A stretch of 64,000 nt of DNA from an uncultured Lachnospiraceae bacterium. GTDB taxonomy: Bacteria > Bacillota > Clostridia > Lachnospirales > Lachnospiraceae. Positions 1 through 64,000 of this stretch are shown here, in pieces. A model generated the notes under the pieces. That model was not told the DNA's origin. It saw only the letters and a program-made list of their open reading frames with translations, and did not search any database. Positions within the stretch are counted from its first letter, which is position 1. Each line of letters starts with the position of its first letter. The position numbers and the translations under genes were made by a program. Where the stretch lies: NCBI GenBank assembly GCA_902793995.1, contig CADBFP010000004.1, positions 40,461-104,460 of the forward strand, written 5' to 3'.

Positions 1-424
1 CCCGGTCCAGATTGCGCCCGGCCGCTTCAAATCCGTCCGGCCAGGTGGAAAAAGCAATGGCGGGCCAGCCGCAGTAGGCTGCTTCAAAAATGGCGGCGCA
101 GGTGCCGGAATAGGCGATATCCGCCCCCATATTGAAACCCCGGTTGATGCCGGAAAGCACCAGATCATAATCTTCCTTCAGCACCTTTTGAGCTACCCGC
201 ACGCAGTCCGCCGGGGTGGAATCCACGCTGAGGGCTTTAACCCCCGGCAGAAAGCCTTGGGGCACCACGCTGAAGGCGGCATGAATATTGATACTGTGGC
301 TTTTGGCGCTTTGCTGGGTTTTGGGGGCCACAACGGTGACATCCCCCAGTTTTTTGGCCCAGCGGGCCAGCACCTTAATGCCTTCCGCTTCGATGCCGTC
401 GTCGTTTACCACTAAGATTTTCAT
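1..424 (-). CDS. surE: 5'/3'-nucleotidase SurE (partial, C-terminus outside window)
   Basis: The first 141 codons are visible; the gene runs off the left edge. The product starts MKILVVNDDGIEAEG, which is the SurE start with the two metal-binding aspartates of the NDDG motif. Further on it has SGINRGFNMGADIAYSGT, the family's second metal/substrate motif. SurE is a cytosolic metal-dependent nucleoside monophosphate phosphatase of about 250 residues. Its ATG (422-424) overlaps the TGA of the upstream DHH gene as ATGA, so the two are probably translationally coupled in one nucleotide-turnover operon. The family call is certain; only the C-terminal half is unseen. Confidence 0.95.
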   Translation of the reverse strand, partial: MKILVVNDDGIEAEGIKVLARWAKKLGDVTVVAPKTQQSAKSHSINIHAAFSVVPQGFLPGVKALSVDSTPADCVRVAQKVLKEDYDLVLSGINRGFNMGADIAYSGTCAAIFEAAYCGWPAIAFSTWPDGFEAAGRNLDR

Positions 425-1404
425 AGCCATCCCTCATGTGTGGCTTTGTATTCTCCCAGCTGAGCGTCCGCCTCCGCCACCATTTTCAGGGCTTCCTCCC
501 AGCTGTGGACCGTAGCGCCGCTGGCCCGGTCGTGGCCGCCGCCTCCGTAACGGGCTGCCAGAGGCTGCACCTCGGTAAAACGGGAGCGGAGCCGCACCCG
601 GATGGAGCCGTCTCCATTGTCGATAAAGGCCAGCCAGATGAGGCAGCCCTTGATGGAATCCATCAGGCCGATGGTATTGGAAGCGGCCTCCCGGCTTAAG
701 CCGAAACGTTCCTGCATCTCCCGGGTGACAAACAAATAGGCCACCCCGTTTTCCGTGCGCTCCATATGTTCGTAAACATAGGCCTCGTATTTGAAGAATT
801 CGTAATCCTCCATATACAGCCGGGCAAATAGGCTTTCCGTATCAATGCCCTGATCCAGCAGCACCGCCGCCAGCCGCAGGGTATCCCCCGTGACAGAGGG
901 GAAGCGGAAACGGCCGGAATCCGTCACCATGCCGGTGTAAAGGGCGGTGGCGGCCTCGGGGGTGAGAATCAATTCGTCCTTAAAGCTCACATAAAAATCC
1001 ACAATCATTTCGCAGATTGAAGAGCGTCCCTCTTCGATCCAGCAGATGTCTCCGTAGGGGAGATCGTTGGCCGGGTGATGATCGATTTTAATCACCTCCG
1101 CCGCCAGATGGATTTTCCCGTTGGCAATCCGGTCTTTTGTACCGGTATCCAGCACGATCACCAGAGCCCCTTCATAAAAGCTGTCCGGCGGGGTCTCATC
1201 CTCCGGTCCCAGAAAGGCCAGTTCCTCCGAGCGGTCTTCGCTGAGGAGGCGGATATCCTTTTCCGGAAAGCTGGCCCGGAGAATGCCCGCCAGGCCCCGG
1301 GTGGAACCCAGGGCATCCCCGTCGGGGCGCTGATGGCGGGTGATGATGATTTTATCGTAGCTTTTGATGGTGTTTAAAATATTCTTTTTGATGGCTTCAT
1401 TCAT
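421..1404 (-). CDS. DHH/DHHA1 phosphoesterase, NrnA-like (copy 1)
   Basis: The 327-aa product resembles bifunctional oligoribonuclease/pAp phosphatase NrnA, which degrades nano-RNA and 3'-phosphoadenosine 5'-phosphate. N-terminal DHH domain: RHQRPDGDALGS (about residues 23-34), VLDTG (about 85) and the name-giving DHH in IKIDHHPAND (about 106). C-terminal DHHA1 domain: GGGGHDRASGAT (about 288-299). Its start overlaps the end of the upstream paralogue by 8 nt and its stop overlaps surE, giving a tight three-gene operon. Cyclic-di-AMP/pApA hydrolase (GdpP/Pde2-like) activity is possible for this superfamily and cannot be excluded. No TM segment or GGDEF domain is present, so it is a soluble stand-alone enzyme. 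Confidence 0.88.
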   Translation of the reverse strand: MNEAIKKNILNTIKSYDKIIITRHQRPDGDALGSTRGLAGILRASFPEKDIRLLSEDRSEELAFLGPEDETPPDSFYEGALVIVLDTGTKDRIANGKIHLAAEVIKIDHHPANDLPYGDICWIEEGRSSICEMIVDFYVSFKDELILTPEAATALYTGMVTDSGRFRFPSVTGDTLRLAAVLLDQGIDTESLFARLYMEDYEFFKYEAYVYEHMERTENGVAYLFVTREMQERFGLSREAASNTIGLMDSIKGCLIWLAFIDNGDGSIRVRLRSRFTEVQPLAARYGGGGHDRASGATVHSWEEALKMVAEADAQLGEYKATHEGWL

Positions 1405-2350
1405 GATGCTGCTCCTTTAAGGCGTCCAAATCTTTTAACATGGCGTCCGCTTCTTCCCAGCTCTTCAGGGTGGCGCCGCAGGCCTTGGCATGGCCGCCGC
1501 CGCCGTATTTCACCGCAATGGGCTGGACCGTAAGATCCGAAGAGCGCAGCTCCGCATAAATGCCTGCCGGCGCCTCCGTGAAATTGGCCCAGATATCCAC
1601 CCCTTTCAGATCCGCCATGACCCCTACCATGCCCCGGGAAACCTCAAAGAGATCCATTTCCAGCTGCCGGATTTCCTCGGCGCTGTTTTTCAAATAGGCC
1701 ACGCCCCCGGGGGTAAACTGAATCTTTCCGGTGAAATAAGCCCGCTGCTTTACCTGCTCCAGGCTGTTGGCATAAAGATTCCGGTAAAGGCTGTTGGTAT
1801 CGATACCCTGCTCCAGCAGCGCTGCCGCCAGCCGGAGGGTCCGGGGGGTGGTGGCATCATAGCGGAAACGGCCGGAATCCGTCACCATCCCCATATAAAG
1901 AGGCAGGGCGGAGCGGGGGGATAGGGCCAGGCCGCAGCTTAAGGCAAAATCCGTCAGCAGGCCGCAGGTGCTTTCGAAGCTGCTGTCGGAAATATCCACC
2001 TGGGCGATGGTCTCCTGGAAGAGATGGTGGTCAAAGCGCAGGGTAGCCCCCGCCGTCCGCCAGCGTTCATCCGCTATAAGGGCGGGGCCGCCGCAATCTA
2101 AAATAATGCAAAGAGATTGAGGAAACAGGCTGTCCGGCACGTCTTCCGGCTGAGAATCCGGCAGGAAATCGAAGCGGGCGGCGCTGTCCCCCACGGTGAA
2201 AAACCGCTTTTCCGGGAAGTTGTCCCGCAGCAGTTCCTTCAGCCCCGTCTGGGCGCCGATGGCGTCTCCGTCCGGCATGGCGTGGCGCTGCAGTATAATG
2301 GAATCCCAGCTCCGGATCAGAGCCAGAGCCAGCTGGTATAAGCTGTGCAT
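1397..2350 (-). CDS. DHH/DHHA1 phosphoesterase, NrnA-like (copy 2)
   Basis: Second DHH-family enzyme of about 317 aa, clearly paralogous to the next gene. It has RHAMPDGDAIGA, LDCGG, a variant of the DHH motif (LRFDHHLFQ), TDSGRFRYDATTPRTLRLAA and GGGGHAKACGAT in the DHHA1 domain. I place the start at the ATG at 2350 (MHSLYQLALALI), which aligns with the N-terminus of copy 1; a longer reading from 2401 would begin inside the promoter. An AAAGGAG sits about 15 nt upstream, rather far. The duplicate may differ in substrate (nano-RNA, pAp or pApA); nothing here decides it. First gene of the leftward operon DHH2-DHH1-surE. Confidence 0.85.
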   Translation of the reverse strand: MHSLYQLALALIRSWDSIILQRHAMPDGDAIGAQTGLKELLRDNFPEKRFFTVGDSAARFDFLPDSQPEDVPDSLFPQSLCIILDCGGPALIADERWRTAGATLRFDHHLFQETIAQVDISDSSFESTCGLLTDFALSCGLALSPRSALPLYMGMVTDSGRFRYDATTPRTLRLAAALLEQGIDTNSLYRNLYANSLEQVKQRAYFTGKIQFTPGGVAYLKNSAEEIRQLEMDLFEVSRGMVGVMADLKGVDIWANFTEAPAGIYAELRSSDLTVQPIAVKYGGGGHAKACGATLKSWEEADAMLKDLDALKEQHHE

Positions 2351-2389
2351 CAGGATAAAATGGTGCTCCTTTAAGTTTTTAGCCCGTTT

Positions 2390-2398
2390 ATTATAGCA
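2390..2398 (-). promoter_or_regulatory. Extended -10 promoter of the DHH-DHH-surE operon
   Basis: On the minus strand this reads TGCTATAAT, a perfect extended -10 (TGnTATAAT). No good -35 hexamer lies 17 nt upstream, which is usual for extended -10 promoters. Transcription would start near 2383, about 33 nt before the chosen start codon of the second DHH gene. Confidence 0.6.
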
Positions 2399-2436
2399 CA
2401 AGCCGGCGGATTTGGGTAGGCAAAAGGATTAAATTA

Positions 2437-2445
2437 TGATACAAT
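2437..2445 (+). promoter_or_regulatory. Extended -10 promoter of the MacB-like ABC gene
   Basis: TGATACAAT is an extended -10 match on the plus strand, divergent from the leftward promoter at 2390-2398. The predicted start near 2452 leaves a leader of about 58 nt before the ATG at 2510. No convincing -35 box is seen. Confidence 0.5.
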
Positions 2446-2509
2446 ACATTGTTAAGTCCGGTCCGCAGTGCGGTTCGGTGCAGGCAACATCCGGAAAACG
2501 AGGTCTCTA

Positions 2510-5236
2510 ATGTTACAAATACAGAATATACTGAAGCAATACCGCAGCGGGGATGTTTTGACCCGGGCCCTGGACGGGGTCAATCTGAATCTGCGGGATA
2601 ACGAATTCGTGGCGGTCCTGGGTCCTTCCGGCTCCGGAAAAACCACCCTGCTGAATATCATCGGGGGGCTGGATCGTTATGATGACGGGGATATGATTAT
2701 AGGCGGCGTCTCCACCAAGCATTATAAGGACCGGGACTGGGATACCTACCGGAACCATACCATCGGCTTTGTGTTCCAAAGCTACAACCTGATCCCCCAC
2801 CAGAGCGTGCTGGCCAATGTGGAACTGGCTCTGACCATCGGAGGCATTTCCAAAGGGGAGCGGCGCCGCCGGGCCCAGACGGCCCTGGAGGCGGTGGGGC
2901 TGGGAGACCAGCTGAAAAAGAAACCCTCCCAGCTTTCCGGGGGCCAGATGCAGCGGGTAGCCATTGCCCGGGCCTTGGTGGGAGACCCGAAAATCCTGCT
3001 GGCGGACGAACCTACCGGCGCTCTGGATTCCGTTACCAGCGTCCAGGTGATGGAGCTGTTAAAGGAGGTGGCCAAGGATCGGCTGGTGGTGATGGTGACC
3101 CATAACCCGGAACTGGCGGAGCGCTATGCCACCCGGATTGTGAACCTGAAGGACGGCCGGGTGGTGGGGGACTCCCATCCCTATGAAGCGAAGGAAGCAC
3201 CGGTTCTGCCGGAGAAGGCCCCCCGGCAGAAGAAGGCATCCATGAGCTGGCTCACATCCCTGTCCTTATCCTTCAGCAACCTCAGAACCAAACTGGGCCG
3301 CACCCTGCTGACGGCCTTTGCCGGCTCCATCGGCATTATCGGAATCGCTTTGATTTTGTCCCTCTCCACCGGGGCGGACCAGTATATCCAGGACATCCAG
3401 CGGAATACCATGACCTCCTATCCCATCATGATAGAAGAGCAGACCCTGGACCTTTCTTCCTGGGTGGATATTGCCCAGAATCAGCAGAACCGCCGGCTGA
3501 ACGGGCCGGAGCATCCCCTGGACGGGATTTATTCCGACAACACCTGGCTGGATATGCGCGCCAATATGCAGGGCAGCATCACGGAAAACAACCTGACCCG
3601 CTTTAAGGAATACCTGAATGACCCCGCCTCGCCCATCCATGCCCATCTGGGCAGCAACGGCGTGGTGTACAGCTACAACACGGCCTTTAATGTGTATGTC
3701 AAAGACCCTGCCGGGGAAGTGATCAACACTGACGATTTATCCATGCGGCGCACCAATCCCTTCTTCAGCGGCATGAGCATGGGCCGGGGCTCCGACCTCA
3801 CCGGGGATACCTCCCACAGCTTTTTCGGCGAGATGCTGCCGGATGCGGCCACCGGGCTGGTGAATGAAACCGTGAAGAAGAATTACGAGCTGCTGCTGGG
3901 AAATTGGCCAGCGGCTTACGACGAAGTGGTGCTGATCATCAATAAGGACAACGAAATTTCCCTCCGGACCCTTTATGCCCTGGGCTATCTGCCGGCGGAG
4001 GAGTACCGCAGCATCATGGAAAAGCTGGACAAGGGAGAAAAGGTGGAGGCGCCTCAGACCCGCCTCAGTTATGAGGATATGATGAAGCAGCCTCTGACCC
4101 TGGTGCCGGCAGCGGATCTGTACGAGGAGCAGGCAGACGGCATCTGGCATTTCATCGGCCGGGACCAGCTGGCGGTGGAGGGGGCCCTAAGCCGGGGGAT
4201 TTCCCTGAAAATCACCGGTATTATCCGGGGCAATGACGACGGCATGGCGGCTCTTTTGCAAAATACCATCGGCTATACCAAGCTGCTGACGGATCATTTG
4301 GTGAAGCGGGCGGAGGAGGCTCCCATTATCAAGGCCCAGCAGGCCTCTCCCGGTATCAATGTGCTGAGCGGCCTTTCCTTTGCTCCGTCGGATGACGCCG
4401 CCAAAGCGGAGGATGTCAAGGCCTACCTTAAAGCCTTAAGCCTTTCGGAAAAAGCCCTCTTTTATATGAACCTGCTGCGGAGCAGCGGAGCGGACGAGGC
4501 GACCCTGGCTCAGCTGCAGACCCTGGGAGAGGCGGGGATGGCCGCCGCCCTGGAGCAGGCCTTAGAGACCAGCATCCCCCAGGAAACCCTGGTGATGCTG
4601 TACGATACCTTAATTCCCGCCGGCAGTCTGGAGGACAATCTGAAGGCCTTCGGCCTCATCAGCCTGGACGCTCCCAGCCGCATCAATCTGTACTGCGACT
4701 CCTTTGAAGCCAAGGAGCAGGTGGCGGATGATATTGCCCGCTACAATGAAAGCGTCAAGGAAGAGGACAGAATTACCTATACGGATTATGTGGGGCTTTT
4801 GATGAGCTCCATCACCCAGATCATTGATGTGATTTCCGTGGTGCTCATTGCCTTCGTGGCCGTGAGCCTGGTGGTGAGCTCTATTATGATCGGGATTATC
4901 ACCTATATCTCCGTGCTGGAGCGGACCAAGGAAATCGGCGTGCTCCGCTCTTTAGGGGCCTCCAAACGGAATATTGCGGAGGTCTTTAATGCGGAGACCC
5001 TGATTATCGGCTTTATCAGCGGGGTGATGGGGATTTTGATCGCCCAGCTGATCCTGATTCCCGGAAACAGCATTATTTATCATTTGACCAAGGACGAAAA
5101 TGTCCGGGCCTTTGTCCGGCCTCACCACGCCCTGATTCTGATCGGTCTCAGCACCCTGCTGACTTTGATCGGCGGGCTGATTCCTTCGAAGAAGGCGGCG
5201 GGCCGGGATCCGGTGGTGGCCCTGCGGACGGAGTAA
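2510..5236 (+). CDS. ABC transporter ATPase-permease fusion, MacB/FtsX type
   Basis: A 908-aa fusion. Residues 1-225 are an ABC ATPase of the LolD/MacB class: Walker [10 protein letters not shown] (38-46), signature LSGGQMQ (142-148), Walker B ILLADEP, and H-loop MVTHNP. One TM helix lies at about 268-286. A large extracytoplasmic domain of about 490 residues follows, then an FtsX domain with three TM segments; the coupling motif [15 protein letters not shown] marks the first loop. I chose the ATG at 2510 because GAGG lies 6 nt upstream and the ATPase domain starts there. In Gram-positives such proteins act in peptide export, bacitracin/antimicrobial sensing or lipoprotein handling by mechanotransmission; the substrate is unknown. 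It is followed 5 nt later by a lipoprotein gene, which may be its partner. Confidence 0.85.
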
Positions 5237-5241
5237 AAGGA

Positions 5242-6516
5242 ATGAAGCGAAAAGGGACAGGCTTTTTAATAGCTTTGATATGGCTGCTGGCGGGCCTTAC
5301 CGCCTGCCGGCAGGGAGAAAGCGGCACCCTGCCGCTGCTGACAAGCGTTACGGGGGATGCCCTGCCTTCCCAGTCGGAAACGGCGCCGCCCCAAACGGCG
5401 CCACCCCAAACCCCGGCGGCGGAAACCGTGGCAAGTGCCGAAACGCCGGCGGCGGCCGAAACGGAGACAGTGGCGGAGACTCTGCCGGAAACAGAGGAAA
5501 CAAGTTCGATCCTTCAAACGGAAAAAAGCAGCCGCGTTCCGGCCGCTACCCGGGGCACTCAAGTCCCTCCGTCCACGGACTGCAACACGGAGGAGATTCC
5601 TGTCACAGAGGCTCCGCCGGAGGGTCCGGATTATACCCGGGAGGAAAACTGGGCATATCTGGGGACGGAAGAGGACAAGCCGGTGGATGTGTTCTTCGTG
5701 GCGCCGACGGTGATTGATGACGGCGTTTATCTGCGGACGGAGGAGGGGATTCAGCGGAAGAAAATGATGCTGTCCCTGAACAACCACCGGGGCATTTACG
5801 CAGAGCAGGGAGCCTTTTATGCGCCTTACTACCGGCAAATGGCTGCGGAAGTCTATACCTGGGCCCCGGAAGAACAGAAACCCTGGCGGGACCAGGCTTT
5901 CCAGGATGTAGCCGCCGCTTTTCGGGCCTACCTGGATTTGTATAACGCAGGCCGCCCCTTTATTCTGGCGGGCTTTTCCCAGGGCGGTGAGCTGATTATC
6001 CGGCTGATGATAGAGTTTTTCGACCCGGACACAGAAGAGGGCCTGGCCCTTTTGGACCGCCTGGTGGCGGTGTATGCCATCGGCGCCGCTTTGCCGGAAA
6101 GTACGGTGGCGGCCTACCCCTGGCTTAGGCCTGCGGACAGCGCCTGGGACACGGGGGTCATCATCAGCTTCGATTGCGAGGCGCCGGGGGTGACGGGGAC
6201 GGTGCTGCTGCCGGCGGGGAGCCGCTCCCTCAGCATCAATCCCTTAAGCTGGAGCCGGGACGGGGACTATGCGGACAAAAGCCTGAATCTGGGGGCTTAT
6301 TTCCCCGGGATTGATACGGAAGTACCACAGTTTTGCGGCTGTTATATTGAGCCGGAGCGGGGCGCCCTGGTGGTGCCGGGCATCAATCCGGAACATTTTC
6401 CCGTGGATGAGGATGTGCTGCCGCCGGGGAACCTCCATGAGTACGATTATCAGTTTTTTTACCGGAATCTCCAGGACAATGTAAGACAGCGCGTGGAGGC
6501 CTTTTTCCGGCCTTAA
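5242..6516 (+). CDS. DUF3089 lipoprotein, alpha/beta-hydrolase-like
   Basis: A 424-aa exported lipoprotein: basic start MKRKGTG, hydrophobic core, lipobox LTAC with Cys at about residue 22. Residues about 30-120 are a Thr/Pro/Ala/Glu-rich linker that spans the cell wall. The globular part starts at about 135 with DVFFVAPTVIDDGV and contains GFSQGG, a nucleophile-elbow GxSxG, matching DUF3089, a family of alpha/beta hydrolase fold proteins of unknown substrate. A plausible esterase, lipase or acyltransferase. Placed 5 nt after the ABC fusion and 13 nt before the glycosyltransferase, so probably one envelope-related operon. Confidence 0.75.
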   Translation: MKRKGTGFLIALIWLLAGLTACRQGESGTLPLLTSVTGDALPSQSETAPPQTAPPQTPAAETVASAETPAAAETETVAETLPETEETSSILQTEKSSRVPAATRGTQVPPSTDCNTEEIPVTEAPPEGPDYTREENWAYLGTEEDKPVDVFFVAPTVIDDGVYLRTEEGIQRKKMMLSLNNHRGIYAEQGAFYAPYYRQMAAEVYTWAPEEQKPWRDQAFQDVAAAFRAYLDLYNAGRPFILAGFSQGGELIIRLMIEFFDPDTEEGLALLDRLVAVYAIGAALPESTVAAYPWLRPADSAWDTGVIISFDCEAPGVTGTVLLPAGSRSLSINPLSWSRDGDYADKSLNLGAYFPGIDTEVPQFCGCYIEPERGALVVPGINPEHFPVDEDVLPPGNLHEYDYQFFYRNLQDNVRQRVEAFFRP

Positions 6517-6529
6517 AAAGGAGACGAGA

Positions 6530-7654
6530 ATGATTATCGGTCAGTTTTCGGAATCCTATCCCCCCACCATAGACGGGGTAGGAGGGGTGGTTCACAATTA
6601 TTGCAAGGAGCTTAGCCGACGAGGGCATGAATGCGTCCATGTGGCGCCGGAAAACAAGGCGGCCGAGGCCACGCCGGAGTACGAACTTATGCTGTACAGG
6701 AGCGTGAAGCTCTCTCCCAAAATGCCTTACCGCTATGGGTTTCCCCAGGTGATGCCGGCCTTCAGAAAGGCAGCCATGGCCCGCTCCTTTGAGATTCTTC
6801 ATGTCCATACCCCTTTTCTGGCGGGACGCTTTGCCCGGGAGATTGCCCGTAAACAGGGGATCCCCCTGGTAGCGACGTTTCACAGCAAATACTACGACGA
6901 TATCTACCGGGCCACCCATTCGAAGGGCCTTTCCCGCTGGGTGGTGGATGAGATCGTGAAGTTTTACGAATCCTGCGACGAGGTTTGGACCGTGAATGAG
7001 CGCACGGCCCTGGTGCTGAAGGAGTATGGCTACAAGGGTCCCATTGTGGTGATGCAAAACGGAGTGGACCTCTCGGAAGGCGAGATGGAGGGGGATATCC
7101 GGGATTTGGGATTAGAAGAGGATGTGCCGAAGCTTTTGTTTGTGGGGCAGCAGGATTTCAAGAAAGGCACCCGGCAACTTTTGGAAGCCTGCGGCATTCT
7201 GCACCGGGAAGGTATGCCTTTCCAGCTGGTGATGGTGGGAGAAGGCCAGGATCAGATTGCTCTGGCGAAGCAGGCAGGGGCCCTGGGCATCGGCGAGCAG
7301 GTGATTTTTACCGGCCGGATATCGGACCGGGGCCGCCTGATGTCTATTTACCGGGCCGCCCGGCTTTTCCTTTTCCCGTCGCTGTATGATACCTCCGGCC
7401 TGGTGGTGCGGGAGGCGGCCCTGGCCGGCACCCCTTCCCTGGTGGTGGAGGGCAGCTGTGCCGCAGAGGGCATGGAAGACGGGGTGAACGGCTATCTTTG
7501 CGACGGCACGCCCCAGGATATCGCCCGGAAAATCAAGGAAGCCCTGCCCACAGCGGAGGCGGTGGGGCAGAGGGCCCGCCAGACCATTCCCATTACCTGG
7601 GAGCTGATCGGAGGGCATATAGAAGAACGCTACAAAGCCCTGATACAATCGTGA
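6530..7654 (+). CDS. Glycosyltransferase family 4 (GT-B fold)
   Basis: The 374-aa product begins with IGQFSESYPPTIDGVGGVVHNYCKELSRRGHE, the acceptor-side glycine-rich start typical of GT4 enzymes such as glycolipid and diacylglycerol glucosyltransferases. The C-terminal half has the donor-binding region: LFVGQQDFKKG, then FPSLYDTSGLVVREAALAG with the E-x7-E type motif at about 285-293. It is cytosolic or membrane-associated and uses an NDP-sugar. It follows the DUF3089 lipoprotein in the same direction, consistent with a cell-envelope glycolipid role. Acceptor and sugar cannot be read from sequence. Confidence 0.85.
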   Translation: MIIGQFSESYPPTIDGVGGVVHNYCKELSRRGHECVHVAPENKAAEATPEYELMLYRSVKLSPKMPYRYGFPQVMPAFRKAAMARSFEILHVHTPFLAGRFAREIARKQGIPLVATFHSKYYDDIYRATHSKGLSRWVVDEIVKFYESCDEVWTVNERTALVLKEYGYKGPIVVMQNGVDLSEGEMEGDIRDLGLEEDVPKLLFVGQQDFKKGTRQLLEACGILHREGMPFQLVMVGEGQDQIALAKQAGALGIGEQVIFTGRISDRGRLMSIYRAARLFLFPSLYDTSGLVVREAALAGTPSLVVEGSCAAEGMEDGVNGYLCDGTPQDIARKIKEALPTAEAVGQRARQTIPITWELIGGHIEERYKALIQS

Positions 7655-7688
7655 GGGGTATATTTCAAACGGAAAGAAGGAAGATAAG

Positions 7689-8717
7689 ATGAAGAAGGTT
7701 CTGGGATGGCTATTGTGTTTCGTCCTGTTGACGGTGCTGCTGACTGCCTGCGGAGGCGGCGCAGATGGCCGGACCACCACGGAGGCCACGGCCCGGCCGG
7801 CGGAAAAAACCGCTCTGCGGCTGGGGCTTCTGGCCGGTCCCACCGGCATGGGAGGCGCCAGGCTGCTGCAGGAAGCGGCAGAGGGAAAAACGGTGAATGC
7901 GTATCAGCATACGATTTTCAATGCGCCGGACGAGGTGACGGCGAAGCTCATCAGCGGGGAACTGGATATAGCGGCGGTGCCCACCAATCTGGCGGCGGTG
8001 CTGTATAAAAAGACCCAGGGCGGGATTCAGCTTCTGGCCCTGAATACCTTAGGGGTGCTGCATCTGGTAAGAGCCGAGGGAGAAAGTATCACTTCCCTGG
8101 AGGATCTGAAGGGGAAGACCATTTACTCCTCCGGCCAGGCAGCGGTGCCGGAATATGTGCTGGATTATATTTTGGACAGCTACGGCTTAAAGGACCAGGT
8201 GACGGTAGTTTATGAAGCGGAGCATGATGCGGTGATTGCGGCCCTGGCTGCGGGAAAGGCCAAATGGGCGGTCCTGCCGGAACCCAAGGTGACGGCGGCT
8301 TTGAGCCAGGTTTCCGGGCTGGCCAAGGCCCTGGATTTGACGGAGGAATGGAACAAGGCGGTGGAAAAGCGGGGCGGTGAAAAGGCCGTGCTGTCCATGG
8401 GCTGCGTGGTGGTGCGGAAAGAGACGGCCCAGGCTCATCCCGAGGCGGTGGAGGCCTTCCTGAAGGAGTATCAGGCTTCTATCGAATATATGAAGGATCC
8501 CGCCAATCTGGATGCCGCCGCCGGTCTGTGCGAGCGCTTCGGCATCATTCCCAAGGCGCCGGTGGCAAAAAAGGCTTTGCCGGGGAGCAATCTCTGTTTT
8601 GTGGCCGGGGCTGAGATGAAGGCCCAGATCGCTCCTTTTTATCAAATTCTCTTTGACTATAACCCGGCTTCCGTAGGCGGCGCCCTGCCGGAGGACGCCT
8701 TCTATTATGGCAAATAA
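7689..8717 (+). CDS. ABC transporter substrate-binding lipoprotein, NitT/SsuA/ThiY-like
   Basis: A 342-aa lipoprotein: MKKVLGW start, hydrophobic core, lipobox LTAC with Cys at about 21 followed by GGG. The mature part has the NMT1/SsuA-like fold: ALRLGLLAGPTG, ELDIAAVPTNLAAVLYKK, SLEDLKGKTIYSSGQAAVPEYVL and AAGKAKWAVLPEP. This family captures sulfonates, nitrate, pyrimidine precursors or other small organic acids. It overlaps the permease gene by 11 nt. The operon ends with diaminopropionate ammonia-lyase, so an amino-acid-like substrate is an inference worth testing. Confidence 0.87.
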   Translation: MKKVLGWLLCFVLLTVLLTACGGGADGRTTTEATARPAEKTALRLGLLAGPTGMGGARLLQEAAEGKTVNAYQHTIFNAPDEVTAKLISGELDIAAVPTNLAAVLYKKTQGGIQLLALNTLGVLHLVRAEGESITSLEDLKGKTIYSSGQAAVPEYVLDYILDSYGLKDQVTVVYEAEHDAVIAALAAGKAKWAVLPEPKVTAALSQVSGLAKALDLTEEWNKAVEKRGGEKAVLSMGCVVVRKETAQAHPEAVEAFLKEYQASIEYMKDPANLDAAAGLCERFGIIPKAPVAKKALPGSNLCFVAGAEMKAQIAPFYQILFDYNPASVGGALPEDAFYYGK

Positions 8718-9492
8718 GGCCGGAAAAGGCAGAAAAATCGCGGCCGCCCTGGGGGTGGCCGTCTTTTGGTTATTGATTTGGCAGCTGCTGGCCCTGCTGG
8801 TGGGCCGGGAGGTGGTGCTTTCCCCGCCCCTGACGGTGTTCAAAACCCTGGGGGAAATGGTGCAGGAGGGGAGCTTTTGGCTGGCCCTGGGGGCCTCCCT
8901 GCTGCGGATTCTGGCAGGCTTTGCTTTGGGGGTACTTCTGGGGGCGGCTCTGGGGCTGCTCACTGCTTTTTGCCGGCCGCTGCGGGTGCTGTTTAGCCCT
9001 TTTATGAGTGTGGTGAAGGCCACCCCCGTGGCTTCCTTTATCATTCTGCTCTTGTTTTTCATGGGCAATCAATGGATCCCGGTGCTCATCGCCGCCTTGA
9101 TGGTGATGCCCATCATCTGGGCCGGGGTGATGAAGGGCATTGAAGAAACGGACCGGGGCCTGTTGGAAATGGGCCGGGTTTTTGAACTGGGCTGGGGCTG
9201 GCAGCTGCGGCATATTTACGGTCCTTCGGTAAAAGCCTTTTTCCGGCCCGCCGCCTTAACGGCCCTGGGTCTGTCCTGGAAAGCGGGGATTGCGGCAGAG
9301 GTGCTGGCGGCCCCGGAACATTCCCTGGGAGGCATGCTGTACCGGGCCAAGATTTATTTGGAAAATCCCCGGATGCTGGCTCTGACTCTCTGCGTGATTC
9401 TCATCAGCATGGGGCTGGAGCTTTTGTTAAAGAAACTGCTTCAGGGGAGCGGGGGGCAGGAGACAAGCCTTTCGTCAGGAGGCGCAAAATGA
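8707..9492 (+). CDS. ABC transporter permease, SsuC/TauC-like
   Basis: A 261-aa integral membrane protein with about six TM helices. The BPD_transp_1 coupling region is near residues 160-200 (EMGRVFELGWGWQLRHIYGPSVKAFFRPAALTALGLSWKAGIAAEVL), where the EAA-like loop contacts the ATPase. Its ATG overlaps the 3' end of the binding-protein gene by 11 nt and its stop overlaps the ATPase start as ATGA, so the three transporter genes are translationally coupled. Confidence 0.88.
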   Translation: MANKAGKGRKIAAALGVAVFWLLIWQLLALLVGREVVLSPPLTVFKTLGEMVQEGSFWLALGASLLRILAGFALGVLLGAALGLLTAFCRPLRVLFSPFMSVVKATPVASFIILLLFFMGNQWIPVLIAALMVMPIIWAGVMKGIEETDRGLLEMGRVFELGWGWQLRHIYGPSVKAFFRPAALTALGLSWKAGIAAEVLAAPEHSLGGMLYRAKIYLENPRMLALTLCVILISMGLELLLKKLLQGSGGQETSLSSGGAK

Positions 9493-10052
9493 TTCGGCTG
9501 GAACATGTTTCTAAATCTTATGAGTCCAAAAGGGTGTTTCAGGACCTGAATGCCGCATTTTCCCTGAATCAGTCTTATCTTCTGACCGGTGCCTCCGGGG
9601 CAGGGAAAACCACCCTGCTGCGGCTTTTGGCGGGGCTGGAAGAGCCGGAGAGTGGCCGCATCATCCGCCCGGAGGGTCTGCGGATCCGCCTGGTATTTCA
9701 GGAGGACCGGCTGCTGCCGGGGCTAAATGTCAGGAATAATGTGATTTTAGAAAAGGGCGGGGCGGAAAAGGCCCAGGCCCTGCTGGAAGAATTGGGTTTG
9801 GGGCCGGAGGCCGGCGCCTTGCCGGAAAGCCTCTCCGGGGGCATGAAGCGCCGGGTGGCCCTGGCCAGGGCTCTGTGCGCGTCGCCGGATGTGCTGCTTT
9901 TGGATGAGCCCTTTAACGGCCTGGATGAGGCCTGGCGGAGACGGGCGGCGGCTTTGATTTTCCGGGAAATGGCGGGGAAGTGCGTTATCTGCGCCACCCA
10001 TTATCCGGAGGAAATGACGCCTTATGCGCACGAGCGGATCGGTTTGGATTAA
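9489..10052 (+). CDS. ABC transporter ATP-binding protein, SsuB/TauB-like (short)
   Basis: A 187-aa ATPase: Walker A GASGAGKTT (about 35-43), Q-loop VFQEDRLLPG, signature LSGGMKRRVALARAL, Walker B VLLLDEPFNGLD, H-loop CATHYPEE. The consensus signature LSGGQ is LSGGM here, as often in SsuB-type proteins. At 187 residues it lacks the C-terminal tail of typical 240-aa family members but all nucleotide-binding motifs are present, so it should be functional. Its stop is 12 nt before the ammonia-lyase. Confidence 0.88.
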   Translation: MIRLEHVSKSYESKRVFQDLNAAFSLNQSYLLTGASGAGKTTLLRLLAGLEEPESGRIIRPEGLRIRLVFQEDRLLPGLNVRNNVILEKGGAEKAQALLEELGLGPEAGALPESLSGGMKRRVALARALCASPDVLLLDEPFNGLDEAWRRRAAALIFREMAGKCVICATHYPEEMTPYAHERIGLD

Positions 10053-10064
10053 GAGGAGATAAAA

Positions 10065-11243
10065 ATGACTGTACGCTATTGGATTTCGTCCCTGAGGGGA
10101 AAGGGCGCAGGGCCTGCCGGCCGGGTATCCCGGGCCAGGGCTGTGAGGTGCTTTCATGAAAGCGTTCCGGGCTATAGGAAAAGCCCCCTGGTCAGTCTGC
10201 CCGGGCTGGCTAAGCAGCTGGGAGTTCAGGGGATTTATGTGAAAGATGAATCCGGCCGCTTCGGCCTGCAGGCCTTTAAGGGCCTGGGGGGCAGCTATGC
10301 CATGTTCCGCATCCTGTGCGATAGATTCGGCCTGGATCCGGAGACGGCTTCCCTGGAGGATTTTCGGCAGCCGGAGCGGCAGGAGGCCTTATCCCGCATT
10401 CATTTTGTCACCTGTACCGACGGCAATCATGGCCGGGGGATTGCCTGGGCGGCGGGGCTTTTCGGCTGCCGGGCCCATGTGTATATGCCCTACGGCACCC
10501 AGGCGGTGCGGGCGGAGAACATCCGCCGGGCGGGGCCGGCAGAGGTCAGCATTACGGATTTAAGCTACGACGATACCGTGGCCTATGCCAGTAAGCGGGC
10601 GGCTAAAGAGGGCTGGATACTGATTCAGGATACGGCCTGGGAGGGGTATGAAGAGATTCCCGGCTGGATTGTGGAAGGCTATCTGACCCTGGCGGCGGAA
10701 GCGGTGGAGGATTTGGAGGCCTTATCCCTCCGGCCTACCCATCTGTTTTTGCAGGCGGGGGTAGGGGCCATGGCGGGCTCGGTGCTGTCCTATATGGTGG
10801 ATTATTACGGCGAAAACAAGCCGGTGACTCTCATAGTGGAGCCGGTGGTGGCGGACTGCCACTTCCGCTCCGCTCAGGCGGGGGACGGGCAGGCCCGCAG
10901 CGTGGAAGGCGCTCCCGTCACCATCATGGCGGGGCTGAATTGTGGCACCCCCTGCAGCCTCACCTGGCCTGTCATCCGGGATTATGCGGAGGGGTATCTT
11001 TCCTGCGATGATCCCGTGGCGGTAGCCGGTATGCGGGCTTATGCAGCGGGGCTTGAAGGAGACCCGAAAATCATTTCCGGAGAATCCGGCGCCGCCCCCC
11101 TGGGAGCCCTCCTGGCCCTGATGCAGGAAGAGGCGCTGGATGAGGCCCGGAAAGCCTTTAAGCTGGGGCCGGAGGCTGTGATTCTGCTCATCAATACGGA
11201 AGGGGCCACGGACCCGGAAAACTACCGGAAGATCGTGGGTTGA
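10065..11243 (+). CDS. dpaL: Diaminopropionate ammonia-lyase
   Basis: A 392-aa PLP enzyme of the tryptophan synthase beta/threonine dehydratase fold. KDESGRFGLQAFKGLGGSYA (about residues 59-78) contains the Schiff-base lysine in FKGLGGSYA, diagnostic for DpaL/YgeX. CTDGNHGRGIAWAA binds the PLP phosphate, and SGESGAAPLGALLAL is present near the C-terminus. It converts 2,3-diaminopropionate to pyruvate and two ammonia. As last gene of the transporter operon it suggests uptake and use of diaminopropionate or a related amino acid as carbon and nitrogen source. Confidence 0.92.
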   Translation: MTVRYWISSLRGKGAGPAGRVSRARAVRCFHESVPGYRKSPLVSLPGLAKQLGVQGIYVKDESGRFGLQAFKGLGGSYAMFRILCDRFGLDPETASLEDFRQPERQEALSRIHFVTCTDGNHGRGIAWAAGLFGCRAHVYMPYGTQAVRAENIRRAGPAEVSITDLSYDDTVAYASKRAAKEGWILIQDTAWEGYEEIPGWIVEGYLTLAAEAVEDLEALSLRPTHLFLQAGVGAMAGSVLSYMVDYYGENKPVTLIVEPVVADCHFRSAQAGDGQARSVEGAPVTIMAGLNCGTPCSLTWPVIRDYAEGYLSCDDPVAVAGMRAYAAGLEGDPKIISGESGAAPLGALLALMQEEALDEARKAFKLGPEAVILLINTEGATDPENYRKIVG

Positions 11244-11251
11244 AATAAAAA

Positions 11252-11322
11252 AAGTGCACCACGGGACAGGTTCCCTGGTGCACTTCTTCTAAAAGGCATC
11301 AAGGGACAGGTCCCCTGGTGCC
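11252..11322. terminator. Tandem hairpins between convergent genes
   Basis: Two consecutive stem-loops fill the 87-bp gap between dpaL (+) and the TRAP permease (-). Stem one pairs 11252-11261 with 11276-11285 (AAGTGCACCA/TGGTGCACTT) and continues inward as GGGA/TCCC. Stem two pairs 11295-11305 with 11312-11322 (GGCATCAAGGG type). Both enclose a GGGACAGG core and look like variants of one repeat. They probably terminate transcription from both sides, although T-runs are short. Confidence 0.6.
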
Positions 11323-11330
11323 TATATTTC

Positions 11331-13337
11331 TTACGCGGCTGCCGCCGGGCCGGGGCTTTCCCCGCCCCCTTTGTTGAAAACAAACTTCTGGGCCAGGATG
11401 ATTAAGGCCAGGCAGCCCAGGCCGATCAGGTCTGTGACCCAGCCGCTGTCGATCAGCAGGAAGGCTCCCGCCCCGGCGATGACCCGCAGGATGATATTCA
11501 TCTTCCCGAAGAGGTATCCTTCCACCGCGGCGGAAATCAGCAGCACCCCGGCGCAGGCCGTCACCACCACCTGGATGCCGGAGAGGAGAGTCACGCCTTC
11601 CAGCAGCAGCTGTTTGTTATACACAAACATGAAGGGGACGATAAAGCCTGCCAGGGCCAGCTTCACGGATTGCCAGCCGGTTTTCATGGGACTGCCTCCC
11701 GAAAGGCCTGCGGCCGCAAAAGAAGCCAGGGCCACCGGCGGCGTCAGGTTGGCGAACATGGCAAAGTAGAAGCAGAACATATGGGCCGCAATATCCGGCT
11801 GTCCCAGCTCCACCAGAGCCGGCGCGGCAATGGTGGCGGTAATGAGGTAGGAGGGAATGGAAGGCAGGCCCATGCCCAGAATCATGCAGGTCACCATGGT
11901 GAAGAGCAGGGTCAGGAACAGGCTCTGCTGGCCGATGCTGATGATGGAGCGGGCCACATTCAGGGCAAAGCCGGTAAGGCCGCAAACCCCTACGATAATG
12001 CCCACGCAGGCGCAGGCCATGGCCACGGAAACCGTGGATTTGGCGCCGGCCACAAAGGCATCGCCGATATCTTTAAGGCTCATACGGCTGATGGGTCTGA
12101 GCTGCGCTACCACAATGGTCACCACGATGGTCCAGAAGGCGCTCATTATTACCGTGTTGCCGCTGAAAATCAGCATGTACAGCAGGAAAACGATGGGAAT
12201 CAGCAAATGGCCCCGTTCCTTAAACACTTCCTTGACCCGGGGCAGGCGGTCCTTGGGGATGCCCAGCAGGTGGTCCTTGGTGGCCCGCATCTGCACCTGG
12301 ATGATGATGCCCAGGTAATAAATGAGGGCAGGAATCACCGCCGCTTTAATAATCACCGGATACTTCACTCCCAGGGTTTCCGCCATCACGAAGGCAGCGG
12401 CCCCCATAATGGGCGGCAGGAGCTGTCCTCCCACGGAGGCTGTCGCTTCCACGGCACCGGCGAATTCCTTGGAATAGCCGGTTTTCTTCATCAGGGGAAT
12501 GGTAAAGGCGCCGGTGGTCACTACATTGGCCACGGCGGAGCCGTTGATGGAGCCTAAAAAGCCGGAGGCCAGCACCGCCACCTTGGCGGGGCCGCCCTTG
12601 GTATGGCCGGCCAGGGCGTTGGCGATATCGTTAAAGAACTGGCCCATCCCGCATTTATTCATCACTTCGCCGAAAATGATGAACAAAACGATATAGGTGG
12701 CGGCCACCTTGATGGAGGTGCCGTATATGCCGTAAATATCCGTGGTCAGATAGGTCACTACCCGCTGCCAGGTGTAGCCCCGGTGCATGAAAATGCCGGG
12801 GAACTGCCGCCCGAAGATGGCATACAGCAGGAAAATCACGGACAGAATGGGCAGGGCCCAGCCGCTGAGCCGCCAGGAGGCGATCAGTACCAGAATAATC
12901 AAAACCGTGCCGTAAATGATATCAATGGTTTCTCCTTCAAATCCGGTGGAAATAAATACCGGATAGCGGACAAACACATAAATCGGCATGGCGATGGAGA
13001 TCACAATCATAATCCAGTCATACCAGGCAATCTTTTTCCGGCTGGATTTCTTAAAGGCCGGATACAAGGCAAAGCCCAGCATGAGAATCATGCCTACATG
13101 GATGGCATGATGCTTGATATTTACCATCTGCAAAAGGCGGATGCCGGAGGCATAGGCCAGATGGTAGAGCGTAAAGAGGAGACAAAGCACATAGACGCTG
13201 ATCCGAAGCCAGGGCTGTTCGAAGACCCGGGTGCGGGACTCCTTTTCGAATTTTTCCATGACTTCAGCGCTTTTCTCTGCCCCGATATTCGCAGCTTCTT
13301 CCGCTGTCTGGTTGATTTCTTTTGTTTTATCGGACAC
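11331..13337 (-). CDS. TRAP transporter fused permease (TAXI type, DctQM)
   Basis: A 668-aa membrane protein combining the small DctQ-like and large DctM-like subunits, with well over a dozen hydrophobic segments. The DctM signature region reads GGPAKVAVLASGFLGSINGSAVANVVTTGAFTIPLMKKTGY, followed by VGGQLLPPIMGAAAFVMAE. TAXI-TRAP systems take up dicarboxylates, glutamate or other organic acids driven by an ion gradient. Start is GTG at 13335-13337, with AGGGGGT 9 nt upstream; it overlaps the DUF1850 gene by 11 nt. It is the last gene of the leftward operon TAXI receptor, DUF1850, permease. Confidence 0.92.
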   Translation of the reverse strand: MSDKTKEINQTAEEAANIGAEKSAEVMEKFEKESRTRVFEQPWLRISVYVLCLLFTLYHLAYASGIRLLQMVNIKHHAIHVGMILMLGFALYPAFKKSSRKKIAWYDWIMIVISIAMPIYVFVRYPVFISTGFEGETIDIIYGTVLIILVLIASWRLSGWALPILSVIFLLYAIFGRQFPGIFMHRGYTWQRVVTYLTTDIYGIYGTSIKVAATYIVLFIIFGEVMNKCGMGQFFNDIANALAGHTKGGPAKVAVLASGFLGSINGSAVANVVTTGAFTIPLMKKTGYSKEFAGAVEATASVGGQLLPPIMGAAAFVMAETLGVKYPVIIKAAVIPALIYYLGIIIQVQMRATKDHLLGIPKDRLPRVKEVFKERGHLLIPIVFLLYMLIFSGNTVIMSAFWTIVVTIVVAQLRPISRMSLKDIGDAFVAGAKSTVSVAMACACVGIIVGVCGLTGFALNVARSIISIGQQSLFLTLLFTMVTCMILGMGLPSIPSYLITATIAAPALVELGQPDIAAHMFCFYFAMFANLTPPVALASFAAAGLSGGSPMKTGWQSVKLALAGFIVPFMFVYNKQLLLEGVTLLSGIQVVVTACAGVLLISAAVEGYLFGKMNIILRVIAGAGAFLLIDSGWVTDLIGLGCLALIILAQKFVFNKGGGESPGPAAAA

Positions 13338-13830
13338 CTGTGAGATACCCCCTAACTGTAATTATTTCTCCCCGTATCCTGCTGGCGTCCGGCAGGCTTC
13401 GGAAGTCAAACACCTCGGTTCCGTTCAGGCAGAGGCCTTTCATATAAGTGGCGGATGTGATCCAGCTGAAGACGGGGAAATAGCTGTTGATTTCCTCCAT
13501 CCATACCAGGCCGTCTTCCACCCGGGTGGGCACATCCATTTCCGCCGGAATGCCGGCGCCATAGCCTGCCACCGCTATGGAATCCAGATTAAAACCGCCC
13601 TCCTCGGTCACGGTATAATACTCAAACCAGGGAATATGCTCAAAGGAATGCTCGATTTCCAGCCGGAGCTTGTCGCCGGTTTGAATGGCCGTGGAGAACA
13701 CTACCTGCTCCCGCACCCGGTCGTAAAGCTGAAAGCGCCTGCCCCGGGGCACGAAAAAGCCCAGATAAAGCAGCAAAGCCAGCGCGGCGCCCAGACAAAA
13801 CAGGAGCGGGAGGGTTTTCTTTTTGTTCAT
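13327..13830 (-). CDS. DUF1850 protein
   Basis: A 167-aa protein with an N-terminal membrane anchor (about residues 7-28) and a small extracytoplasmic domain. The motif LRLEIEHSFEHIPWFEYYTV is typical of DUF1850, a family found almost only between TAXI receptors and fused TRAP permeases, exactly its position here. Function unknown; it may help assemble the receptor or permease. Coupled to the permease gene by an 11-nt overlap. Confidence 0.8.
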   Translation of the reverse strand: MNKKKTLPLLFCLGAALALLLYLGFFVPRGRRFQLYDRVREQVVFSTAIQTGDKLRLEIEHSFEHIPWFEYYTVTEEGGFNLDSIAVAGYGAGIPAEMDVPTRVEDGLVWMEEINSYFPVFSWITSATYMKGLCLNGTEVFDFRSLPDASRIRGEIITVRGYLTGVR

Positions 13831-13899
13831 AGGATAGTCAATAATGCGGGAAAGCGGGAGGAGATATTATCCTCCCGCCTTCAGAATAAAGCCTTCAGC

Positions 13900-14949
13900 T
13901 TATTTGCTGAAGCCGTGATCCTTCCAGAAGGCTTCCGCACCGGGGTGCAGAGGCAGCTGGATGTCGCTGATGCCGAAGCTTAAGTCAATGTTCTTGTCTG
14001 CGGCATTGTGGGAGGCTTTGATGGTGGAGATATTGGCGAACACGCCTTCCAGGATATCGTATACCATCTCGTTGCTCAGATCCTTGCGGACCAGCATGAT
14101 ATTGTACACGAATACGCCTTCCACATCCTCTTTGTTGTTGTAGGTGTTGGCGGGAATCACAGACTTGGCATAGTAGGGATTCTCGGAAACCAGTTTGTCA
14201 CGGCCGGCGCCGTCAATGGGCACCACCACCATGTTGTACTGGGTTCCCAGTTCCATTACCGTGGCGTTGGGCAGGCCGGAGGTGACGAACACGGCGTCGC
14301 ACTGACCGTTCTTCATGTTGTCGATGGCTTCGCCGTAGGCCAGGTAGTCGGGGGTGATGTCATTGTAGGTGATGCCGTAAGCAGCCAGGATCATCCGGGC
14401 GTTGATTTCCACGCCGGAGTTGGAGGCGCCTACGCCTACCCGCTTGCCCCGCAGATCCTCTACGGACTTGATGCCGGTGTTTTCCGTGGTGACCAGCTGC
14501 ACATAGTTGGGCCACAGACGCATTAAGGCCATCAGATCGGTGGCGGCTTCCTTGCCTTCATAGGCGCCGGTGGCGGTGTAAGCCTGCATGACGGCGTCCT
14601 GCATGGCAATGGCGATTTCGCATTCCTTCTTCAGAATATTCTGGATATTCTGACCGGTGGCATTGGTGGCTTCCGCAGAGGTCTTGTAACCGTAGTTCTG
14701 CAGAGCGGTGGCAAAGGCGCCGCCGATGGGGAAATAAATTCCCGAGGTGGGGCCGGTGCCTACGGTAATCAGTTCTTTGGCGCGCTGTTCAGCCGTAAGG
14801 CCTTTTCCGCTGGGGGCTGCCGTGGTGCCGGTGCCGCCGGAAGCGGTGGTGGCCGGTGCTGCCGTTGTGGTGGGGGTGCTGCCGCCGCCGCAGGCGGTAA
14901 GACCCAGAACCATCACTGCCGCCAGCAATAAGGCAATCAGTTTCTTCAT
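13900..14949 (-). CDS. TAXI family TRAP transporter solute receptor
   Basis: A 349-aa lipoprotein: MKKLIALLLAAVMVLGLTAC, Cys at residue 20 followed by GGG and a Thr/Ala linker. The mature part starts with the TAXI motif ELITVGTGPTSGIYFPIGGAFATALQ and later has EDLRGKRVGVGASNSGVEINARMIL. It captures the substrate outside the membrane for the fused permease downstream. The 69-bp gap to DUF1850 carries an inverted repeat around 13854-13879 (CGGGAGGA/TCCTCCCG) that may attenuate transcription so that receptor is made in excess. Confidence 0.9.
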   Translation of the reverse strand: MKKLIALLLAAVMVLGLTACGGGSTPTTTAAPATTASGGTGTTAAPSGKGLTAEQRAKELITVGTGPTSGIYFPIGGAFATALQNYGYKTSAEATNATGQNIQNILKKECEIAIAMQDAVMQAYTATGAYEGKEAATDLMALMRLWPNYVQLVTTENTGIKSVEDLRGKRVGVGASNSGVEINARMILAAYGITYNDITPDYLAYGEAIDNMKNGQCDAVFVTSGLPNATVMELGTQYNMVVVPIDGAGRDKLVSENPYYAKSVIPANTYNNKEDVEGVFVYNIMLVRKDLSNEMVYDILEGVFANISTIKASHNAADKNIDLSFGISDIQLPLHPGAEAFWKDHGFSK

Positions 14950-15007
14950 TTTTCTTCCTCCTTTTACAGGGCCCCTTCAGGCGGGGCAATCCTGTGTTAT
15001 GGAAAGT

Positions 15008-15036
15008 ATTTTAATCAATTATACCAATTCTGTCAA
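15008..15036 (-). promoter_or_regulatory. Promoter of the TAXI-TRAP operon
   Basis: On the minus strand TTGACA (15031-15036) and TAAAAT (15008-15013) are separated by exactly 17 bp, a near-consensus housekeeping promoter. The start point would be near 15001, about 50 nt upstream of the receptor ATG. Confidence 0.75.
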
Positions 15037-15084
15037 TTATATCTTCGTTTTTTTGCGCCGTGGCCGAATGAATAAAGCAGGGGA

Positions 15085-15109
15085 TAAAAAAGGCGGCCCG
15101 TAGGCCGCC
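15085..15109 (-). terminator. Terminator of the hydrogenase operon
   Basis: GGCGGCC (15092-15098) pairs with GGCCGCC (15103-15109). Reading leftward the stem is followed by a run of T (A-run at 15086-15091 on the plus strand). It lies 17 nt beyond the hydrogenase stop. Confidence 0.85.
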
Positions 15110-15125
15110 CTATCAGGATAATTTT

Positions 15126-16871
15126 TTATTTCAGTTCCGGATTTAAGGGCATCTCCCATTCGGTGATGTCCGTGTGGAGCAGGTGGTGGGACTTATGGCC
15201 CAGCGGCTTCTCCAGGAACTGCTCGTAAAGGGCCGTCACATCGCTGTTTTCGTGGGAATAGCGGATCTGGCTGTCCTTGTCCAGGTTCCAGAGCACGGTG
15301 CCCCGTGTATCCGCCAGCTCCTGGCCCTCGTGGATGGGCTGGCCGCCGCCTCCGGCGCAGCCGCCGGGACAGGCCATGATTTCCACGAAGTCGTATTCCA
15401 CCTCGCCGGCCTTCACCGCCTCCATCAGGGCCCGGGTATTCCCCAGCCCGCTGGCTACCGCCACCCGCACGGTGCCGGCGCCGGGCACTTCGAAGCTGGC
15501 TTCCTTCCAGCCCTTCATGCCCCGGACTGCCGTAAAGGCATCCGCAGGGGGATTGTTCCCCGTCACCAGATAATAAGCGCTGCGCAGAGCCGCATCCATC
15601 ACGCCGCCGGTGGCGCCGAAAATCACTGCCGCCCCGGTGCCGCTGCCCAAAGGAGAATCAAAGCTTTCTTCCTTCAGCTGCTTTACATTCACATGATAAC
15701 TCCGCAGCAGACGGGCCAGCTCCCGGGTGGTGATGACCACATCCACATCCGGATCCCCGCAGGCATCCTTCAGATTGGGCAGGGCCGCCTCGCTCTTCTT
15801 GGCGGTGCAGGGCATCACGGAAATCACCCGCATGTTGTGGGGATCCACCCCGATTTTCTCCGCAAAGAAGCTCTTGGCTACGGCGCCGAACATGGCCTGG
15901 GGCGATTTGGCGGTGGAGAGATTCTTCTGGTATTCCGGGAACTGGGACTTCACAAATCGTACCCAGCCGGGGCAGCAGGAGGTAAACATGGGCCAGCTGT
16001 ATTCATCCCGATGGGTGAAGCGTTCAATGAACTCGCTGCCTTCCTCCATAATGGTCAGATCCGCCGTGAAATTGGTATCAAATACATAATCAAAGCCCAG
16101 GGCTCTGAGGGCCGCGGCCATACGGCCCACGGTGGCTTCCTCCCGGCTAAGGCCCAGCTGCTCGGCCCAGGCTGCCCGGACGGCCGGGGCCACCTGCACC
16201 ACGGTGGTGATAGCCGGGTCCTCCAGAGCCGCCACTACCTGGGCTGTATCGTCCCGGATGGAGAGAGCGCCAACAGGACAGTGAGTGATGCACTGGCCGC
16301 AAAGAGCGCAGTCCGCTTCCTTGAAATCCCGGTTTAAGCGTACCCCCACATTGGTGCGGGAGCCGGAACCCATTACATCCCAGATCCGCAGGGTCTGGAT
16401 CTTATCGCAGACCTGGACGCAGCGCATACACTTGATGCACTTGGAGTCCTTTCGGATGAGATAATTGTCCCCGGGCCACTCGTTTTTCCGCACATCCTTG
16501 GGGTAAGGGTTGTCGATCACGCCGAATTCCGAAGCCAGATCCTGCAGCTGGCAGTTCCGGTTCCGCACACAGGTGGTACAGTCCCCGTCATGCTGGGACA
16601 GGATCAGTTTCAGATTGGTTTCCCGGGCGGTTTTGGCCCGGTGGGAATTGGTATAAACCACCATGCCGTCAAAGACCTTCTCCGTGCAGGCGGGAATCAG
16701 GCGCTCAAAGCCCTCCACCTCCACCACGCAGATCCGGCAGGCGGAGATTTCATTGATCTCCTTCAAATAGCAGAGGGTGGGAACGAAGATGCCCAGAGAG
16801 GCTGCTGCCTGCAGAATCGTATATCCTTCCGGGACGGAACCCTGCCGTCCGTCAATCGTCAGCTTTACCAT
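15126..16871 (-). CDS. [FeFe]-hydrogenase, group A (CpI-like)
   Basis: A 581-aa protein with the architecture of Clostridium pasteurianum CpI. It has an N-terminal [2Fe-2S] domain (Cys in LCYLKEINEISACRICVVEVEG), a His-type [4Fe-4S] site (HDGDCTTCVRNRNCQ), two ferredoxin clusters (CIKCMRCVQVC and CALCGQCITHCP) and the H-cluster domain. All three H-cluster motifs are intact: TSCCPGW, MPCTAKKSE and EIMACPGGCAGG, including the proton-relay cysteine of TSCCP. It reduces protons or oxidises H2 in the cytosol. Its ATG overlaps the upstream oxidoreductase by 7 nt, indicating a two-gene complex passing electrons between NAD(P)H and H2, perhaps with ferredoxin. No maturation genes (hydEFG) are in this window. 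Confidence 0.95.
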   Translation of the reverse strand: MVKLTIDGRQGSVPEGYTILQAAASLGIFVPTLCYLKEINEISACRICVVEVEGFERLIPACTEKVFDGMVVYTNSHRAKTARETNLKLILSQHDGDCTTCVRNRNCQLQDLASEFGVIDNPYPKDVRKNEWPGDNYLIRKDSKCIKCMRCVQVCDKIQTLRIWDVMGSGSRTNVGVRLNRDFKEADCALCGQCITHCPVGALSIRDDTAQVVAALEDPAITTVVQVAPAVRAAWAEQLGLSREEATVGRMAAALRALGFDYVFDTNFTADLTIMEEGSEFIERFTHRDEYSWPMFTSCCPGWVRFVKSQFPEYQKNLSTAKSPQAMFGAVAKSFFAEKIGVDPHNMRVISVMPCTAKKSEAALPNLKDACGDPDVDVVITTRELARLLRSYHVNVKQLKEESFDSPLGSGTGAAVIFGATGGVMDAALRSAYYLVTGNNPPADAFTAVRGMKGWKEASFEVPGAGTVRVAVASGLGNTRALMEAVKAGEVEYDFVEIMACPGGCAGGGGQPIHEGQELADTRGTVLWNLDKDSQIRYSHENSDVTALYEQFLEKPLGHKSHHLLHTDITEWEMPLNPELK

Positions 16872-18697
16872 TTCGTCTCTCTCCCTCCTCTAAAGTTGCC
16901 GAAGCCGAAGTAATCGCAGTGCAGGCAGCGGGAAGATTCCAGATTCGCCTGCATGCAGGTCATTTCGTGCTCGATGGCGTCAAAGTCGTGCTTGCGTTCA
17001 TTAGCTTCCCGCTCCGTCAAGTTGATGCGGCCCCGCTGCACCACGCTGTTGATCTTGGGATCCGGCAGAATCACATCTGCGGAAATCTCGTGGTTGAAGC
17101 CCAGGAACTCGTCAATATTGGCGGCAGCCACCTTGCCGGCGGCAATGGCCCGGATAGCGGTGGCGGGCCCGGTGACGCAGTCCCCGCCGGCGAAAATCTT
17201 CTCATCGCCTACATGGGCGTCGTCTCCTGCCATCAGGTTGCCCCGCTTGACGGTGATGCCGGATTCTTCGAAATGCCGGGATTCAATGCCCTGGCCGATG
17301 GCCATCACAATCAGATCCGCCGGTACCCGGATTTCTCCCGCATCGGAATTTACGGGAGAAGGACGGCCGCCCTTATCGTAGGCGCCGGAAACCTGGGGCT
17401 TCACCCACAGGGCCACGGCGTTGCCTTCTTCGTCCGCTTCGATGCGCACGGGGGCCATCATGGTCAAAAGCTCCACGCCTTCCGCCAGAGCGCCTTCCAC
17501 TTCCTCCGGCAGGGCGGTCATATCCGCCTGGCGGCGCCGGTACACGCAGGTCACCTTTTCGGCCCCCAAACGCACGGCGGAACGGTTCACATCCATGGCC
17601 ACATTGCCGCCGCCGATCACCACTACCTTCTTGCCGCTGAAATCAGGCATTTCGTAATCTCCGATGCCCCGCAGCATTTCCACGGCGCTGGTGACCCGCC
17701 CCGCATCTTCCCCGGGGATGCCCGCCTTCCGGTCCGTATGGGCACCGATGGCAATGTAAATGGCGTCATAATCCGCTTTCAGCTGTTCCATGGTGATATC
17801 CTTGCCGATATCCACCTCGGTCTTGGCTTCCACGCCGGTGGAGAGGATGGACTTGATTTCCCGGTCCAGCTCTTCCCGGGGGAAACGGTAGCTGGGAATG
17901 CCGTAGCGCAGCATGCCCCCCAGCTGCTTTCTCTTTTCAAATACGGTGGCCTGGTGGCCCATCAGCTGCAGATAATACGCCGCGGAAAGGCCGCTGGGGC
18001 CGCCGCCGATCACCGCCACCTTCTTGCCCGTATGGGTGGCGCAAAGGGGCTGAGGCACATCCCCGGCCTGATTCACCGCAAATTTCTTTAAGCCCCGGAT
18101 ATTGATGGGATCGTCCACCATGCTTCGGCGGCAGCGGCTCTCGCAGGGATGCTCGCAAATATAGGCGCAGGCCGTAGGGAAAGGATTGTCCTTGCGGATC
18201 AGCCGCACCGCATCCGCCGGACGGCCGTGGGCAATCAGGGAAATGTAGCCGGGTACATCCACTCCTGCCGGGCAAAGCGTGATGCAAGGCACGGAATTGC
18301 GGTGGGAGGCCAGGCATTGATGATGCTGGATATGGGCCCTGAAATCGTCTTCAAAGCCGGCCATGCCGTTTAGAACCAGCTGGGCGGCATTAAAGCCGAT
18401 GGCGCAGTCTGCGCTGTCCGCAATGTTTTGGGCGGTGGCCCGGATCTGCTCTAAGGCATCCGGCGCCGCTTCCCCGTCCAGCACCTGAGTCAGGAGGGCG
18501 GAGAGTTTGCCGAGACCGATGCGGCAGGGGGTGCATTTGCCGCAGGATTGGGCATGGCACAGATTCAGGAAACTAAGGGTCACATCAATGGGGCAGAGCC
18601 CGGAAGGGCTTGCGGCAATGCGCCGTTCCATTCCCGCATACATGCTGTCCACTAATTCCTGAGCCTGGCTTTTCGTTCTGATACTGAGTCTGCTCAT
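16865..18697 (-). CDS. NuoF-type FeS fragment fused to GltD/NfnL-like NAD(P)H oxidoreductase
   Basis: A 610-aa protein starting at ATG 18697, with GGAG 5 nt upstream. Residues about 1-130 match only the C-terminal iron-sulfur part of NuoF/HydB (SCGKCTPCRIGLGKL); the NADH- and FMN-binding part of NuoF is absent. Then follow the GltD cysteine region (CPAGVDVPGY, CAYICEHPCESRCRR) and two Rossmann folds with FAD site GGGPSGLSAAYYLQ and NAD(P) site GGGNVAMD. It should feed electrons from NAD(P)H through FAD and FeS clusters to the hydrogenase encoded immediately downstream. Similar GltD-like modules occur in bifurcating hydrogenases; bifurcation here is inference. Confidence 0.85.
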   Translation of the reverse strand: MSRLSIRTKSQAQELVDSMYAGMERRIAASPSGLCPIDVTLSFLNLCHAQSCGKCTPCRIGLGKLSALLTQVLDGEAAPDALEQIRATAQNIADSADCAIGFNAAQLVLNGMAGFEDDFRAHIQHHQCLASHRNSVPCITLCPAGVDVPGYISLIAHGRPADAVRLIRKDNPFPTACAYICEHPCESRCRRSMVDDPINIRGLKKFAVNQAGDVPQPLCATHTGKKVAVIGGGPSGLSAAYYLQLMGHQATVFEKRKQLGGMLRYGIPSYRFPREELDREIKSILSTGVEAKTEVDIGKDITMEQLKADYDAIYIAIGAHTDRKAGIPGEDAGRVTSAVEMLRGIGDYEMPDFSGKKVVVIGGGNVAMDVNRSAVRLGAEKVTCVYRRRQADMTALPEEVEGALAEGVELLTMMAPVRIEADEEGNAVALWVKPQVSGAYDKGGRPSPVNSDAGEIRVPADLIVMAIGQGIESRHFEESGITVKRGNLMAGDDAHVGDEKIFAGGDCVTGPATAIRAIAAGKVAAANIDEFLGFNHEISADVILPDPKINSVVQRGRINLTEREANERKHDFDAIEHEMTCMQANLESSRCLHCDYFGFGNFRGGRETKW

Positions 18698-18774
18698 AGT
18701 GTCTCCTTGAGATGATTGGGCGGCGGGAAACCGCCTGATTTTTGCTGCCGTAACGCACAAGATTCTTCGTTTAT

Positions 18775-18804
18775 ACTTTATCAAATTAAGGGGACGGCGG
18801 TCAA
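18775..18804 (-). promoter_or_regulatory. Candidate promoter of the hydrogenase operon
   Basis: On the minus strand TTGACC (18799-18804) and TAAAGT (18775-18780) are 18 bp apart. The leader to the ATG at 18697 would be about 70 nt. The 349-bp gap to the divergent alcohol dehydrogenase also holds an inverted repeat AGTTAG-N6-CTAACT at 18858-18875, a possible regulator site; no gene is seen between 18785 and 19133. Confidence 0.5.
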
Positions 18805-19047
18805 GAAACGAGACTTTTTATATGATAGAAATAAAGGTGAAAAAACTACCAATATAAAGTTAGCAAGCACTAACTGAACAAATGTGCAATTTTTTGCTGA
18901 TTATTAAAGATGTCTCTCCGGGAGAAAGGGAAAGGGATCTTCGGCCGGGGGGGAGGATGGGTCTGGAATAATAAGGTATACAGAGCAAATATCCTTCTAA
19001 AACAGCATGAAATCCTCAAAAAAACTTAAAAAGAAAATGTTGAAAAC

Positions 19048-19087
19048 TTGACATAAAGAGGATAGATTGATAGTCTCTAAAGAGACT
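19048..19087 (+). promoter_or_regulatory. Promoter plus overlapping palindrome upstream of alcohol dehydrogenase
   Basis: TTGACA (19048-19053) and TAGTCT (19071-19076) are 17 bp apart. A perfect 7-bp inverted repeat AGTCTCT-AA-AGAGACT (19072-19087) overlaps the -10 and the start point. This is the expected place for a repressor operator, or it forms a hairpin at the very 5' end of the mRNA that could stabilise it. The strong AAAGGAG at 19120-19126 precedes the ATG. Confidence 0.6.
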
Positions 19088-19133
19088 TTTACAGAAGGTC
19101 GAAAACTCAAAACAGAGAAAGGAGCAAAACATA

Positions 19134-20201
19134 ATGAAAGGTTTTGCGATGCTCAAGATCGGCGAAGTAGGCTGGATCGAGAAGGAACGTCCCGTCTGCG
19201 GGCCTATGGATGCTATTTGTAAGCCCCTTGCCATTGCTATCTGCACCTCCGACGTACACACCGTATGGGAAGGCGCCGTAGGCGATCGTCACAACATGAT
19301 TCTGGGCCACGAAGGCTGCGCCGAAGTGGTGGAAGTAGGCGAACTGGTTAAGGATTTCAAGCCTGGCGATAAGGTGCTGGTACCCGCCATCACCCCCGAC
19401 TGGAACTCCCTGGAAGCCCAGGCTGGCTATTCCATGCATTCCGGCGGCATGCTGGCCGGCTGGAAGTTCTCCAACTTCAAAGATGGTCTGGATTCCGAAT
19501 ATTTCCATGTAAACGATGCGGACGGCAACCTGGCCCACATGCCCGAAGGCATGAGCCTGGAAGATGCCTGCATGCTGTCTGATATGGTTCCTACCGGCTT
19601 CCACGGCGTAGAGCTGGCGGATGTGCAGTTCGGCGACACCGTGCTGGTAATCGGCATCGGCCCCGTGGGTCTGATGAGCGTAGCCGGCGCCCGTCTGCGC
19701 GGCGCTTCCCGCATCATCGCTGTGGGTACCCGTCCTACCTGCGTAGAGGCTGCCAAGTTCTATGGCGCTGACGAATTCATCAGCTACAAGAACGGCACCA
19801 TCGAAGATCAGGTTCTGGCCATGACCAATGGCAAGGGCGTTGACAAGGTTATCGTAGCCGGCGGCGGCGTAGAGACCTTCGAATCCGCTATCAAGGCTCT
19901 GAAGGCCGGCGGCAAGATCGGCAACGTAAACTACCTGGGCAGCGGCGACTATGTGACCATCCCTCGTGTGGAATGGGGCGTAGGCATGGGCCACAAGCAG
20001 CTTCAGGGCGGCCTGATGCCCGGCGGACGTCTGCGCATGGAGAAGCTGGGCGCTCTGGTTTCCTCCGGCAAGCTGGATGTCAGCAAGCTGTCCACCCATG
20101 TATTCCATGGTTGGGAGCACATTCCGGAAGCTCTGCAGCTGATGAAGGATAAGCCCGCTGATCTGATCAAGCCCGTGGTAATCCTGGACAATCAGCCCTG
20201 A
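19134..20201 (+). CDS. NADP-dependent secondary alcohol dehydrogenase (TbADH type)
   Basis: A 355-aa zinc medium-chain dehydrogenase, collinear with Thermoanaerobacter brockii/Clostridium beijerinckii secondary ADH. Catalytic zinc ligands Cys37, His59 and Asp150, plus Glu60, fall at exactly the same numbers. The NADP-binding set Gly198-Thr199-Arg200 and Tyr218 is also present (Ser199 in TbADH is Thr here), so NADPH is the expected cofactor. It interconverts secondary alcohols or aldehydes and ketones in fermentation. Codon use is strongly biased to GGC, CTG and GTA with few rare codons, suggesting high expression. Monocistronic: own promoter and own terminator at 20298. Confidence 0.93.
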   Translation: MKGFAMLKIGEVGWIEKERPVCGPMDAICKPLAIAICTSDVHTVWEGAVGDRHNMILGHEGCAEVVEVGELVKDFKPGDKVLVPAITPDWNSLEAQAGYSMHSGGMLAGWKFSNFKDGLDSEYFHVNDADGNLAHMPEGMSLEDACMLSDMVPTGFHGVELADVQFGDTVLVIGIGPVGLMSVAGARLRGASRIIAVGTRPTCVEAAKFYGADEFISYKNGTIEDQVLAMTNGKGVDKVIVAGGGVETFESAIKALKAGGKIGNVNYLGSGDYVTIPRVEWGVGMGHKQLQGGLMPGGRLRMEKLGALVSSGKLDVSKLSTHVFHGWEHIPEALQLMKDKPADLIKPVVILDNQP

Positions 20202-20211
20202 TAAAAACAGC

Positions 20212-20285
20212 GGGCTCATCAGGGGATGAGCCCCTACGGAGAAGCTTACTGCGTAGTTCGTAGGGGCCGATGCCCTCATCGGCCC
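20212..20285. repeat. Two-hairpin CTACGG/CCGTAG repeat (family B)
   Basis: Hairpin one pairs GGGCTCATC (20212-20220) with GATGAGCCC (20225-20233), followed by CTACGG. Hairpin two is preceded by CGTAG and pairs GGGCCGATG (20264-20272) with CATCGGCCC (20277-20285). The same architecture with different but self-complementary stems recurs at 26179-26237 and about 50200-50326. Confidence 0.8.
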
Positions 20286-20297
20286 GCATACATACGG

Positions 20298-20322
20298 GGG
20301 CGGCCAGTGGCCGCCCTTTTTT
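20298..20322 (+). terminator. Rho-independent terminator of alcohol dehydrogenase
   Basis: GGGCGGCC (20298-20305) pairs with GGCCGCCC (20309-20316) around an AGT loop, followed by six T. Confidence 0.9.
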
Positions 20323-20332
20323 GAGGGAGCAG

Positions 20333-20434
20333 TGTCATTCTGAGCGGAGGGCCGTCAGGCCAGGAGTCGAAGAATCTTTCATCTTCCGTCTCCGTATAAG
20401 ATCCTTCGACTCGCTTCGCTCGCTCAGGATGACA
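20333..20434. repeat. MITE-like inverted-repeat element (family D)
   Basis: A left arm begins TGTCATTCTGAGCGG (20333) and ends AGTCGAAGAATCTT (about 20378). A right arm (20398-20434) is its inverted partner, reading on the minus strand TGTCATCCTGAGCGAGC and ending AAGGATCTT. Only about 20 bp lie between them and there is no gene. The arms match the inverted repeats that flank the GIY-YIG nuclease at 44631-45010 (33 of 37 positions for the right arm). The element ends 11 bp before the cobW start codon, and no Shine-Dalgarno is visible there. Confidence 0.75.
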
Positions 20435-20445
20435 CCTATACAGTT

Positions 20446-21432
20446 ATGAAAATATTAATTGTCTCCGGCTTTTTGGGAGCCGGCAAAACCACCTTTATTA
20501 AAGAACTGATTCGCCGCAGCGGCACCCGCCCCGTCATCATGGAAAATGAGTACGGGGAAAACAATCTGGACGCGCAGGAACTGGAGCGCGTAATCGAGTC
20601 GCCCTCCCCCGCCCCTGACGGGGCACCCTCCCCCGCGTCCGGGAGAGGGCAGGAGATGAAAATCCTGGAATTTATGGAGGGCTGTGTTTGCTGTACCATG
20701 AAGGACAGCTTTGTGAATTCGGTGCTGACCATTTTCTCCGGTCTGGCGCCGGAATATCTGGTGATCGAACCCACGGGAGTGGGGCGCCTCTCCAGCATTC
20801 TGGAGAATCTGAAGCCCATACTCCATGACAATATAGAAATCCTAAAGCCGGTGGTAGTCTTGTCTCCCCGGACCTACGCCGCCAATATGGCGGAATGGCC
20901 CGGTCTCTACCGGGATCAGGTGGCCAACGCGGCTGTCGTTGTCTTTTCCAAGGGAGAGCAGGAGGATCCGGCTCTGCTGGCGGAAGTGGCGGGACAGATC
21001 CGGGAAATCAATCCCCGGGCGGAAATTGTGCAGGAGCATTACAGCCGGCGGCCGGATGCCTGGTGGCGGAGCCTTATGGATCTGCCGGCGGAGGAGCTGG
21101 CCGTCACGGAGGAAGGCGCGGCAGAGCGCTTTGACCAATTGAGCCTCCACGGCGCCCATCTGGAAACGCCCGCCCAGCTGATCCTGCTTTTAGAGGATTG
21201 CCTTCGGGGAGAAATGGGGCATATCCCCCGGGCCAAGGGGGTGCTGCCGGTGGGAGACGAGTGGTTCCGTTTCGATCTGGCAGACAGGCAATATGCCATC
21301 ACCGGGGCGCCGGAGGGAGAAATCCAGTGTGTGTTTATCGGCCGGGATCTTCGGGAGGATGCGCTTTGCCGCCGCCTGGGGACTTCCCGGGAGGACGAGG
21401 CCTTTTATAATCCCCGGATGCGGTTTGGATGA
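20446..21432 (+). CDS. CobW/P47K-family (COG0523) GTPase, metal chaperone-like
   Basis: A 328-aa G3E GTPase. Walker A GFLGAGKTT at 8-16, switch region ENEYGENNLD, zinc-binding CxCC in GCVCC (residues 80-83), and IEPTGVGRL. COG0523 proteins deliver zinc, cobalt or other metals to target enzymes. It stands alone, with no cobalamin genes nearby, so the client is unknown. Residues 52-70 (SPSPAPDGAPSPASGRGQE) are a Pro/Ala/Ser-rich insertion between the switch and CxCC regions, encoded by a palindromic repeat; the reading frame stays open through it. No Shine-Dalgarno sequence is visible before the ATG. Confidence 0.85.
   Translation: MKILIVSGFLGAGKTTFIKELIRRSGTRPVIMENEYGENNLDAQELERVIESPSPAPDGAPSPASGRGQEMKILEFMEGCVCCTMKDSFVNSVLTIFSGLAPEYLVIEPTGVGRLSSILENLKPILHDNIEILKPVVVLSPRTYAANMAEWPGLYRDQVANAAVVVFSKGEQEDPALLAEVAGQIREINPRAEIVQEHYSRRPDAWWRSLMDLPAEELAVTEEGAAERFDQLSLHGAHLETPAQLILLLEDCLRGEMGHIPRAKGVLPVGDEWFRFDLADRQYAITGAPEGEIQCVFIGRDLREDALCRRLGTSREDEAFYNPRMRFG
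20599..20655. repeat. Palindromic repeat inserted in frame inside the cobW-like gene
   Basis: Two hairpins: GCCCC (20611-20615) with GGGGC (20620-20624), and CCCTCCCCCG (20626-20635) with CGGGAGAGGG (20640-20649, one mismatch). The DNA is much more GC-rich and low-complexity than flanking codons and looks like an intergenic repeat. Its 57 nt are a multiple of three and add 19 residues without a stop. Confidence 0.7.
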
Positions 21433-21533
21433 CTGGTACCCCGACAGAAAGAAGGAAAAATGAGAAGAATCCAAAAGCCCGGGGAATCGCCTTCCTGCAG
21501 GCTTTTGGAGACGGTGCCGCCGCCCTTTTCACC

Positions 21534-21562
21534 TTGACAGTCTCCGGGATATGGGATAGAAT
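21534..21562 (+). promoter_or_regulatory. Promoter of the HD-domain gene
   Basis: TTGACA (21534-21539), 17-bp spacer, TAGAAT (21557-21562). The start point near 21569 gives a leader of about 29 nt. Confidence 0.75.
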
Positions 21563-21597
21563 TAGTTGAGATTTGTACCCCTTATCTTGAGGTATTT

Positions 21598-23481
21598 ATG
21601 AGCAGAAGAGAGCAATTTGACAAATATATCGATCTGACTCTGAAGGTGCGGAGTCTGTCTTCTCCGTTGACGAATGAGACGGAAGGGGATAAGGGATACC
21701 GGGATACCCTGCTGGAGAACTTTAAAAGCATCCGGACCTTTGCGGTGGAAAAAAAAGAGATTCTGGAGAATCATATCAATCCCCTGCTGAACTCCCGGCG
21801 CAAGCTGACCAAAGGGGAAATCGATGATCTGAAATATTTTTATTCCCGGATTTTTAACGCCTATCAAATGGAAAATCTGGACCTGCCTCTCACCTACCGG
21901 ATCGCGGACCGGATCCTTTTGGATGCGGATAAAAAAGAAAACGAAAGGGATATTATCGCCGCCCTGGATGCCAAGGTGGAGATTTCCTTTGCCTATATGC
22001 ATATGATCCAGCGCCTGACGCCCGTGGATAAGATTTGCTATTATTTCCGGGACGAAGGCTTAAAGGCCGCCAACCGGCTGCTGGAGTACCTGCCCAAATC
22101 CAAATTCCGCAAATTGCCGGACGAAACCTCCAAGCAGGTGGTTTTGGTCAATTCCCGCTATATCAGCGCCCTCTTTGACCGCAGCGACCATTACAGCAAA
22201 AAGACCAACCGCCATGACTTAAGCGTGCTGGAGCGGTCTCTGGCTCTGGCGGAGGATCCCTTCTATTTGCGGGAAGCCCCTCATTATAATTGGCGCTACC
22301 ACGAATTCCGGGCCCTTCAGTATATTACGGACCTGGCCCAGTTCAGCAATGTACGGGGCATGGACGGGGAGAGCCTGGAGAAGCTTTACGGCTACGCCCG
22401 GCGGATGGATGAGCTCTGGCACAGCAGCGAGGTGTATTATTCCCGCCATGCCCCCCGGCAGGTGATGGATCTGTACATCAGCCGCATCGACTTTTTGACG
22501 GGACGCATAAGCGGCGAGGATTACCGGGCGACGTTATACCGGATCGTGGAAAGCCGGGAAGATATCAAGTATGATTTCCATGACAACCTCATCAATGTGT
22601 TCGTGATGTGCGAATACTTGATGAGCCTGAAGGAAGGCAGTTTTACCGGGGAAGAAAAGGCCCAGCTGCAGCATTTTTATGACCGGATGGTGGGTTATCT
22701 GCACCGCATGCCCCGGAAGGGCAGCATTTCCTTCGCCCTTTCCTTCCTTTCCGATATTTTGAAGCTGTACAAAGAGGTGCGGGGGGAAGGCGAGTTTGAA
22801 GAGATCTGCCTGAAATTGATGGCGGCGCTCCATCCCCTGACCTATATCCATTCCCTGAGCGTGGCGGAGTTCTCCCGGATTCTGGCAGAAAGCCTTCTGG
22901 AAAAGGAGCCGGAGCGCTTCATTGGCTTTAAGGGCTTAAAGAGCCGGGAAGAGGTGCTGGGGGCCCGGGATCAGATCCTGGACTTCGCTTATCATGCCGC
23001 CCTCACCCACGATATCGGCAAGCTGTTTGTGACGGAAATCATTACCACCTACGACCGGAAGCTCTTTGACGAAGAGTTCCAGATGATCCGTTCCCATCCC
23101 GTCATCGGGGCCTATGTGCTGTCCAAGCACGAAGGAACCAGGGACTATGTCAATACGGCCAAATATCATCACCTTTATTACGACGGCAGCCAGGGATACC
23201 CTTTAGAGGACATTTCCCATCTGCCGGAGCGGGTCTTCATTGAGATTCTGGCCTGCGCCGATTGCCTGGACGCCGCTACGGATTCCGTGGGCCGCAGCTA
23301 CAAAGAAGGCAAGAGCCTGGAGGAATTCCTCCAGGAAATCAAAGAAGGGAGCGGCACACGCTACGCCCCCTATGTGGTGGATCTCTTCAATGAGGAGAAG
23401 GTCTTATGCAGGATTCAGAAAACCCTGCTCATCGGCCGGGATGAGAATTATCAAAAGACCTATCATCTGTTAAAAGATTAA
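21598..23481 (+). CDS. HD-GYP-like metal-dependent phosphohydrolase domain protein
   Basis: A 627-aa cytosolic protein. The C-terminal third (about 455-590) is an HD-GYP-like domain: HDIGK, then RSHPVIGAYVLS, and HHLYYDGSQGYP, close to the HHExxDGxGYP signature of cyclic-di-GMP phosphodiesterases. The Glu of HHExxDG is replaced by Tyr (HHLYYDG), so catalysis may differ from classical RpfG. The first 400 residues are helical with no recognised domain and no TM segment; they may be a sensor or scaffold. It has its own promoter and converges with fbp, overlapping it by 4 nt. A diguanylate cyclase at 50403 makes c-di-GMP turnover plausible. Confidence 0.75.
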   Translation: MSRREQFDKYIDLTLKVRSLSSPLTNETEGDKGYRDTLLENFKSIRTFAVEKKEILENHINPLLNSRRKLTKGEIDDLKYFYSRIFNAYQMENLDLPLTYRIADRILLDADKKENERDIIAALDAKVEISFAYMHMIQRLTPVDKICYYFRDEGLKAANRLLEYLPKSKFRKLPDETSKQVVLVNSRYISALFDRSDHYSKKTNRHDLSVLERSLALAEDPFYLREAPHYNWRYHEFRALQYITDLAQFSNVRGMDGESLEKLYGYARRMDELWHSSEVYYSRHAPRQVMDLYISRIDFLTGRISGEDYRATLYRIVESREDIKYDFHDNLINVFVMCEYLMSLKEGSFTGEEKAQLQHFYDRMVGYLHRMPRKGSISFALSFLSDILKLYKEVRGEGEFEEICLKLMAALHPLTYIHSLSVAEFSRILAESLLEKEPERFIGFKGLKSREEVLGARDQILDFAYHAALTHDIGKLFVTEIITTYDRKLFDEEFQMIRSHPVIGAYVLSKHEGTRDYVNTAKYHHLYYDGSQGYPLEDISHLPERVFIEILACADCLDAATDSVGRSYKEGKSLEEFLQEIKEGSGTRYAPYVVDLFNEEKVLCRIQKTLLIGRDENYQKTYHLLKD

Positions 23482-25475
23482 TTCTGTTTTTTTCCGTGGT
23501 TTTCTTTGACCGCCCCATCCTTAAAGGCCTGTAATAGGGCCTTTAAGTCTTTTATCTGGCTTTCCAGCTCCCGGCCGATATCCGTGTCCCTGATTTTCAG
23601 TTTCTGTCCCATTTGTTCAAAGATTACCGGCGTGCAGTCGATATCCGAGTTTTCCTCCAGGGCTTTTTCCCGGCCGGCAAAGGGCTGGTGGGAGACAATG
23701 CGGTAGTGCTCCGCATTGAATACCAGGGTATAGCCGGCAATGCCGCTGGTGGGCTGATAGGCCTTGCAGAAGCCTCCGTCTATCACGATCAGCCTGCCGC
23801 CGCCTTTAATGGGGCTTTCTCCCTTGCCGGTCTTCACCGGCACATGGCCGTTGATGATATGGCAGTGCTCCCCGGAAAGGCCGAATTCCGCCAGAATGTA
23901 TTCGCAGACCTCTTTGTTGTCATATAGCTGATAATAGGCATTTTTGGGCTCCGCCCAGGCGGCTTCGTCCTCAATCAGCCGCCGCTCGAAGGTGGTCATC
24001 CTGTCCTTGCCGAAGAGAGGGCTGTTCCGCCCCGCCCAGAGGAACCAGAGGAAATCCATGCCCCGTTCCTTGTCCGGAGAGCCGGGCTTGAAATAATAAG
24101 CCTGGCGGGCGGCTTTGTCCGCATAATCGAAGAGGGCCCGGCCGCTGCGTTCTTTGCCCCCCAGGGTAAAGCGCATCAGCTCCCCTTCCGGCGTCATGGG
24201 CACGCAGCCGTGGAAAATCAGGTTGCCGTTGTAGATCTTGTAGAAGCAGCCTTTGGAGTAGAGGAAGCGCACATGGGCCTGGAGCTTCTCGCTGTGGAGG
24301 AAGGAGGCGGTAAGCTGCCGGATCACCGAGTCTTCCTCCGGGGTCAGGGCGTAGGGATCCGCCGGATCCACCGTGGGGAAGTCCGTATCCTTTAAGGGCC
24401 AGGTGGTGCCGTCTATGGTAATGCACTTGTTTTCGTAATCGATCTTATCCAGCAGCAGCCGGTCCTCCATGCCGTATTCCGGGTGCCGCAGAATCTTTTG
24501 CCCCTCCAGCTTAAAGAGGATCACGGTGATGGCTTTGTGCATGCGGGCGGAGAGGAGCTTATCCTTTTCCGTGAATTGCTCCTTGTCTTCGCCGCTGAGC
24601 TTTACCTTAAAGCAGCTGACATCGCAGTCTTTATAGACTTCGTTAGCGAAAACCGAGAGGGGGCGCAGGGAAATGCCGTAGCCCCGTTCCACCACCATTA
24701 AATTGTTGTAATGAATGGAATTGGAAAGCACCGTGGCCACCAGAGTCCGGCTGCCGGAGGCGGCGCCCATCCAGAGAATGTCATGGTTGCCCCATTCGAT
24801 ATCCACCCGGTGATAGGCCATCAAATCGTCCAGAATCTTATCTGCCCGGGGGCCCCTGTCGAAAATATCCCCCACCAGATGCAGCTGGTCCACCATCCGC
24901 TTGATCAGGGAGGAGAGGGCCCCAATCAGACCGTCCGCCTGGTCGATCTCAATTACCGTGGCGATGATGTTTTCGAAATAATCGTGCTTATCCACCTCCT
25001 GGGAATGGGTGTGAAGCAGTTCTTCGATAATATAGGCATAGTCCGGGTTCAAGGATTTGCGAACCTTGGAGCGGGTATAGCGGGAGGAGGCAAAGCGGGC
25101 CAACTCCACCAGCCGGTGGAGGGTAATCCGGTACCACTCCGCCGGATTTTCCAGGGTGGGCAGAATCCGCTTGATTTTCTCCTTGGGATAATAAATGAGG
25201 GTGGCCAGCTGGTTCCGCTCCGCCAGGGAGACCGTGTCTCCGAAGAGCTCGTCGATGCGGCTGCGGATGACCCCGGAGCAGGCGTTGATGAGATGCCGGA
25301 AGGCTTCGTGCTCGCCGTGGACATCGGAGATAAAGTGTTCACAGGCCTTGGGCAGGTTCAGAATGGCCTGTAAATTGATGATCTCCGTTCCCGCCGCCTG
25401 GACCGTGGGGAATTCCCGGGCCAGGAGAGTCAGGTAACGGAGTTCCTGGGGTGTGTAGGTTTTTGCGTCTTTCAT
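23478..25475 (-). CDS. fbp: Fructose-1,6-bisphosphatase, class III
   Basis: A 665-aa protein of the Firmicutes-specific class III FBPase family (usual length about 640-670). It hydrolyses fructose-1,6-bisphosphate in gluconeogenesis. Calcineurin-like metal motifs are visible: FISDVHGEHEAF (about 48-59), DIFDRGPRAD (about 195) and EWGNHDILWMGA (about 215), plus NGHVPVKTGKGESPI near the C-terminus. It is the last gene of the V-ATPase operon: its ATG overlaps the atpD stop as ATGA, so it is translationally coupled. Confidence 0.95.
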   Translation of the reverse strand: MKDAKTYTPQELRYLTLLAREFPTVQAAGTEIINLQAILNLPKACEHFISDVHGEHEAFRHLINACSGVIRSRIDELFGDTVSLAERNQLATLIYYPKEKIKRILPTLENPAEWYRITLHRLVELARFASSRYTRSKVRKSLNPDYAYIIEELLHTHSQEVDKHDYFENIIATVIEIDQADGLIGALSSLIKRMVDQLHLVGDIFDRGPRADKILDDLMAYHRVDIEWGNHDILWMGAASGSRTLVATVLSNSIHYNNLMVVERGYGISLRPLSVFANEVYKDCDVSCFKVKLSGEDKEQFTEKDKLLSARMHKAITVILFKLEGQKILRHPEYGMEDRLLLDKIDYENKCITIDGTTWPLKDTDFPTVDPADPYALTPEEDSVIRQLTASFLHSEKLQAHVRFLYSKGCFYKIYNGNLIFHGCVPMTPEGELMRFTLGGKERSGRALFDYADKAARQAYYFKPGSPDKERGMDFLWFLWAGRNSPLFGKDRMTTFERRLIEDEAAWAEPKNAYYQLYDNKEVCEYILAEFGLSGEHCHIINGHVPVKTGKGESPIKGGGRLIVIDGGFCKAYQPTSGIAGYTLVFNAEHYRIVSHQPFAGREKALEENSDIDCTPVIFEQMGQKLKIRDTDIGRELESQIKDLKALLQAFKDGAVKENHGKKQN

Positions 25476-26143
25476 AAGGCTTCCTGCATTTTCCGCGCCT
25501 TTTCCATGGCTTCCGCCACCATCATATCCTGAATCTTCATGAGGCGGATCTGGGTAGAACGCTCATTTTCGTCTAATTTCATGGTGATGAACTTGATTTT
25601 TGCCTGGGCATCCGGAATGATCTGATGCTCCAGGGCGTTGACCCGGCGGCGGGTCTTTTCGATTTCCGCAGACATCAGCCGGCAGGATTTTTCCACCTCC
25701 GCCAGCCGTAAAAGATCCGGCAGAGTCTCGTTTAAGGCGGAGACGGCATCGTCCAGCTCCGGGGCGGTGAAGGCGAAGCCGTAGCTGAAAATGTCTCCGG
25801 CTTTATCCGTCCGGGTCTTCTTTTCAAAGGCGGGCACCTCCACGCTCATGATGTTTTTCACCTGGGTTTCCAGGAAAACCTGCTGTTTGGGAGCCAGGAG
25901 GGCGGTGTTTAAGACCTGGTCCGAGGTGGCGGCCCGGGCCATGAGAAAGCCTGCATTGGCCCGCTTCATGGCCTCCTCCACCCGTTCCCGCAGGAGCTTG
26001 TTTTCCCGCACCAAATCCAGGAACTGGCGCATGAGCTCGTCCCGCTTGTCTTTTAAGAGTTTGTGGCCCCGCATGGCGGTGGAGAGGCGGCGTTTTTGTT
26101 TGGCCAGCTCCATCCGGGTGGGGATGATTTGGGTAGATGCCAT
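25472..26143 (-). CDS. atpD: V-type ATP synthase subunit D
   Basis: A 223-aa central-stalk subunit: ASTQIIPTRMELAKQKRRLSTAMRGHKLLKDKRDELMRQF is the classical D start, followed by long coiled-coil helices at both ends. It forms the rotor shaft with F. The start is the ATG at 26143 with GAGG 6 nt upstream; this Shine-Dalgarno lies inside a duplicated copy of the atpB 3' end (26145-26173), so the duplication preserved translation. A repeat element separates it from atpB. Downstream it is coupled to fbp. Confidence 0.95.
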   Translation of the reverse strand: MASTQIIPTRMELAKQKRRLSTAMRGHKLLKDKRDELMRQFLDLVRENKLLRERVEEAMKRANAGFLMARAATSDQVLNTALLAPKQQVFLETQVKNIMSVEVPAFEKKTRTDKAGDIFSYGFAFTAPELDDAVSALNETLPDLLRLAEVEKSCRLMSAEIEKTRRRVNALEHQIIPDAQAKIKFITMKLDENERSTQIRLMKIQDMMVAEAMEKARKMQEAL

Positions 26144-26144
26144 A

Positions 26145-26280
26145 TTAGTCCTCGTTATAATACATATCCAGGTGCAACGGGCGGGCAATGCCCGCCCCTA
26201 CGGATTATCCGCCCGTAGGGGCGACCATTGGTCGCCCGATACTGCTGCCGCTTAGGTCTCGTTATAATACATATCCAGGT
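26145..26280. repeat. Family B repeat with flanking 29-bp duplication of the atpB end
   Basis: The element core (26179-26237) has hairpin GGGCGGGC/GCCCGCCC (26179-26186 with 26190-26197), CTACGG, a short spacer, CGTAG, and hairpin GGGCGACC/GGTCGCCC (26219-26226 with 26230-26237). On both sides lies the same 29-bp segment (26145-26173 and 26252-26280) with only two or three differences at the stop-codon end. It encodes LDMYYNE plus one residue and stop. The right copy is the current atpB end (YYNET-stop). The left copy reads YYNED-stop and directly precedes atpD, as expected for the ancestral junction. This looks like an insertion with target duplication. Confidence 0.85.
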
Positions 26281-27625
26281 ATTTCTCGTCGATCCGCTTT
26301 AATTCCGTCCGGGGCAGGATATGCATTAATTCCCAGCCCAGGCTTAAGGTCTCCTCGATGCTCCGGTTGGCCTCGTACCCCTGGGACACATAATGGGCCT
26401 CGAAGGAATCCGCGAAATTGGCATAGCGCTTATCCATGGCGGTGAGGGCCGCTTCTCCCAGCACCACCATCAATTCCTTGGCTTCCTTCCCCCGGGCATA
26501 GGCAGCGAAAAGCTGGTTCATCACATTGGCATGATCCGCCCGGGTCTTGCCTTCCCCGATGCCCTTGTCCTTCAAACGGGACAAACTGGGCAGCACATCA
26601 ATGGGGGGCGTGATATTTTTCCGGTACAGATCCCGGCTCAAAATGATCTGCCCCTCGGTGATATAGCCCGTCAAATCCGGGATGGGATGGGTCTTATCGT
26701 CTTCCGGCATGGACAGGATGGGGATCATGGTAATGGAGCCCTTCTTGCCCCGCTGGCGGCCGGCGCGTTCGTACAGAGAGGCCAGGTCCGTATACATATA
26801 GCCGGGATAGCCCCGGCGGCCGGGCACTTCCTTCCGGGCGGCGGAAACCTCCCGGAGAGCGTCGGCGTAGTTGGTGATATCCGTTAAAATTACCAGCACA
26901 TGCATATCCTTTTCGAAGGCCAGGTATTCCGCGGCGGTGAGGGCCATCCGGGGGGTGGCAATGCGTTCCACCGCCGGGTCGTTGGCCAGATTGATAAAGA
27001 GCACCGTCCGCTCCAAAGCCCCGGACTCCCGGAAGCTCTCAATAAAGTAGTTGGACTCCTCGAAAGTGATGCCCATGGCGGCAAAGACCACGGCGAAGCT
27101 TTCATCCGTGCCCCGCACCCGGGCCTGGCGGGCGATCTGGGCCGCCAGCTGGGCGTGGGGAAGGCCCGAAGCAGAGAAGATGGGCAGCTTCTGGCCCCGC
27201 ACCAGGGTATTTAAGCCGTCTATGGCGGAAACCCCGGTCTGGATGAACTCCTGGGGATAGGCCCGGGCGGCGGGATTCATGGGCAGGCCGTTGATATCGT
27301 TCCGGGAATCCGGCAGGATCTCCGGGCCATCGTCTATGGGCCGGCCCAGGCCGTCAAATACCCGGCCCAGCATATCTTCGGAAACCCCCAGCTCCATGCT
27401 GCGGCCCAAAAAGCGGACCTTGCTGCTTTCCAGGTTCAGGCCGGTGGAGGATTCAAACAGCTGCACCAGGGCGTCGGAGCCGTTGATCTCCAGCACTTTG
27501 CAGCGGCGCTTTTCTCCGCTTTTCAGCTCGATTTCCCCCAGCTCGTCATAGGCCACGTTTTCCACGCCGGTCACCAGCATCAGGGGGCCGGCCACTTCCT
27601 GTATGGTACGATATTCCTTGGGCAT
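26252..27625 (-). CDS. atpB: V-type ATP synthase subunit B
   Basis: A 457-aa regulatory/non-catalytic subunit of the A3B3 head: [31 protein letters not shown], then [55 protein letters not shown] and [21 protein letters not shown]. As usual for B, the P-loop is degenerate (SASGLPH). It begins 3 nt after the atpA stop. Its last codons were duplicated when a repeat element entered the junction with atpD; the current C-terminus is YYNET instead of the probable original YYNED. Confidence 0.96.
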
Positions 27626-27628
27626 TGC

Positions 27629-29395
27629 TTAGTCCTCCTCTTTCAGCAGGGCGGCCAGTTCTTCCTTCAGCTGGGCCCGGATGGCCTCGTAGGCGGGCTG
27701 GATGCCGGCTTCTTCCGTATACTTGTAGCGGCCGATTTCCTCCCGCACCGGCAGGTTCACCAGGGCTTCGATATCCGCGCCCCGGTCCAGAATCTCCAGG
27801 GCCTCGTGGTAGTAAGCCAGCACCAGCTTCATCATCCGGTACTGCTTCTCAAGGGAAGTGTAGGTGTCCACTTCATGGAAGGAGTTCTGATGCAGGAAGT
27901 CTTCCCGGACGGAGCGGGCGGCTTCCAGCTTCAAGCGCTCCGGCGGAGACAGGGCGTCCATACCCACTAACTGCACAATTTCCTGCAGCTCGCTTTCTTC
28001 CTGCAGCAGCCGCATCAGCCGGTTCCGGCAATCCATCCAGTCGGGATATACATTTTTGTTGAACCAGCCCTCCATATTGGCCAGGTAAAGGGAATAACTG
28101 GTGAGCCAGTTGATGGCGGGGAAATGGCGCCGGTAAGCCAGGGAGGCGTCCAGGCTCCAGAACACTTTCACAATCCGCAGGGTGGCCTGGGACACGGGTT
28201 CGGAAATATCCCCGCCGGCGGGGCTTACGGCCCCGATGACCGAAAGGGCGCCGATACGGCCTTCGCTTCCCAAGGTCTCTACCATGCCCGCCCGTTCGTA
28301 GAACTGGGCCAGGCGGGATCCCAGATAAGCGGGATAGCCTTCTTCCCCGGGCATTTCCTGGAGACGGCCGCTCATTTCCCGCAGGGCCTCTGCCCAGCGG
28401 GAGGTGGAGTCTGCCATGAGGGCCACGGAATAGCCCATGTCACGGAAATATTCCGCCACGGTGATCCCGGTGTAAATGGAGGCCTCCCGGGCAGCCACCG
28501 GCATATCCGAGGTATTGGCAATCAGCACCGTGCGCTCCATGAGGGAACGGCCGGTCTTGGGGTCCTTCAGCTCCGGGAACTCGTTCAGCACGTCCGTCAT
28601 TTCATTGCCCCGCTCGCCGCAGCCGATATAAACCACGATATCCGCATCCGCCCATTTGGCTAGCTGGTGCTGAATCACCGTCTTGCCGGAGCCGAAGGGG
28701 CCGGGCACCGCCGCCACGCCGCCTTTGGCAATGGGGAACATGGTATCCACCACCCGCTGCCCGGTGATTAAGGGCTGGGTGGGGGGAATCTTCTTTTTGT
28801 AAGGGCGGCCCCGGCGCACCGGCCATTTCTGCATGAGGGTCAGATCCTCCGGGCCTGTGGGAGTCTCCAGAGTGGCGATTTTCTCCGTGACGGTGAAATC
28901 TCCCTCCCGTATGCCCTGGATGCGGCCGGAGAGGCCCAGGGGCACCATGATCTTATGCAGCACCACCGCCGTTTCCTGCACCGTGCCGATCACATCGCCC
29001 CCTTCCACATGGGTTCCCGGCACCACCGTGGGGGTAAAATGCCATTTGATATCCCGCTTTAAGGAGGGCACTTCCACCCCCCTTGTCAGGAGGTTGGTGC
29101 CGGAAACCTTTAAAATATCGTCCAGAGGACGCTGGATGCCGTCGTAAATGCTTTGGATCAGCCCCGGCCCCAATTCCACGCTTAAGGGCATGCCGGTGGA
29201 TTCCACCGGGGCCCCGGGGGCCAGGCCGGAGGTTTCTTCGTATACCTGAATGGAGGCTTCGTCTCCGTGCATTTCAATCACTTCGCCGATGAGGCGCCGC
29301 TCCGACACCCGGACCACGTCAAACATATTGGCGCTGCGCATGCCGGTGGCCACCACCAGGGGGCCGGCCACTTTTTTGATGATACCCTTGCTCAT
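27629..29395 (-). CDS. atpA: V-type ATP synthase catalytic subunit A
   Basis: A 588-aa catalytic subunit: [18 protein letters not shown], Walker [14 protein letters not shown] (about 232-244), [13 protein letters not shown], Walker B region [22 protein letters not shown] and [16 protein letters not shown]. The V-type non-homologous insert (about 110-200) is present. It hydrolyses or makes ATP in the cytosolic head and is coupled with B. It follows subunit F after a 64-bp gap that holds a hairpin. Confidence 0.97.
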
Positions 29396-29432
29396 GGGTT
29401 TTCCGCCTTTCTCAGTATGTTTCTTCCGCTGA

Positions 29433-29457
29433 CGGGCTCATTCGGGAATGAGTCCCG
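29433..29457. repeat. Hairpin between ntpF and atpA
   Basis: GGGCTCATT (29434-29442) pairs with AATGAGTCCC (29447-29456, one bulge) around CGGG. The stem resembles the first hairpin of the family B element at 20212 and may be a remnant of such an element. Inside the operon it could modulate the stoichiometry of F and A. Confidence 0.5.
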
Positions 29458-29459
29458 GC

Positions 29460-29783
29460 TTATGATTTTTCATTGAATATAATATCCGACCCTACCGCTT
29501 TTTCCACGCATTTGCGCACCCGGGCCAGGCCGATGCCGGTGTTGCCGCTGATGCCGGGGATGGGAATCACCGCCGGCAGCATGCTTTCGTCATACAGGGC
29601 CAGGGCTTCCGGGATCCGGGATGCCAAAGCCTCGGTGATATAAATCACGGCGGTCTTTTCCTCCGCCAGTTTTTTCAGCATTTGTTCCGCTTCCAGGGGA
29701 TCCGTCACGGGGCAAACCTTCACCCCCAGGGCCTTAAAGCCGTAAATGCTGTCGTAATCTCCCATGATTGCGATATTAACCAT
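29460..29783 (-). CDS. V-type ATP synthase subunit F
   Basis: A 107-aa protein: MVNIAIMGDYDSIYGFKALGVKVCPVTDPLEAEQMLKKLAEEKTAVIYITEALAS is the typical subunit F fold (NtpG in Enterococcus hirae naming). It binds D in the rotor stalk. It overlaps the end of subunit C by 8 nt. Confidence 0.93.
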   Translation of the reverse strand: MVNIAIMGDYDSIYGFKALGVKVCPVTDPLEAEQMLKKLAEEKTAVIYITEALASRIPEALALYDESMLPAVIPIPGISGNTGIGLARVRKCVEKAVGSDIIFNEKS

Positions 29784-30747
29784 AGCAGACCCTCAGACTT
29801 TCCTGAATCATTTCCCGGGGCAGATTATTCTGCAGCCCCGTTAAGAGAAGCCGCACGCTTTTGATTTCCGTCTCCCGGGCAATCACATAAGCCGCCAGGG
29901 GCCCCAGGCTCAGCACTTCGCTCTTCTGGGGGCGGATCCGCTCCGTCATCAAATCATCGCAGGCGCACTCAAAGGCGCTCATGGAGCGGGAGAGGGCCCC
30001 GGCTAAGGACTCATAGGGGGTGGTTTTTAAGTATTCCGCCACGCTGGCCTTGCCGCTGACCGCCGCCTCTGCCAGAAGGTTCAGGTTCAGATCCGGGGCT
30101 TCCGCCAGCATGTCCCGGATTTCCGGGGCGCTTTTTCCGGCGGTGGCGGCCCGCAGGGCCATCCGGATATCCGCATTCACCACGGTGGTGGCGGCAAAGG
30201 CGGCCAGCACCGGATCCGGCGCCTCTTCCATGGCTTCCCGCAGGGCATTTAAGGCGGCTTTATCGATGATATTGTCGCACAGCTGGCCGTCCCCGGTCTG
30301 AGACAGAACCTGGGTGGCCTGGGCCGCCGCTTCCTGCATGGCGGGAGGCAGCTTATGGAAGCTTTTTTCCGTTACTGCCTGGATGATTTCCCTATACGGC
30401 AGAGTGCCGCCTTCCTGGTAGAGCCTATCCTCCGGCAGGCCGGAGGCGGCGTAGAGATCCTTGATGGCGGCTTTGAGGTTGTGATAATCCCGGCCCAGCC
30501 GCAGGATGTCCAGCTCCCGGCCTTCCCCCAAAAGCTCCTGCATCAGGGTCCAGGTGGCATCTTCCTCTGCCTTCAGCATGGCCTCGGCGGAGCCGCTTTG
30601 CTCGCCGCTGCCCCAGCCCTTATCCTTCAGATAGGCCAGGGCGGCCTCATAATCCGGGGCGGCTAAGAGCTGGTCAAAATCAGCCTTGTTTAAGAGGCCG
30701 TTTTCCATCACCCGTATCCGCGCTACTTCGTAAATGTAATCTTTCAT
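29776..30747 (-). CDS. ntpC: V-type ATP synthase subunit C
   Basis: A 323-aa V-ATPase AC39/NtpC-type subunit, which caps the membrane rotor and connects it to the stalk. Recognised by the start KDYIYEVARIRVMENGLLNKADFDQLLAAPDYEAALAYLKDKGW, and by DYHNLKAAIKDLYAA and EYLKTTPYESLAGALSRSMSAFE. Helical, no TM. The gap to ntpE upstream is unusually long (184 bp) because a repeat array has expanded there. Confidence 0.9.
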   Translation of the reverse strand: MKDYIYEVARIRVMENGLLNKADFDQLLAAPDYEAALAYLKDKGWGSGEQSGSAEAMLKAEEDATWTLMQELLGEGRELDILRLGRDYHNLKAAIKDLYAASGLPEDRLYQEGGTLPYREIIQAVTEKSFHKLPPAMQEAAAQATQVLSQTGDGQLCDNIIDKAALNALREAMEEAPDPVLAAFAATTVVNADIRMALRAATAGKSAPEIRDMLAEAPDLNLNLLAEAAVSGKASVAEYLKTTPYESLAGALSRSMSAFECACDDLMTERIRPQKSEVLSLGPLAAYVIARETEIKSVRLLLTGLQNNLPREMIQESLRVCYG

Positions 30748-30777
30748 GGTTTTATGTTAGTCTGCTTGCCTCCGGCC

Positions 30778-30901
30778 GCGGTCCCTGAGTGGTCCCTGAG
30801 CGGTCCCTGAGTGGTCCCTGAGTGGTCCCTGAGCTTGTCGAAGGGCTTGTCGAAGGGCTTGTCGAAGGGCCGCCGAAGGGCCGTCGAAGGGCTTGTCGGC
30901 C
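30778..30901. repeat. Repeat array (family C) inside the V-ATPase operon
   Basis: About five tandem 11-mers of type GGTCCCTGAGY are followed by about six 12-mers of type GCTTGTCGAAGG, some degenerate (GCCGCCGAAGG). A full unit GTCCCTGAGCTTGTCGAAGG occurs at the joint. A related array lies at 38941-39055. It looks like local expansion of the two halves of one palindromic repeat. No coding capacity was recognised. Confidence 0.8.
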
Positions 30902-30931
30902 GTGACGGGTGAGGGCGAACTTCCAGGGCCC

Positions 30932-31528
30932 CTACGCCTCAAACAATACGGCCCGCACCGCATCCTTTAACACATCGGCTTCACTCTCAAACAGCGCCTC
31001 CAAAGAGCAGTTCTCCTCTATGCCGCCGTAGCTTAAAATAAAGCCGCCTTCTATTTCCGCCGCTTTCTCCGAAAGACTCAGCTTCCCCTTTTGCTTTTCA
31101 GCGGCCGCCCCGATTTTCTTCTCAAAATCCGCCGGCCGGCGGGCCAGGTCTTTGGCATTCAGCAATAAAACCCCTTCCCGGGCCAGATTCTGTTTATCCA
31201 GCTGGGTATAGAGAAAATCAAAATACTCCGTATCCGGCATGGCCAAAATGCTTTCCCAGGCCTTGTCCAGGGCTTCCTTTACCAGAGCCCCCCGGGCTGC
31301 CAGCAGGGTCCGGCGCTTTTTGGTGGCGGCCGTTACCTGGGCCCGTTCCCGGGCCTCCGCCAGAATCGCCTCTCCCTGCTGCCGGGCGGCGGCCAGGATC
31401 TCTTCCCGCTCCCCTCTGGCTCTTTCCTCCAGACGGGCGGCTTCCTCTTTGGCCTTGTCCATAATCCCGGCGGCTTCCTGCCGGGCCTGGTCCGCTATGT
31501 GCCGGAGAATCTTATCTGTTCCGTTCAT
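30932..31528 (-). CDS. ntpE: V-type ATP synthase subunit E
   Basis: A 198-aa peripheral stalk subunit. The first 110 residues are a charged coiled coil (DKAKEEAARLEERARGEREEILAAARQQGEAILAEA), followed by a C-terminal globular domain with GGFILSYGGIEENCSLEALFESE, typical of E. It pairs with the short G/H-like subunit encoded at the operon start. Confidence 0.9.
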   Translation of the reverse strand: MNGTDKILRHIADQARQEAAGIMDKAKEEAARLEERARGEREEILAAARQQGEAILAEARERAQVTAATKKRRTLLAARGALVKEALDKAWESILAMPDTEYFDFLYTQLDKQNLAREGVLLLNAKDLARRPADFEKKIGAAAEKQKGKLSLSEKAAEIEGGFILSYGGIEENCSLEALFESEADVLKDAVRAVLFEA

Positions 31529-31546
31529 TCCGGCCTCCTCCCTCTT

Positions 31547-34061
<2,515 letters not shown>

Positions 34062-34076
34062 AGGGGGGATCTCTCC

Positions 34077-34385
34077 TTAACGCAAATAGGAAAGGACGGC
34101 TTCTGCCGCCTGGGGCATTTTCCGGGAGGAGGCCGCGCGCAGCACCGCTCGGCCGGACATGGCTTCTTCCTCGGCTTTCCGCTCCGCCCGGGCGGTCAGT
34201 TCCGCCGCTTCCTGCCGGCAGGCCTCCAGATGGGCCTGGGCCTCTTTCCGGGCCTTTTCCTCTTCCTGCTTCAGCCGCTCTTTGGTTTCCCGGATCAGGG
34301 CCTGGGCCTTTTCCCGGGCTGCCTGAATCTGCAGCTGCGCCTGGGCTTCCTCTTCCAATATAGAATGAATAACAGGATTATCCAT
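34077..34385 (-). CDS. V-type ATP synthase subunit G/H-like (peripheral stalk)
   Basis: A 102-aa, almost entirely charged, Ala/Glu/Lys/Arg-rich coiled coil (ILEEEAQAQLQIQAAREKAQALIRETKERLKQEEEKARKEA), the pattern of NtpF/AhaH, the partner of E in the peripheral stalk. Start ATG at 34385 with GGAG 7 nt upstream. First gene of the leftward V-ATPase operon, in the order G/H-I-K-E-C-F-A-B-D-fbp. Confidence 0.85.
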   Translation of the reverse strand: MDNPVIHSILEEEAQAQLQIQAAREKAQALIRETKERLKQEEEKARKEAQAHLEACRQEAAELTARAERKAEEEAMSGRAVLRAASSRKMPQAAEAVLSYLR

Positions 34386-34456
34386 AAGCTGGCTCCTCAA
34401 AAACAATCAATCACGCCGATTCCGGCAAAAGAAAAGTGATTCACATATCTTTGCAA

Positions 34457-34486
34457 ATAATATCATGAAAGAGCAGGAGGGCGCAA
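34457..34486 (-). promoter_or_regulatory. Promoter of the V-ATPase-fbp operon
   Basis: On the minus strand TTGCGC (34481-34486), 18-bp spacer, TATTAT (34457-34462). The leader to the first ATG is about 65 nt. Confidence 0.6.
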
Positions 34487-34524
34487 TCTTTTTTTTATTA
34501 AGTGGGGAAGAATCCGTGTCCTTC

Positions 34525-34554
34525 TTGCGCCCCTTGCGCCAAATCTGCTACAAT
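34525..34554 (+). promoter_or_regulatory. Promoter of the malY-like gene
   Basis: TTGCGC (34525-34530), 18-bp spacer, TACAAT (34549-34554). The same -35 hexamer and spacer length as the divergent V-ATPase promoter, 38 bp away. Confidence 0.6.
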
Positions 34555-34598
34555 AAACAAAAGCTCCACCTTATCATATATCGCAAGGAGACAATCTT

Positions 34599-35798
34599 AT
34601 GACCTACGATTTCACCAGCATCATCCCCCGGCAGGGCAAGGATTCCCTGGCAGTGGAAGGCATCGGCTGGGGCTTTGCCCCGAAGGCTCCCCGGGAAGGC
34701 TTTGATTTTATCCCTATGTGGATTGCGGATATGAACTTCCCCACCGCCCCCTCCATCAGCCGGCGGATTATGGAGCGGGCCGCGCACCCTCTCTTCGGCT
34801 ATTTCCAGCCGCCGGAAGCTTATTACCAGGCGATTTTCAACTGGCAGCAGCGCCACGGCACGAAGGGCCTGGAAAAATGGCAGATCGGCTATCATAACGG
34901 GGTGCTGGGGGGCGTGGCTTCTTTAATGAAAGCTTATACCGCCCCCGGGGACAAAGTGCTGCTCCACAGCCCGGCCTATATCGGCTTTACCCATGTGCTG
35001 GAGGATCTGGGCCGGCCGGCGGAGCTGTCTCCCATGGTGAAGGACGAGGCCGGTATCTGGCGTATGGATTTTGAAGACATGGAGCGGCGGCTGAAGGAAA
35101 ACCATATTCATTTCGCTATTTTCTGCTCGCCCCACAACCCCACGGGCCGGGTCTGGGAAAAGTGGGAGATTGAAAAGGCCATGGACTTGTTTGCAAAATA
35201 TGACTGCGTGGTGGCCTCGGATGAAATCTGGGCAGATTTGATTCTGCCGGGCCATAAGCACATCCCCACCCAAAGCGTCAGCGAAGAGGCGAGACGCCGC
35301 ACCGTGGCCTATTATTCTCCCAGCAAGGGATTTAACCTTTCCGGCCTTTGGAACAGCTACAGCATCGCCTATGACCATACCCTCCAGGACCGGATGGTGA
35401 AGCAGGGAGATTCCAGCCACTACAACAGCCTGAATGTGCTGTCCATGCACGCCTTGATCGGCGCTTACAGCGATGAAGGGGCGGATTGGCTCTCCCAGCT
35501 GCTGCAGGTGATTCAGGGGAATATCGATCTGGTCTGTGACTTTGTGCGGCGGGAGCTGCCCGGCGTGACGGTGAGCCCGCCCCAGAGCACCTATCTGGTG
35601 TTCCTCTGCTGCGATGAATATGTGGCCCTAAGCGGCCGCAGCATGGATGAGATTATAAATGCCGCCTGGGATGTGGGGGTCGGCCTCCAGGACGGCAGGC
35701 CATTCTTTGAGCCCTGTGGCCTGCGGCTCAACCTGGCCCTGCCGCGGAGCCGGGTAGAGGAAGCCCTAAGACGGCTGAAGGAGCACGTATTTGTGTGA
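34599..35798 (+). CDS. MalY/PatB-family PLP C-S lyase or aminotransferase
   Basis: A 399-aa fold-type I PLP enzyme of the MalY/PatB (cystathionine beta-lyase) branch. PMWIADMNFPTAPSI is the family's substrate-loop start. CSPHNPTGRVW and ASDEIWADLIL bind PLP, the Schiff-base lysine is in SPSKGFNLSGL, and LRLNLALPRSR carries the carboxylate-binding Arg. Likely reaction: cystathionine or cysteine beta-elimination to pyruvate, ammonia and a thiol or sulfide. AAGGAG precedes the ATG by about 7 nt. Monocistronic, ending in a strong repeat-derived terminator. Confidence 0.9.
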   Translation: MTYDFTSIIPRQGKDSLAVEGIGWGFAPKAPREGFDFIPMWIADMNFPTAPSISRRIMERAAHPLFGYFQPPEAYYQAIFNWQQRHGTKGLEKWQIGYHNGVLGGVASLMKAYTAPGDKVLLHSPAYIGFTHVLEDLGRPAELSPMVKDEAGIWRMDFEDMERRLKENHIHFAIFCSPHNPTGRVWEKWEIEKAMDLFAKYDCVVASDEIWADLILPGHKHIPTQSVSEEARRRTVAYYSPSKGFNLSGLWNSYSIAYDHTLQDRMVKQGDSSHYNSLNVLSMHALIGAYSDEGADWLSQLLQVIQGNIDLVCDFVRRELPGVTVSPPQSTYLVFLCCDEYVALSGRSMDEIINAAWDVGVGLQDGRPFFEPCGLRLNLALPRSRVEEALRRLKEHVFV

Positions 35799-35802
35799 TA
35801 GA

Positions 35803-35859
35803 GTGGGACAGGGGGACGGTTCTTTCCGTCCCCCTGTCCCACCCCCGCCTTTTTTTTAT
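35803..35859 (+). terminator. REP hairpin (family A) acting as terminator of malY-like gene
   Basis: A perfect 17-bp stem: GTGGGACAGGGGGACGG (35803-35819), loop TTCTTT, complement at 35826-35842, then a T-rich tail (TTTTTTTT at 35851-35858). The core GGGACGG-TTCTTT-CCGTCCC is the repeat also found at 38293, 38326, 40853 and, inverted, at 41830 and 41863. Confidence 0.85.
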
Positions 35860-35866
35860 TTGCCTC

Positions 35867-35901
35867 TTGACACATAATACTATGTGGTGTATAGTACTAT
35901 G
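35867..35901 (+). promoter_or_regulatory. padR promoter with overlapping operator palindrome
   Basis: TTGACA (35867-35872), 17-bp spacer, TATAGT (35890-35895): near-consensus. The spacer and -10 are covered by an inverted repeat CATAATACTAT-N7-ATAGTACTATG (35873-35901, one mismatch), the right size and position for autorepression by PadR. Confidence 0.8.
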
Positions 35902-35917
35902 CGAAGGAGGTGATGTT

Positions 35918-36232
35918 ATGCTGGATCCGCAGATGAAACGGGGGCTTTTGGAAAATTGCATTTTATCGGCCCTGTGCCAAAAGGATTCCTATGGCTACGA
36001 ACTCATCCGCACCTTATCGGTCTGTGTGGATATTTCCGAATCCACCCTGTATCCGATTTTGAGACGGCTGGAGGGAGGCGGCAGCTTACAGGTCTATTCG
36101 GTGGAGCATAATTCCCGGCTCCGGAAAATGTATCACATAACGGAGCAGGGACGGCAGCAGATTCAAAGCTTTTTGGAAAGCTGGCAGGAAGTGGAAAAAA
36201 TGATGGATTTTATACGGGAGGCGAGGGGATGA
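35918..36232 (+). CDS. PadR-family transcriptional repressor
   Basis: A 104-aa winged-helix regulator: QMKRGLLENCILSALCQKDSYGYELIRTL, STLYPILRRLEGGGSLQVYSVEH and RKMYHITEQGRQQIQSFLESWQEV are the PadR DNA-binding helix, wing and dimer helix. Start ATG at 35918 after AAGGAGG with 7-nt spacing. Its stop overlaps the next start (ATGA). In Firmicutes such a PadR gene often precedes a HAAS-domain membrane or DUF4097 protein and senses envelope stress. Confidence 0.92.
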   Translation: MLDPQMKRGLLENCILSALCQKDSYGYELIRTLSVCVDISESTLYPILRRLEGGGSLQVYSVEHNSRLRKMYHITEQGRQQIQSFLESWQEVEKMMDFIREARG

Positions 36233-37377
36233 ACAAAGAAGCATTCTTAAAAGAATTGGAAGCAGGTCTAAGTGTCCGGGGGATAGAGGACCGGGAGGCC
36301 TACAGGGAATATTTCGGGGAAATATTTGAGGATATGCAGGAAGAGGGCTTAACGGAAGAAGAGGCCGCTGCCCGGCTGGGGAATCCTCGGGAAATCGCCG
36401 AGGCCCTGGCGGCGGAGCTGGGTCAGACGGGAGAAGAAAAAAACATGCCTGGAGAAGACCCGGGCAAGGGCGGCGCCTATACCCAGTACCATGCGGATTT
36501 TACCGGCGGTCCGGAAGGCCTGGACAAGCTGAAGGGCTTAAAGGGGCTAAGCGGCCTGAGCGGTCTGAACGGGCTGGGACGGATGATTAACGACATGGTG
36601 AAAAATGCCGTAAAAGCCGGCGGAGCCGGCGGCTGGACCGGCAACTGGTCCTCCGGCGGCGCAAACTTTTCGGATTATGATATTACCCTTTCCCCCCAGG
36701 GCGTTCAGAGCCTGGAGGTCATCTGGCTGGACGGGGATGTGGAAGTAAGGCCCTCGGATCGGACGGATATCCTGCTTTGCGAGAGCCGACAGGCGGAGGC
36801 GGAGCCCCTTTACACGGAACTGCGGGGGGATAGCCTGATTATTGCCTACACCGAGTCCTTTGCGGGGCAGGCCGGCGGAAGCGGGCTTCGCAGCGGCTGG
36901 GAAAGAGGCAAGGGGAAGGATTTGCAGATTGAGCTTCCGCATTTTCTGGCCAATCAGCTGCAGCAGCTGAAGATCCGCACCACTTCCGGCGATCTGGACC
37001 TAAAGGGCATCAGGGCCCGCAGCATCGACCTGAATACGGCCTCCGGCGATATGGAGGGGCATGATTTGCAGGCGGAAGAGATGCACATCGAATGCGTCAG
37101 CGGGGATGCGGAGCTGGAGCTTCAGGCGCAGCGCCTCTTTGCCAAAAGCGTCTCCGGGGATATGGAATTGACCGTGATGGCGAGTCCGGAAAGCCTGACG
37201 CTTCAGTCGGTTTCCGGGGATATAGACGTGAGGCTGCCACAGGGGAGCTCCTGCCGGCTGCAGCATCACAGCGTCAGCGGAGATGTGCATGTGCGGGGGC
37301 TGGCGGTGAATGTGCCCGGTGCGCCGGAATACAGCTTCCGGACGGTCTCCGGAGACATCAATATCCGGGGTTTTTAA
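36229..37377 (+). CDS. HAAS-domain protein with C-terminal DUF4097 beta-repeat
   Basis: A 382-aa protein. The N-terminus (1-70, KEAFLKELEAGLSVRGIEDREAYREYFGEIFEDMQEEG, ARLGNPREIAEAL) is the HAAS signalling domain that accompanies PadR regulators. After a low-complexity stretch (KGLKGLSGLSGLNGLG) the second half is a DUF4097 beta-solenoid of repeated SGD units (TTSGDLDL, ASGDMEG, VSGDAELE, VSGDMEL, VSGDIDV, VSGDVHV, VSGDINI). No TM helix is visible, unlike most relatives, so it is probably cytosolic or peripheral. Coupled to padR by ATGA overlap. Function unknown; a stress-response role is inferred from context. Confidence 0.78.
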   Translation: MNKEAFLKELEAGLSVRGIEDREAYREYFGEIFEDMQEEGLTEEEAAARLGNPREIAEALAAELGQTGEEKNMPGEDPGKGGAYTQYHADFTGGPEGLDKLKGLKGLSGLSGLNGLGRMINDMVKNAVKAGGAGGWTGNWSSGGANFSDYDITLSPQGVQSLEVIWLDGDVEVRPSDRTDILLCESRQAEAEPLYTELRGDSLIIAYTESFAGQAGGSGLRSGWERGKGKDLQIELPHFLANQLQQLKIRTTSGDLDLKGIRARSIDLNTASGDMEGHDLQAEEMHIECVSGDAELELQAQRLFAKSVSGDMELTVMASPESLTLQSVSGDIDVRLPQGSSCRLQHHSVSGDVHVRGLAVNVPGAPEYSFRTVSGDINIRGF

Positions 37378-37464
37378 GAAGTATTTCCAAAAACTCAACA
37401 AAATGGTTAGGGAAAAAACAACGGACAGGAGAGTGGTTCCACCTTTTGTCGCTTCAGTTTCAGG

Positions 37465-37501
37465 GGCTCTTGGCCTATGCTGACCCTGGCGGCCAAGAGC
37501 C
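37465..37501. promoter_or_regulatory. Inverted repeat in the leader of the HTH gene
   Basis: A perfect 11-bp inverted repeat, GGCTCTTGGCC (37465-37475) and GGCCAAGAGCC (37491-37501), with a 15-nt loop, ending 27 nt before the ATG. No T-run follows, so it is not a simple terminator; an operator or mRNA hairpin is possible. Confidence 0.5.
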
Positions 37502-37528
37502 GACCCTAACAAAACGGAGGAAAAACAA

Positions 37529-38026
37529 ATGGAAAGAACAGAAACATTCGGCAGCCGTCTGGCGGGTTTCAGGAAAATGCGGGGCCTTACCCAGGAGGAT
37601 TTGGCAGAGCGTCTGCATCTGTCTCCCCAGGCGGTCTCTAAATGGGAGAATGATCTCACCTCCCCGGATCTGGACACTCTGGCCCAGCTGGCGGAAATCT
37701 TTAATATCAGCACGGACGAACTGCTGGGGCGCATCAAAAAGGAAGCCCATCTGGTGGAAGCCGGCAAACAGAAGGATTTTTCCCAGATGCTGCTGCGCAT
37801 TCAGGTCAACAGCCATGAAGGGGACAAGGTGAATGTGAACCTGCCCTTGGTGATTGTCAAAGGCCTGGTGGACTCCGGAGCCGTGGGCAATCTGATGGGG
37901 GGCAAGTATTCGCTGGACAGCGTGGATTGGAATCAGATGCTGGCCCTCATCGAGCAGGGCGTGGTAGGCGAGCTGGTCAGCGTGCAAAGTGCGGACGGGG
38001 ACACCGTCAGCATCAGGGTGGAGTAA
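37529..38026 (+). CDS. XRE-family HTH regulator with a small C-terminal module
   Basis: A 165-aa protein. Residues 8-65 are a Cro/CI helix-turn-helix (FGSRLAGFRKMRGLTQEDLAERLHLSPQAVSKWENDLTSPDLDTLAQLAEIF). Residues about 95-165 form a module (KVNVNLPLVIVKGLVDSG ... LVSVQSADGDTVSIRVE) seen at the C-terminus of many Firmicutes SHOCT-like/HAAS-associated proteins. GGAGG precedes the ATG. The next gene starts right after the stop and consists of the same module alone. Confidence 0.8.
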   Translation: MERTETFGSRLAGFRKMRGLTQEDLAERLHLSPQAVSKWENDLTSPDLDTLAQLAEIFNISTDELLGRIKKEAHLVEAGKQKDFSQMLLRIQVNSHEGDKVNVNLPLVIVKGLVDSGAVGNLMGGKYSLDSVDWNQMLALIEQGVVGELVSVQSADGDTVSIRVE

Positions 38027-38272
38027 ATGCGGATTTCGATTTATGATAAGGGAGATGGTCACCGCATCCGGCTGTATGTGCCCAATGCGCTTTTAAGCTC
38101 CCGCCTCATCTGGCGGCTGGCAGGGAAGTACGGGGGCAATTCCCTGCCCCTGAACGCCGAGCAGCTGCGGGAGCTGACCCTCAGCGTACGGCGCTACGTG
38201 CGCCAAAACGGCCATATCGACCTGGTGCAGGTGGAATCCGCCGACGGAGACCAGGTGCATATCCGGCTATAG
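38027..38272 (+). CDS. Small protein, stand-alone copy of the neighbouring C-terminal module
   Basis: An 81-aa hypothetical protein. Its layout (HRIRLYVPNALLSSRLIWRLAGKYGG ... LVQVESADGDQVHIRL) mirrors the C-terminal 70 residues of the HTH gene before it, including the shared SADGD-V-IR ending. The ATG follows the previous TAA with zero spacing, so translation must be by re-initiation and the two products may interact. No known enzyme motif; function unknown. Confidence 0.7.
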   Translation: MRISIYDKGDGHRIRLYVPNALLSSRLIWRLAGKYGGNSLPLNAEQLRELTLSVRRYVRQNGHIDLVQVESADGDQVHIRL

Positions 38273-38274
38273 TA

Positions 38275-38346
38275 GGACACGGGTGGGACACGGGGACGGG
38301 TCTTTCCGTCCCATTTTGGGACAGGGGGACGGTTCTTTCCGTCCCT
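38275..38346. repeat. REP doublet (family A) between convergent genes
   Basis: Two hairpins in the same orientation: GGGACGG/CCGTCCC at 38293-38299 with 38306-38312, and at 38326-38332 with 38339-38345. Loops are GTCTTT and TTCTTT. Outer GGGACA tracts may extend the stems. They separate the 81-aa gene from the flavin reductase and overlap the last bases of the latter. Confidence 0.8.
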
Positions 38347-38851
38347 ACCGCCTGTCCTCCACCTCTATGATTTCTCCTATGAATTCCCAGTGGGGCTGCC
38401 AGTTTTTGTAAATGCCCTGGCTGATTTCCTCTGCCATGCCCTCCCGCAGAAAAGGGGCCTGGTACAGCTTGCGGCAGACGAAAGAAAGATTGGCCTCCTG
38501 AAAGCTTACGCCCCCGGCAATTTCCCGGGGGGTGAGGCCCGCAGCAGCCACTTTGTCCCCGTCCCGGCCGGAATGGGAGCCCAGATAGCTTAAAGCTTCC
38601 CGGTATTCCTCCGGGAAAAAGGCGATGGTAAAGGTGTCGGATTCCTTCAGAAACTCCCAGGTATAGCGGTCCGGATTCACATACACCGTGGCGATGGCTT
38701 TGGCGTGTGCCTTGCCCCGCCAGATGGAGCCCAGACTCCCCCAGCCGATGGTGCAGGTATTGTAATGGGACGGATCCCCGGCGGTCACCAGGGCCCATTG
38801 CTTGTTAAACATCTCGAAAATATTGTAGTTCTTGGCTTCGAATGCTTCCAT
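38345..38851 (-). CDS. Flavin reductase-like FMN-binding protein
   Basis: A 168-aa protein of the flavin reductase/FMN-binding split-barrel family. FNKQWALVTAGDPSHYNTCTIGWGSLGSIW is the phosphate-binding strand-turn; FTIAFFPEEYREALSYLGSHSGRDGDKV and EANLSFVCRKLY are further family landmarks. It probably binds FMN and passes electrons from NAD(P)H or ferredoxin; partner unknown. AGGAG lies 8 nt before the ATG. Single gene with its own promoter. Confidence 0.85.
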   Translation of the reverse strand: MEAFEAKNYNIFEMFNKQWALVTAGDPSHYNTCTIGWGSLGSIWRGKAHAKAIATVYVNPDRYTWEFLKESDTFTIAFFPEEYREALSYLGSHSGRDGDKVAAAGLTPREIAGGVSFQEANLSFVCRKLYQAPFLREGMAEEISQGIYKNWQPHWEFIGEIIEVEDRR

Positions 38852-38895
38852 GGCGGATTCTCCTTTGTTTTGTTCAGGCGATGATGGCCATGTTC

Positions 38896-38925
38896 ATTAT
38901 AGCAATACTTTATACAGCGTGACAA
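38896..38925 (-). promoter_or_regulatory. Promoter of the flavin reductase gene
   Basis: On the minus strand TTGTCA (38920-38925), 18-bp spacer, TGCTATAAT extended -10 (38896-38901 for the hexamer). Confidence 0.75.
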
Positions 38926-38940
38926 GTAGGGGGGCATAGC

Positions 38941-39055
38941 CCCTGAGCGTTGCCCTGAGTGGTCCCTGAGCCTGTCGAAGGGCCTGTCGAAGGGCTTGTC
39001 GAAGGGCTTGTCGAAGGGTGGTCCCTGAGCCTGTCGAAGAGCCTGTCGAAGGGCA
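38941..39055. repeat. Repeat array (family C) upstream of the ABC-F leader
   Basis: Multiple GTCCCTGAG and CTGTCGAAGG half-units in tandem, related to the array at 30778-30901. It lies between the flavin reductase promoter and the ABC-F promoter and ends 8 bp before the latter's -35 box. It is not a CRISPR array: units are 11-12 bp and there are no spacers. Confidence 0.8.
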
Positions 39056-39063
39056 TAAACTCC

Positions 39064-39092
39064 TTGCATTTTTACCCGCCATCCTGTATGAT
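39064..39092 (+). promoter_or_regulatory. Promoter of the ABC-F leader transcript
   Basis: TTGCAT (39064-39069), 17-bp spacer, TATGAT (39087-39092). Transcription from about 39099 gives a leader of about 215 nt before the ABC-F start codon. Confidence 0.7.
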
Positions 39093-39129
39093 GAAGGCAA
39101 ATCAGCCAGCGAGGTGGAAAATGACCAAT

Positions 39130-39297
39130 TGATGATCCGATGAAACAGACTGATTCTGACGCAGAGGGACTCTTAACCCCTCTCTCGGAACATGGCGGCA
39201 AACGCCATAGATTGCCTGTGCCCATCCGATCATCACATTTCGCCTTTCCCGGCGTATTTCTGTGAGTCTGTTTGGCATAGGCCGGACAGATTTTTTT
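39130..39297 (+). promoter_or_regulatory. Transcription attenuator in the ABC-F leader
   Basis: Terminator: TCTGTTTGGC (39267-39276) pairs with GCCGGACAGA (39281-39290, two G-U pairs) followed by seven T, only 17 nt before the ABC-F start codon. Antiterminator: AAACAGACT (39143-39151) is a perfect complement of AGTCTGTTT (39265-39273), which is part of the terminator's 5' arm, so the two structures exclude each other. Further stems: 39130-39142 with 39223-39235 (one mismatch), AGAGGG/CCCTCT (39163/39178) and ATGGCG/CGCCAT (39192/39203). This is the layout of antibiotic-responsive leaders of ABC-F resistance genes. Confidence 0.8.
39140..39265 (+). CDS. Possible leader peptide ORF of the ABC-F attenuator
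   Basis: A 41-codon ORF (MKQTDSDAEGLLTPLSEH...) that ends with TGA at 39263-39265, exactly at the base of the terminator stem. Its start codon sits in a stem with 39223-39235 and directly precedes the antiterminator arm. A good Shine-Dalgarno is not visible right before it; GAGGTGG at 39111-39117 instead serves a tiny ORF ATG ACC AAT TGA at 39121. Which, if either, is translated is uncertain. Confidence 0.35.
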   Translation: MKQTDSDAEGLLTPLSEHGGKRHRLPVPIRSSHFAFPGVFL

Positions 39298-39313
39298 GAT
39301 GCGGAGGTACCCT

Positions 39314-40843
39314 ATGCTGCAAATACGGAATTTAAATATCAGCCATAAAAAGGACCTGCGGCCCCTGCTGAAGGATTTTTCCCTGACTCTGAATCCCGGG
39401 GACAAGGCGGTGATTATAGGAGAAGAGGGCAACGGCAAATCCACCCTCCTGGCCTGGGCCTTTGACCCGGCCCTGGTGGAGCCCTATGCGGAGGCGGCGG
39501 GAGAGCGGATCTTCCCCGGGGAGCGGCTGGGCTATCTGCCGCAGGAATTGCCGGAGGAAGAAAAGTCTTTGAGCGTCCAGGCATTTTTCGCCGCGGATCC
39601 CTCCTTTTGGGAAATCCCGCCCCGGCAGCTGGCCCGGCAGCTTAGCTTCTTCGGCCTGGAAAAGGATTTTCCTTACCGGGAGCAAAGCATGGGAAGCCTC
39701 TCCGGCGGGGAGCGGGTCAAGGCGGCGCTGCTAAGGATTCTGCTGCAGGAACCCACGGTATTGCTCCTGGATGAGCCCTCCAATGATATCGATCTGGCCT
39801 GTCTGGCCTGGCTGGAGGGTTTCATCCGGGACTTCCCCGGGGCAGTGCTTTTCATCTCCCACGATGAGACCCTGATCGAGGCCAGCGCTACCATGGTGGT
39901 GCATCTGGAACAACTAAAGAAGAAACAGGAGCCCCGCTTCACCGTGGCCCGGGCAGATTACCGGAGCTATATGGAAAACCGGCAGCGGGATATGGCCAAT
40001 CAGGAGCAGCAGGCGGAAAACGAGCGCCGGGCCAGACGGGAGCGGGACGAGCGCTACCGGCGGATATTCCAAAGCGTGGAGGCGGCCCAGCGGAATGTAT
40101 CACGCCAGGATCCTTCCACTGCCCGGCTACTAAAGAAAAAGATGCATGCGGTGAAATCCATGGGAGCCCGCTTTGCCCGGGAGGACGGGAAAATGACCGC
40201 CCTGCCGGAGCAGGAGGAAGCCATTTTCTTCAAATTGGAAGGCCGGGAGCGGGAGATGCCCGCCGGAAAGACGGTGCTGGAGTATGCGCTGCCCCGGCTG
40301 GAGACCCCGGCGGGCCGGCTTCTGGCCCGGGATATTTTCCTTAGGATCCGGGGGCCGGAGCGCATCGGTCTCATAGGGCCCAACGGGGCGGGAAAAACCA
40401 CCCTGCTGAAAAAAATCGCAGAGGAATTAATGCCCCGCAGCGATATCCGGGCCTTGTATATGCCCCAGAATTATGCGGAGCTTTTGCCGCCGGACATGAA
40501 TGCGCTGCAGTTTTTAAACCCCTCCGGGGAGTTGGCGGAGGAAACCCGGGTGCGGACCTATCTGGGTTCCCTGCGGTTCACCCGGGAGGAGATGGAACAC
40601 CCTCTGCAGGCGCTTTCCGGCGGCCAGCGGGGGAAGGTGCTGCTTCTTAGACTGAGCCTTTCCGATGCCAATGTGCTGCTGCTGGACGAGCCCACCCGGA
40701 ACTTCTCGCCCCTCTCCGGCCCGGTGATCCGGGAAATCTTCGCCGCCTTCCCGGGCTGCATCATCAGTATTTCCCACGATAGGAAATACCTGGGGGAAGT
40801 GTGCACGAAAGTCTATGAATTGACAGAAGCAGGCCTGCGGTAA
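39314..40843 (+). CDS. ABC-F ATPase, ribosomal protection-like
   Basis: A 509-aa soluble protein with two ABC domains and no TM segment. Domain 1: Walker A GEEGNGKSTLL, signature LSGGERVKAALL, Walker B VLLLDEPSNDIDL. A charged linker (about 210-280, EQQAENERRARRERDERYRR) reaches toward the ribosomal tunnel in this family. Domain 2: GPNGAGKTTLL, LSGGQRGKVLLLRL, and LLLDEPTRNFSPLSG instead of the usual LDEPTNHLD. The start is ATG 39314 with GGAGG 6 nt upstream; the earlier TTG/ATG lie in the terminator tail. Such proteins rescue antibiotic-stalled ribosomes (Lsa/Vga/Msr-like); the attenuator upstream supports drug-inducible expression. The drug class is unknown. Confidence 0.87.
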   Translation: MLQIRNLNISHKKDLRPLLKDFSLTLNPGDKAVIIGEEGNGKSTLLAWAFDPALVEPYAEAAGERIFPGERLGYLPQELPEEEKSLSVQAFFAADPSFWEIPPRQLARQLSFFGLEKDFPYREQSMGSLSGGERVKAALLRILLQEPTVLLLDEPSNDIDLACLAWLEGFIRDFPGAVLFISHDETLIEASATMVVHLEQLKKKQEPRFTVARADYRSYMENRQRDMANQEQQAENERRARRERDERYRRIFQSVEAAQRNVSRQDPSTARLLKKKMHAVKSMGARFAREDGKMTALPEQEEAIFFKLEGREREMPAGKTVLEYALPRLETPAGRLLARDIFLRIRGPERIGLIGPNGAGKTTLLKKIAEELMPRSDIRALYMPQNYAELLPPDMNALQFLNPSGELAEETRVRTYLGSLRFTREEMEHPLQALSGGQRGKVLLLRLSLSDANVLLLDEPTRNFSPLSGPVIREIFAAFPGCIISISHDRKYLGEVCTKVYELTEAGLR

Positions 40844-40845
40844 TG

Positions 40846-40878
40846 GGACACGGGGACGGTTCTTTCCGTCCCTTTTTT
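40846..40878 (+). terminator. REP hairpin (family A) as terminator of the ABC-F gene
   Basis: GGGACGG (40853-40859), loop TTCTTT, CCGTCCC (40866-40872), then six T. This copy is also the downstream neighbour of the RAYT transposase, in opposite orientation to the doublet at 41830-41882. Confidence 0.85.
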
Positions 40879-41629
40879 ACTGTCCCAGCCGCCCGATCAG
40901 ACTCCGGCTGATACCTGTCAGCCGGGAAAGCTGCCGAATGCCAATCCCACTAGCCAGCAGCAATCGTATGGCTTCGTCCCTTTGCACTTTGGGCATTTCC
41001 TGAAGCATAGTCGGCCGGTCTATTTGAAGAATCTCCCGTATCTGCTGCACTGCCCAGGCATCGCCTCGGCCCCGCAGCGGCTCATATTCCATAATCTCTT
41101 TCCCTTCTTCCGCATCATCCAGCACATAGCGCCGGTACTCCTCTTCATTTTGCCAAAGCGATTCAAATATCGATGTGTCCACCAGGCTGTTATTTGTTCC
41201 GTACAGGGAAAAACTGCTCCAGGGATATGTCTCAGGGGATCCCAGCCCCGCCTTCAGCGGGTTTCGCAGAATATACCTGAGCGCACGGGCCAAATAACCA
41301 TTGTTTTCAATCGATTCGCTTTTGTACCGGTCCTGGAATAAATGCCCGCATCGATCATATTTACCGTTGAAATAGGCCGCATAGCTGACGCACAGCTTTT
41401 TCATAAAGAGAGGCAGATTCTCGGCAACAATAAATACCAGTAGGTGCACATGATTGTCCATCAAACAGTAAGCAAGCAGCTGCACCTGCTGGTCTTTTGC
41501 AAAGCGCGCCAACGCATGTAGGAAGAATTGATAATCTGCGTTTTCCTCGAATATTCTCTGCCGATCAACTCCTCGAATAATAAGATGATAAACTCCGCTA
41601 TTACCATAACGGCGCGGTCTTCTGGCCAT
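40877..41629 (-). CDS. REP-associated tyrosine transposase (RAYT, Y1/IS200-like)
   Basis: A 250-aa Y1-type HUH nuclease. Start ARRPRRYGNSGVYHLIIRGVDRQRIF; HUH motif in YCLMDNHVHLLVF (His-Val-His, about residues 60-62); LFQDRYKSESIENNGYLARALRYILRNPLKAGL carries the candidate catalytic Tyr region and the characteristic YIxxNPxKAGL. The C-terminus (about 200-250) adds a DnaA-like helix-turn-helix (DEAIRLLLASGIGIRQLSRLTGISRSLIGRL), typical of RAYTs rather than IS200 transposases. AGGAG lies 5 nt before the ATG. It is bracketed by GGGACGG REP hairpins in inverted orientation, the hallmark of a RAYT locus. Confidence 0.9.
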   Translation of the reverse strand: MARRPRRYGNSGVYHLIIRGVDRQRIFEENADYQFFLHALARFAKDQQVQLLAYCLMDNHVHLLVFIVAENLPLFMKKLCVSYAAYFNGKYDRCGHLFQDRYKSESIENNGYLARALRYILRNPLKAGLGSPETYPWSSFSLYGTNNSLVDTSIFESLWQNEEEYRRYVLDDAEEGKEIMEYEPLRGRGDAWAVQQIREILQIDRPTMLQEMPKVQRDEAIRLLLASGIGIRQLSRLTGISRSLIGRLGQ

Positions 41630-41828
41630 AATGCCTCCTTCATTCTGTTTTTTGGTGTTGTCGCCCGGAACCGCGAAGATGGGTTGTTCCGGAGGATGTT
41701 GATAGAAACAATTAATGGGGGAACAGATAAGATCTCTTTAGGAATATAGCAAACTCTTTTTGGCAAAGCAAGGGAAAAGAGCGGTTTTTGGGGGCTTTTC
41801 AGGACTATTTTAGGGCTTTGGGGGAATA

Positions 41829-41890
41829 TGGGACGGAAAGAACCGTCCCCGTGTCCCAAAATGGGACGGAAAGAACCGTCCCCGTGTCCC
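41829..41890. repeat. REP doublet (family A), inverted relative to the copy beyond RAYT
   Basis: Two hairpins GGGACGG-AAAGAA-CCGTCCC at 41830-41849 and 41863-41882, i.e. the complement orientation of the TTCTTT copies. The remainder of the 387-bp gap (41630-42016) has no gene I can support: 41640-41828 shows nothing recognisable. Confidence 0.85.
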
Positions 41891-41907
41891 CCCCCCGCGT
41901 CCCCTGC

Positions 41908-41981
41908 TTGACAAGGAGCCCCGGACTGTGATACAAACATAGCGGTCAGCGTGACGGAAGAGATTCCGTTTGCGCTTTTTT
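41908..41981 (+). promoter_or_regulatory. Promoter and possible attenuator of comM-dprA
   Basis: TTGACA (41908-41913), 18-bp spacer, extended -10 TGATACAAA (hexamer 41932-41937). In the leader ACGGAA (41954-41959) pairs with TTCCGT (41964-41969), followed by TGCGC and a T-run at 41975-41981: a weak terminator-like hairpin. Confidence 0.5.
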
Positions 41982-42016
41982 TGCGTGTGATTTTTGAGAA
42001 TGAGGAAGGAATCTGT

Positions 42017-43546
42017 ATGTACAGTCAAGCCAATTGTATGGCCCTTTTCGGTATGGAAGGGGTTTTGATTCATGTGGAATGCGACACCTCCAACGGCCTG
42101 CCGGAGATTTCCCTGGTGGGCTATCTGGGGGCGGAAGTGCGGGAGGCCCGGGACCGGGTACGCACCGCCATGCGGAATACGGGTTTTATGCTGCCCCCCC
42201 GGCGTATTACCGTGAACCTGGCTCCGGCGGACATCCGCAAGGAGGGCACCAGCTTCGATCTGGCCATTGCGGTGGCCATGCTTTGCTCGGCGGAGCTGGT
42301 GGACCTGAAGGATTATCTGGACAACACGGTATTTATCGGAGAGCTGGGGCTGGACGGGCGGCTGATGCCGGTGAGCGGGGTGCTGACCATGGTGGGGGCC
42401 GCCAAAGCGGCGGGCTATGGCCGCTGTGTGGTGCCGGCGGGCAACGGGGCGGAGGGGGCCCTGGTGGAGGGGATCGAGGTAATCAGTCTGGAAAGCCTGG
42501 ACCAGCTGCCGCTTCTGGCGGCGGGCAAGCTGAAACCCCTGCCCTGCCGCATCCGGGAGCTGCTGCAGGAGGAGGCCTTGCGGGAAGGAGTGGATTTTTC
42601 GGAAGTGAACGGTCAGCGGGCCATCCGGCGGGTGGCGGAGGTGGCGGCGGCGGGGCGCCACAATATGCTGATGATTGGATCCCCCGGCTCCGGAAAAACC
42701 ATGGCGGCCCGGCGGATCCCCACCATCCTGCCTCGGCTGTCCTTGGAGGAAGCTCTGGAGGTATCCCGCATTTACAGCATTTGCGGCCTCTTGTCCCAGG
42801 AGCGCCCCCTGATTCTGGCCCGGCCCTTCCGCAGCCCTCATCATACCGTCTCTTCCTTTGCCCTGGTGGGGGGCGGCCGGGTGCCCCGGCCCGGAGAGAT
42901 ATCCCTGGCGGATCACGGGGTGCTCTTTCTGGATGAATTGCCGGAGTTCCAAAAGACCGCCCTGGAGGCCCTGCGGCAGCCCCTGGAGGACAGGGAAGTA
43001 AGCATTGCCCGGGTGCAGGGATCCTTCCGTTTTCCCGCAGATGTGATGCTGGTGGCGGCCATGAACCCCTGCCGCTGTGGCTATTTTCCGGACCGGAACC
43101 GCTGCCGCTGCTCAGAGGGGGAGGTGAGCAATTATTTAAGGCGCATCAGCCGGCCTTTGCTGGACCGGATGGATCTGATGGTGGAGGCGCCGCCTTTGGG
43201 CTACGGGGAACTGACCCGTCAGGGAAAAAATGAAAGCTCCGAGGAAATCCGCCTGCGGGTGGAGGCGGCCCGGAGCCGGCAGGCAGCGCGCTTCCAGGAT
43301 ACGCCCATTCTCTTTAATGCCCGGATGAATGCCCAGCAGGTGAGGTGTTACTGCCTGCTGAATAAGGAGCAGGACCTGTTTCTGAAGCAGGTTTTCGAGC
43401 AAAAAGGCCTTTCTGCCCGGGCCTATCACCGGATCTTGAAGGTGGCCCGCACCATAGCGGATCTCAGGGATGCGCCGGAGATAAGCCTGGAGGATTTGGC
43501 GGAAGCGGTGGGCTACCGGGCGCCGGCGGAAAAGTTTTGGAGGTGA
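42017..43546 (+). CDS. comM: YifB/ComM-family Mg-chelatase-like AAA+ ATPase
   Basis: A 509-aa protein, the usual ComM length. The N-terminal Lon-protease-like fold domain (HVECDTSNGLPEISLVGYLGAEVREARDRVRTAM, GELGLDGRLMPVSGVL) is followed by the AAA+ domain with Walker A GSPGSGKTMAARRIP (about 216), FRSPHHTVS, Walker B GVLFLDELPEF and MNPCRCGYF, and a C-terminal Mg_chelatase_C helical domain. ComM is a branch-migration helicase in natural transformation. The start is ATG 42017 with AGGA upstream; it sits 3 nt before dprA, its functional partner. Confidence 0.93.
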   Translation: MYSQANCMALFGMEGVLIHVECDTSNGLPEISLVGYLGAEVREARDRVRTAMRNTGFMLPPRRITVNLAPADIRKEGTSFDLAIAVAMLCSAELVDLKDYLDNTVFIGELGLDGRLMPVSGVLTMVGAAKAAGYGRCVVPAGNGAEGALVEGIEVISLESLDQLPLLAAGKLKPLPCRIRELLQEEALREGVDFSEVNGQRAIRRVAEVAAAGRHNMLMIGSPGSGKTMAARRIPTILPRLSLEEALEVSRIYSICGLLSQERPLILARPFRSPHHTVSSFALVGGGRVPRPGEISLADHGVLFLDELPEFQKTALEALRQPLEDREVSIARVQGSFRFPADVMLVAAMNPCRCGYFPDRNRCRCSEGEVSNYLRRISRPLLDRMDLMVEAPPLGYGELTRQGKNESSEEIRLRVEAARSRQAARFQDTPILFNARMNAQQVRCYCLLNKEQDLFLKQVFEQKGLSARAYHRILKVARTIADLRDAPEISLEDLAEAVGYRAPAEKFWR

Positions 43547-43549
43547 AGG

Positions 43550-44623
43550 ATGGAACATAGGGATTATCTGTATTTGCTGGGGGCTATGCCGGATGCCTCC
43601 CCTCTTTTGCTGCGGCGGCTCCTGGCCCTGTACGGCAGTCCGGAGGCGATATTCCGGCAGGAATCTCTGCCTGTTTCCCCGGTGCGGCAGGCGGCCATAG
43701 CGGAGGTGAAAAAGGCGGCTTCGGAGATTTTGAAAAAACGGGACGAGGCGGAGGCGGCGGGGATTCGCTGGGTGAGTTTTGAGGAGGAGAGCTACCCGGA
43801 CCGGCTGCGGCCGCTGGGGGATGCGCCCCTGGGGCTGTTTGTGAAGGGAAAGATGCCGCCGGAGGGCAAGCCTTCCGTGGGCATCGTGGGGGCCAGAAGC
43901 TGCACGCCTTACGGAAAGATGATGGCGGAGCGTTTCGGCGGAGAACTGGGAGAAAAAGGGCTTTCCGTCATCAGCGGCATGGCCCGGGGGATAGACGGCC
44001 ACGCCCAGGAGGCGGCCTTGAAGCGGGGCGGCGCCAGCTTCGGAGTGCTGGGCTGCGGGGCGGATGTGTGCTATCCCGCCCATCACCGCCGGCTGTACGA
44101 GGCCCTGGGAGAACAAGGCGGAATCCTGAGCGAGTATCCGCCGGGAACGCCGCCCCTGCCCCATCATTTTCCTTTACGGAACCGGCTGATTGCCGCCTTG
44201 TCCGATGTGCTGCTGGTGATAGAAGCCCGGGAAAAAAGCGGCTCTTTGATCACCGTGGATCTGGCTCTGGAGCAGGGGAAGGATGTGCTGGCCCTGCCGG
44301 GGCGGGTGGGGGATGCCCTCTCCGCCGGCTGTCTGGGGCTGATCCGCCAGGGGGCGGGGGTTTTGACCTGCTGCGGCGATGTGTATGAGCTGCTGGGGAT
44401 GGAAGCTGGCGGCGGCGAGGGGACGGATCCGGAGCGGCGGGAGAAGCTGTCGCCGGAGCTTAAGCAAATCTGGCGGCATATGGGGACGGATCCGGTGCAT
44501 ATAGAGGATTTGCTGGCGGCGGAAGGGGATTTGAGCATGGGGGAATTGTCCCTGCGGCTGCTGGAACTGGAGCGGCGGGGCTATATCCGCCAAACGGCAG
44601 GAGGCGGGTATTTGAAGTTGTAA
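43550..44623 (+). CDS. dprA: DNA-processing protein DprA
   Basis: A 357-aa protein: a short helical N-terminal region, the Rossmann-like DprA core (VGIVGARSCTPYGKMMAERFGGELGEKGLSVISGMARGIDGHAQEAALKRGG, then GCGADVCYPAHHRRLYEAL, SEYPPGTPPLPHHFPLRNRLIAALSDVLLVIEA and SLITVDLALEQGKDVLALPG) and a C-terminal winged-helix-like tail. It loads RecA on incoming single-stranded DNA. GGAGG is 6 nt before the ATG. With comM it gives half of a competence pathway; the uptake machinery is not in the window. Confidence 0.95.
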   Translation: MEHRDYLYLLGAMPDASPLLLRRLLALYGSPEAIFRQESLPVSPVRQAAIAEVKKAASEILKKRDEAEAAGIRWVSFEEESYPDRLRPLGDAPLGLFVKGKMPPEGKPSVGIVGARSCTPYGKMMAERFGGELGEKGLSVISGMARGIDGHAQEAALKRGGASFGVLGCGADVCYPAHHRRLYEALGEQGGILSEYPPGTPPLPHHFPLRNRLIAALSDVLLVIEAREKSGSLITVDLALEQGKDVLALPGRVGDALSAGCLGLIRQGAGVLTCCGDVYELLGMEAGGGEGTDPERREKLSPELKQIWRHMGTDPVHIEDLLAAEGDLSMGELSLRLLELERRGYIRQTAGGGYLKL

Positions 44624-44630
44624 ATAGCCG

Positions 44631-44667
44631 TGTCATCCCGAGCGAGCAGAGCGAGTCGAGGGATCTT
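44631..44667 (+). repeat. Left inverted repeat of the GIY-YIG element (family D)
   Basis: A 37-bp repeat beginning TGTCATCCCGAGCGAGCAGA and ending CGAGGGATCTT. It matches the complement of the right repeat (44973-45009) at 33 of 37 positions and the right arm of the element at 20398-20434 equally well. It lies 15 bp before the nuclease start codon and directly upstream of its AGGAGG. Confidence 0.85.
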
Positions 44668-44681
44668 GTAAGGAGGAACAT

Positions 44682-45008
44682 ATGGATAATCGTTTCTACT
44701 ATGTTTACATTCTGTCTAATTGGAACAATCGGGTTCTGTATGTTGGCGTGACTGGAAATATTGTAAGAAGAATGTATGAGCATAAAAATAAAAAGCGTGA
44801 GGGCTTTACAGCAAAGTACAATATAAACAAACTGGTTTTTTACGAGTATGGCAGAGAAATTAAGGATATGATAGCGAGAGAAAAACAAATAAAAGGCTGG
44901 TCGAGAAAAAAGAAAATTGCTTTGATTGAAGGAATGAATCCTGACTGGGTGGATTTAGCGGATGGGTGGGAAGAGGATTCCTCGACTCGCCCTGCTCGCT
45001 CGGAATGA
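44682..45008 (+). CDS. GIY-YIG endonuclease (stand-alone, URI-type)
   Basis: A 108-aa GIY-YIG nuclease of the small UPF0213/YhbQ-like class: YYVYILSNWNNRVLYVGVTGNIVRRMYEHK gives the two strands (YVYIL and YVGVT) and the catalytic Arg on the following helix; the metal-binding Glu is in MIAREKQIKGW. Base composition is far more AT-rich and Lys/Asn/Ile codon-heavy than all neighbours, a sign of transfer. The last ten codons and stop (44976-45008, DSSTRPARSE) are encoded by the right inverted repeat, so the gene and repeat have evolved as one unit. It sits between dprA and topA and has no evident role in their pathway. Confidence 0.9.
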   Translation: MDNRFYYVYILSNWNNRVLYVGVTGNIVRRMYEHKNKKREGFTAKYNINKLVFYEYGREIKDMIAREKQIKGWSRKKKIALIEGMNPDWVDLADGWEEDSSTRPARSE

Positions 45009-45009
45009 C
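44973..45009 (-). repeat. Right inverted repeat of the GIY-YIG element (family D)
   Basis: On the minus strand it begins TGTCATTCCGAGCGAGCAGG and ends CGAGGAATCCT. It is the inverted partner of 44631-44667 and contains the nuclease stop codon. The full element therefore spans about 44631-45009 (about 380 bp). Confidence 0.85.
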
Positions 45010-45012
45010 ACA

Positions 45013-45110
45013 CAAACAATCGTGGCGATAAAAAAGGCCCCGGCAGCGACCCGCTGTAAATGGGGAGATCCCCGCAGGAGCATCCCTCTCCTGCGGGGGT
45101 CGTTTGTTTG
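45013..45110. ncRNA. Candidate structured RNA or complex terminator upstream of topA
   Basis: An outer stem pairs 45013-45022 (CAAACAATCG) with 45101-45110 (CGTTTGTTTG, one mismatch). Inside are AGCG-acc-CGCT (45045-45055), TGGGGAGATCCCC (45061-45073) and an 11-bp stem CCCCGCAGGAG/CTCCTGCGGGG (45070-45080 with 45088-45098); the last two overlap and so are alternatives. Six A at 45030-45035 would be a T-run for a minus-strand transcript, so an RNA of about 90 nt transcribed leftward is possible. No Rfam family recognised by eye. Confidence 0.35.
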
Positions 45111-45183
45111 CATAAACTGACTATAGATAGCTTTGCTGTCTGCAACGTAGCGCTTCCGGAAGCGTTTGTCACCCAAAAACCGC

Positions 45184-45212
45184 TTGCAATCTGCAGTGTT
45201 ATCGTCTATTAT
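45184..45212 (+). promoter_or_regulatory. Promoter of topA
   Basis: TTGCAA (45184-45189), 17-bp spacer, TATTAT (45207-45212). The leader to the ATG at 45252 is about 33 nt with AGGAGG near its end. A palindrome CGCTTCCGGAAGCG lies just upstream at 45152-45165. Confidence 0.65.
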
Positions 45213-45251
45213 CCTCTCTTGTTATAGTACAGACACGAAACAGGAGGAATT

Positions 45252-47213
45252 ATGGCAGCACATCCTTTGATCATAGTAGAGTCCCCTACCAAAGAGCACA
45301 CCATCAAGCGCTTTTTGGGTTCGAATTACAGCGTGAAGGCCTCCGGCGGGCACCTGAGAGACCTGCCCAAAAGCCGCATGGGGGTGGATGTGGAGCAGGA
45401 CTTCGAGCCGGAGTACATCTCCATCCGGGGCCGGGGGGACACCATTAAAGCCCTGAAAAACGAAGCCAAAAAGGCCAGCAAGGTCTATCTGGCCACGGAC
45501 CCGGACCGGGAAGGGGAAGCCATTGCCTGGCATCTGGCCGCCCTTTTGAAAGATGTGAACGATAAGCTTTACCGCATCAGCTTCAATGAAATCACCAAGG
45601 AGGCGGTGAAGGCCGCCCTGGCCAATCCCCGGAGCATTGATATGGAATTGGTGGATGCCCAGCAGGCCCGGCGGGTGCTGGACCGGGTGGCAGGCTATTC
45701 CGTAAGCCCGCTTTTGTGGAAGAAAATCAAACGGGGGCTTTCCGCCGGCCGGGTACAGTCCTCCACCTTGAATATGGTGGTGACCCGGGATAAGGAAATC
45801 GATGCCTTCGATCCGGAGGAATACTGGACACTGGAGGCGGTTTTGCAGGTGGAAGGCCGGAAAACGCCCCTGGTGCTGCAGTATGATAATAAGCCCAAGG
45901 CCTTGAAAACCCAGGCGGAGACGGAGGGACTGATTGCTTCGCTGGAAGGAGAAACCTTTGTCATTACCTCCCTTACCAGCACCCCCAAAAAGGTGAAGGC
46001 CCCCAATCCTTTTACCACCAGCACCCTGCAGCAGGAGGCTTCCCGCATCCTGAATTTCTCTCCCTCCAAGACCATGCGGGTGGCCCAGAGCCTGTACGAA
46101 GGCGTGAAGCTGGCGGAAGGCACCGTGGGTCTGATAACTTACCTGAGAACGGACAGCACCCGTATCAGCGCGGAAGCGGATGCGGCGGCCCGGCAATATC
46201 TGGAAGCCCAATACGGAGCGGCCTATCTGGGCAAGGGAGCCGGCGCCTCCAAGAAGCCCGGCCGGATCCAGGATGCGCACGAAGCCATCCGCCCCACCTC
46301 CATTGAACGGACCCCGGAGGCGCTAAAGAACCAGCTGGGCCGGGATGAACTGCGGCTGTATCAATTAATCTGGAACCGTTTTGCCGCCAGCCGGATGGCG
46401 GATTATGAATATGAATCGGTGCACCTTTCCGTGAAAGCCGGGGAGGCGCTGTTTAAGGCCACGGCCCAGAACCCCGGTTTCCAGGGATACCGCCTGCTGT
46501 ACAACCATGAGGATAAGCAGAAGGCAGACAAGAACCTGGAGGGAATCAGCAAGGACAGCAAGCTGCAGAACCCCCGCTTTGAGAGCGAGCAGCATTTTAC
46601 ACAGCCCCCGGCCCATTATACGGAGGCCTCCCTGGTGCAGAGCATGGAAGCGGCGGGCATCGGCCGGCCCTCCACCTATGCGCCTACCCTGGCTACCTTG
46701 ATGGAGCGGCATTATGTGGGGAAAAAGGGACGGAATATTATTGCCACGGATTTAGGCCGGGCAGTGGACGAAATGGTGGTCAAGACCGTCCCCATGCTGG
46801 CGGACAAGGGTTTTACCGCGGAAATGGAGAGCCGCCTGGACAAGGTGGCGGAAGGCGAAGAGGAGTGGAAGGAACTGCTGCGCAGCTTCTATCCGCCTTT
46901 TAAGGAAAAGCTGGATGTGGCCATGGAAGAGATGGAGCGGGTGCAGGTGAAGGACGAGGAGTCCGACGAGGTCTGCGAGCTCTGCGGCCGCCGGATGGTA
47001 ATCAAATACGGCCGCCACGGCAAGTTTCTGGCCTGTCCCGGGTTCCCGGAATGCAAGAATACCAAGCCTTATCTGGAGGTGGCGGATGTGCCTTGCCCTC
47101 AGTGCGGCAACCGGCTGATTCTGCGCCGCACCGCCAAGGGACGGCGGTTCTTCGCCTGTGAAAATAAAGATTGCGGATTTATGAGCTGGAATAAGCCGAA
47201 GGGGGAATCGTAA
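45252..47213 (+). CDS. topA: DNA topoisomerase I (type IA)
   Basis: A 653-aa enzyme that relaxes negative supercoils. Toprim domain: PLIIVESPTKEHTIKRFLG and the metal site ATDPDREGEAIAWHL (about 80-94). RRVLDRVAGYSVSPLLWKKIKRGLSAGRVQS is present; the catalytic Tyr is in GLITYLRTDSTRIS (about 297), and GIGRPSTYAPTLATL follows. The C-terminus has two cysteine zinc ribbons (CELCGRRM ... CPGFPEC and CPQCGNRL ... CENKDC). Many relatives carry three, so this is on the short side. Own promoter; codY follows after a repeat-filled gap. Confidence 0.97.
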   Translation: MAAHPLIIVESPTKEHTIKRFLGSNYSVKASGGHLRDLPKSRMGVDVEQDFEPEYISIRGRGDTIKALKNEAKKASKVYLATDPDREGEAIAWHLAALLKDVNDKLYRISFNEITKEAVKAALANPRSIDMELVDAQQARRVLDRVAGYSVSPLLWKKIKRGLSAGRVQSSTLNMVVTRDKEIDAFDPEEYWTLEAVLQVEGRKTPLVLQYDNKPKALKTQAETEGLIASLEGETFVITSLTSTPKKVKAPNPFTTSTLQQEASRILNFSPSKTMRVAQSLYEGVKLAEGTVGLITYLRTDSTRISAEADAAARQYLEAQYGAAYLGKGAGASKKPGRIQDAHEAIRPTSIERTPEALKNQLGRDELRLYQLIWNRFAASRMADYEYESVHLSVKAGEALFKATAQNPGFQGYRLLYNHEDKQKADKNLEGISKDSKLQNPRFESEQHFTQPPAHYTEASLVQSMEAAGIGRPSTYAPTLATLMERHYVGKKGRNIIATDLGRAVDEMVVKTVPMLADKGFTAEMESRLDKVAEGEEEWKELLRSFYPPFKEKLDVAMEEMERVQVKDEESDEVCELCGRRMVIKYGRHGKFLACPGFPECKNTKPYLEVADVPCPQCGNRLILRRTAKGRRFFACENKDCGFMSWNKPKGES

Positions 47214-47219
47214 GGGCGG

Positions 47220-47380
47220 CACATGCGTAGGGGCGGCTATCAGCCACCCGCATCCCTGACGGGTTGTCTTTTTCGGGCGACTGATAGTCGCCCCTACGCT
47301 GCGGGTGGTACACATCCTCTGCCCGCCCGCATCTTTGACGGGTTGCCATCCCTCGGGCGATTAATAATCGCCCCTACGGG
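47220..47380. repeat. Family B repeats between topA and codY
   Basis: Three hairpin-plus-CTACG units: CGTAG followed by GGGCGGCT-ATC-AGCCACCC (about 47226-47250), GGGCGACT-GAT-AGTCGCCC followed by CTACG (about 47275-47298), and GGGCGATT-AAT-AATCGCCC followed by CTACGG (about 47355-47379). Here the CGTAG boxes face outward, the reverse of the arrangement at 20212 and 26179. No gene is present. Confidence 0.75.
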
Positions 47381-47413
47381 GTTTCTTTACTCCCGTAATT
47401 GTCAGAAAACATC

Positions 47414-47442
47414 TTGATTTTTCTCCAAAAACATAGTAATAT
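47414..47442 (+). promoter_or_regulatory. Promoter of codY
   Basis: TTGATT (47414-47419), 17-bp spacer, TAATAT (47437-47442); the start point near 47449 precedes the AAGGAGG at about 47479-47485 and the ATG at 47492. Confidence 0.6.
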
Positions 47443-47491
47443 GAAGCTCTAACCCGGGACATATTCCCGGCCGCACCCAAGGAGGCGCAAA

Positions 47492-48253
47492 ATGAGCGTA
47501 CAATTACTGGACAAATTAAGAAGAATCAATAAATTACTCCACTATGACGACAGCAATGTGGTTTACTTCGGGGATATCTGCCGGGTGATGAGCGCGGAGC
47601 TGGAGGCCGGGGTGGTGGTCATCAGCGGCAAAGGCAAGATCCTGGGCCATGAATTCCCCTCCTTCGAACCCCTGTGGCCGAATCTGAAAGTAGGAGATTT
47701 CATCCCCTCAGAACTGAATGAACGCCTCCTGAACATCCTTTCCACCCAGGAAAGCGCCTCCCTGGCGGCCCTGGGCTTTGCCCCTCAGGACTGCAAGCGC
47801 CTAAAGGCCATTGTGGCGCCGGTGGAAATCTCCCGGGTCCGCCTGGGCACCCTCTTTATCTACCGGGAGCAGGAATATTTCGATGTGGATGATATCATCC
47901 TCACGGAGCACGGCACCATGATCATCGGCCTGGAAATGCGCCGCTCCCTCACGGAGGAAGTGGCCAAGCAGTTCCGGATGCAGCAGGCGGCCCGCTCCGC
48001 CGTCAGCACCCTTTCCGCCTCGGAGTTGGATGCGGTGCGCTACATCTTAGAGGAATTGGGGGGCACGGAAGGCATTTTAGTGGCCAGCAAGATCGCGGAC
48101 CGGGTGGGCATCACCCGCTCGGTGATTGTGAACGCCCTGCGGAAGCTGGAAAGCGCAGATATCATCGAATCCCGTTCCTCCGGCATGAAGGGCACCTATA
48201 TCCATATCAAAAATGATTTAATCATCGACGAACTGGAAAAATTGGCGGAATAA
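47492..48253 (+). CDS. codY: GTP-sensing transcriptional pleiotropic repressor CodY
   Basis: A 253-aa global nutrient regulator. The N-terminal GAF domain (about 1-155, LLDKLRRINKLLHYDDSNVVYFGDICRVMSAELEA) binds branched-chain amino acids. The C-terminal winged helix has the nearly invariant recognition motif ASKIADRVGITRSVIVNALRKLESADIIESRS (about 199-230), followed by GMKGTYIHIKND. It represses amino-acid uptake and biosynthesis genes when GTP and branched-chain amino acids are high. Its position before rpsB-tsf is the conserved Firmicutes order. Confidence 0.97.
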   Translation: MSVQLLDKLRRINKLLHYDDSNVVYFGDICRVMSAELEAGVVVISGKGKILGHEFPSFEPLWPNLKVGDFIPSELNERLLNILSTQESASLAALGFAPQDCKRLKAIVAPVEISRVRLGTLFIYREQEYFDVDDIILTEHGTMIIGLEMRRSLTEEVAKQFRMQQAARSAVSTLSASELDAVRYILEELGGTEGILVASKIADRVGITRSVIVNALRKLESADIIESRSSGMKGTYIHIKNDLIIDELEKLAE

Positions 48254-48275
48254 TCGCTTTTTTTTGCAAAACCCC

Positions 48276-48415
48276 TTGCTTTTTCGGCGCCTGACTGCTA
48301 TTATGTCATGGCGCTTTATTTTACACCTTCGGGGATCGGCTTTAGGGGGTGCTGCCAAAAGGCGGTCCTGGCCGGCGGGAACCGAAGGGAAGAAAAAAAC
48401 CAGGAGGATAAGAAA
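48276..48415 (+). promoter_or_regulatory. Promoter and leader of rpsB-tsf
   Basis: TTGCTT (48276-48281), 17-bp spacer, TATTAT (48299-48304). The leader of about 105 nt is GC-rich (GGGGATCGGCTTTAGG, GGCGGTCCTGGCCGGCGGGAACC) and can fold; it may be an S2-type autoregulatory leader, but I cannot confirm the family. CAGGAGG at 48401-48407 is the rpsB ribosome binding site. Confidence 0.6.
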
Positions 48416-49204
48416 ATGAGCGTTATTTCCATGAAGCAGCTCTTGGAAGCCGGTGTTCACTTCGGCCATCAGACCAAGCGCTGGAACCCCAAAATGGCCC
48501 CTTACATTTACACGGAGCGGAACGGCATCCACATCATCGACCTGCAGAAGACCGTAGGTATGATTGACGACGCCTACAACGCCCTGGTGCAGATCGTTGC
48601 CGACGGCGGAACCGTGCTCTTTGTGGGCACCAAGAAGCAGGCCCAGGACGCCATCCAGACGGAGGCGGAGCGCTGCGGCATGTTCTTCGTGAACCAGCGC
48701 TGGCTGGGGGGCATGATGACCAACTTCAAGACCATCCAGAGTCGGATTGCCCGCCTGCGGGCCATCGAGCAGATGAGCCAGGACGGCACCTTCGAAGTGC
48801 TGCCCAAGAAGGAAGTGGCGGCCCTGCAGAAGGAATGGGACAAGTTAGAGAAGAATCTGGGCGGCATCAAGGACATGAAGCGCCTGCCGGATGTGATCTT
48901 TGTGGTAGACCCTAAGAAGGAGCGGATCTGCGTGCAGGAAGCTCTGACCCTGAATATTCCGCTGATCGGCATTGCGGATACCAACTCGGATCCGGAAGAG
49001 CTGGATTATGTGATCCCCGGCAATGACGACGCCATCCGCGCCGTGAAGCTGATTGTGGGCAAGATGGCGGACGCCGTCATCGAAGGCAACCAGGGCGAGC
49101 AGTTCACGGAAGAAGCCGTAGAGGAAACGGAAGAGGCGGAAACTGAGGAAGTAGTGGAAGAAGCCCCCAAGGATATTGAAGAAATCGCCCAGGAGGAGGA
49201 ATAA
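48416..49204 (+). CDS. rpsB: 30S ribosomal protein S2
   Basis: A 262-aa protein: [63 protein letters not shown] and [29 protein letters not shown] are S2 signatures. The start is ATG 48416 (8 nt after AGGAGG); an upstream extension would run through the leader. The last 40 residues are a very acidic tail ([31 protein letters not shown]). Followed 4 nt later by tsf, whose Shine-Dalgarno lies in the final GAG codons. Confidence 0.97.
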
Positions 49205-49208
49205 AGCC

Positions 49209-50144
49209 ATGGCAGAAATTACCGCAGCAGCTGTTAAAGAATTAAGAGAAATGACCGGCGCCGGCATGATGGATTGCAAGAAGGCGCTGACGGAAACCGC
49301 CGGCGATATGGAAAAGGCCGTGGAATTCCTGCGGGAGAAGGGCCTGGCCGCCGCCGCCAAGAAGGCGGGCCGCATTGCCGCCGAAGGCCTGGTGACCGCC
49401 AAGGTAGACGGCAAGAAGGCCGTGATGGTGGAAGTGAACTCCGAAACCGACTTCGTGGCCAAGAATGCCGAGTTCCAGCAGTATGTATCCGATGTGGCGG
49501 ATCAGGTGATGAAGACCGACGCCGCTACCGTGGAAGGCCTGCTGGCAGAGCCCTGGGCTCTGGATCCCAGCCTTACGGTGGAGCAGGAGCTGTCCGAGAA
49601 GATTGCCCGCATCGGCGAGAAGCTGTCCATCCGCCGCTTTGCCAAGATCGATACCAACGGTGCCGTAGTGGCTTATATCCACGGCGGCGGCCGCATCGGC
49701 GTGCTGGTGGAAGCGGATACGGACAAGGCGGAAGATCCCGCTGTGCTGGAAGCCTTAAAGAATGTGGCCATGCAGATCGCGGCCCTGCGTCCCCAGTTCC
49801 TGTCCCGGGAAGATGTGCCCGGCGACTTCATTGAGAAGGAGACCGAGATCCTGCGGGCTCAGATCATGAACGATCCCAAGGAAGCCGCCAAGCCGGCTAA
49901 TGTGATCGACGGCATGATCAAAGGCCGCATTGCCAAGGAGCTGAAGGAGTTCTGCCTTACCGAGCAGGTATATGTAAAGGCAGAGGACGGCAAGCAGACC
50001 GTGGGCCAGTACCTGGCGGAAGTGGCCAAGGCCACCGGCGCTGCCCTGACTCTCAAGAACTTCGTCCGTTTCGAAACCGGCGAAGGCATCGAGAAGAAGG
50101 AAGAGGATTTCGCGGCAGAAGTAGCCAAGCAGATGGGCATGTAA
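49209..50144 (+). CDS. tsf: Elongation factor Ts
   Basis: A 311-aa guanine-nucleotide exchange factor for EF-Tu: AEITAAAVKELREMTGAGMMDCKKALTETAGDMEKAVEFLREKG is the UBA-like start, followed by VEVNSETDFVAKNAEFQ and YIHGGGRIGVLVE. The start is ATG 49209, 4 nt after the rpsB stop. pyrH and frr, the usual next genes, are absent; a terminator follows. Confidence 0.97.
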   Translation: MAEITAAAVKELREMTGAGMMDCKKALTETAGDMEKAVEFLREKGLAAAAKKAGRIAAEGLVTAKVDGKKAVMVEVNSETDFVAKNAEFQQYVSDVADQVMKTDAATVEGLLAEPWALDPSLTVEQELSEKIARIGEKLSIRRFAKIDTNGAVVAYIHGGGRIGVLVEADTDKAEDPAVLEALKNVAMQIAALRPQFLSREDVPGDFIEKETEILRAQIMNDPKEAAKPANVIDGMIKGRIAKELKEFCLTEQVYVKAEDGKQTVGQYLAEVAKATGAALTLKNFVRFETGEGIEKKEEDFAAEVAKQMGM

Positions 50145-50162
50145 TTCAATCATAGGAAGAGA

Positions 50163-50185
50163 GGGCGGCTCCGGCCGCCCTTTTT
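50163..50185 (+). terminator. Terminator of rpsB-tsf
   Basis: GGGCGGC (50163-50169), loop TCCG, GCCGCCC (50174-50180), five T. Confidence 0.9.
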
Positions 50186-50199
50186 GATTGCGGGTTCTG

Positions 50200-50327
50200 C
50201 GGGCGGGCCCTAAAGGACTAGGCGCTGTGCGCCGTCGCACTGCCCGCCCCTACGCGGCTTCCTTGCCGGGTGGTTGCAATCTTCCCCCTGCTCCCTCTGC
50301 GTAGGGGCGACTATCAGTCGCCCGCGC
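50200..50327. repeat. Family B repeat between tsf and the GGDEF gene
   Basis: The left half has arms GGGCGGGC (about 50201-50208) and GCCCGCCC (about 50242-50249) followed by CTACGC. The right half is GCGTAG followed by GGGCGACT-ATC-AGTCGCCC (about 50303-50323). The left hairpin has an enlarged loop that includes a second small palindrome (GGCGC-TGT-GCGCC at 50221-50233). Confidence 0.7.
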
Positions 50328-50340
50328 TTGCAGGAAAGTA

Positions 50341-50369
50341 TTGTGTTTGCTGTGTTTTTCTGTTAAAAT
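50341..50369 (+). promoter_or_regulatory. Promoter of the diguanylate cyclase gene
   Basis: TTGTGT (50341-50346), 17-bp spacer, TAAAAT (50364-50369). Confidence 0.65.
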
Positions 50370-50402
50370 AATGGCGAAAACCAACAAACAGGAACAGTTG
50401 TC

Positions 50403-51563
50403 ATGAGTCTGAGCCATGCACAAATCTATTTATTGGTTTCCTTGTCTTGTGCCGTTGTATCCAAGATTATCAGTCAACGAACTTCCTACGAAATGGGTAC
50501 CCGGCTCCAGGTGGAATCCTACAAATATCTGATAGGCTGCTATCAGCTTTTTGTGGTGGCCAATGGTCTGGGCATTTGGTCTGATTATGCCCGGGATTAT
50601 AACAGCGGCTTTATCTTCACCTTCACCAGCCTCCTTTCCCTCTGCGCCTGCGGATTATTCTGGTTCCGCTTCGTCCGGAGCAAGCTGGGAGGCGCAGAAC
50701 TTTCCGGTACTATGAATACCCTGCTGTTCCTGCCCTTTCTCCTGATTCTGATTCTGGTTTCCACCAGTCTTTTTACCGGCCTGATTTTCTCTTACTCGGC
50801 GGAAGGGGAATATACCCGGGGGCCGCTGTATTTCATTTTGGCCGCCGCACCCTTTTGCTATGCCCTCATCCCCCTGGGGCGGATTCTTTACAGGATGGCC
50901 GTCACCCAGTCCCCCTCCCTCCGGAAGGAGCAGCTGTATCTGCTTTTATTTGTTCTGCTGCCGGTGTTCGGCGCAGCCTTGGATTATTTCATCCCTCATT
51001 TGCCGGTGATGGAATTGGCCATCCTGACCAGTATTCTGCTGGCCTATATTTCCTTCCAGGACCGGCTGATTTATGTGGACCCCCTGACGGGGATGCACAA
51101 CCGCCGGGTGGCGGACAAACACTTTACTTCGCAGCTGGATCTGGCTTCAAAGGACAATCCCCTGCTGTTTTTCCTGGCGGACTGCGACGATTTCAAAATT
51201 ATCAATGACCGCTTCGGTCATCTGGAAGGGGACAGAGCGCTGAGAATCATCGCCGGCGAACTGGAAAAACTGTCCATCCAGTATAACTGCTATGTGGCCA
51301 GGTGGGGCGGTGACGAGTTTGTCTTGATCAGCCGGAAGTACAGCATTCCCGAACCGGAAGCTTTGATACAGGAGTTTTACAGCGATGTCCGGGAAAGAAC
51401 CAAGGCAGAGGGGCTGCCCTACGATATTCTCATCAGTGTGGGCTATGTGGAATGTAATGACGCCTCCAAGGGAACCGTAGAAATCTTTGCCGAAGCGGAA
51501 AGCAAAATGTATCAGGCCAAAGAATTTAACAAATCGGAAAGACGCCGGAAGGCGTCTGTTTGA
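50403..51563 (+). CDS. Membrane-bound GGDEF diguanylate cyclase
   Basis: A 386-aa protein. About six TM helices lie in residues 1-222, forming a 5TM/7TM-like sensor without a recognised ligand domain. The GGDEF domain (about 225-380) has DPLTGMHNRR, DCDDFKIINDRFGHLEGDRALR and WGGDEFVL, so the active site is intact; no RxxD inhibitory site is evident 5 residues before GGDEF. It makes c-di-GMP from two GTP. A hairpin AGACGCC-GGAA-GGCGTCT (51540-51557) inside the last codons may serve as terminator. The HD-GYP-like protein at 21598 could be its degrading counterpart. Confidence 0.9.
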   Translation: MSLSHAQIYLLVSLSCAVVSKIISQRTSYEMGTRLQVESYKYLIGCYQLFVVANGLGIWSDYARDYNSGFIFTFTSLLSLCACGLFWFRFVRSKLGGAELSGTMNTLLFLPFLLILILVSTSLFTGLIFSYSAEGEYTRGPLYFILAAAPFCYALIPLGRILYRMAVTQSPSLRKEQLYLLLFVLLPVFGAALDYFIPHLPVMELAILTSILLAYISFQDRLIYVDPLTGMHNRRVADKHFTSQLDLASKDNPLLFFLADCDDFKIINDRFGHLEGDRALRIIAGELEKLSIQYNCYVARWGGDEFVLISRKYSIPEPEALIQEFYSDVRERTKAEGLPYDILISVGYVECNDASKGTVEIFAEAESKMYQAKEFNKSERRRKASV

Positions 51564-51587
51564 CAGTGGTTTACGCGCAATCCCCTC

Positions 51588-51616
51588 TTGACTATTCGCC
51601 TGCTCCGTGGCATAAT
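51588..51616 (+). promoter_or_regulatory. Promoter of the oxoamine synthase-SDR pair
   Basis: TTGACT (51588-51593), 17-bp spacer, CATAAT (51611-51616). Confidence 0.65.
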
Positions 51617-51665
51617 GTCCTCGCTGTTAATAATTTTTATTTTTTTTTAATAATTGGAGTATCTG

Positions 51666-52853
51666 ATGGATATTTTCGAAAAGTTTTACCGTTTTGATAA
51701 GGCGGATGAGGTAAGAGCGGCCGGCGTCTATCCCTATTTCCATGCGCTGGAATCCAAGCAGGATACGGAAGTAATCATGGAAGGCAAGCGCCGAATCATG
51801 CTGGGCTCCAACAACTATCTGGGCCTTACCACCCATCCGGAGGTGATTGCCGCCGGCATAAAGGCTTTTGAGGAATACGGCTCCGGCTGCAGCGGTTCCC
51901 GCTTCTTAAACGGCACCCTGAATCTTCACCTGGATCTGGAAAAAGAACTGGCGGGCTTTCTGAGAAAAGAAGAGGTAATGACCTTTTCTACCGGCTTCCA
52001 GTCCAATCTGGGCATCATCAGCACCGTGGTGGGCAAAAATGATTATGTGATCATGGACCGGGAAAACCATGCCAGTCTGTATGACGGCTGCAAGCTGTCC
52101 TACGGCAAGATGCTGCGCTATCGCCACAATGATATGGCGGGCCTTAGGCGCTGCCTGGAACAGGTGCCGGAAAATGCCGGTGCTTTGATTGTGACGGACG
52201 GCGTTTTCTCTATGGGGGGCGATATTGCCAATCTGCCGGAAATCTGCGCCCTGGCGGAAGAGTTCGGCGCCCGGGTGATGGTGGACGATGCCCACGGCCT
52301 GGGGGTCATCGGCGAAGGGGGCCGGGGCACCGCCAGCTACTTCGGCCTGGAAGACAAAGTGGATATTTACATGGGCACCTTCTCCAAGTCCCTGGCCTCT
52401 CTGGGGGGCTATATGGCCTCGGAGCACAAGGTGGTGGATGCGGTGAAGCATACCTGCAGACCCTTTATTTTCTCCGCTTCCATGACGCCGGCCAACGCGG
52501 CCTGCGCCCTGAAGGCGCTGCAGATCTTAAAGGCTCATCCGGAACTGCCGGAAACCCTGCAGGAGCGGGCCCTGTACATGCGGAAAGTATTAAAGGAGAA
52601 GCAGATTGCCATGCGCTCCGGCGGCGGCGAGCAGATTCCCATCATCCCCATTTATACCTACGATATGCTCCGCACCCTGGCCATTACCACGGAGCTTTAC
52701 AAGCGGGGGGTGTATGTGAACAGCTCCCTGCCTCCGGCGGTGGGACCCAATGAATGCCTGCTGCGGACCTCCCTCATGGCCACCCATACCCACGAGCTGA
52801 TCGATGAAGCCGTGGATATTATTGCGGATGTGCTGAAGGAGTTCGAAGTATGA
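51666..52853 (+). CDS. Alpha-oxoamine synthase, serine palmitoyltransferase-like
   Basis: A 395-aa PLP enzyme of the AONS/KBL/SPT family, which condenses an acyl-CoA with an amino acid. Landmarks: MLGSNNYLGLTTHP, GSGCSGSRFLNGTLNLHLDLE, STGFQSNLGI, DRENHASLYDG, TDGVFSMGGDIANLPEI, VDDAHGLGVIGEGGRG and the Schiff-base Lys in GTFSKSLASLGG. The N-terminus (GVYPYFHALESKQDTEVIMEGKR) resembles bacterial serine palmitoyltransferases more than BioF or Kbl. Start ATG 51666 with TTGGAG 6 nt upstream. The ATGA overlap with an SDR gene suggests that its 3-keto product is reduced next, as in sphinganine synthesis. Substrate assignment is inference. Confidence 0.75.
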   Translation: MDIFEKFYRFDKADEVRAAGVYPYFHALESKQDTEVIMEGKRRIMLGSNNYLGLTTHPEVIAAGIKAFEEYGSGCSGSRFLNGTLNLHLDLEKELAGFLRKEEVMTFSTGFQSNLGIISTVVGKNDYVIMDRENHASLYDGCKLSYGKMLRYRHNDMAGLRRCLEQVPENAGALIVTDGVFSMGGDIANLPEICALAEEFGARVMVDDAHGLGVIGEGGRGTASYFGLEDKVDIYMGTFSKSLASLGGYMASEHKVVDAVKHTCRPFIFSASMTPANAACALKALQILKAHPELPETLQERALYMRKVLKEKQIAMRSGGGEQIPIIPIYTYDMLRTLAITTELYKRGVYVNSSLPPAVGPNECLLRTSLMATHTHELIDEAVDIIADVLKEFEV

Positions 52854-53644
52854 GCCGGCCGGTGGCCTTAGTAACCGGCGGGACCAGCGGTATCGGTCTG
52901 GAAACGGCCCGCGCTCTTCGGAGCGCGGGTTGTCATGTTTATACCTTGAGCCGCCGGCCTGCGGAGCCGGGGGATGCCCGGCATTTTTCCGTGGATGTGA
53001 CGGATGAGGCGGCTCTTGAGGCGGCGGTGGAAAGTCTGGTGCAGCAGGCGGGACGCCTGGATATGGTGGTAAACTGCGCCGGCTTTGGCATTTCCGGGGC
53101 CGTGGAGTTTACGGAAACGGAAGAGGCCCGGCGCCAGTTTGATGTCAACTTCTTCGGCATGGTAAGGGTAAATAAAGCAGTGATTCCTTATATGCGCCGG
53201 CAGGGAAACGGCCGGATTGTGAATATCAGCTCCGTGGCGGCCCCGGTGGCCATTCCCTTCCAGACCTATTATTCTGCTTCGAAAGCGGCCATCAATGCCT
53301 ATACCCTGGCCCTGGCCAATGAACTTAGGCCCTTCGGCATTACGGTCTGCGCCTTAATGCCCGGGGATATTGCCACGGGCTTTACGGATGCCCGGGCCAA
53401 ATCCATTCAGGGGGACGAGGTTTACGGCGGCCGCATCGGCCGCAGCGTGTCCCGGATGGAAAAGGACGAGCGGGGGGGCATGTCCGCCGCCGCCGCCGGC
53501 GCGTATGTGGCGAAAACAGCTCTGAAAAAACGGAGCAAACCGCTGCTTTCCATCGGCTTTTCCTACAAAGCCGTCTGCTGTCTGGCGAAGATTCTGCCCT
53601 GCCGCCTGGCCAACTGGGTGGTCGGAAAGCTTTACGCCGCATAA
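52850..53644 (+). CDS. SDR oxidoreductase, candidate 3-ketosphinganine reductase-like
   Basis: A 264-aa classical short-chain dehydrogenase: cofactor motif TGGTSGIG (about 9-16), NCAGFG, catalytic Ser in NISSVAAP and YxxxK in YYSASKAA (about 144-148). Arg/Ser in LSRRPAE after strand 2 fits NADPH. The C-terminal 60 residues are hydrophobic and basic (KAVCCLAKILPCRLANWVVGKLY), suggesting membrane association, as expected for a lipid enzyme. Translationally coupled to the oxoamine synthase; its likely task is reduction of that enzyme's 3-keto product. Confidence 0.8.
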   Translation: MSRPVALVTGGTSGIGLETARALRSAGCHVYTLSRRPAEPGDARHFSVDVTDEAALEAAVESLVQQAGRLDMVVNCAGFGISGAVEFTETEEARRQFDVNFFGMVRVNKAVIPYMRRQGNGRIVNISSVAAPVAIPFQTYYSASKAAINAYTLALANELRPFGITVCALMPGDIATGFTDARAKSIQGDEVYGGRIGRSVSRMEKDERGGMSAAAAGAYVAKTALKKRSKPLLSIGFSYKAVCCLAKILPCRLANWVVGKLYAA

Positions 53645-53691
53645 ACCTTCATTATTTCGTTTTTTCTCCTATAATTATTGCGTAAACTCAC

Positions 53692-53720
53692 TTGCCAAAA
53701 AAAGACGGGTACTATATACT
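53692..53720 (+). promoter_or_regulatory. Promoter of the oadG-bccp-oadB operon
   Basis: TTGCCA (53692-53697), 17-bp spacer, TATACT (53715-53720). The start point near 53727 precedes GAGGTGA at about 53759-53765. Confidence 0.7.
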
Positions 53721-53772
53721 TGTAAACGGCGTCTTTTCGGATGCACAAAACGCATGACGAGGTGAGCGTGAT

Positions 53773-54093
53773 ATGACTTTCTTCATCGCAGCCGCCAGTG
53801 ATATCGGCATTGGCGAAGCCCTGGGCAACATGGTGGTTGGCCTGGGAGTGGTGTTCCTGGCTCTGGTTTTCCTGAGCGGTATTATTTCCCTGTTTAAACT
53901 GATTGGCAAGGCAGACCACAAAGCTGCGCCGGCTCAGGCGAAGCCCGCTGTGAAGGCGGCTCCTGCGGCAGCTGCGGTGGCGGCCCCCAAGGAAGATAGC
54001 ATAGACGGCGCCGTGGTGGCAGCCATTTTAGCGGCGGTGGCTCAGAAATGCGGCCCCAACGCCCGGGTGGTCTCCATCGAGAAGGCAAAATAA
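53773..54093 (+). CDS. Sodium pump decarboxylase gamma subunit (OadG-like)
   Basis: A 106-aa protein: one N-terminal TM helix (about 17-41, MVVGLGVVFLALVFLSGIISLF), an Ala/Pro/Lys linker, and a short C-terminal helix (DGAVVAAILAAVAQK). OadG anchors the carboxyltransferase to the membrane beta subunit. First gene of the pump operon. Confidence 0.85.
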   Translation: MTFFIAAASDIGIGEALGNMVVGLGVVFLALVFLSGIISLFKLIGKADHKAAPAQAKPAVKAAPAAAAVAAPKEDSIDGAVVAAILAAVAQKCGPNARVVSIEKAK

Positions 54094-54097
54094 TTCG

Positions 54098-54122
54098 TAG
54101 GGGCGATTATTAATCGCCTTAA
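54098..54122. repeat. Single family B hairpin after oadG
   Basis: CGTAGG is followed by GGCGATT-ATT-AATCGCC (about 54104-54120): half of a family B element, placed directly after the oadG stop. Confidence 0.6.
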
Positions 54123-54183
54123 CCCGATGCAAAACTGAATTCAAAAATATTTACATACTCAATCTTTCCAGGAGGGAAATAAA

Positions 54184-54618
54184 ATGAGCAACTACAAGAT
54201 CACTGTCAACGGCGTAGCCTACGATGTAACCGTGGAAGGCGGCGGATTTGCCCCTGCTTTCTCCTCTCCCATGATGAGCCAGCCTGCGGCCTTTGCCCCT
54301 GTGGCTCCCGCTGCGGCCCCCGCCGCCCCTGCTGCTGCTCCGGCCGCCGCTCCCGCTGCTGCCCCCGCCGCTGCCCCCAAGGCTGCTGCTCCCGCTGCCG
54401 GCGGCGCCACCAATGTGGAAGCCCAGGTAATCGGCAAGATTTGGAAGATCGTGGCCAAGGTAGGCGACAGCGTATCTGCCGGTGACGAGATCGTTATCTT
54501 AGACTCCATGAAGATGGAAATCCCCGTGGTGGCTCCTGCGGATGGCACCGTGGCTTCTATCAATGTAAAGGAAGGCGACGCCGTAGAAGTAGGCGATGTG
54601 ATTGCGACCTTAAGCTAA
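54184..54618 (+). CDS. Biotin carboxyl carrier protein of the decarboxylase
   Basis: A 144-aa protein. Short N-terminal strand region (SNYKITVNGVAYDVTVEGG), a long Ala/Pro linker (about 35-78, repeated AAPAAAP), and a biotinyl domain with the carrier lysine in DSMKMEIPV (usual form E-A/S-MKM). It shuttles carboxybiotin between the carboxyltransferase (OadA) and the membrane decarboxylase (OadB). Separate here, whereas in Klebsiella it is fused to OadA. AGGAGG is 8 nt before the ATG. Confidence 0.93.
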   Translation: MSNYKITVNGVAYDVTVEGGGFAPAFSSPMMSQPAAFAPVAPAAAPAAPAAAPAAAPAAAPAAAPKAAAPAAGGATNVEAQVIGKIWKIVAKVGDSVSAGDEIVILDSMKMEIPVVAPADGTVASINVKEGDAVEVGDVIATLS

Positions 54619-54645
54619 GTTCAAAAGTCCTAAAGGAGAAGACAA

Positions 54646-56055
54646 ATGTTGCTTGGAATTGGAGAAACTTTCTCAAACCTGGCTCAGCAAACCGCCTTTG
54701 CATCCCTGGACTGGAAGAACTATGTGATGATTGTTGTCGCCTGCATCTTCCTGTACCTGGCTATCGCCAAAGGCTTTGAGCCCCTGCTGCTGACGCCCAT
54801 CGCGTTCGGTATGCTGCTGGTAAACATTTATCCGCAGATTATTGCCGCTCCCACCACCTCCTACCTGGATTTTGAAGGCAAGGAAGTGGGTATCGTGGAG
54901 TTTTCCGGGGAGGATCTGGCTTCGGCCATAGTGGCCCGGGGCAGTTCGGTCAGAGCCCAGGTCTATACGGACATCTGGGAAATCGACGGCAATAAGGCGG
55001 TTTTGAAGGATGCCACCGGGGTCACGGTTGCCACCCTGAAACCCGGCACGAATATGACCATAGAGGACAGTATCAATGAATTGTCCAGTGCGGTGCTGAA
55101 CAGTGCCTACACCACCAAGGAAAATGCCGGCGGCCTGCTGCACTACTTCTACATCCTGGATGAATGGGCCATTCTGCCCTGCCTCATCTTCATGGGTGTA
55201 GGCGCTATGACAGATTTTGCCCCCCTCATTGCCAACCCCATCAGCTTCCTTTTGGGCGCGGCGGCCCAGTTCGGTATCTATGTAGCTTACCTGGGCGCCA
55301 TTCTGCTGGGCTTTAAGGGCTCCGAAGCCGCTGCCATTTCCATCATCGGCGGCGCCGACGGTCCTACCTCCATCTTCCTGGCCTCCAAGCTTGGCCAGTT
55401 CCATCTGATGGGGCCCATCGCCGTGGCAGCCTATTCCTACATGTCCCTGGTGCCTATGATTCAGCCTCCCATTATGAAGCTGATGACTTCCGAGAAACAG
55501 CGGAAGATCAAGATGGGTCAGCTGCGGCCCGTATCCAAACTGGAACGGATCCTCTTCCCCATCGTCATCACCATCGTGGTGGCTATGATCCTGCCCTCCA
55601 CGGCGCCTCTGATCGGTATGCTGATGCTGGGCAACCTCTTCCGGGAATGCGGCGTGACCCGTCAGCTGCAGGAGACCGCCTCCAACGCCCTGATGTATAT
55701 CGTGGTTATCCTGCTGGCGATTTCCGTGGGTGCTACCACCAGCGGCGAGGCCTTCCTGCGGATTGAAACCTTAAAGATCGTGGTGCTGGGCCTGGTGGCC
55801 TTCGCCTTCGGTACCTTCGGCGGCATGGTGCTGGGCCAGGTGCTCTGCAAAGCCACGGGGGGCAAGATCAACCCGCTCATCGGTTCTGCCGGCGTGTCCG
55901 CCGTGCCTATGGCGGCCCGTGTGTCCCAGAAAGTGGGGGCTCAGGCAGATCCTACCAACTTCCTGCTGATGCATGCTATGGGCCCGAATGTGGCCGGTGT
56001 TATCGGCACCGCTGTGGCGGCCGGCGTGTTCATGGCCATCTACGGCGTGTTCTAA
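54646..56055 (+). CDS. oadB: Sodium-translocating decarboxylase beta subunit with an inserted domain
   Basis: A 469-aa membrane protein. Conserved OadB regions: LGVGAMTDF-type FMGVGAMTDFAPLIANP, the essential Asp in SIIGGADGPTSIFLASKL, MLGNLFRECGV, VGATTSGEAF and SAVPMAARVSQ. It decarboxylates carboxybiotin and pumps sodium outward. Compared with typical OadB (about 375-435 aa), residues about 68-160 between the first TM pair and LLHYFYILDEWAILP are extra and soluble (YLDFEGKEVGIVEFSGEDL ... INELSSAVLNSAYTTKENAGG). In frame, with normal codon use. Confidence 0.93.
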   Translation: MLLGIGETFSNLAQQTAFASLDWKNYVMIVVACIFLYLAIAKGFEPLLLTPIAFGMLLVNIYPQIIAAPTTSYLDFEGKEVGIVEFSGEDLASAIVARGSSVRAQVYTDIWEIDGNKAVLKDATGVTVATLKPGTNMTIEDSINELSSAVLNSAYTTKENAGGLLHYFYILDEWAILPCLIFMGVGAMTDFAPLIANPISFLLGAAAQFGIYVAYLGAILLGFKGSEAAAISIIGGADGPTSIFLASKLGQFHLMGPIAVAAYSYMSLVPMIQPPIMKLMTSEKQRKIKMGQLRPVSKLERILFPIVITIVVAMILPSTAPLIGMLMLGNLFRECGVTRQLQETASNALMYIVVILLAISVGATTSGEAFLRIETLKIVVLGLVAFAFGTFGGMVLGQVLCKATGGKINPLIGSAGVSAVPMAARVSQKVGAQADPTNFLLMHAMGPNVAGVIGTAVAAGVFMAIYGVF

Positions 56056-56070
56056 AGCGTTGTTACAGCC

Positions 56071-56099
56071 GGGCGGTGCTTTGCGCCGCCCCTTTTTTT
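56071..56099 (+). terminator. Terminator between oadB and oadA
   Basis: GGGCGGTGC (56071-56079) pairs with GCGCCGCCC (56083-56091, one G-U) around TTT, then C and seven T. It should reduce read-through into oadA, so oadA may have its own weak promoter or be expressed at a lower level. Confidence 0.85.
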
Positions 56100-56146
56100 A
56101 CAGGAATTTTTCTGTTTGTCGTATAGGAAATGAAAGGAAGTACCTT

Positions 56147-57775
56147 ATGCCTGATATCAAGCACCCCGTAAAAATCACCGAAACCGTCCTCCGGGACGGC
56201 CATCAGTCCTTAATCGCCACCCGTATGACTACGGAGCAGATGCTGCCCATCATCGAAAAGATGGACAAAGTCGGCTATCATTCCGTGGAAATGTGGGGCG
56301 GCGCCACCTTCGACGCCTCCCTGCGCTTTTTGGGGGAAGATCCCTGGGAGCGCCTGCGGAAAATCCGGGAGGGCTTTAAAAACACCAAGCTGCAAATGCT
56401 TTTCCGAGCCCAGAACATCCTGGGCTACCGGCATTATGCGGACGATGTGGTGGATTATTTCGTTAAAAAATCCCTGGATAACGGCATTGACATTATCCGG
56501 ATTTTCGATGCCCTAAATGACCTACGGAATCTTGAGACCGCCGTGACTGCCACCAAAAAGTACGGCGGCAACGTGCAGACTGCCATTTCCTACACCCTGG
56601 GCGAGCCTTATACCGTGGAGTATTTCACTAAGCTGGCCAAGTCCATGGAGGACATGGGGGCAGATTCCATTTGCGTGAAGGATATGGCAGGCCTGTTGAT
56701 TCCTTATGAAGCGGAGAAGCTGGTAAAAGCCTTAAAGGAAACCGTGAAAGTTCCCATCCAGCTCCACACCCATTACACCAGCGGTGTGGCGGCTATGAGC
56801 TATATGCGGGGCATTGAAGCCGGAGCGGATATTATTGACACCGCCATGAGCCCCTTCGCCCTGGGCACCAGCCAGCCCTCCACGGAGGTGATGGTGCGGA
56901 CCTTCAAGGGCACCCCGTACGATACGGGCCTGAACGAAGAACTGCTGCTGGAAATTGCGGATTATTTCCGGCCTTTAAGAGAAGAAGCTCTGGCCAGCGG
57001 CCTGCTGAATCCCAAGGTTCTGGGGGTGGATATTAACACCCTGAAATACCAGGTGCCCGGGGGCATGCTGAGCAATCTGGTGAGCCAGCTGAAGGATCAG
57101 CACGCGGAAGATAAGTTCTACGATGTGCTGAACGAGATCCCCCGGGTGCGGGAGGATATGGGCATGCCGCCTCTGGTGACCCCTTCCAGCCAGATTGTGG
57201 GGACCCAGGCGGTGATGAATGTGCTCTTCGGCGAGCGCTATAAGGTGGCCACCAAGGAAACCAAGGCCTTGCTCCACGGCGAATACGGCCAGACGGTGCG
57301 GCCCTTCAACAAGGAAGTGCAGAAGAAGGTCATCGGGGATGCGGAGCCCATTACCTGCCGCCCGGCGGACTTAATCGAAAACGAACTGCCCAAGCTGCGG
57401 GAGGAAATCAAAGAGTACAGCATTCAGGACGAAGATGTGCTGACCTATGCCCTCTTCCCTCAGGTAGCCATGGACTTCTTTAAGGAACGGGCCGCCGGCT
57501 TCCCCAAAAAGAAGGCGGAAGCCGAGGCGAAACAGGCCCCTGCCTCCACCCCGAAGGGGGGGAAGGTGGCGCAAAGCGCCGGAGGGGGGCGGTCAGAGGA
57601 CGCTTCTGTCAAATTGGTACCCCTGCCTGCGCCTTTCCTGAATTCCTACCCTGGCGTGGTAGGAGAAGCCGCCCTGCCCTACCTGGATCCCGCCCCCAAG
57701 GCCGGGGATCAGATGGCCGGCTCCGCCGCAATGGACGGCAAGAAAGTAGATTATCAAATCGATTGCCTGGGATAA
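56147..57775 (+). CDS. oadA: Oxaloacetate decarboxylase alpha subunit / pyruvate carboxylase subunit B, without biotin domain
   Basis: A 542-aa carboxyltransferase. The TIM barrel has TVLRDGHQS with Asp17, CVKDMAG with Lys178 and LHTHYTSG with His207 and His209, at the same positions as known OadA metal and carboxyl-transfer residues. PTSE-type QIVGTQAVMNVL follows, then the PYC_OADA domain. Where the biotin domain would normally follow, there is a linker holding an in-frame repeat (residues about 465-483) and a short tail (VPLPAPFLNSYPGVVGEAALPYLDPAPK). The carrier is encoded separately at 54184. The start is ATG 56147 after AAAGGAAG. It transfers carboxylate from oxaloacetate to biotin. Confidence 0.92.
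   Translation: MPDIKHPVKITETVLRDGHQSLIATRMTTEQMLPIIEKMDKVGYHSVEMWGGATFDASLRFLGEDPWERLRKIREGFKNTKLQMLFRAQNILGYRHYADDVVDYFVKKSLDNGIDIIRIFDALNDLRNLETAVTATKKYGGNVQTAISYTLGEPYTVEYFTKLAKSMEDMGADSICVKDMAGLLIPYEAEKLVKALKETVKVPIQLHTHYTSGVAAMSYMRGIEAGADIIDTAMSPFALGTSQPSTEVMVRTFKGTPYDTGLNEELLLEIADYFRPLREEALASGLLNPKVLGVDINTLKYQVPGGMLSNLVSQLKDQHAEDKFYDVLNEIPRVREDMGMPPLVTPSSQIVGTQAVMNVLFGERYKVATKETKALLHGEYGQTVRPFNKEVQKKVIGDAEPITCRPADLIENELPKLREEIKEYSIQDEDVLTYALFPQVAMDFFKERAAGFPKKKAEAEAKQAPASTPKGGKVAQSAGGGRSEDASVKLVPLPAPFLNSYPGVVGEAALPYLDPAPKAGDQMAGSAAMDGKKVDYQIDCLG
57541..57592. repeat. Palindromic repeat in frame inside oadA
   Basis: CCCC (57549-57552) pairs with GGGG around GAA, and GGCGC (57568-57572) pairs with GCGCC (57576-57580) around AAA, flanked by G-runs. 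The pattern of a C-rich half, GGAAGGTGGC, a small hairpin and GGAGGGGG resembles intergenic repeats of gut Firmicutes. It encodes the low-complexity linker STPKGGKVAQSAGGGR. Confidence 0.65.
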
Positions 57776-57794
57776 CCTATCGGAGGATGCCTCT

Positions 57795-59309
57795 ATGCGA
57801 TTCCTGTTTAAAAGAATCCTTCTGGTAATCCCCTGCTTTCTGATTATTCTCAGCTTTTCCTCATGTCAGGAACAGGTCCGGGAGAGTTCTGCACCAAACG
57901 CTACAGAAACCACCCCCGCTCCTTCGGAAACCGGAGCGCAGCCCATCGCCCCTACAGGCGATGAGCCCGCCCCGGCTTTTCCTATACCCGCTTTTTCCTT
58001 TGCCGGGAAAGGCGATCGCACCATATATCTGGACCGGGAAGGGGCCATAATCGCCTCTTTACCGGAAAGTGCAAGGATTATCACGGACTGCGTCAGCGGC
58101 GAGCCCCTTTACTATACCAACAGAAGCAAAGGGACCACAACGCTGTATAATCTGGCGGGGGAGGAACTGGATTCATCCGAGTCCGCTTACGGAAGCGGCT
58201 TTGGCCCCTATGTCATCCGGGGCAAAGGCGCAGGGCTGGGATTTTCTATGGGGATTATTACCGATGGAGATTTGATCGATCCCGTCGGAGGGACCTGTCT
58301 CCTGGAGGGGGTTACCAACCTTTATCCCCTGGGGGAGGGAAAAGCCCTGGTGCTGCGGCCGGGCTCAGAGCCGGCTTACCTGCTGGACCAAAGGGGGCAG
58401 GTGTCGGCGTGGCCCGGAGAGGCAGATCTGTTTTTGATGCCTCTCGTCAATATAAGCCGGAAAGACCTCCTCATTTGCGGCAGATCCGAGGGGGGATACC
58501 TGTTTTATGACACGGAATGCAAGTTGTTAAAAAGCGTCAAGGCTTATGAGGGGGAAGTGATTTTTCCTCAAGGGAAGAGCCCGGATCTTTGTATTCTTAC
58601 CAGAAAGGGCAGGAATCTGGAGATATGGGATTACCGCCGGAACATCAGCTATACCCTGGATGAAAATGCCCCTCTGTGGGAAAGCATGGGTACTGAGGAG
58701 TATCATGCGCTGCAGTCCAACGGACGGCTGATCTGGACCCCTGACCGGCTGTATGATATAAAGGGGAAATTGCTTTATCAATTTGACAGGATTGCTTACC
58801 GGAGCAGTCCGGAGATGCCCTTTTTGGCCAGTAGAGGAAACAAGGTGTTCGTGCTGGATGGAGAGGGCAGGATACTCCGGGAAAAGGAAATCCCCAATCT
58901 TCAAGAGCTGGCGGATTACAATCTGCCGGAGGATGCCGCCCTGGTTCCCCTGCTGCTACGGGGGGAGAGAGGAACGCGGGAGGAATATAATTGGAGCATC
59001 CTGCTGCTAAATGCGGAACTGGAGTCCCTGTCCCAGAGACGATTCCACTCTGTATGGGAGGCGGCACCGGGAATCCTGACCCTGGAATATATAGAGGGAG
59101 GTGCCGTAATGAAAACCCTGCTGATGGACAGGCAGGGGCGGATCCTGATAGAGGATATCCGGGGAGTGGGCTACCCCCTGGGCGGGGCGCCGGAAGGACT
59201 CATGGCCGTAGCCAAAGGGCCGTATATCGGTTTGATGGATCAGGAGGGCCGATGGGTGCGGAAGAACAGCATTTATGATATTCCGTTGTCCTATTTTTAC
59301 GAGGATTGA
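57795..59309 (+). CDS. Secreted lipoprotein with repeat (WG/propeller-like) architecture
   Basis: A 504-aa protein. The signal peptide MRFLFKRILLVIPCFLIILSFSSC ends in a lipobox with Cys at about 24, then a Pro/Thr/Glu linker. The remainder consists of recurrent short beta units containing x-L-x-D-x-x-G (IYLDREGAIIASL, YLLDQRGQVSAW, FVLDGEGRILREK, LLMDRQGRILIED, GLMDQEGRWVRK), characteristic of WG-type or beta-propeller repeats. No catalytic motif. It follows oadA by 19 nt and precedes the PstS-like gene; function unknown. Confidence 0.6.
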   Translation: MRFLFKRILLVIPCFLIILSFSSCQEQVRESSAPNATETTPAPSETGAQPIAPTGDEPAPAFPIPAFSFAGKGDRTIYLDREGAIIASLPESARIITDCVSGEPLYYTNRSKGTTTLYNLAGEELDSSESAYGSGFGPYVIRGKGAGLGFSMGIITDGDLIDPVGGTCLLEGVTNLYPLGEGKALVLRPGSEPAYLLDQRGQVSAWPGEADLFLMPLVNISRKDLLICGRSEGGYLFYDTECKLLKSVKAYEGEVIFPQGKSPDLCILTRKGRNLEIWDYRRNISYTLDENAPLWESMGTEEYHALQSNGRLIWTPDRLYDIKGKLLYQFDRIAYRSSPEMPFLASRGNKVFVLDGEGRILREKEIPNLQELADYNLPEDAALVPLLLRGERGTREEYNWSILLLNAELESLSQRRFHSVWEAAPGILTLEYIEGGAVMKTLLMDRQGRILIEDIRGVGYPLGGAPEGLMAVAKGPYIGLMDQEGRWVRKNSIYDIPLSYFYED

Positions 59310-59338
59310 AATAGATAAAAAGATATAAGGAGGTACTT

Positions 59339-60355
59339 ATGAAAAAGACAATAATCGTGCTCTGCGGCGGCCTGCTTTTGCTGCTGGCTGCCTGCGGGAA
59401 TCAGCCGGGCGCAGCATCTTCCCCCGTGACGGACAGCACCTCCGCCGTCACAACCACCCAGGCGCCTGCCACCTCGCTCCCCCCTTCGGAAAGCGCATCC
59501 CTGCCCGCTTCCGCCCTGCCCATCCCGGGTATTGACAAGGACCATTATCCCTGGATCGACGGCTCCACCGCCAATCATCCCCTGCTGGCCCGGATCTACC
59601 GGGAAATCTGCGGGGTAGATAAGGAAACATCCGAAACCATGGTGAACTTTGACCTGGGCAGCACCGGCAGCATCTGGCAGAAAATGCTGTCGGACAAAAA
59701 GGGGAACAGCACCCCGGACCTGTGGATCGTTTACGAGGCGCCGGAGGATGTGAAAAAGATCCATAAAAAGGACTTTGACGATTTTGAAATCGAGCCGTTG
59801 GGCCGAGACGCTCTGGTTTTTATGGTGAATGTGCAGAATCCTGTGGAAAATCTGAGCGTGCAGCAGCTGTATGATATTTACACCGGCAAGCTTACCAACT
59901 GGAAAGAAGTGGGTGGCAAGGACGAGCCCATTATCGCCTTTCAGCGGAATGCGGACTCCGGCAGCCAGACCTTGTTTATGAAACTGCTGATGCAGGGAAA
60001 GGAGCCCATGAAGCCCCCTACCAATCAGCTGATCAGCACCATGGGCATGCTGATCGATCAGGTGGCGGCCTATGACGGCCAGGGCAGTTCTCTGGGCTTT
60101 TCCGTATTCTTTTACGCGACGCTGATGCACGCCAATCCGGCGCTGAAGCTTTTATCCGTGGATGGGGTGGCGCCGGAGAATGAGAGCATTCTGAAAGGCA
60201 AATACCCTTTGACCAATGATTTTTATGTGGTAATCCGCAAAAGCGAGCCGGCGGACAGCCCGGTGCGGGCCTTGCGGGACTGGCTGCTTTCGGAGGAGGG
60301 CCGCCGGATCCTGGAAGAAGAGCAATATGTCTGGGGACGGGAAGGGTTGGACTGA
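59339..60355 (+). CDS. PstS-like (PBP-like) substrate-binding lipoprotein, orphan
   Basis: A 338-aa lipoprotein: signal MKKTIIVLCGGLLLLLAAC with Cys at 19, Thr/Ser/Pro linker, then a PBP_like_2 fold: IDGSTANHPLLARIYREICG (phosphate-type binding loop DGSTA), LGRDALVFMVNVQNPVENLSVQQLYDIYTGKLTNWKEVGG and FQRNADSGSQTLFMKLLM. These are PstS-family landmarks for phosphate or another oxyanion. No pstCAB follows, so it may be a sensor or a component working with a transporter elsewhere. AGGAGG before the ATG. Confidence 0.8.
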   Translation: MKKTIIVLCGGLLLLLAACGNQPGAASSPVTDSTSAVTTTQAPATSLPPSESASLPASALPIPGIDKDHYPWIDGSTANHPLLARIYREICGVDKETSETMVNFDLGSTGSIWQKMLSDKKGNSTPDLWIVYEAPEDVKKIHKKDFDDFEIEPLGRDALVFMVNVQNPVENLSVQQLYDIYTGKLTNWKEVGGKDEPIIAFQRNADSGSQTLFMKLLMQGKEPMKPPTNQLISTMGMLIDQVAAYDGQGSSLGFSVFFYATLMHANPALKLLSVDGVAPENESILKGKYPLTNDFYVVIRKSEPADSPVRALRDWLLSEEGRRILEEEQYVWGREGLD

Positions 60356-60363
60356 TTTCCCAG

Positions 60364-60393
60364 CGTGTCATCCTGAGCGCAGCGAAGGATCCC
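60364..60393 (+). repeat. Solo family D repeat half
   Basis: TGTCATCCTGAGCGCAGC (60366 onward), then GAAGGATCC: one arm of the family D repeat without an inverted partner within 100 bp. It lies in the leader of the GMP synthase gene. Confidence 0.7.
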
Positions 60394-60461
60394 AAAATCT
60401 CCTTGCACTCTGCCTCATTTTATGGCATAACAAGAACAGAAAAATCAAAAGGAGCACCATC

Positions 60462-61445
60462 ATGCAAACTGACATCCGTCCCGAATCCATGGCTCGCATC
60501 AACACCCAGGCCCAGGCCCAGGCCTTTATCGACGAACAAATCCAAGCCATCCGTGCCCAGGTGGGGGACGGCAAGGTCCTCCTGGCCCTTTCCGGGGGCG
60601 TGGACTCCTCTGTGGTGGCCGCCCTTTTGGTGAAAGCCATCGGCAAGCAGCTGGTCTGCGTCCATGTGAACCACGGCCTGCTCCGCAAGGGAGAACCGGA
60701 GGAAGTCATCCGGGTTTTCCGGGGAGAAATGGATGCCAATCTGATTTATGTGGATGCGGTGGACCGCTTCCTGGACAAGCTGGCGGGGGTGGATGACCCG
60801 GAAACCAAGCGGAAGATCATCGGCAAGGAGTTTATCGAGGTCTTCGCTGAAGAGGCCCGGAAGCTGGAAGGCATCAAATTCCTGGCCCAGGGGACCATTT
60901 ATCCGGACATTCTGGAGTCCAAGGACGGCATCAAGGCCCATCACAATGTGGGCGGTCTGCCGGAGGATCTGGAGTTTGAATTAGTGGAGCCGGTGAAGCT
61001 CCTGTACAAAGACGAAGTGCGTGTGGTGGGGGATGCCCTGGGCCTGCCCCATGGCATGGTGTACCGCCAGCCCTTCCCCGGCCCCGGCCTGGGAGTGCGC
61101 TGCACCGGCGCCATCACAAGAGACCGTCTGGAGGCCCTGCGGGAGTCGGATGCTATCCTCCGGGAGGAGTTTGCCAAGGCCGGCCTGGAAGGCAAGGTGT
61201 GGCAGTATTTCACCGTGGTGCCGGATTTCAAATCCACCGGCATCAGGGAGGGCAAGCGCAGCTTCGACTGGCCCTGCATCATCCGGGCCATCAACACCGT
61301 GGATGTGGTGGAAGTAACTCCGGAATACCTGCCGGCGGAGCTGATTAAAACCCTGGTGGACCGCATTACTTCGGAAGTGCCCGGCATTTCCCGTGTCCTG
61401 GTGGACTACACCCCCAAACCCCCGGCCACGGTGGAGTGGGAGTGA
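60462..61445 (+). CDS. guaA: GMP synthase ATP-pyrophosphatase subunit (no glutaminase domain)
   Basis: A 327-aa protein covering only the C-terminal two thirds of GuaA. The ATP-PPase P-loop LALSGGVDSSVVAALL (about 42-57) is present, as are VNHGLLRKGE, AQGTIYPDILES, HHNVGGLPE, PFPGPGLGVRC and the dimerisation end KPPATVEWE. The usual class I glutamine amidotransferase domain (about 190 aa) is absent, and the upstream DNA is a lipoprotein gene plus a repeat, not a remnant. It therefore aminates XMP with ammonia or with a separately encoded amidotransferase. GGAG lies 8 nt before ATG 60462. The integrative element begins after its 3' end, a known attachment locus. Confidence 0.93.
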   Translation: MQTDIRPESMARINTQAQAQAFIDEQIQAIRAQVGDGKVLLALSGGVDSSVVAALLVKAIGKQLVCVHVNHGLLRKGEPEEVIRVFRGEMDANLIYVDAVDRFLDKLAGVDDPETKRKIIGKEFIEVFAEEARKLEGIKFLAQGTIYPDILESKDGIKAHHNVGGLPEDLEFELVEPVKLLYKDEVRVVGDALGLPHGMVYRQPFPGPGLGVRCTGAITRDRLEALRESDAILREEFAKAGLEGKVWQYFTVVPDFKSTGIREGKRSFDWPCIIRAINTVDVVEVTPEYLPAELIKTLVDRITSEVPGISRVLVDYTPKPPATVEWE

Positions 61446-61502
61446 GATACCGGATTCCCAAAACCCAGTATTTTCAAGGCTTTCCGGCTTCGACAAGGTT
61501 CC

Positions 61503-61523
61503 TTTGATAACAATTTGATAACA
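61503..61523. repeat. Direct repeat near the element end
   Basis: TTTGATAACA occurs twice (61503-61512 and 61514-61523), 58 bp after the guaA stop. Short direct repeats of this kind at an element end are typical integrase arm-binding sites; this role is inferred. Confidence 0.4.
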
Positions 61524-61615
61524 GTTGCATGATCTCCCTTTATTCTCCCTATCAAGGGGTTTAGGGGTAAAAGAGTCATTCTTGACGGTTTGCGACTGGA
61601 ACTATCCATATTATG

Positions 61616-61653
61616 AAAGCCCTTCGCTGTGGGTATGCAGCGAAGGGCTTTTT
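61616..61653. terminator. Bidirectional terminator at the element border
   Basis: AAAGCCCTTCGCTG (61616-61629) pairs with CAGCGAAGGGCTTT (from 61638) around an 8-nt loop; T-runs on both strands. It would end both guaA transcription and the leftward repressor transcript. Confidence 0.85.
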
Positions 61654-61672
61654 GTCGTTATGGGGGGTGATC

Positions 61673-62203
61673 TCAGTCTTTATTGAGCTTGCCTTTGAGT
61701 GCCTTTACCATAGCGTCGCTCAGTTCCTGGGATGGTACTTTTGCCGTGATCTGCGTGTCATCGTACTGCGGATAGTAGTAGCGCCACTTATCATATTCGT
61801 CTCTGCTGATCTCTCCGGCACGGTACTTCTCGGCAACAGCTGCCCAGGCACAGACCAGCTCAGAGATACGGGCAGCATCTTTCCCCTTCCGGGGATCAAT
61901 GCGGAAAAGGACCTCTCCGTCCCTGGTCTCGATGGTCAGACCATAGCGATCCTCCAAAGCAAACAGGGTGTGCATCAGGCCAAAGTAACTGTCAATGTCA
62001 GGGACGTTGAGTGCAAGCGGAGATACATCAAGAGCACCGGCCAGAGCCTTGGTCAGATCCTCTTTCGGTGTGCGTGTACCTGCCTCATATTGAGCCATGC
62101 GGATATCGGCGGTCTTCTCTGGAAAGCCGACCAGTGTACCAAGATATTTCTGTGTCATGCCCCGCAGATTGCGGATGAAGCGTATCCTTTCTCCAATCGC
62201 CAT
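61673..62203 (-). CDS. XRE-family repressor of the integrative element
   Basis: A 176-aa protein: N-terminal HTH (AIGERIRFIRNLRGMTQKYLGTLVGFPEKTADIRMAQYEAGTRTPKEDLTKALAGAL, residues 2-58), and a C-terminal domain (DSYFGLMHTLFALEDRYGLTIE ... EYDKWRYYYPQYDD) found in regulators of Clostridia conjugative transposons. GGAGGG precedes the ATG. It is transcribed divergently from xis-int, with operator-like repeats inside both promoters, so it probably represses excision genes and itself. Confidence 0.88.
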   Translation of the reverse strand: MAIGERIRFIRNLRGMTQKYLGTLVGFPEKTADIRMAQYEAGTRTPKEDLTKALAGALDVSPLALNVPDIDSYFGLMHTLFALEDRYGLTIETRDGEVLFRIDPRKGKDAARISELVCAWAAVAEKYRAGEISRDEYDKWRYYYPQYDDTQITAKVPSQELSDAMVKALKGKLNKD

Positions 62204-62234
62204 AGGAAAACCCTCCTGTATATGTACTGATCAG

Positions 62235-62365
62235 AGTATAGCAGATACGCTTAGTGATGTCAAGAAAAACCTAAACAAAAAAGATAAATATTTTTTCAAA
62301 AGCCTCTTGACTTTAACAGATACGTTTAGTATAATGGGCTTGACTTAAACGAATTACGTTAAGTC
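62235..62365. promoter_or_regulatory. Divergent promoter/operator switch of the element
   Basis: Leftward promoter: TTGACA (minus, 62258-62263), 17 bp, TATACT (62235-62240). Rightward promoter: TTGACT (62307-62312), 17 bp, TATAAT (62330-62335). The same 13-bp word AGATACGYTTAGT lies in both spacers (62242-62254 and 62317-62329 region), same orientation. A third site, the imperfect palindrome GACTTAAACG-N4-CGTTAAGTC (62344-62366 region), follows the rightward start. The remainder of the 319-bp gap up to 62522 shows no gene. Confidence 0.8.
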
Positions 62366-62522
62366 TGGCAACTGAATAACCTCCAGCATCAGAGCCATGA
62401 TGCAACCCGCCCGGGCAAATCGGATGGCGGCCAGAAAGTACTTCCGACACTAAACAAGAGAAGTCTATGCTCTGATCAGGTTTTTCAGCAACAACCACAA
62501 AAAACGAAGAAAGGAGATTATT

Positions 62523-62726
62523 ATGGAAAACAAGTTTATGCGCGTAGAGGAAGTCGCCGCCGAGCTCGGTGTCTCCGCCTCTTATGCCTATAAGGTCATA
62601 CGGAGGCTGAACGACGAGCTCAAAGCCAAAGGCTTCGTCACCATCGCAGGAAGGATCAACAGACAGTATTTCAACGAAAGGGTCTACGGACTCGGAAAGG
62701 AGGATCATAACAATGTCCGTTCATAA
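62523..62726 (+). CDS. Excisionase-like small HTH protein
   Basis: A 67-aa protein: MENKFMRVEEVAAELGVSASYAYKVIRRLNDELKAKGFVTIAGRINRQYFNERVYG, a MerR/Xis-type winged HTH as encoded before integrases of conjugative transposons. AAGGAG is 6 nt before the ATG. Its 3' end overlaps the integrase start by 14 nt, so the two are co-translated. Likely directs excision. Confidence 0.82.
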   Translation: MENKFMRVEEVAAELGVSASYAYKVIRRLNDELKAKGFVTIAGRINRQYFNERVYGLGKEDHNNVRS

Positions 62727-63801
62727 GAATGAAGACAACGGGACCTGGTACGTCATGGCCCGGTACACTAACTGGAAGGGTGAACACAAACAGAAATGCA
62801 AGCGGGGGTTCCCCACTAAGCGGGAGGCGCAGGAGTGGGAGCGCACCTTCCAGCTCCAGAACGCCGCCGATATGGATATGACCTTTGAAGCTTTTACAGA
62901 GCTTTACGAAAAGGATACCCGGCCCAGAATCAAGGAAAACACCTGGCTCACGAAGGAGCACATCATCAAGACGAAGATCCTGCCGTATTTCGGGAAGCGG
63001 AATATCAGCGAGATTACTACAAAGGATGTGATCGCCTGGCAGAATGAGTTGCTGGCCTATCGGGATGAGAAAAAGCAGCCTTACGCTCAGACGTATCTAA
63101 AAACCGTCCACAATCAGCTCAGCGCCATTTTCAACCATGCCGTGCGGCACTATGACCTCCGCTCCAACCCCGCCGCCAAAGCGGGCAGTATGGGTGATAA
63201 GGACGGCGGCAACATCAGTTTCTGGACTAGAGAAGAATACCAGCGCTTTGCTGATGAAATGATGGACAAGCCCGTTTCCTACTATGCCTTTGAAATGCTC
63301 TACTGGTGCGGCATCCGGGAGGGCGAGCTGCTGGCATTGACGCCTGCGGATTTCGACTTCAAGGCAGGAACGGTGAAAATCAGCAAATCGTATCAGAGAC
63401 TGCACGGCGAGGATGTAATCACGACGCCGAAGACGAAGAAAAGCAACCGCACGATCAAGATGCCGCCGTTTCTCTGTGAAGAAATGCAGGATTATCTGAA
63501 AATGCTCTACGGGCTGAAAAAGAAGGACAGGATCTTCACGATCTCCAAGAGCTATCTTCACCATGAAATGGATCGCGGCGCAAAAGCCGCAGGGGTCAAG
63601 CGGATCAGAATCCATGATCTCCGGCACAGCCATGTTTCCCTGCTGATCGACATGGGCTTTACGCCTGTGGCAATTGCGGACAGGCTGGGTCATGAAAGTA
63701 TCGAGGCCACGTTACGGTATGCACACCTGTTTCCGTCAAAGCAGACGGAAATGATTGAAAGGCTGGAAAAGGAAAGGTCGGTGGAAACCAATGTCAGCTA
63801 A
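62713..63801 (+). CDS. int: Tyrosine recombinase / integrase
   Basis: A 362-aa phage-type integrase. N-terminal arm-binding domain (KNEDNGTWYVMARYTNWKGEHKQKCKRGFPTKREAQEWE), core-binding SAM-like domain (about 57-165), and catalytic domain with the first Arg in GIREGELLAL (about 198), HDLRHSH (HxxR), GHES and the nucleophile Tyr in TLRYAHLF (about 337). All catalytic residues are present. AAGGAGG lies 8 nt before the ATG. Confidence 0.95.
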   Translation: MSVHKNEDNGTWYVMARYTNWKGEHKQKCKRGFPTKREAQEWERTFQLQNAADMDMTFEAFTELYEKDTRPRIKENTWLTKEHIIKTKILPYFGKRNISEITTKDVIAWQNELLAYRDEKKQPYAQTYLKTVHNQLSAIFNHAVRHYDLRSNPAAKAGSMGDKDGGNISFWTREEYQRFADEMMDKPVSYYAFEMLYWCGIREGELLALTPADFDFKAGTVKISKSYQRLHGEDVITTPKTKKSNRTIKMPPFLCEEMQDYLKMLYGLKKKDRIFTISKSYLHHEMDRGAKAAGVKRIRIHDLRHSHVSLLIDMGFTPVAIADRLGHESIEATLRYAHLFPSKQTEMIERLEKERSVETNVS

Positions 63802-64000
63802 AAACAGAGACGAACATAACCGCTGGAGAAATATCACAGTGGGGTTCCGGGTATCGCCTGAAGAAAGCGAGCAGATCAACGCTGCCGTGGCTCTCTCCGG
63901 CTTGCCGAAGCAGGAGTATTGTTATCGGAAGTGCCTGAACCGGGATATCGTGGTTCAGGGCAATCCGAGAGTGTATAAGGCGCTGCGGAATCAGCTTGCC
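63791..64000 (+). CDS. MobC/ribbon-helix-helix-like mobilisation protein (partial)
   Basis: The first 70 codons of a gene cut by the window edge. It starts with ATG inside the integrase end (11-nt overlap): MSAKNRDEHNRWRNITVGFR, then VSPEESEQINAAVALSG and NPRVYKALRNQL. The FRVSPEE-type start followed by an amphipathic helix resembles small relaxosome accessory (MobC-like) proteins of conjugative transposons. The family call is tentative as the C-terminus is missing. Confidence 0.55.
   Translation, partial: MSAKNRDEHNRWRNITVGFRVSPEESEQINAAVALSGLPKQEYCYRKCLNRDIVVQGNPRVYKALRNQLA

Follow-up and report, generated by a model that had tools for sequence, protein, structure and literature searches.

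Between dprA and topA in an uncultured Lachnospiraceae bacterium lies a gene for a small GIY-YIG nuclease, enclosed by two TGTC-tagged repeats in inverted orientation, and the question raised by this locus was whether gene and repeats form a mobile unit in which the nuclease is what spreads the repeats. In the window (the whole 64,000-nucleotide stretch of DNA analysed here) the unit is laid out as follows:

44631 to 45010, plus strand: tag-to-tag unit of 380 bp, made of left arm, ribosome-binding site, GIY-YIG gene and right arm
44631 to 44667, plus strand: left arm, a TGTC-tagged hairpin with stem ATCCC...GGGAT, read from the sequence
44671 to 44676, plus strand: AGGAGG, after the left arm and ahead of the start codon, likely a ribosome-binding site
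44682 to 45008, plus strand: open reading frame of the GIY-YIG nuclease, 108 aa (PF01541 match, AlphaFold2 model)
44974 to 45010, minus strand: right arm, a TGTC-tagged hairpin with stem ATTCC...GGAAT, read from the sequence

The left arm (plus strand) and the right arm (minus strand) were equal at 33 of 37 positions, with TGTC at both outer ends of the unit, and the arms fit the CGTC/TGTC-tagged REP superfamily. The original prediction of a 108-aa GIY-YIG gene inside 37-bp inverted repeats was confirmed, as were the presence of its last ten codons and stop codon within the right repeat (44974-45010), where the TGA stop is part of the tag AATGACA, and its AT-rich composition among GC-rich neighbours (38.8% GC, compared to 57.1% for the window, 63.9% for dprA and 58.4% for topA). 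The predicted start of the unit at 44631 stood, and its outer end was moved from 45009 to 45010. An Rfam search of the window yielded zero matches at gathering scores. Just downstream of the unit, at 45071-45103, another inverted repeat (CCCCGCAGGAG...CTCCTGCGGGG) was noticed by eye, which is possibly the original dprA terminator.

The nuclease reading frame matched a single family, PF01541 (GIY-YIG), with 56.3 bits against a cut-off of 22.6, and residues of the GIY-YIG kind (Y9, Y20, G22, R30, H34, E67 and N86), which we take to have a catalytic role, were invariant across 47 sequences. The AlphaFold2 model had a mean pLDDT of 89.5 and was confident except for residues 101-108, located in the arm-encoded end; the protein consists of a bare catalytic domain. 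The nearest solved fold was UPF0213 (1zg2; E 1.8e-4), the only match under 0.001, followed by several chains of SLX1, a branched-DNA nuclease, whose E values of 0.02-0.1 make this second resemblance merely suggestive. Profile match, residues and a model nearest to UPF0213 all place the protein in the GIY-YIG nuclease superfamily. Among phage records, no match to the nuclease was found at E 1e-5.

A profile built from six sequences, run once against 84,980 species genomes, returned at least 547 confirmed stretches, of which the best 80, picked by protein similarity and not by repeats, encode proteins 49-66% identical to the window protein; 74 of these best 80 of at least 547 had a named phylum, and 23 phyla were represented. 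As a control, 589 mechanical open reading frames of at least 90 aa were taken from the same loci, none within 700 bp of the gene, the intergenic setting being unmatched. Within 350 bp, outward-tagged arms on both sides accompanied 52 of the 80 clade genes (best 80 of at least 547) and 3 of the 589 control frames, while the opposite orientation on both sides was seen in 20 and 3 cases and any arm in 77 and 78 cases, respectively. The 3 loci of these best 80 of at least 547 with no arm within 350 bp count against the mobile-unit reading. Tags of the GTCAYYCYGAG kind numbered 149 in the 69,689 bases comprising gene and 300 bp on either side, versus 57 in 1,006,143 bases further out (best 80 of at least 547). 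With a stem-blind rule, under which GTC-ATnnn had to be followed by its own reverse complement and a C no more than 66 nt away, 246 arms were counted in 47,263 bases of 300-bp flanks against 167 in 1,006,063 further bases, a 31-fold enrichment, or 257 in 69,769 bases, 22-fold, when the gene was included (again for the best 80 of at least 547). No arm was found within 3.2-3.3 kb at any of 9 distinct non-clade GIY-YIG loci (8 of UPF0213 type, including the YhbQ-type gene of the own genome, plus its UvrC gene), nor at the 2 Y1 loci of the own genome. The expectation that GIY-YIG genes of this clade would be flanked by the repeat in inverted orientation was thus strongly borne out across phyla, and we hold the association and the unit character of the arrangement with high confidence.

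The hairpin nature of the arms was addressed by a covariation test in which the GTCAT nearest each gene was taken blind to the downstream sequence. The complement of the tag's own stem followed downstream for 108 of 138 tags, and stems of another kind fitted in 421 of 15,552 swaps (best 80 of at least 547). ATTCT, ATTGC, ATCCT, ATTCC, ATCCC, ATTTC and ATGCT stems all showed this pairing with their own complement; the stem variation is compensatory change. When the single-strand folding energies of 8 arms were computed, those of 7, all of the TGTCAT type, did not differ significantly for the better from shuffled sequences, so that the hairpin claim rests on covariation instead; the energy was significant for the Azospirillum arm, with an 8-bp stem, a 4-nt loop and -9.7 kcal/mol. 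The window arms fold weakly and their stems are interrupted. Many arms contain a GCGAAGC core, known to form a DNA mini-hairpin of unusual stability, and this would be in keeping with recognition of single-stranded DNA.

Arm class was then mapped on a protein tree of 97 rows, 6 of which were left out of the count (5 without arm label and 1 with an odd label). The 91 labelled rows required 16 changes, compared to a mean of 29.4 and a minimum of 22 in 2000 within-phylum shuffles, for which the phylum of 15 labelled rows (the window, L051-L055 and plasmid records) was assigned by hand and rows of unknown phylum were kept fixed; the tree itself is weakly resolved, with 60 of its 93 inner branches weakly supported. 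The arm type thus tracks the protein tree more closely than host phylum alone explains, a pattern that would be produced by gene and arms travelling together as well as by recognition.

By a strict rule, both arms were present at 47 of the best 80 of at least 547 loci, 20 of them forming units of 352-398 bp and the other 27 spanning 409-834 bp because their nearest qualifying arms sit further out. A right arm was present by the same rule at 61 of these best 80 of at least 547; at 13 of the 61 the stop codon lay at +2/+3, abutting the arm, and at 5 it lay at -21, where the tag supplies the TGA, just as it does in the window. In DNA alignments that cover the gene between loci of different organisms (551 pairs, which are not independent), similarity ended within 3 nt of a tag at 367 of the 1071 left ends and at 312 of the 1022 right ones, versus 4.7% and 4.6% of random points; an alignment between Sinorhizobium and Shinella begins exactly at the tag in both records. 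Ninety length/offset combinations were tried on 93 gene-less pairs and on 34 compact entries representing 33 loci, and no consistent target-site duplication was found; three small excesses (2/34, 5/34 and 2/93) among the 90 settings were not accepted as real. A GIY-YIG nuclease gene between two inverted CGTC/TGTC REP hairpins, 350-400 bp when compact and with a stem type that follows the protein, is a layout that recurs in many phyla.

Related repeats occur elsewhere in the window. The tag TGTCATYCYGAGCG, searched with up to 2 mismatches, was found at 5 places in the window, all exact, where 1.56 were expected and none of 100 shuffles reached 5; in the complete 2.17 Mb of the genome, where one mismatch was allowed, it was found at 36 places versus 1 for a reversed-pattern control. 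Two of the window features concerned are:

20333 to 20434: gene-less inverted pair of subtype ATTCT/ATCCT, with arms at 20333 to 20376 (plus strand) and 20400 to 20434 (minus strand)
60366 to 60391, plus strand: solo hairpin arm of subtype ATCCT, read from the sequence

Both had been foreseen, the former as a gene-less element with the same arms as the nuclease unit and the latter as a solo arm at 60364. The solo arm exists and starts at 60366. The inverted pair is real but its arm subtype differs: stems are ATCCC/ATTCC in the gene-bearing unit, ATTCT/ATCCT in the 20333 element and ATCCT in the solo arm. In the own genome, ATYCC...GGRAT hairpins, the subtype of the nuclease unit, were located only at the two ends of the unit, while the ATYCT-subtype pattern, to which the 20333 pair and the solo arm belong, gave 41 matches. 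With the arm subtype of the unit nowhere else in the genome, the proposal that the 20333 element is a short form of the window nuclease unit was not supported. This element is a relative in the same repeat superfamily and, since the arm subtypes differ, no demonstrated derivative of the 44631 unit; the ATTCT/ATCCT repeats are of a related subtype, on which another relative of the enzyme possibly acts.

Other elements were observed around these repeats. A second dispersed intergenic repeat, like GTAGGGGC...ATG...GCCC, adjoins the TGTC pair at 20220-20300 of the window (by eye) and also lies beside TGTC hairpins in other loci of the own genome (L021, L026). A third, CCCTCCCCCG...GGGGGAGGG-like, was seen by eye at 20600-20660, in the reading frame that follows the 20333 pair; two further loci (L008, L012) also have it next to TGTC hairpins. 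A RAYT-like Y1 transposase is encoded at 40877-41629 on the minus strand, 3 kb from the nuclease unit (PF01797, 54 bits; NF047646 REP-associated tyrosine transposase, 64.4 bits, below the cut-off of 80), and no CGTC/TGTC arm was found at its locus.

The distribution of unit and enzyme was examined at the levels of genus, family and phylum. A topA search of the genus covered 16 genomes, the own included. dprA preceded topA without the unit in 10 of the 15 congeners (9 by reading frame and L050 by eye, its dprA apparently frameshifted); among the remaining ones, 4 had other neighbours at dprA or topA and 1 was cut off. No arm was found at topA in the congener loci, and one odd match in L040 lay ~1.1 kb upstream. 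Comparison of dprA-topA intervals, proposed to define ends and target duplication, did provide gene-less intervals but could not define either, and base-by-base comparison of dprA-topA and sufB-sufC intervals left the unit ends unfixed because the intergenic DNA is too diverged. Among 200 family genomes, a close relative of the nuclease was found at E 1e-8 only in the own genome. Eight of 398 phylum genomes matched the nuclease, 6 belonging to the close clade (own included) and 2 being weak matches with 35% identity. With a clade profile, 3 of the 16 genus genomes carried the enzyme at E below 1e-40 (own included), at three different sites with arms nearby: the own at dprA-topA, the second between methionyl-tRNA synthetase-like and SecA-like reading frames and the third beside an asparaginyl-tRNA synthetase-like one (the last two assigned by eye). 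Arms stood on both sides at the first two sites and downstream only at the third; apart from the gene, the second and third loci have nothing in common with the window locus except, in one of them, an arm match of 21 bp. No second clade copy within one genome was found among the genomes searched whole, which counts against the mobile-unit reading. Patchy presence, different insertion sites and low GC point to a mobile and not a housekeeping gene, and the window unit looks like a recent, single-copy arrival in its genome.

The repeats are more widely spread than the enzyme. The hairpin GTCATYCTGA...GAAGRATC was present in 36 of the 398 phylum genomes, with 1 match for the reversed control. All 6 close-clade genomes contained it (41, 11, 12, 12, 78 and 69 matches), and 30 of the other 392 had at least one match, 5 of them ten or more. 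In the genus, repeats occurred in 14 of 16 genomes, with 119, 35, 29, 22 and 22 matches in congeners without the clade enzyme. Twelve repeat-bearing genomes without a close match, including the 5 phylum genomes with ten or more matches, were searched by the clade profile and 7 gave matches (E 1.5e-6 to 2.9e-15), which were rejected as clade enzymes and read as UPF0213-type, so that these genomes were still counted as enzyme-free. In the sampled phylum and genus genomes the enzyme came with the repeats, and repeats do not imply the enzyme. As a separate observation, profile search did not find the clade nuclease in two very repeat-rich genomes, G384 (92 matches) and G204 (119 matches), where it is either lost or missing from the assembly, or another enzyme serves the repeats.

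Individual host loci provided occupied and empty sites. Of 34 records in a plasmid collection that match the nuclease protein, 11 were read, and CGTC/TGTC hairpins were identified by eye beside the gene in 9 (Planktothrix, Azospirillum, Sinorhizobium, Novosphingobium, Spirosoma, Shinella, Sphingobium, Aeromonas and Neisseria, those of Spirosoma being clear on one side only); a Rhizobium locus had no hairpins and a Photobacterium locus distant tags only. The suf operon of Azospirillum lipoferum contains the gene together with two REP dimers, placed between sufB and sufC; this was the only one of 12 Azospirillum records to cover the whole query, and 5 of the other 11, which were read, had short spacers. 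Sinorhizobium meliloti Ak57 carries a 375-bp full unit and, 120 bp away, a 163-bp internally deleted copy (L140 1159-1321) that keeps both arms and the gene's end, so non-autonomous derivatives do exist elsewhere. Sinorhizobium sp. K101, 95.5% identical around the site of the Ak57 unit, has only a short REP sequence there and matches the nuclease at 2 other places. One Sphingobium site holds the gene unit in 3 records, a short palindrome tagged at both ends in 1 and neither in 1, and two related Planktothrix plasmids hold repeats without the gene at the same site. G270 and G309, of one distant genus, share the unit with partly syntenic flanks, and comparison of two related Zixibacteria regions and two Shinella regions gave no clean presence/absence pair. 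The allelic presence and absence of the gene in Azospirillum, Sinorhizobium and Sphingobium counts for the mobile-unit reading. As an aside on genomic setting, the unit of Planktothrix agardhii p1 (L138 3001-3261) has an MmeI-type restriction gene on one side and the drmA gene of a DISARM defence locus on the other, and a related Planktothrix plasmid has a hypothetical gene and a PIN-domain gene at that restriction-drmA site instead.

Taken together, 44631-45010 is probably a compact mobile unit that ends in REPs, and its nuclease would act on these hairpins and thereby mobilise them. The ~95-residue nuclease would recognise its arms as hairpins, which may arise single-stranded during lagging-strand synthesis or as cruciforms, and would cut the hairpin in a structure-selective manner, either at the tag or close to it; host repair could then copy or re-insert the unit, and gene-less inverted pairs and single REPs would be products or deletion derivatives as well as substrates for the enzyme. 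GIY-YIG enzymes are not known to pass through a covalent intermediate, so that insertion would need host repair, and this counts against the mobile-unit reading, as do the lack of a consistent target duplication among the units and pairs compared, the repeat-rich enzyme-free genomes, the restriction of the own arm subtype to the two ends of the unit, the folding energies of the TGTCAT-type arms, and the Rhizobium and Photobacterium plasmid loci with no hairpins or distant tags only.

The main rival, which we consider unlikely, is that of a free-standing homing endonuclease that targets REPs: the enzyme would cut a REP, repair would install the gene between the REP halves, and the REPs would be landing pads not dispersed by it. 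The A. lipoferum gene between two REP dimers can be read this way, and so can the repeat array without gene at the same site in Planktothrix plasmid relatives, the short REP palindrome that one Sphingobium relative has where others have the gene unit, and the short REP sequence of K101 where Ak57 has the unit. Short palindromes, however, can equally be deletion products between arms, a Sphingobium site with neither REP nor gene exists, and the compact units (20 of the 47 with both arms, among the best 80 of at least 547) have one complete arm pair close to the gene and often a stop at the arm, which is unit-like and not random landing. It is improbable that the arms are dispersed by another enzyme, e.g. 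a REP-associated Y1 transposase such as that of 40877-41629, with the nuclease gene as a trapped passenger. Such a transposase gene does lie 3 kb away in the window and the repeats do persist in genomes without the clade nuclease, but the Y1 loci of the own genome lacked arms over the 3.2-3.3 kb searched, PMC3733652 reports no CGTC repeat beside tyrosine transposases, and the same gene across many phyla with an arm type tracking its tree would hardly be expected.

Quite improbable, too, is a nuclease that trims or guards against repeats, either REP-processing or host-domesticated, with arms serving as regulatory hairpins or as substrate copies for autoregulation. This would agree with the weak fold resemblance to the structure-selective nuclease SLX1 and with the frequent position of the stop codon at or in the arm, which may tie expression to the arm. 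What argues against it is that the gene has a low GC content, lies at different insertion sites and is patchily present, in 1 of 200 family genomes (E 1e-8) and 3 of 16 genus genomes. That gene and arms have no relationship, repeats simply piling up in intergenic space near any small gene, is barely credible. REPs are indeed intergenic and 78 of 589 control frames had an arm near, yet paired outward arms marked 52 of 80 clade genes (best 80 of at least 547) versus 3 of 589 controls, which were mechanical and unmatched in intergenic setting, the non-clade GIY-YIG (0/9) and Y1 (0/2) loci had no arm at all, and arm type follows the protein tree.

We return to the mobile unit, in which the GIY-YIG nuclease is likely what spreads these repeats. 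Because the gene sits between such repeats in bacteria of many phyla, there is a strong case for this GIY-YIG clade as the enzyme hitherto missing for a class of repeats that is widespread in bacteria. More tentatively, and with the greater weight on doubt, the 350-400 bp units may be undescribed autonomous transposable elements, consisting of a ~95-residue GIY-YIG domain, REP-hairpin ends and often a built-in stop, that move themselves and gene-less derivatives and are the engine of the CGTC/TGTC REPs, including dRS3, with no transposase. Ordinary insertion sequences are at least about 0.7 kb long. A self-moving unit, if this is one, would fall far below that length and would represent hairpin-end mobility by a nuclease for which a covalent intermediate is not known. 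What moves the CGTC REPs becomes a question that biochemistry can address directly, since a protein of 95 residues and an oligonucleotide of 30 nt suffice for the test.

Several known systems resemble the unit. The UPF0213 (YhbQ-type) proteins are the closest solved relatives by sequence and fold (1zg2), but were read as a separate clade, none of 8 such loci examined having an arm in 3.2 kb. Free-standing and intron GIY-YIG homing endonucleases belong to the same nuclease superfamily and to mobile DNA; the window unit differs in having neither intron nor DNA-binding extension and in ending in REP hairpins. MITEs and their parent insertion sequences share terminal inverted repeats and internally deleted short copies (as in S. 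meliloti Ak57), whereas the units described here have no transposase and no consistent target duplication was found in them; an insertion sequence with MITEs was rejected on the transposase criterion, as the window unit encodes a GIY-YIG nuclease only. REPtrons (RAYT-REP) likewise combine a small gene for an enzyme, with REP hairpins on its two sides, and numerous REPs without a gene at other places, but have an HUH/Y1 transposase and a GTAG tag instead of a GIY-YIG nuclease, a CGTC/TGTC tag and an enzyme that is patchy in the genus. A RAYT-REP assignment of the window unit was rejected, since the enclosed gene matches GIY-YIG only and the tag is not GTAG.

The closest likeness is to the CGTC REPs. 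As their defining paper describes them (PMC3733652, Di Nocera et al. 2013), they have a one-sided CGTC tag with TGTC as a common variant, a palindrome that opens with complementary AT pairs, with a stem of 8-9 bp, a loop of 4-5 nt and an unpaired tail, and occur mostly as inverted dimers; they are found in 5 phyla, including Neisseria dRS3 and Rickettsia conorii RPE-4/RPE-6, and Azospirillum lipoferum and Sinorhizobium meliloti are named as hosts. The same paper states that they 'apparently lack a dedicated transposase' and leaves the mover of the repeats open. In the mainly open-access literature searched, no paper was found linking GIY-YIG to REP, CGTC or dRS3 repeats: in the searchable text of PMC12306157 and PMC5082802 the terms nuclease and endonuclease were absent, and in that of PMC6006769 CGTC, Di Nocera and the nuclease family matched just in the reference list. 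With no relevant match in these searches, we think that the GIY-YIG-to-REP link is new within the open-access literature. Compared with the CGTC REPs as described in PMC3733652, the window arms share the TGTC tag, the ATnnn...nnnAT stem, the inverted dimers and the many copies per genome, and differ in that the CGTC REP stem is a clean 8-9 bp while TGTCAT-type arms have an interrupted 5-bp basal stem. No enzyme dedicated to the repeats is reported in that paper, whereas here a GIY-YIG nuclease is tied to them, and A. lipoferum, S. meliloti and Neisseria, hosts of such repeats, carry the GIY-YIG gene beside them.
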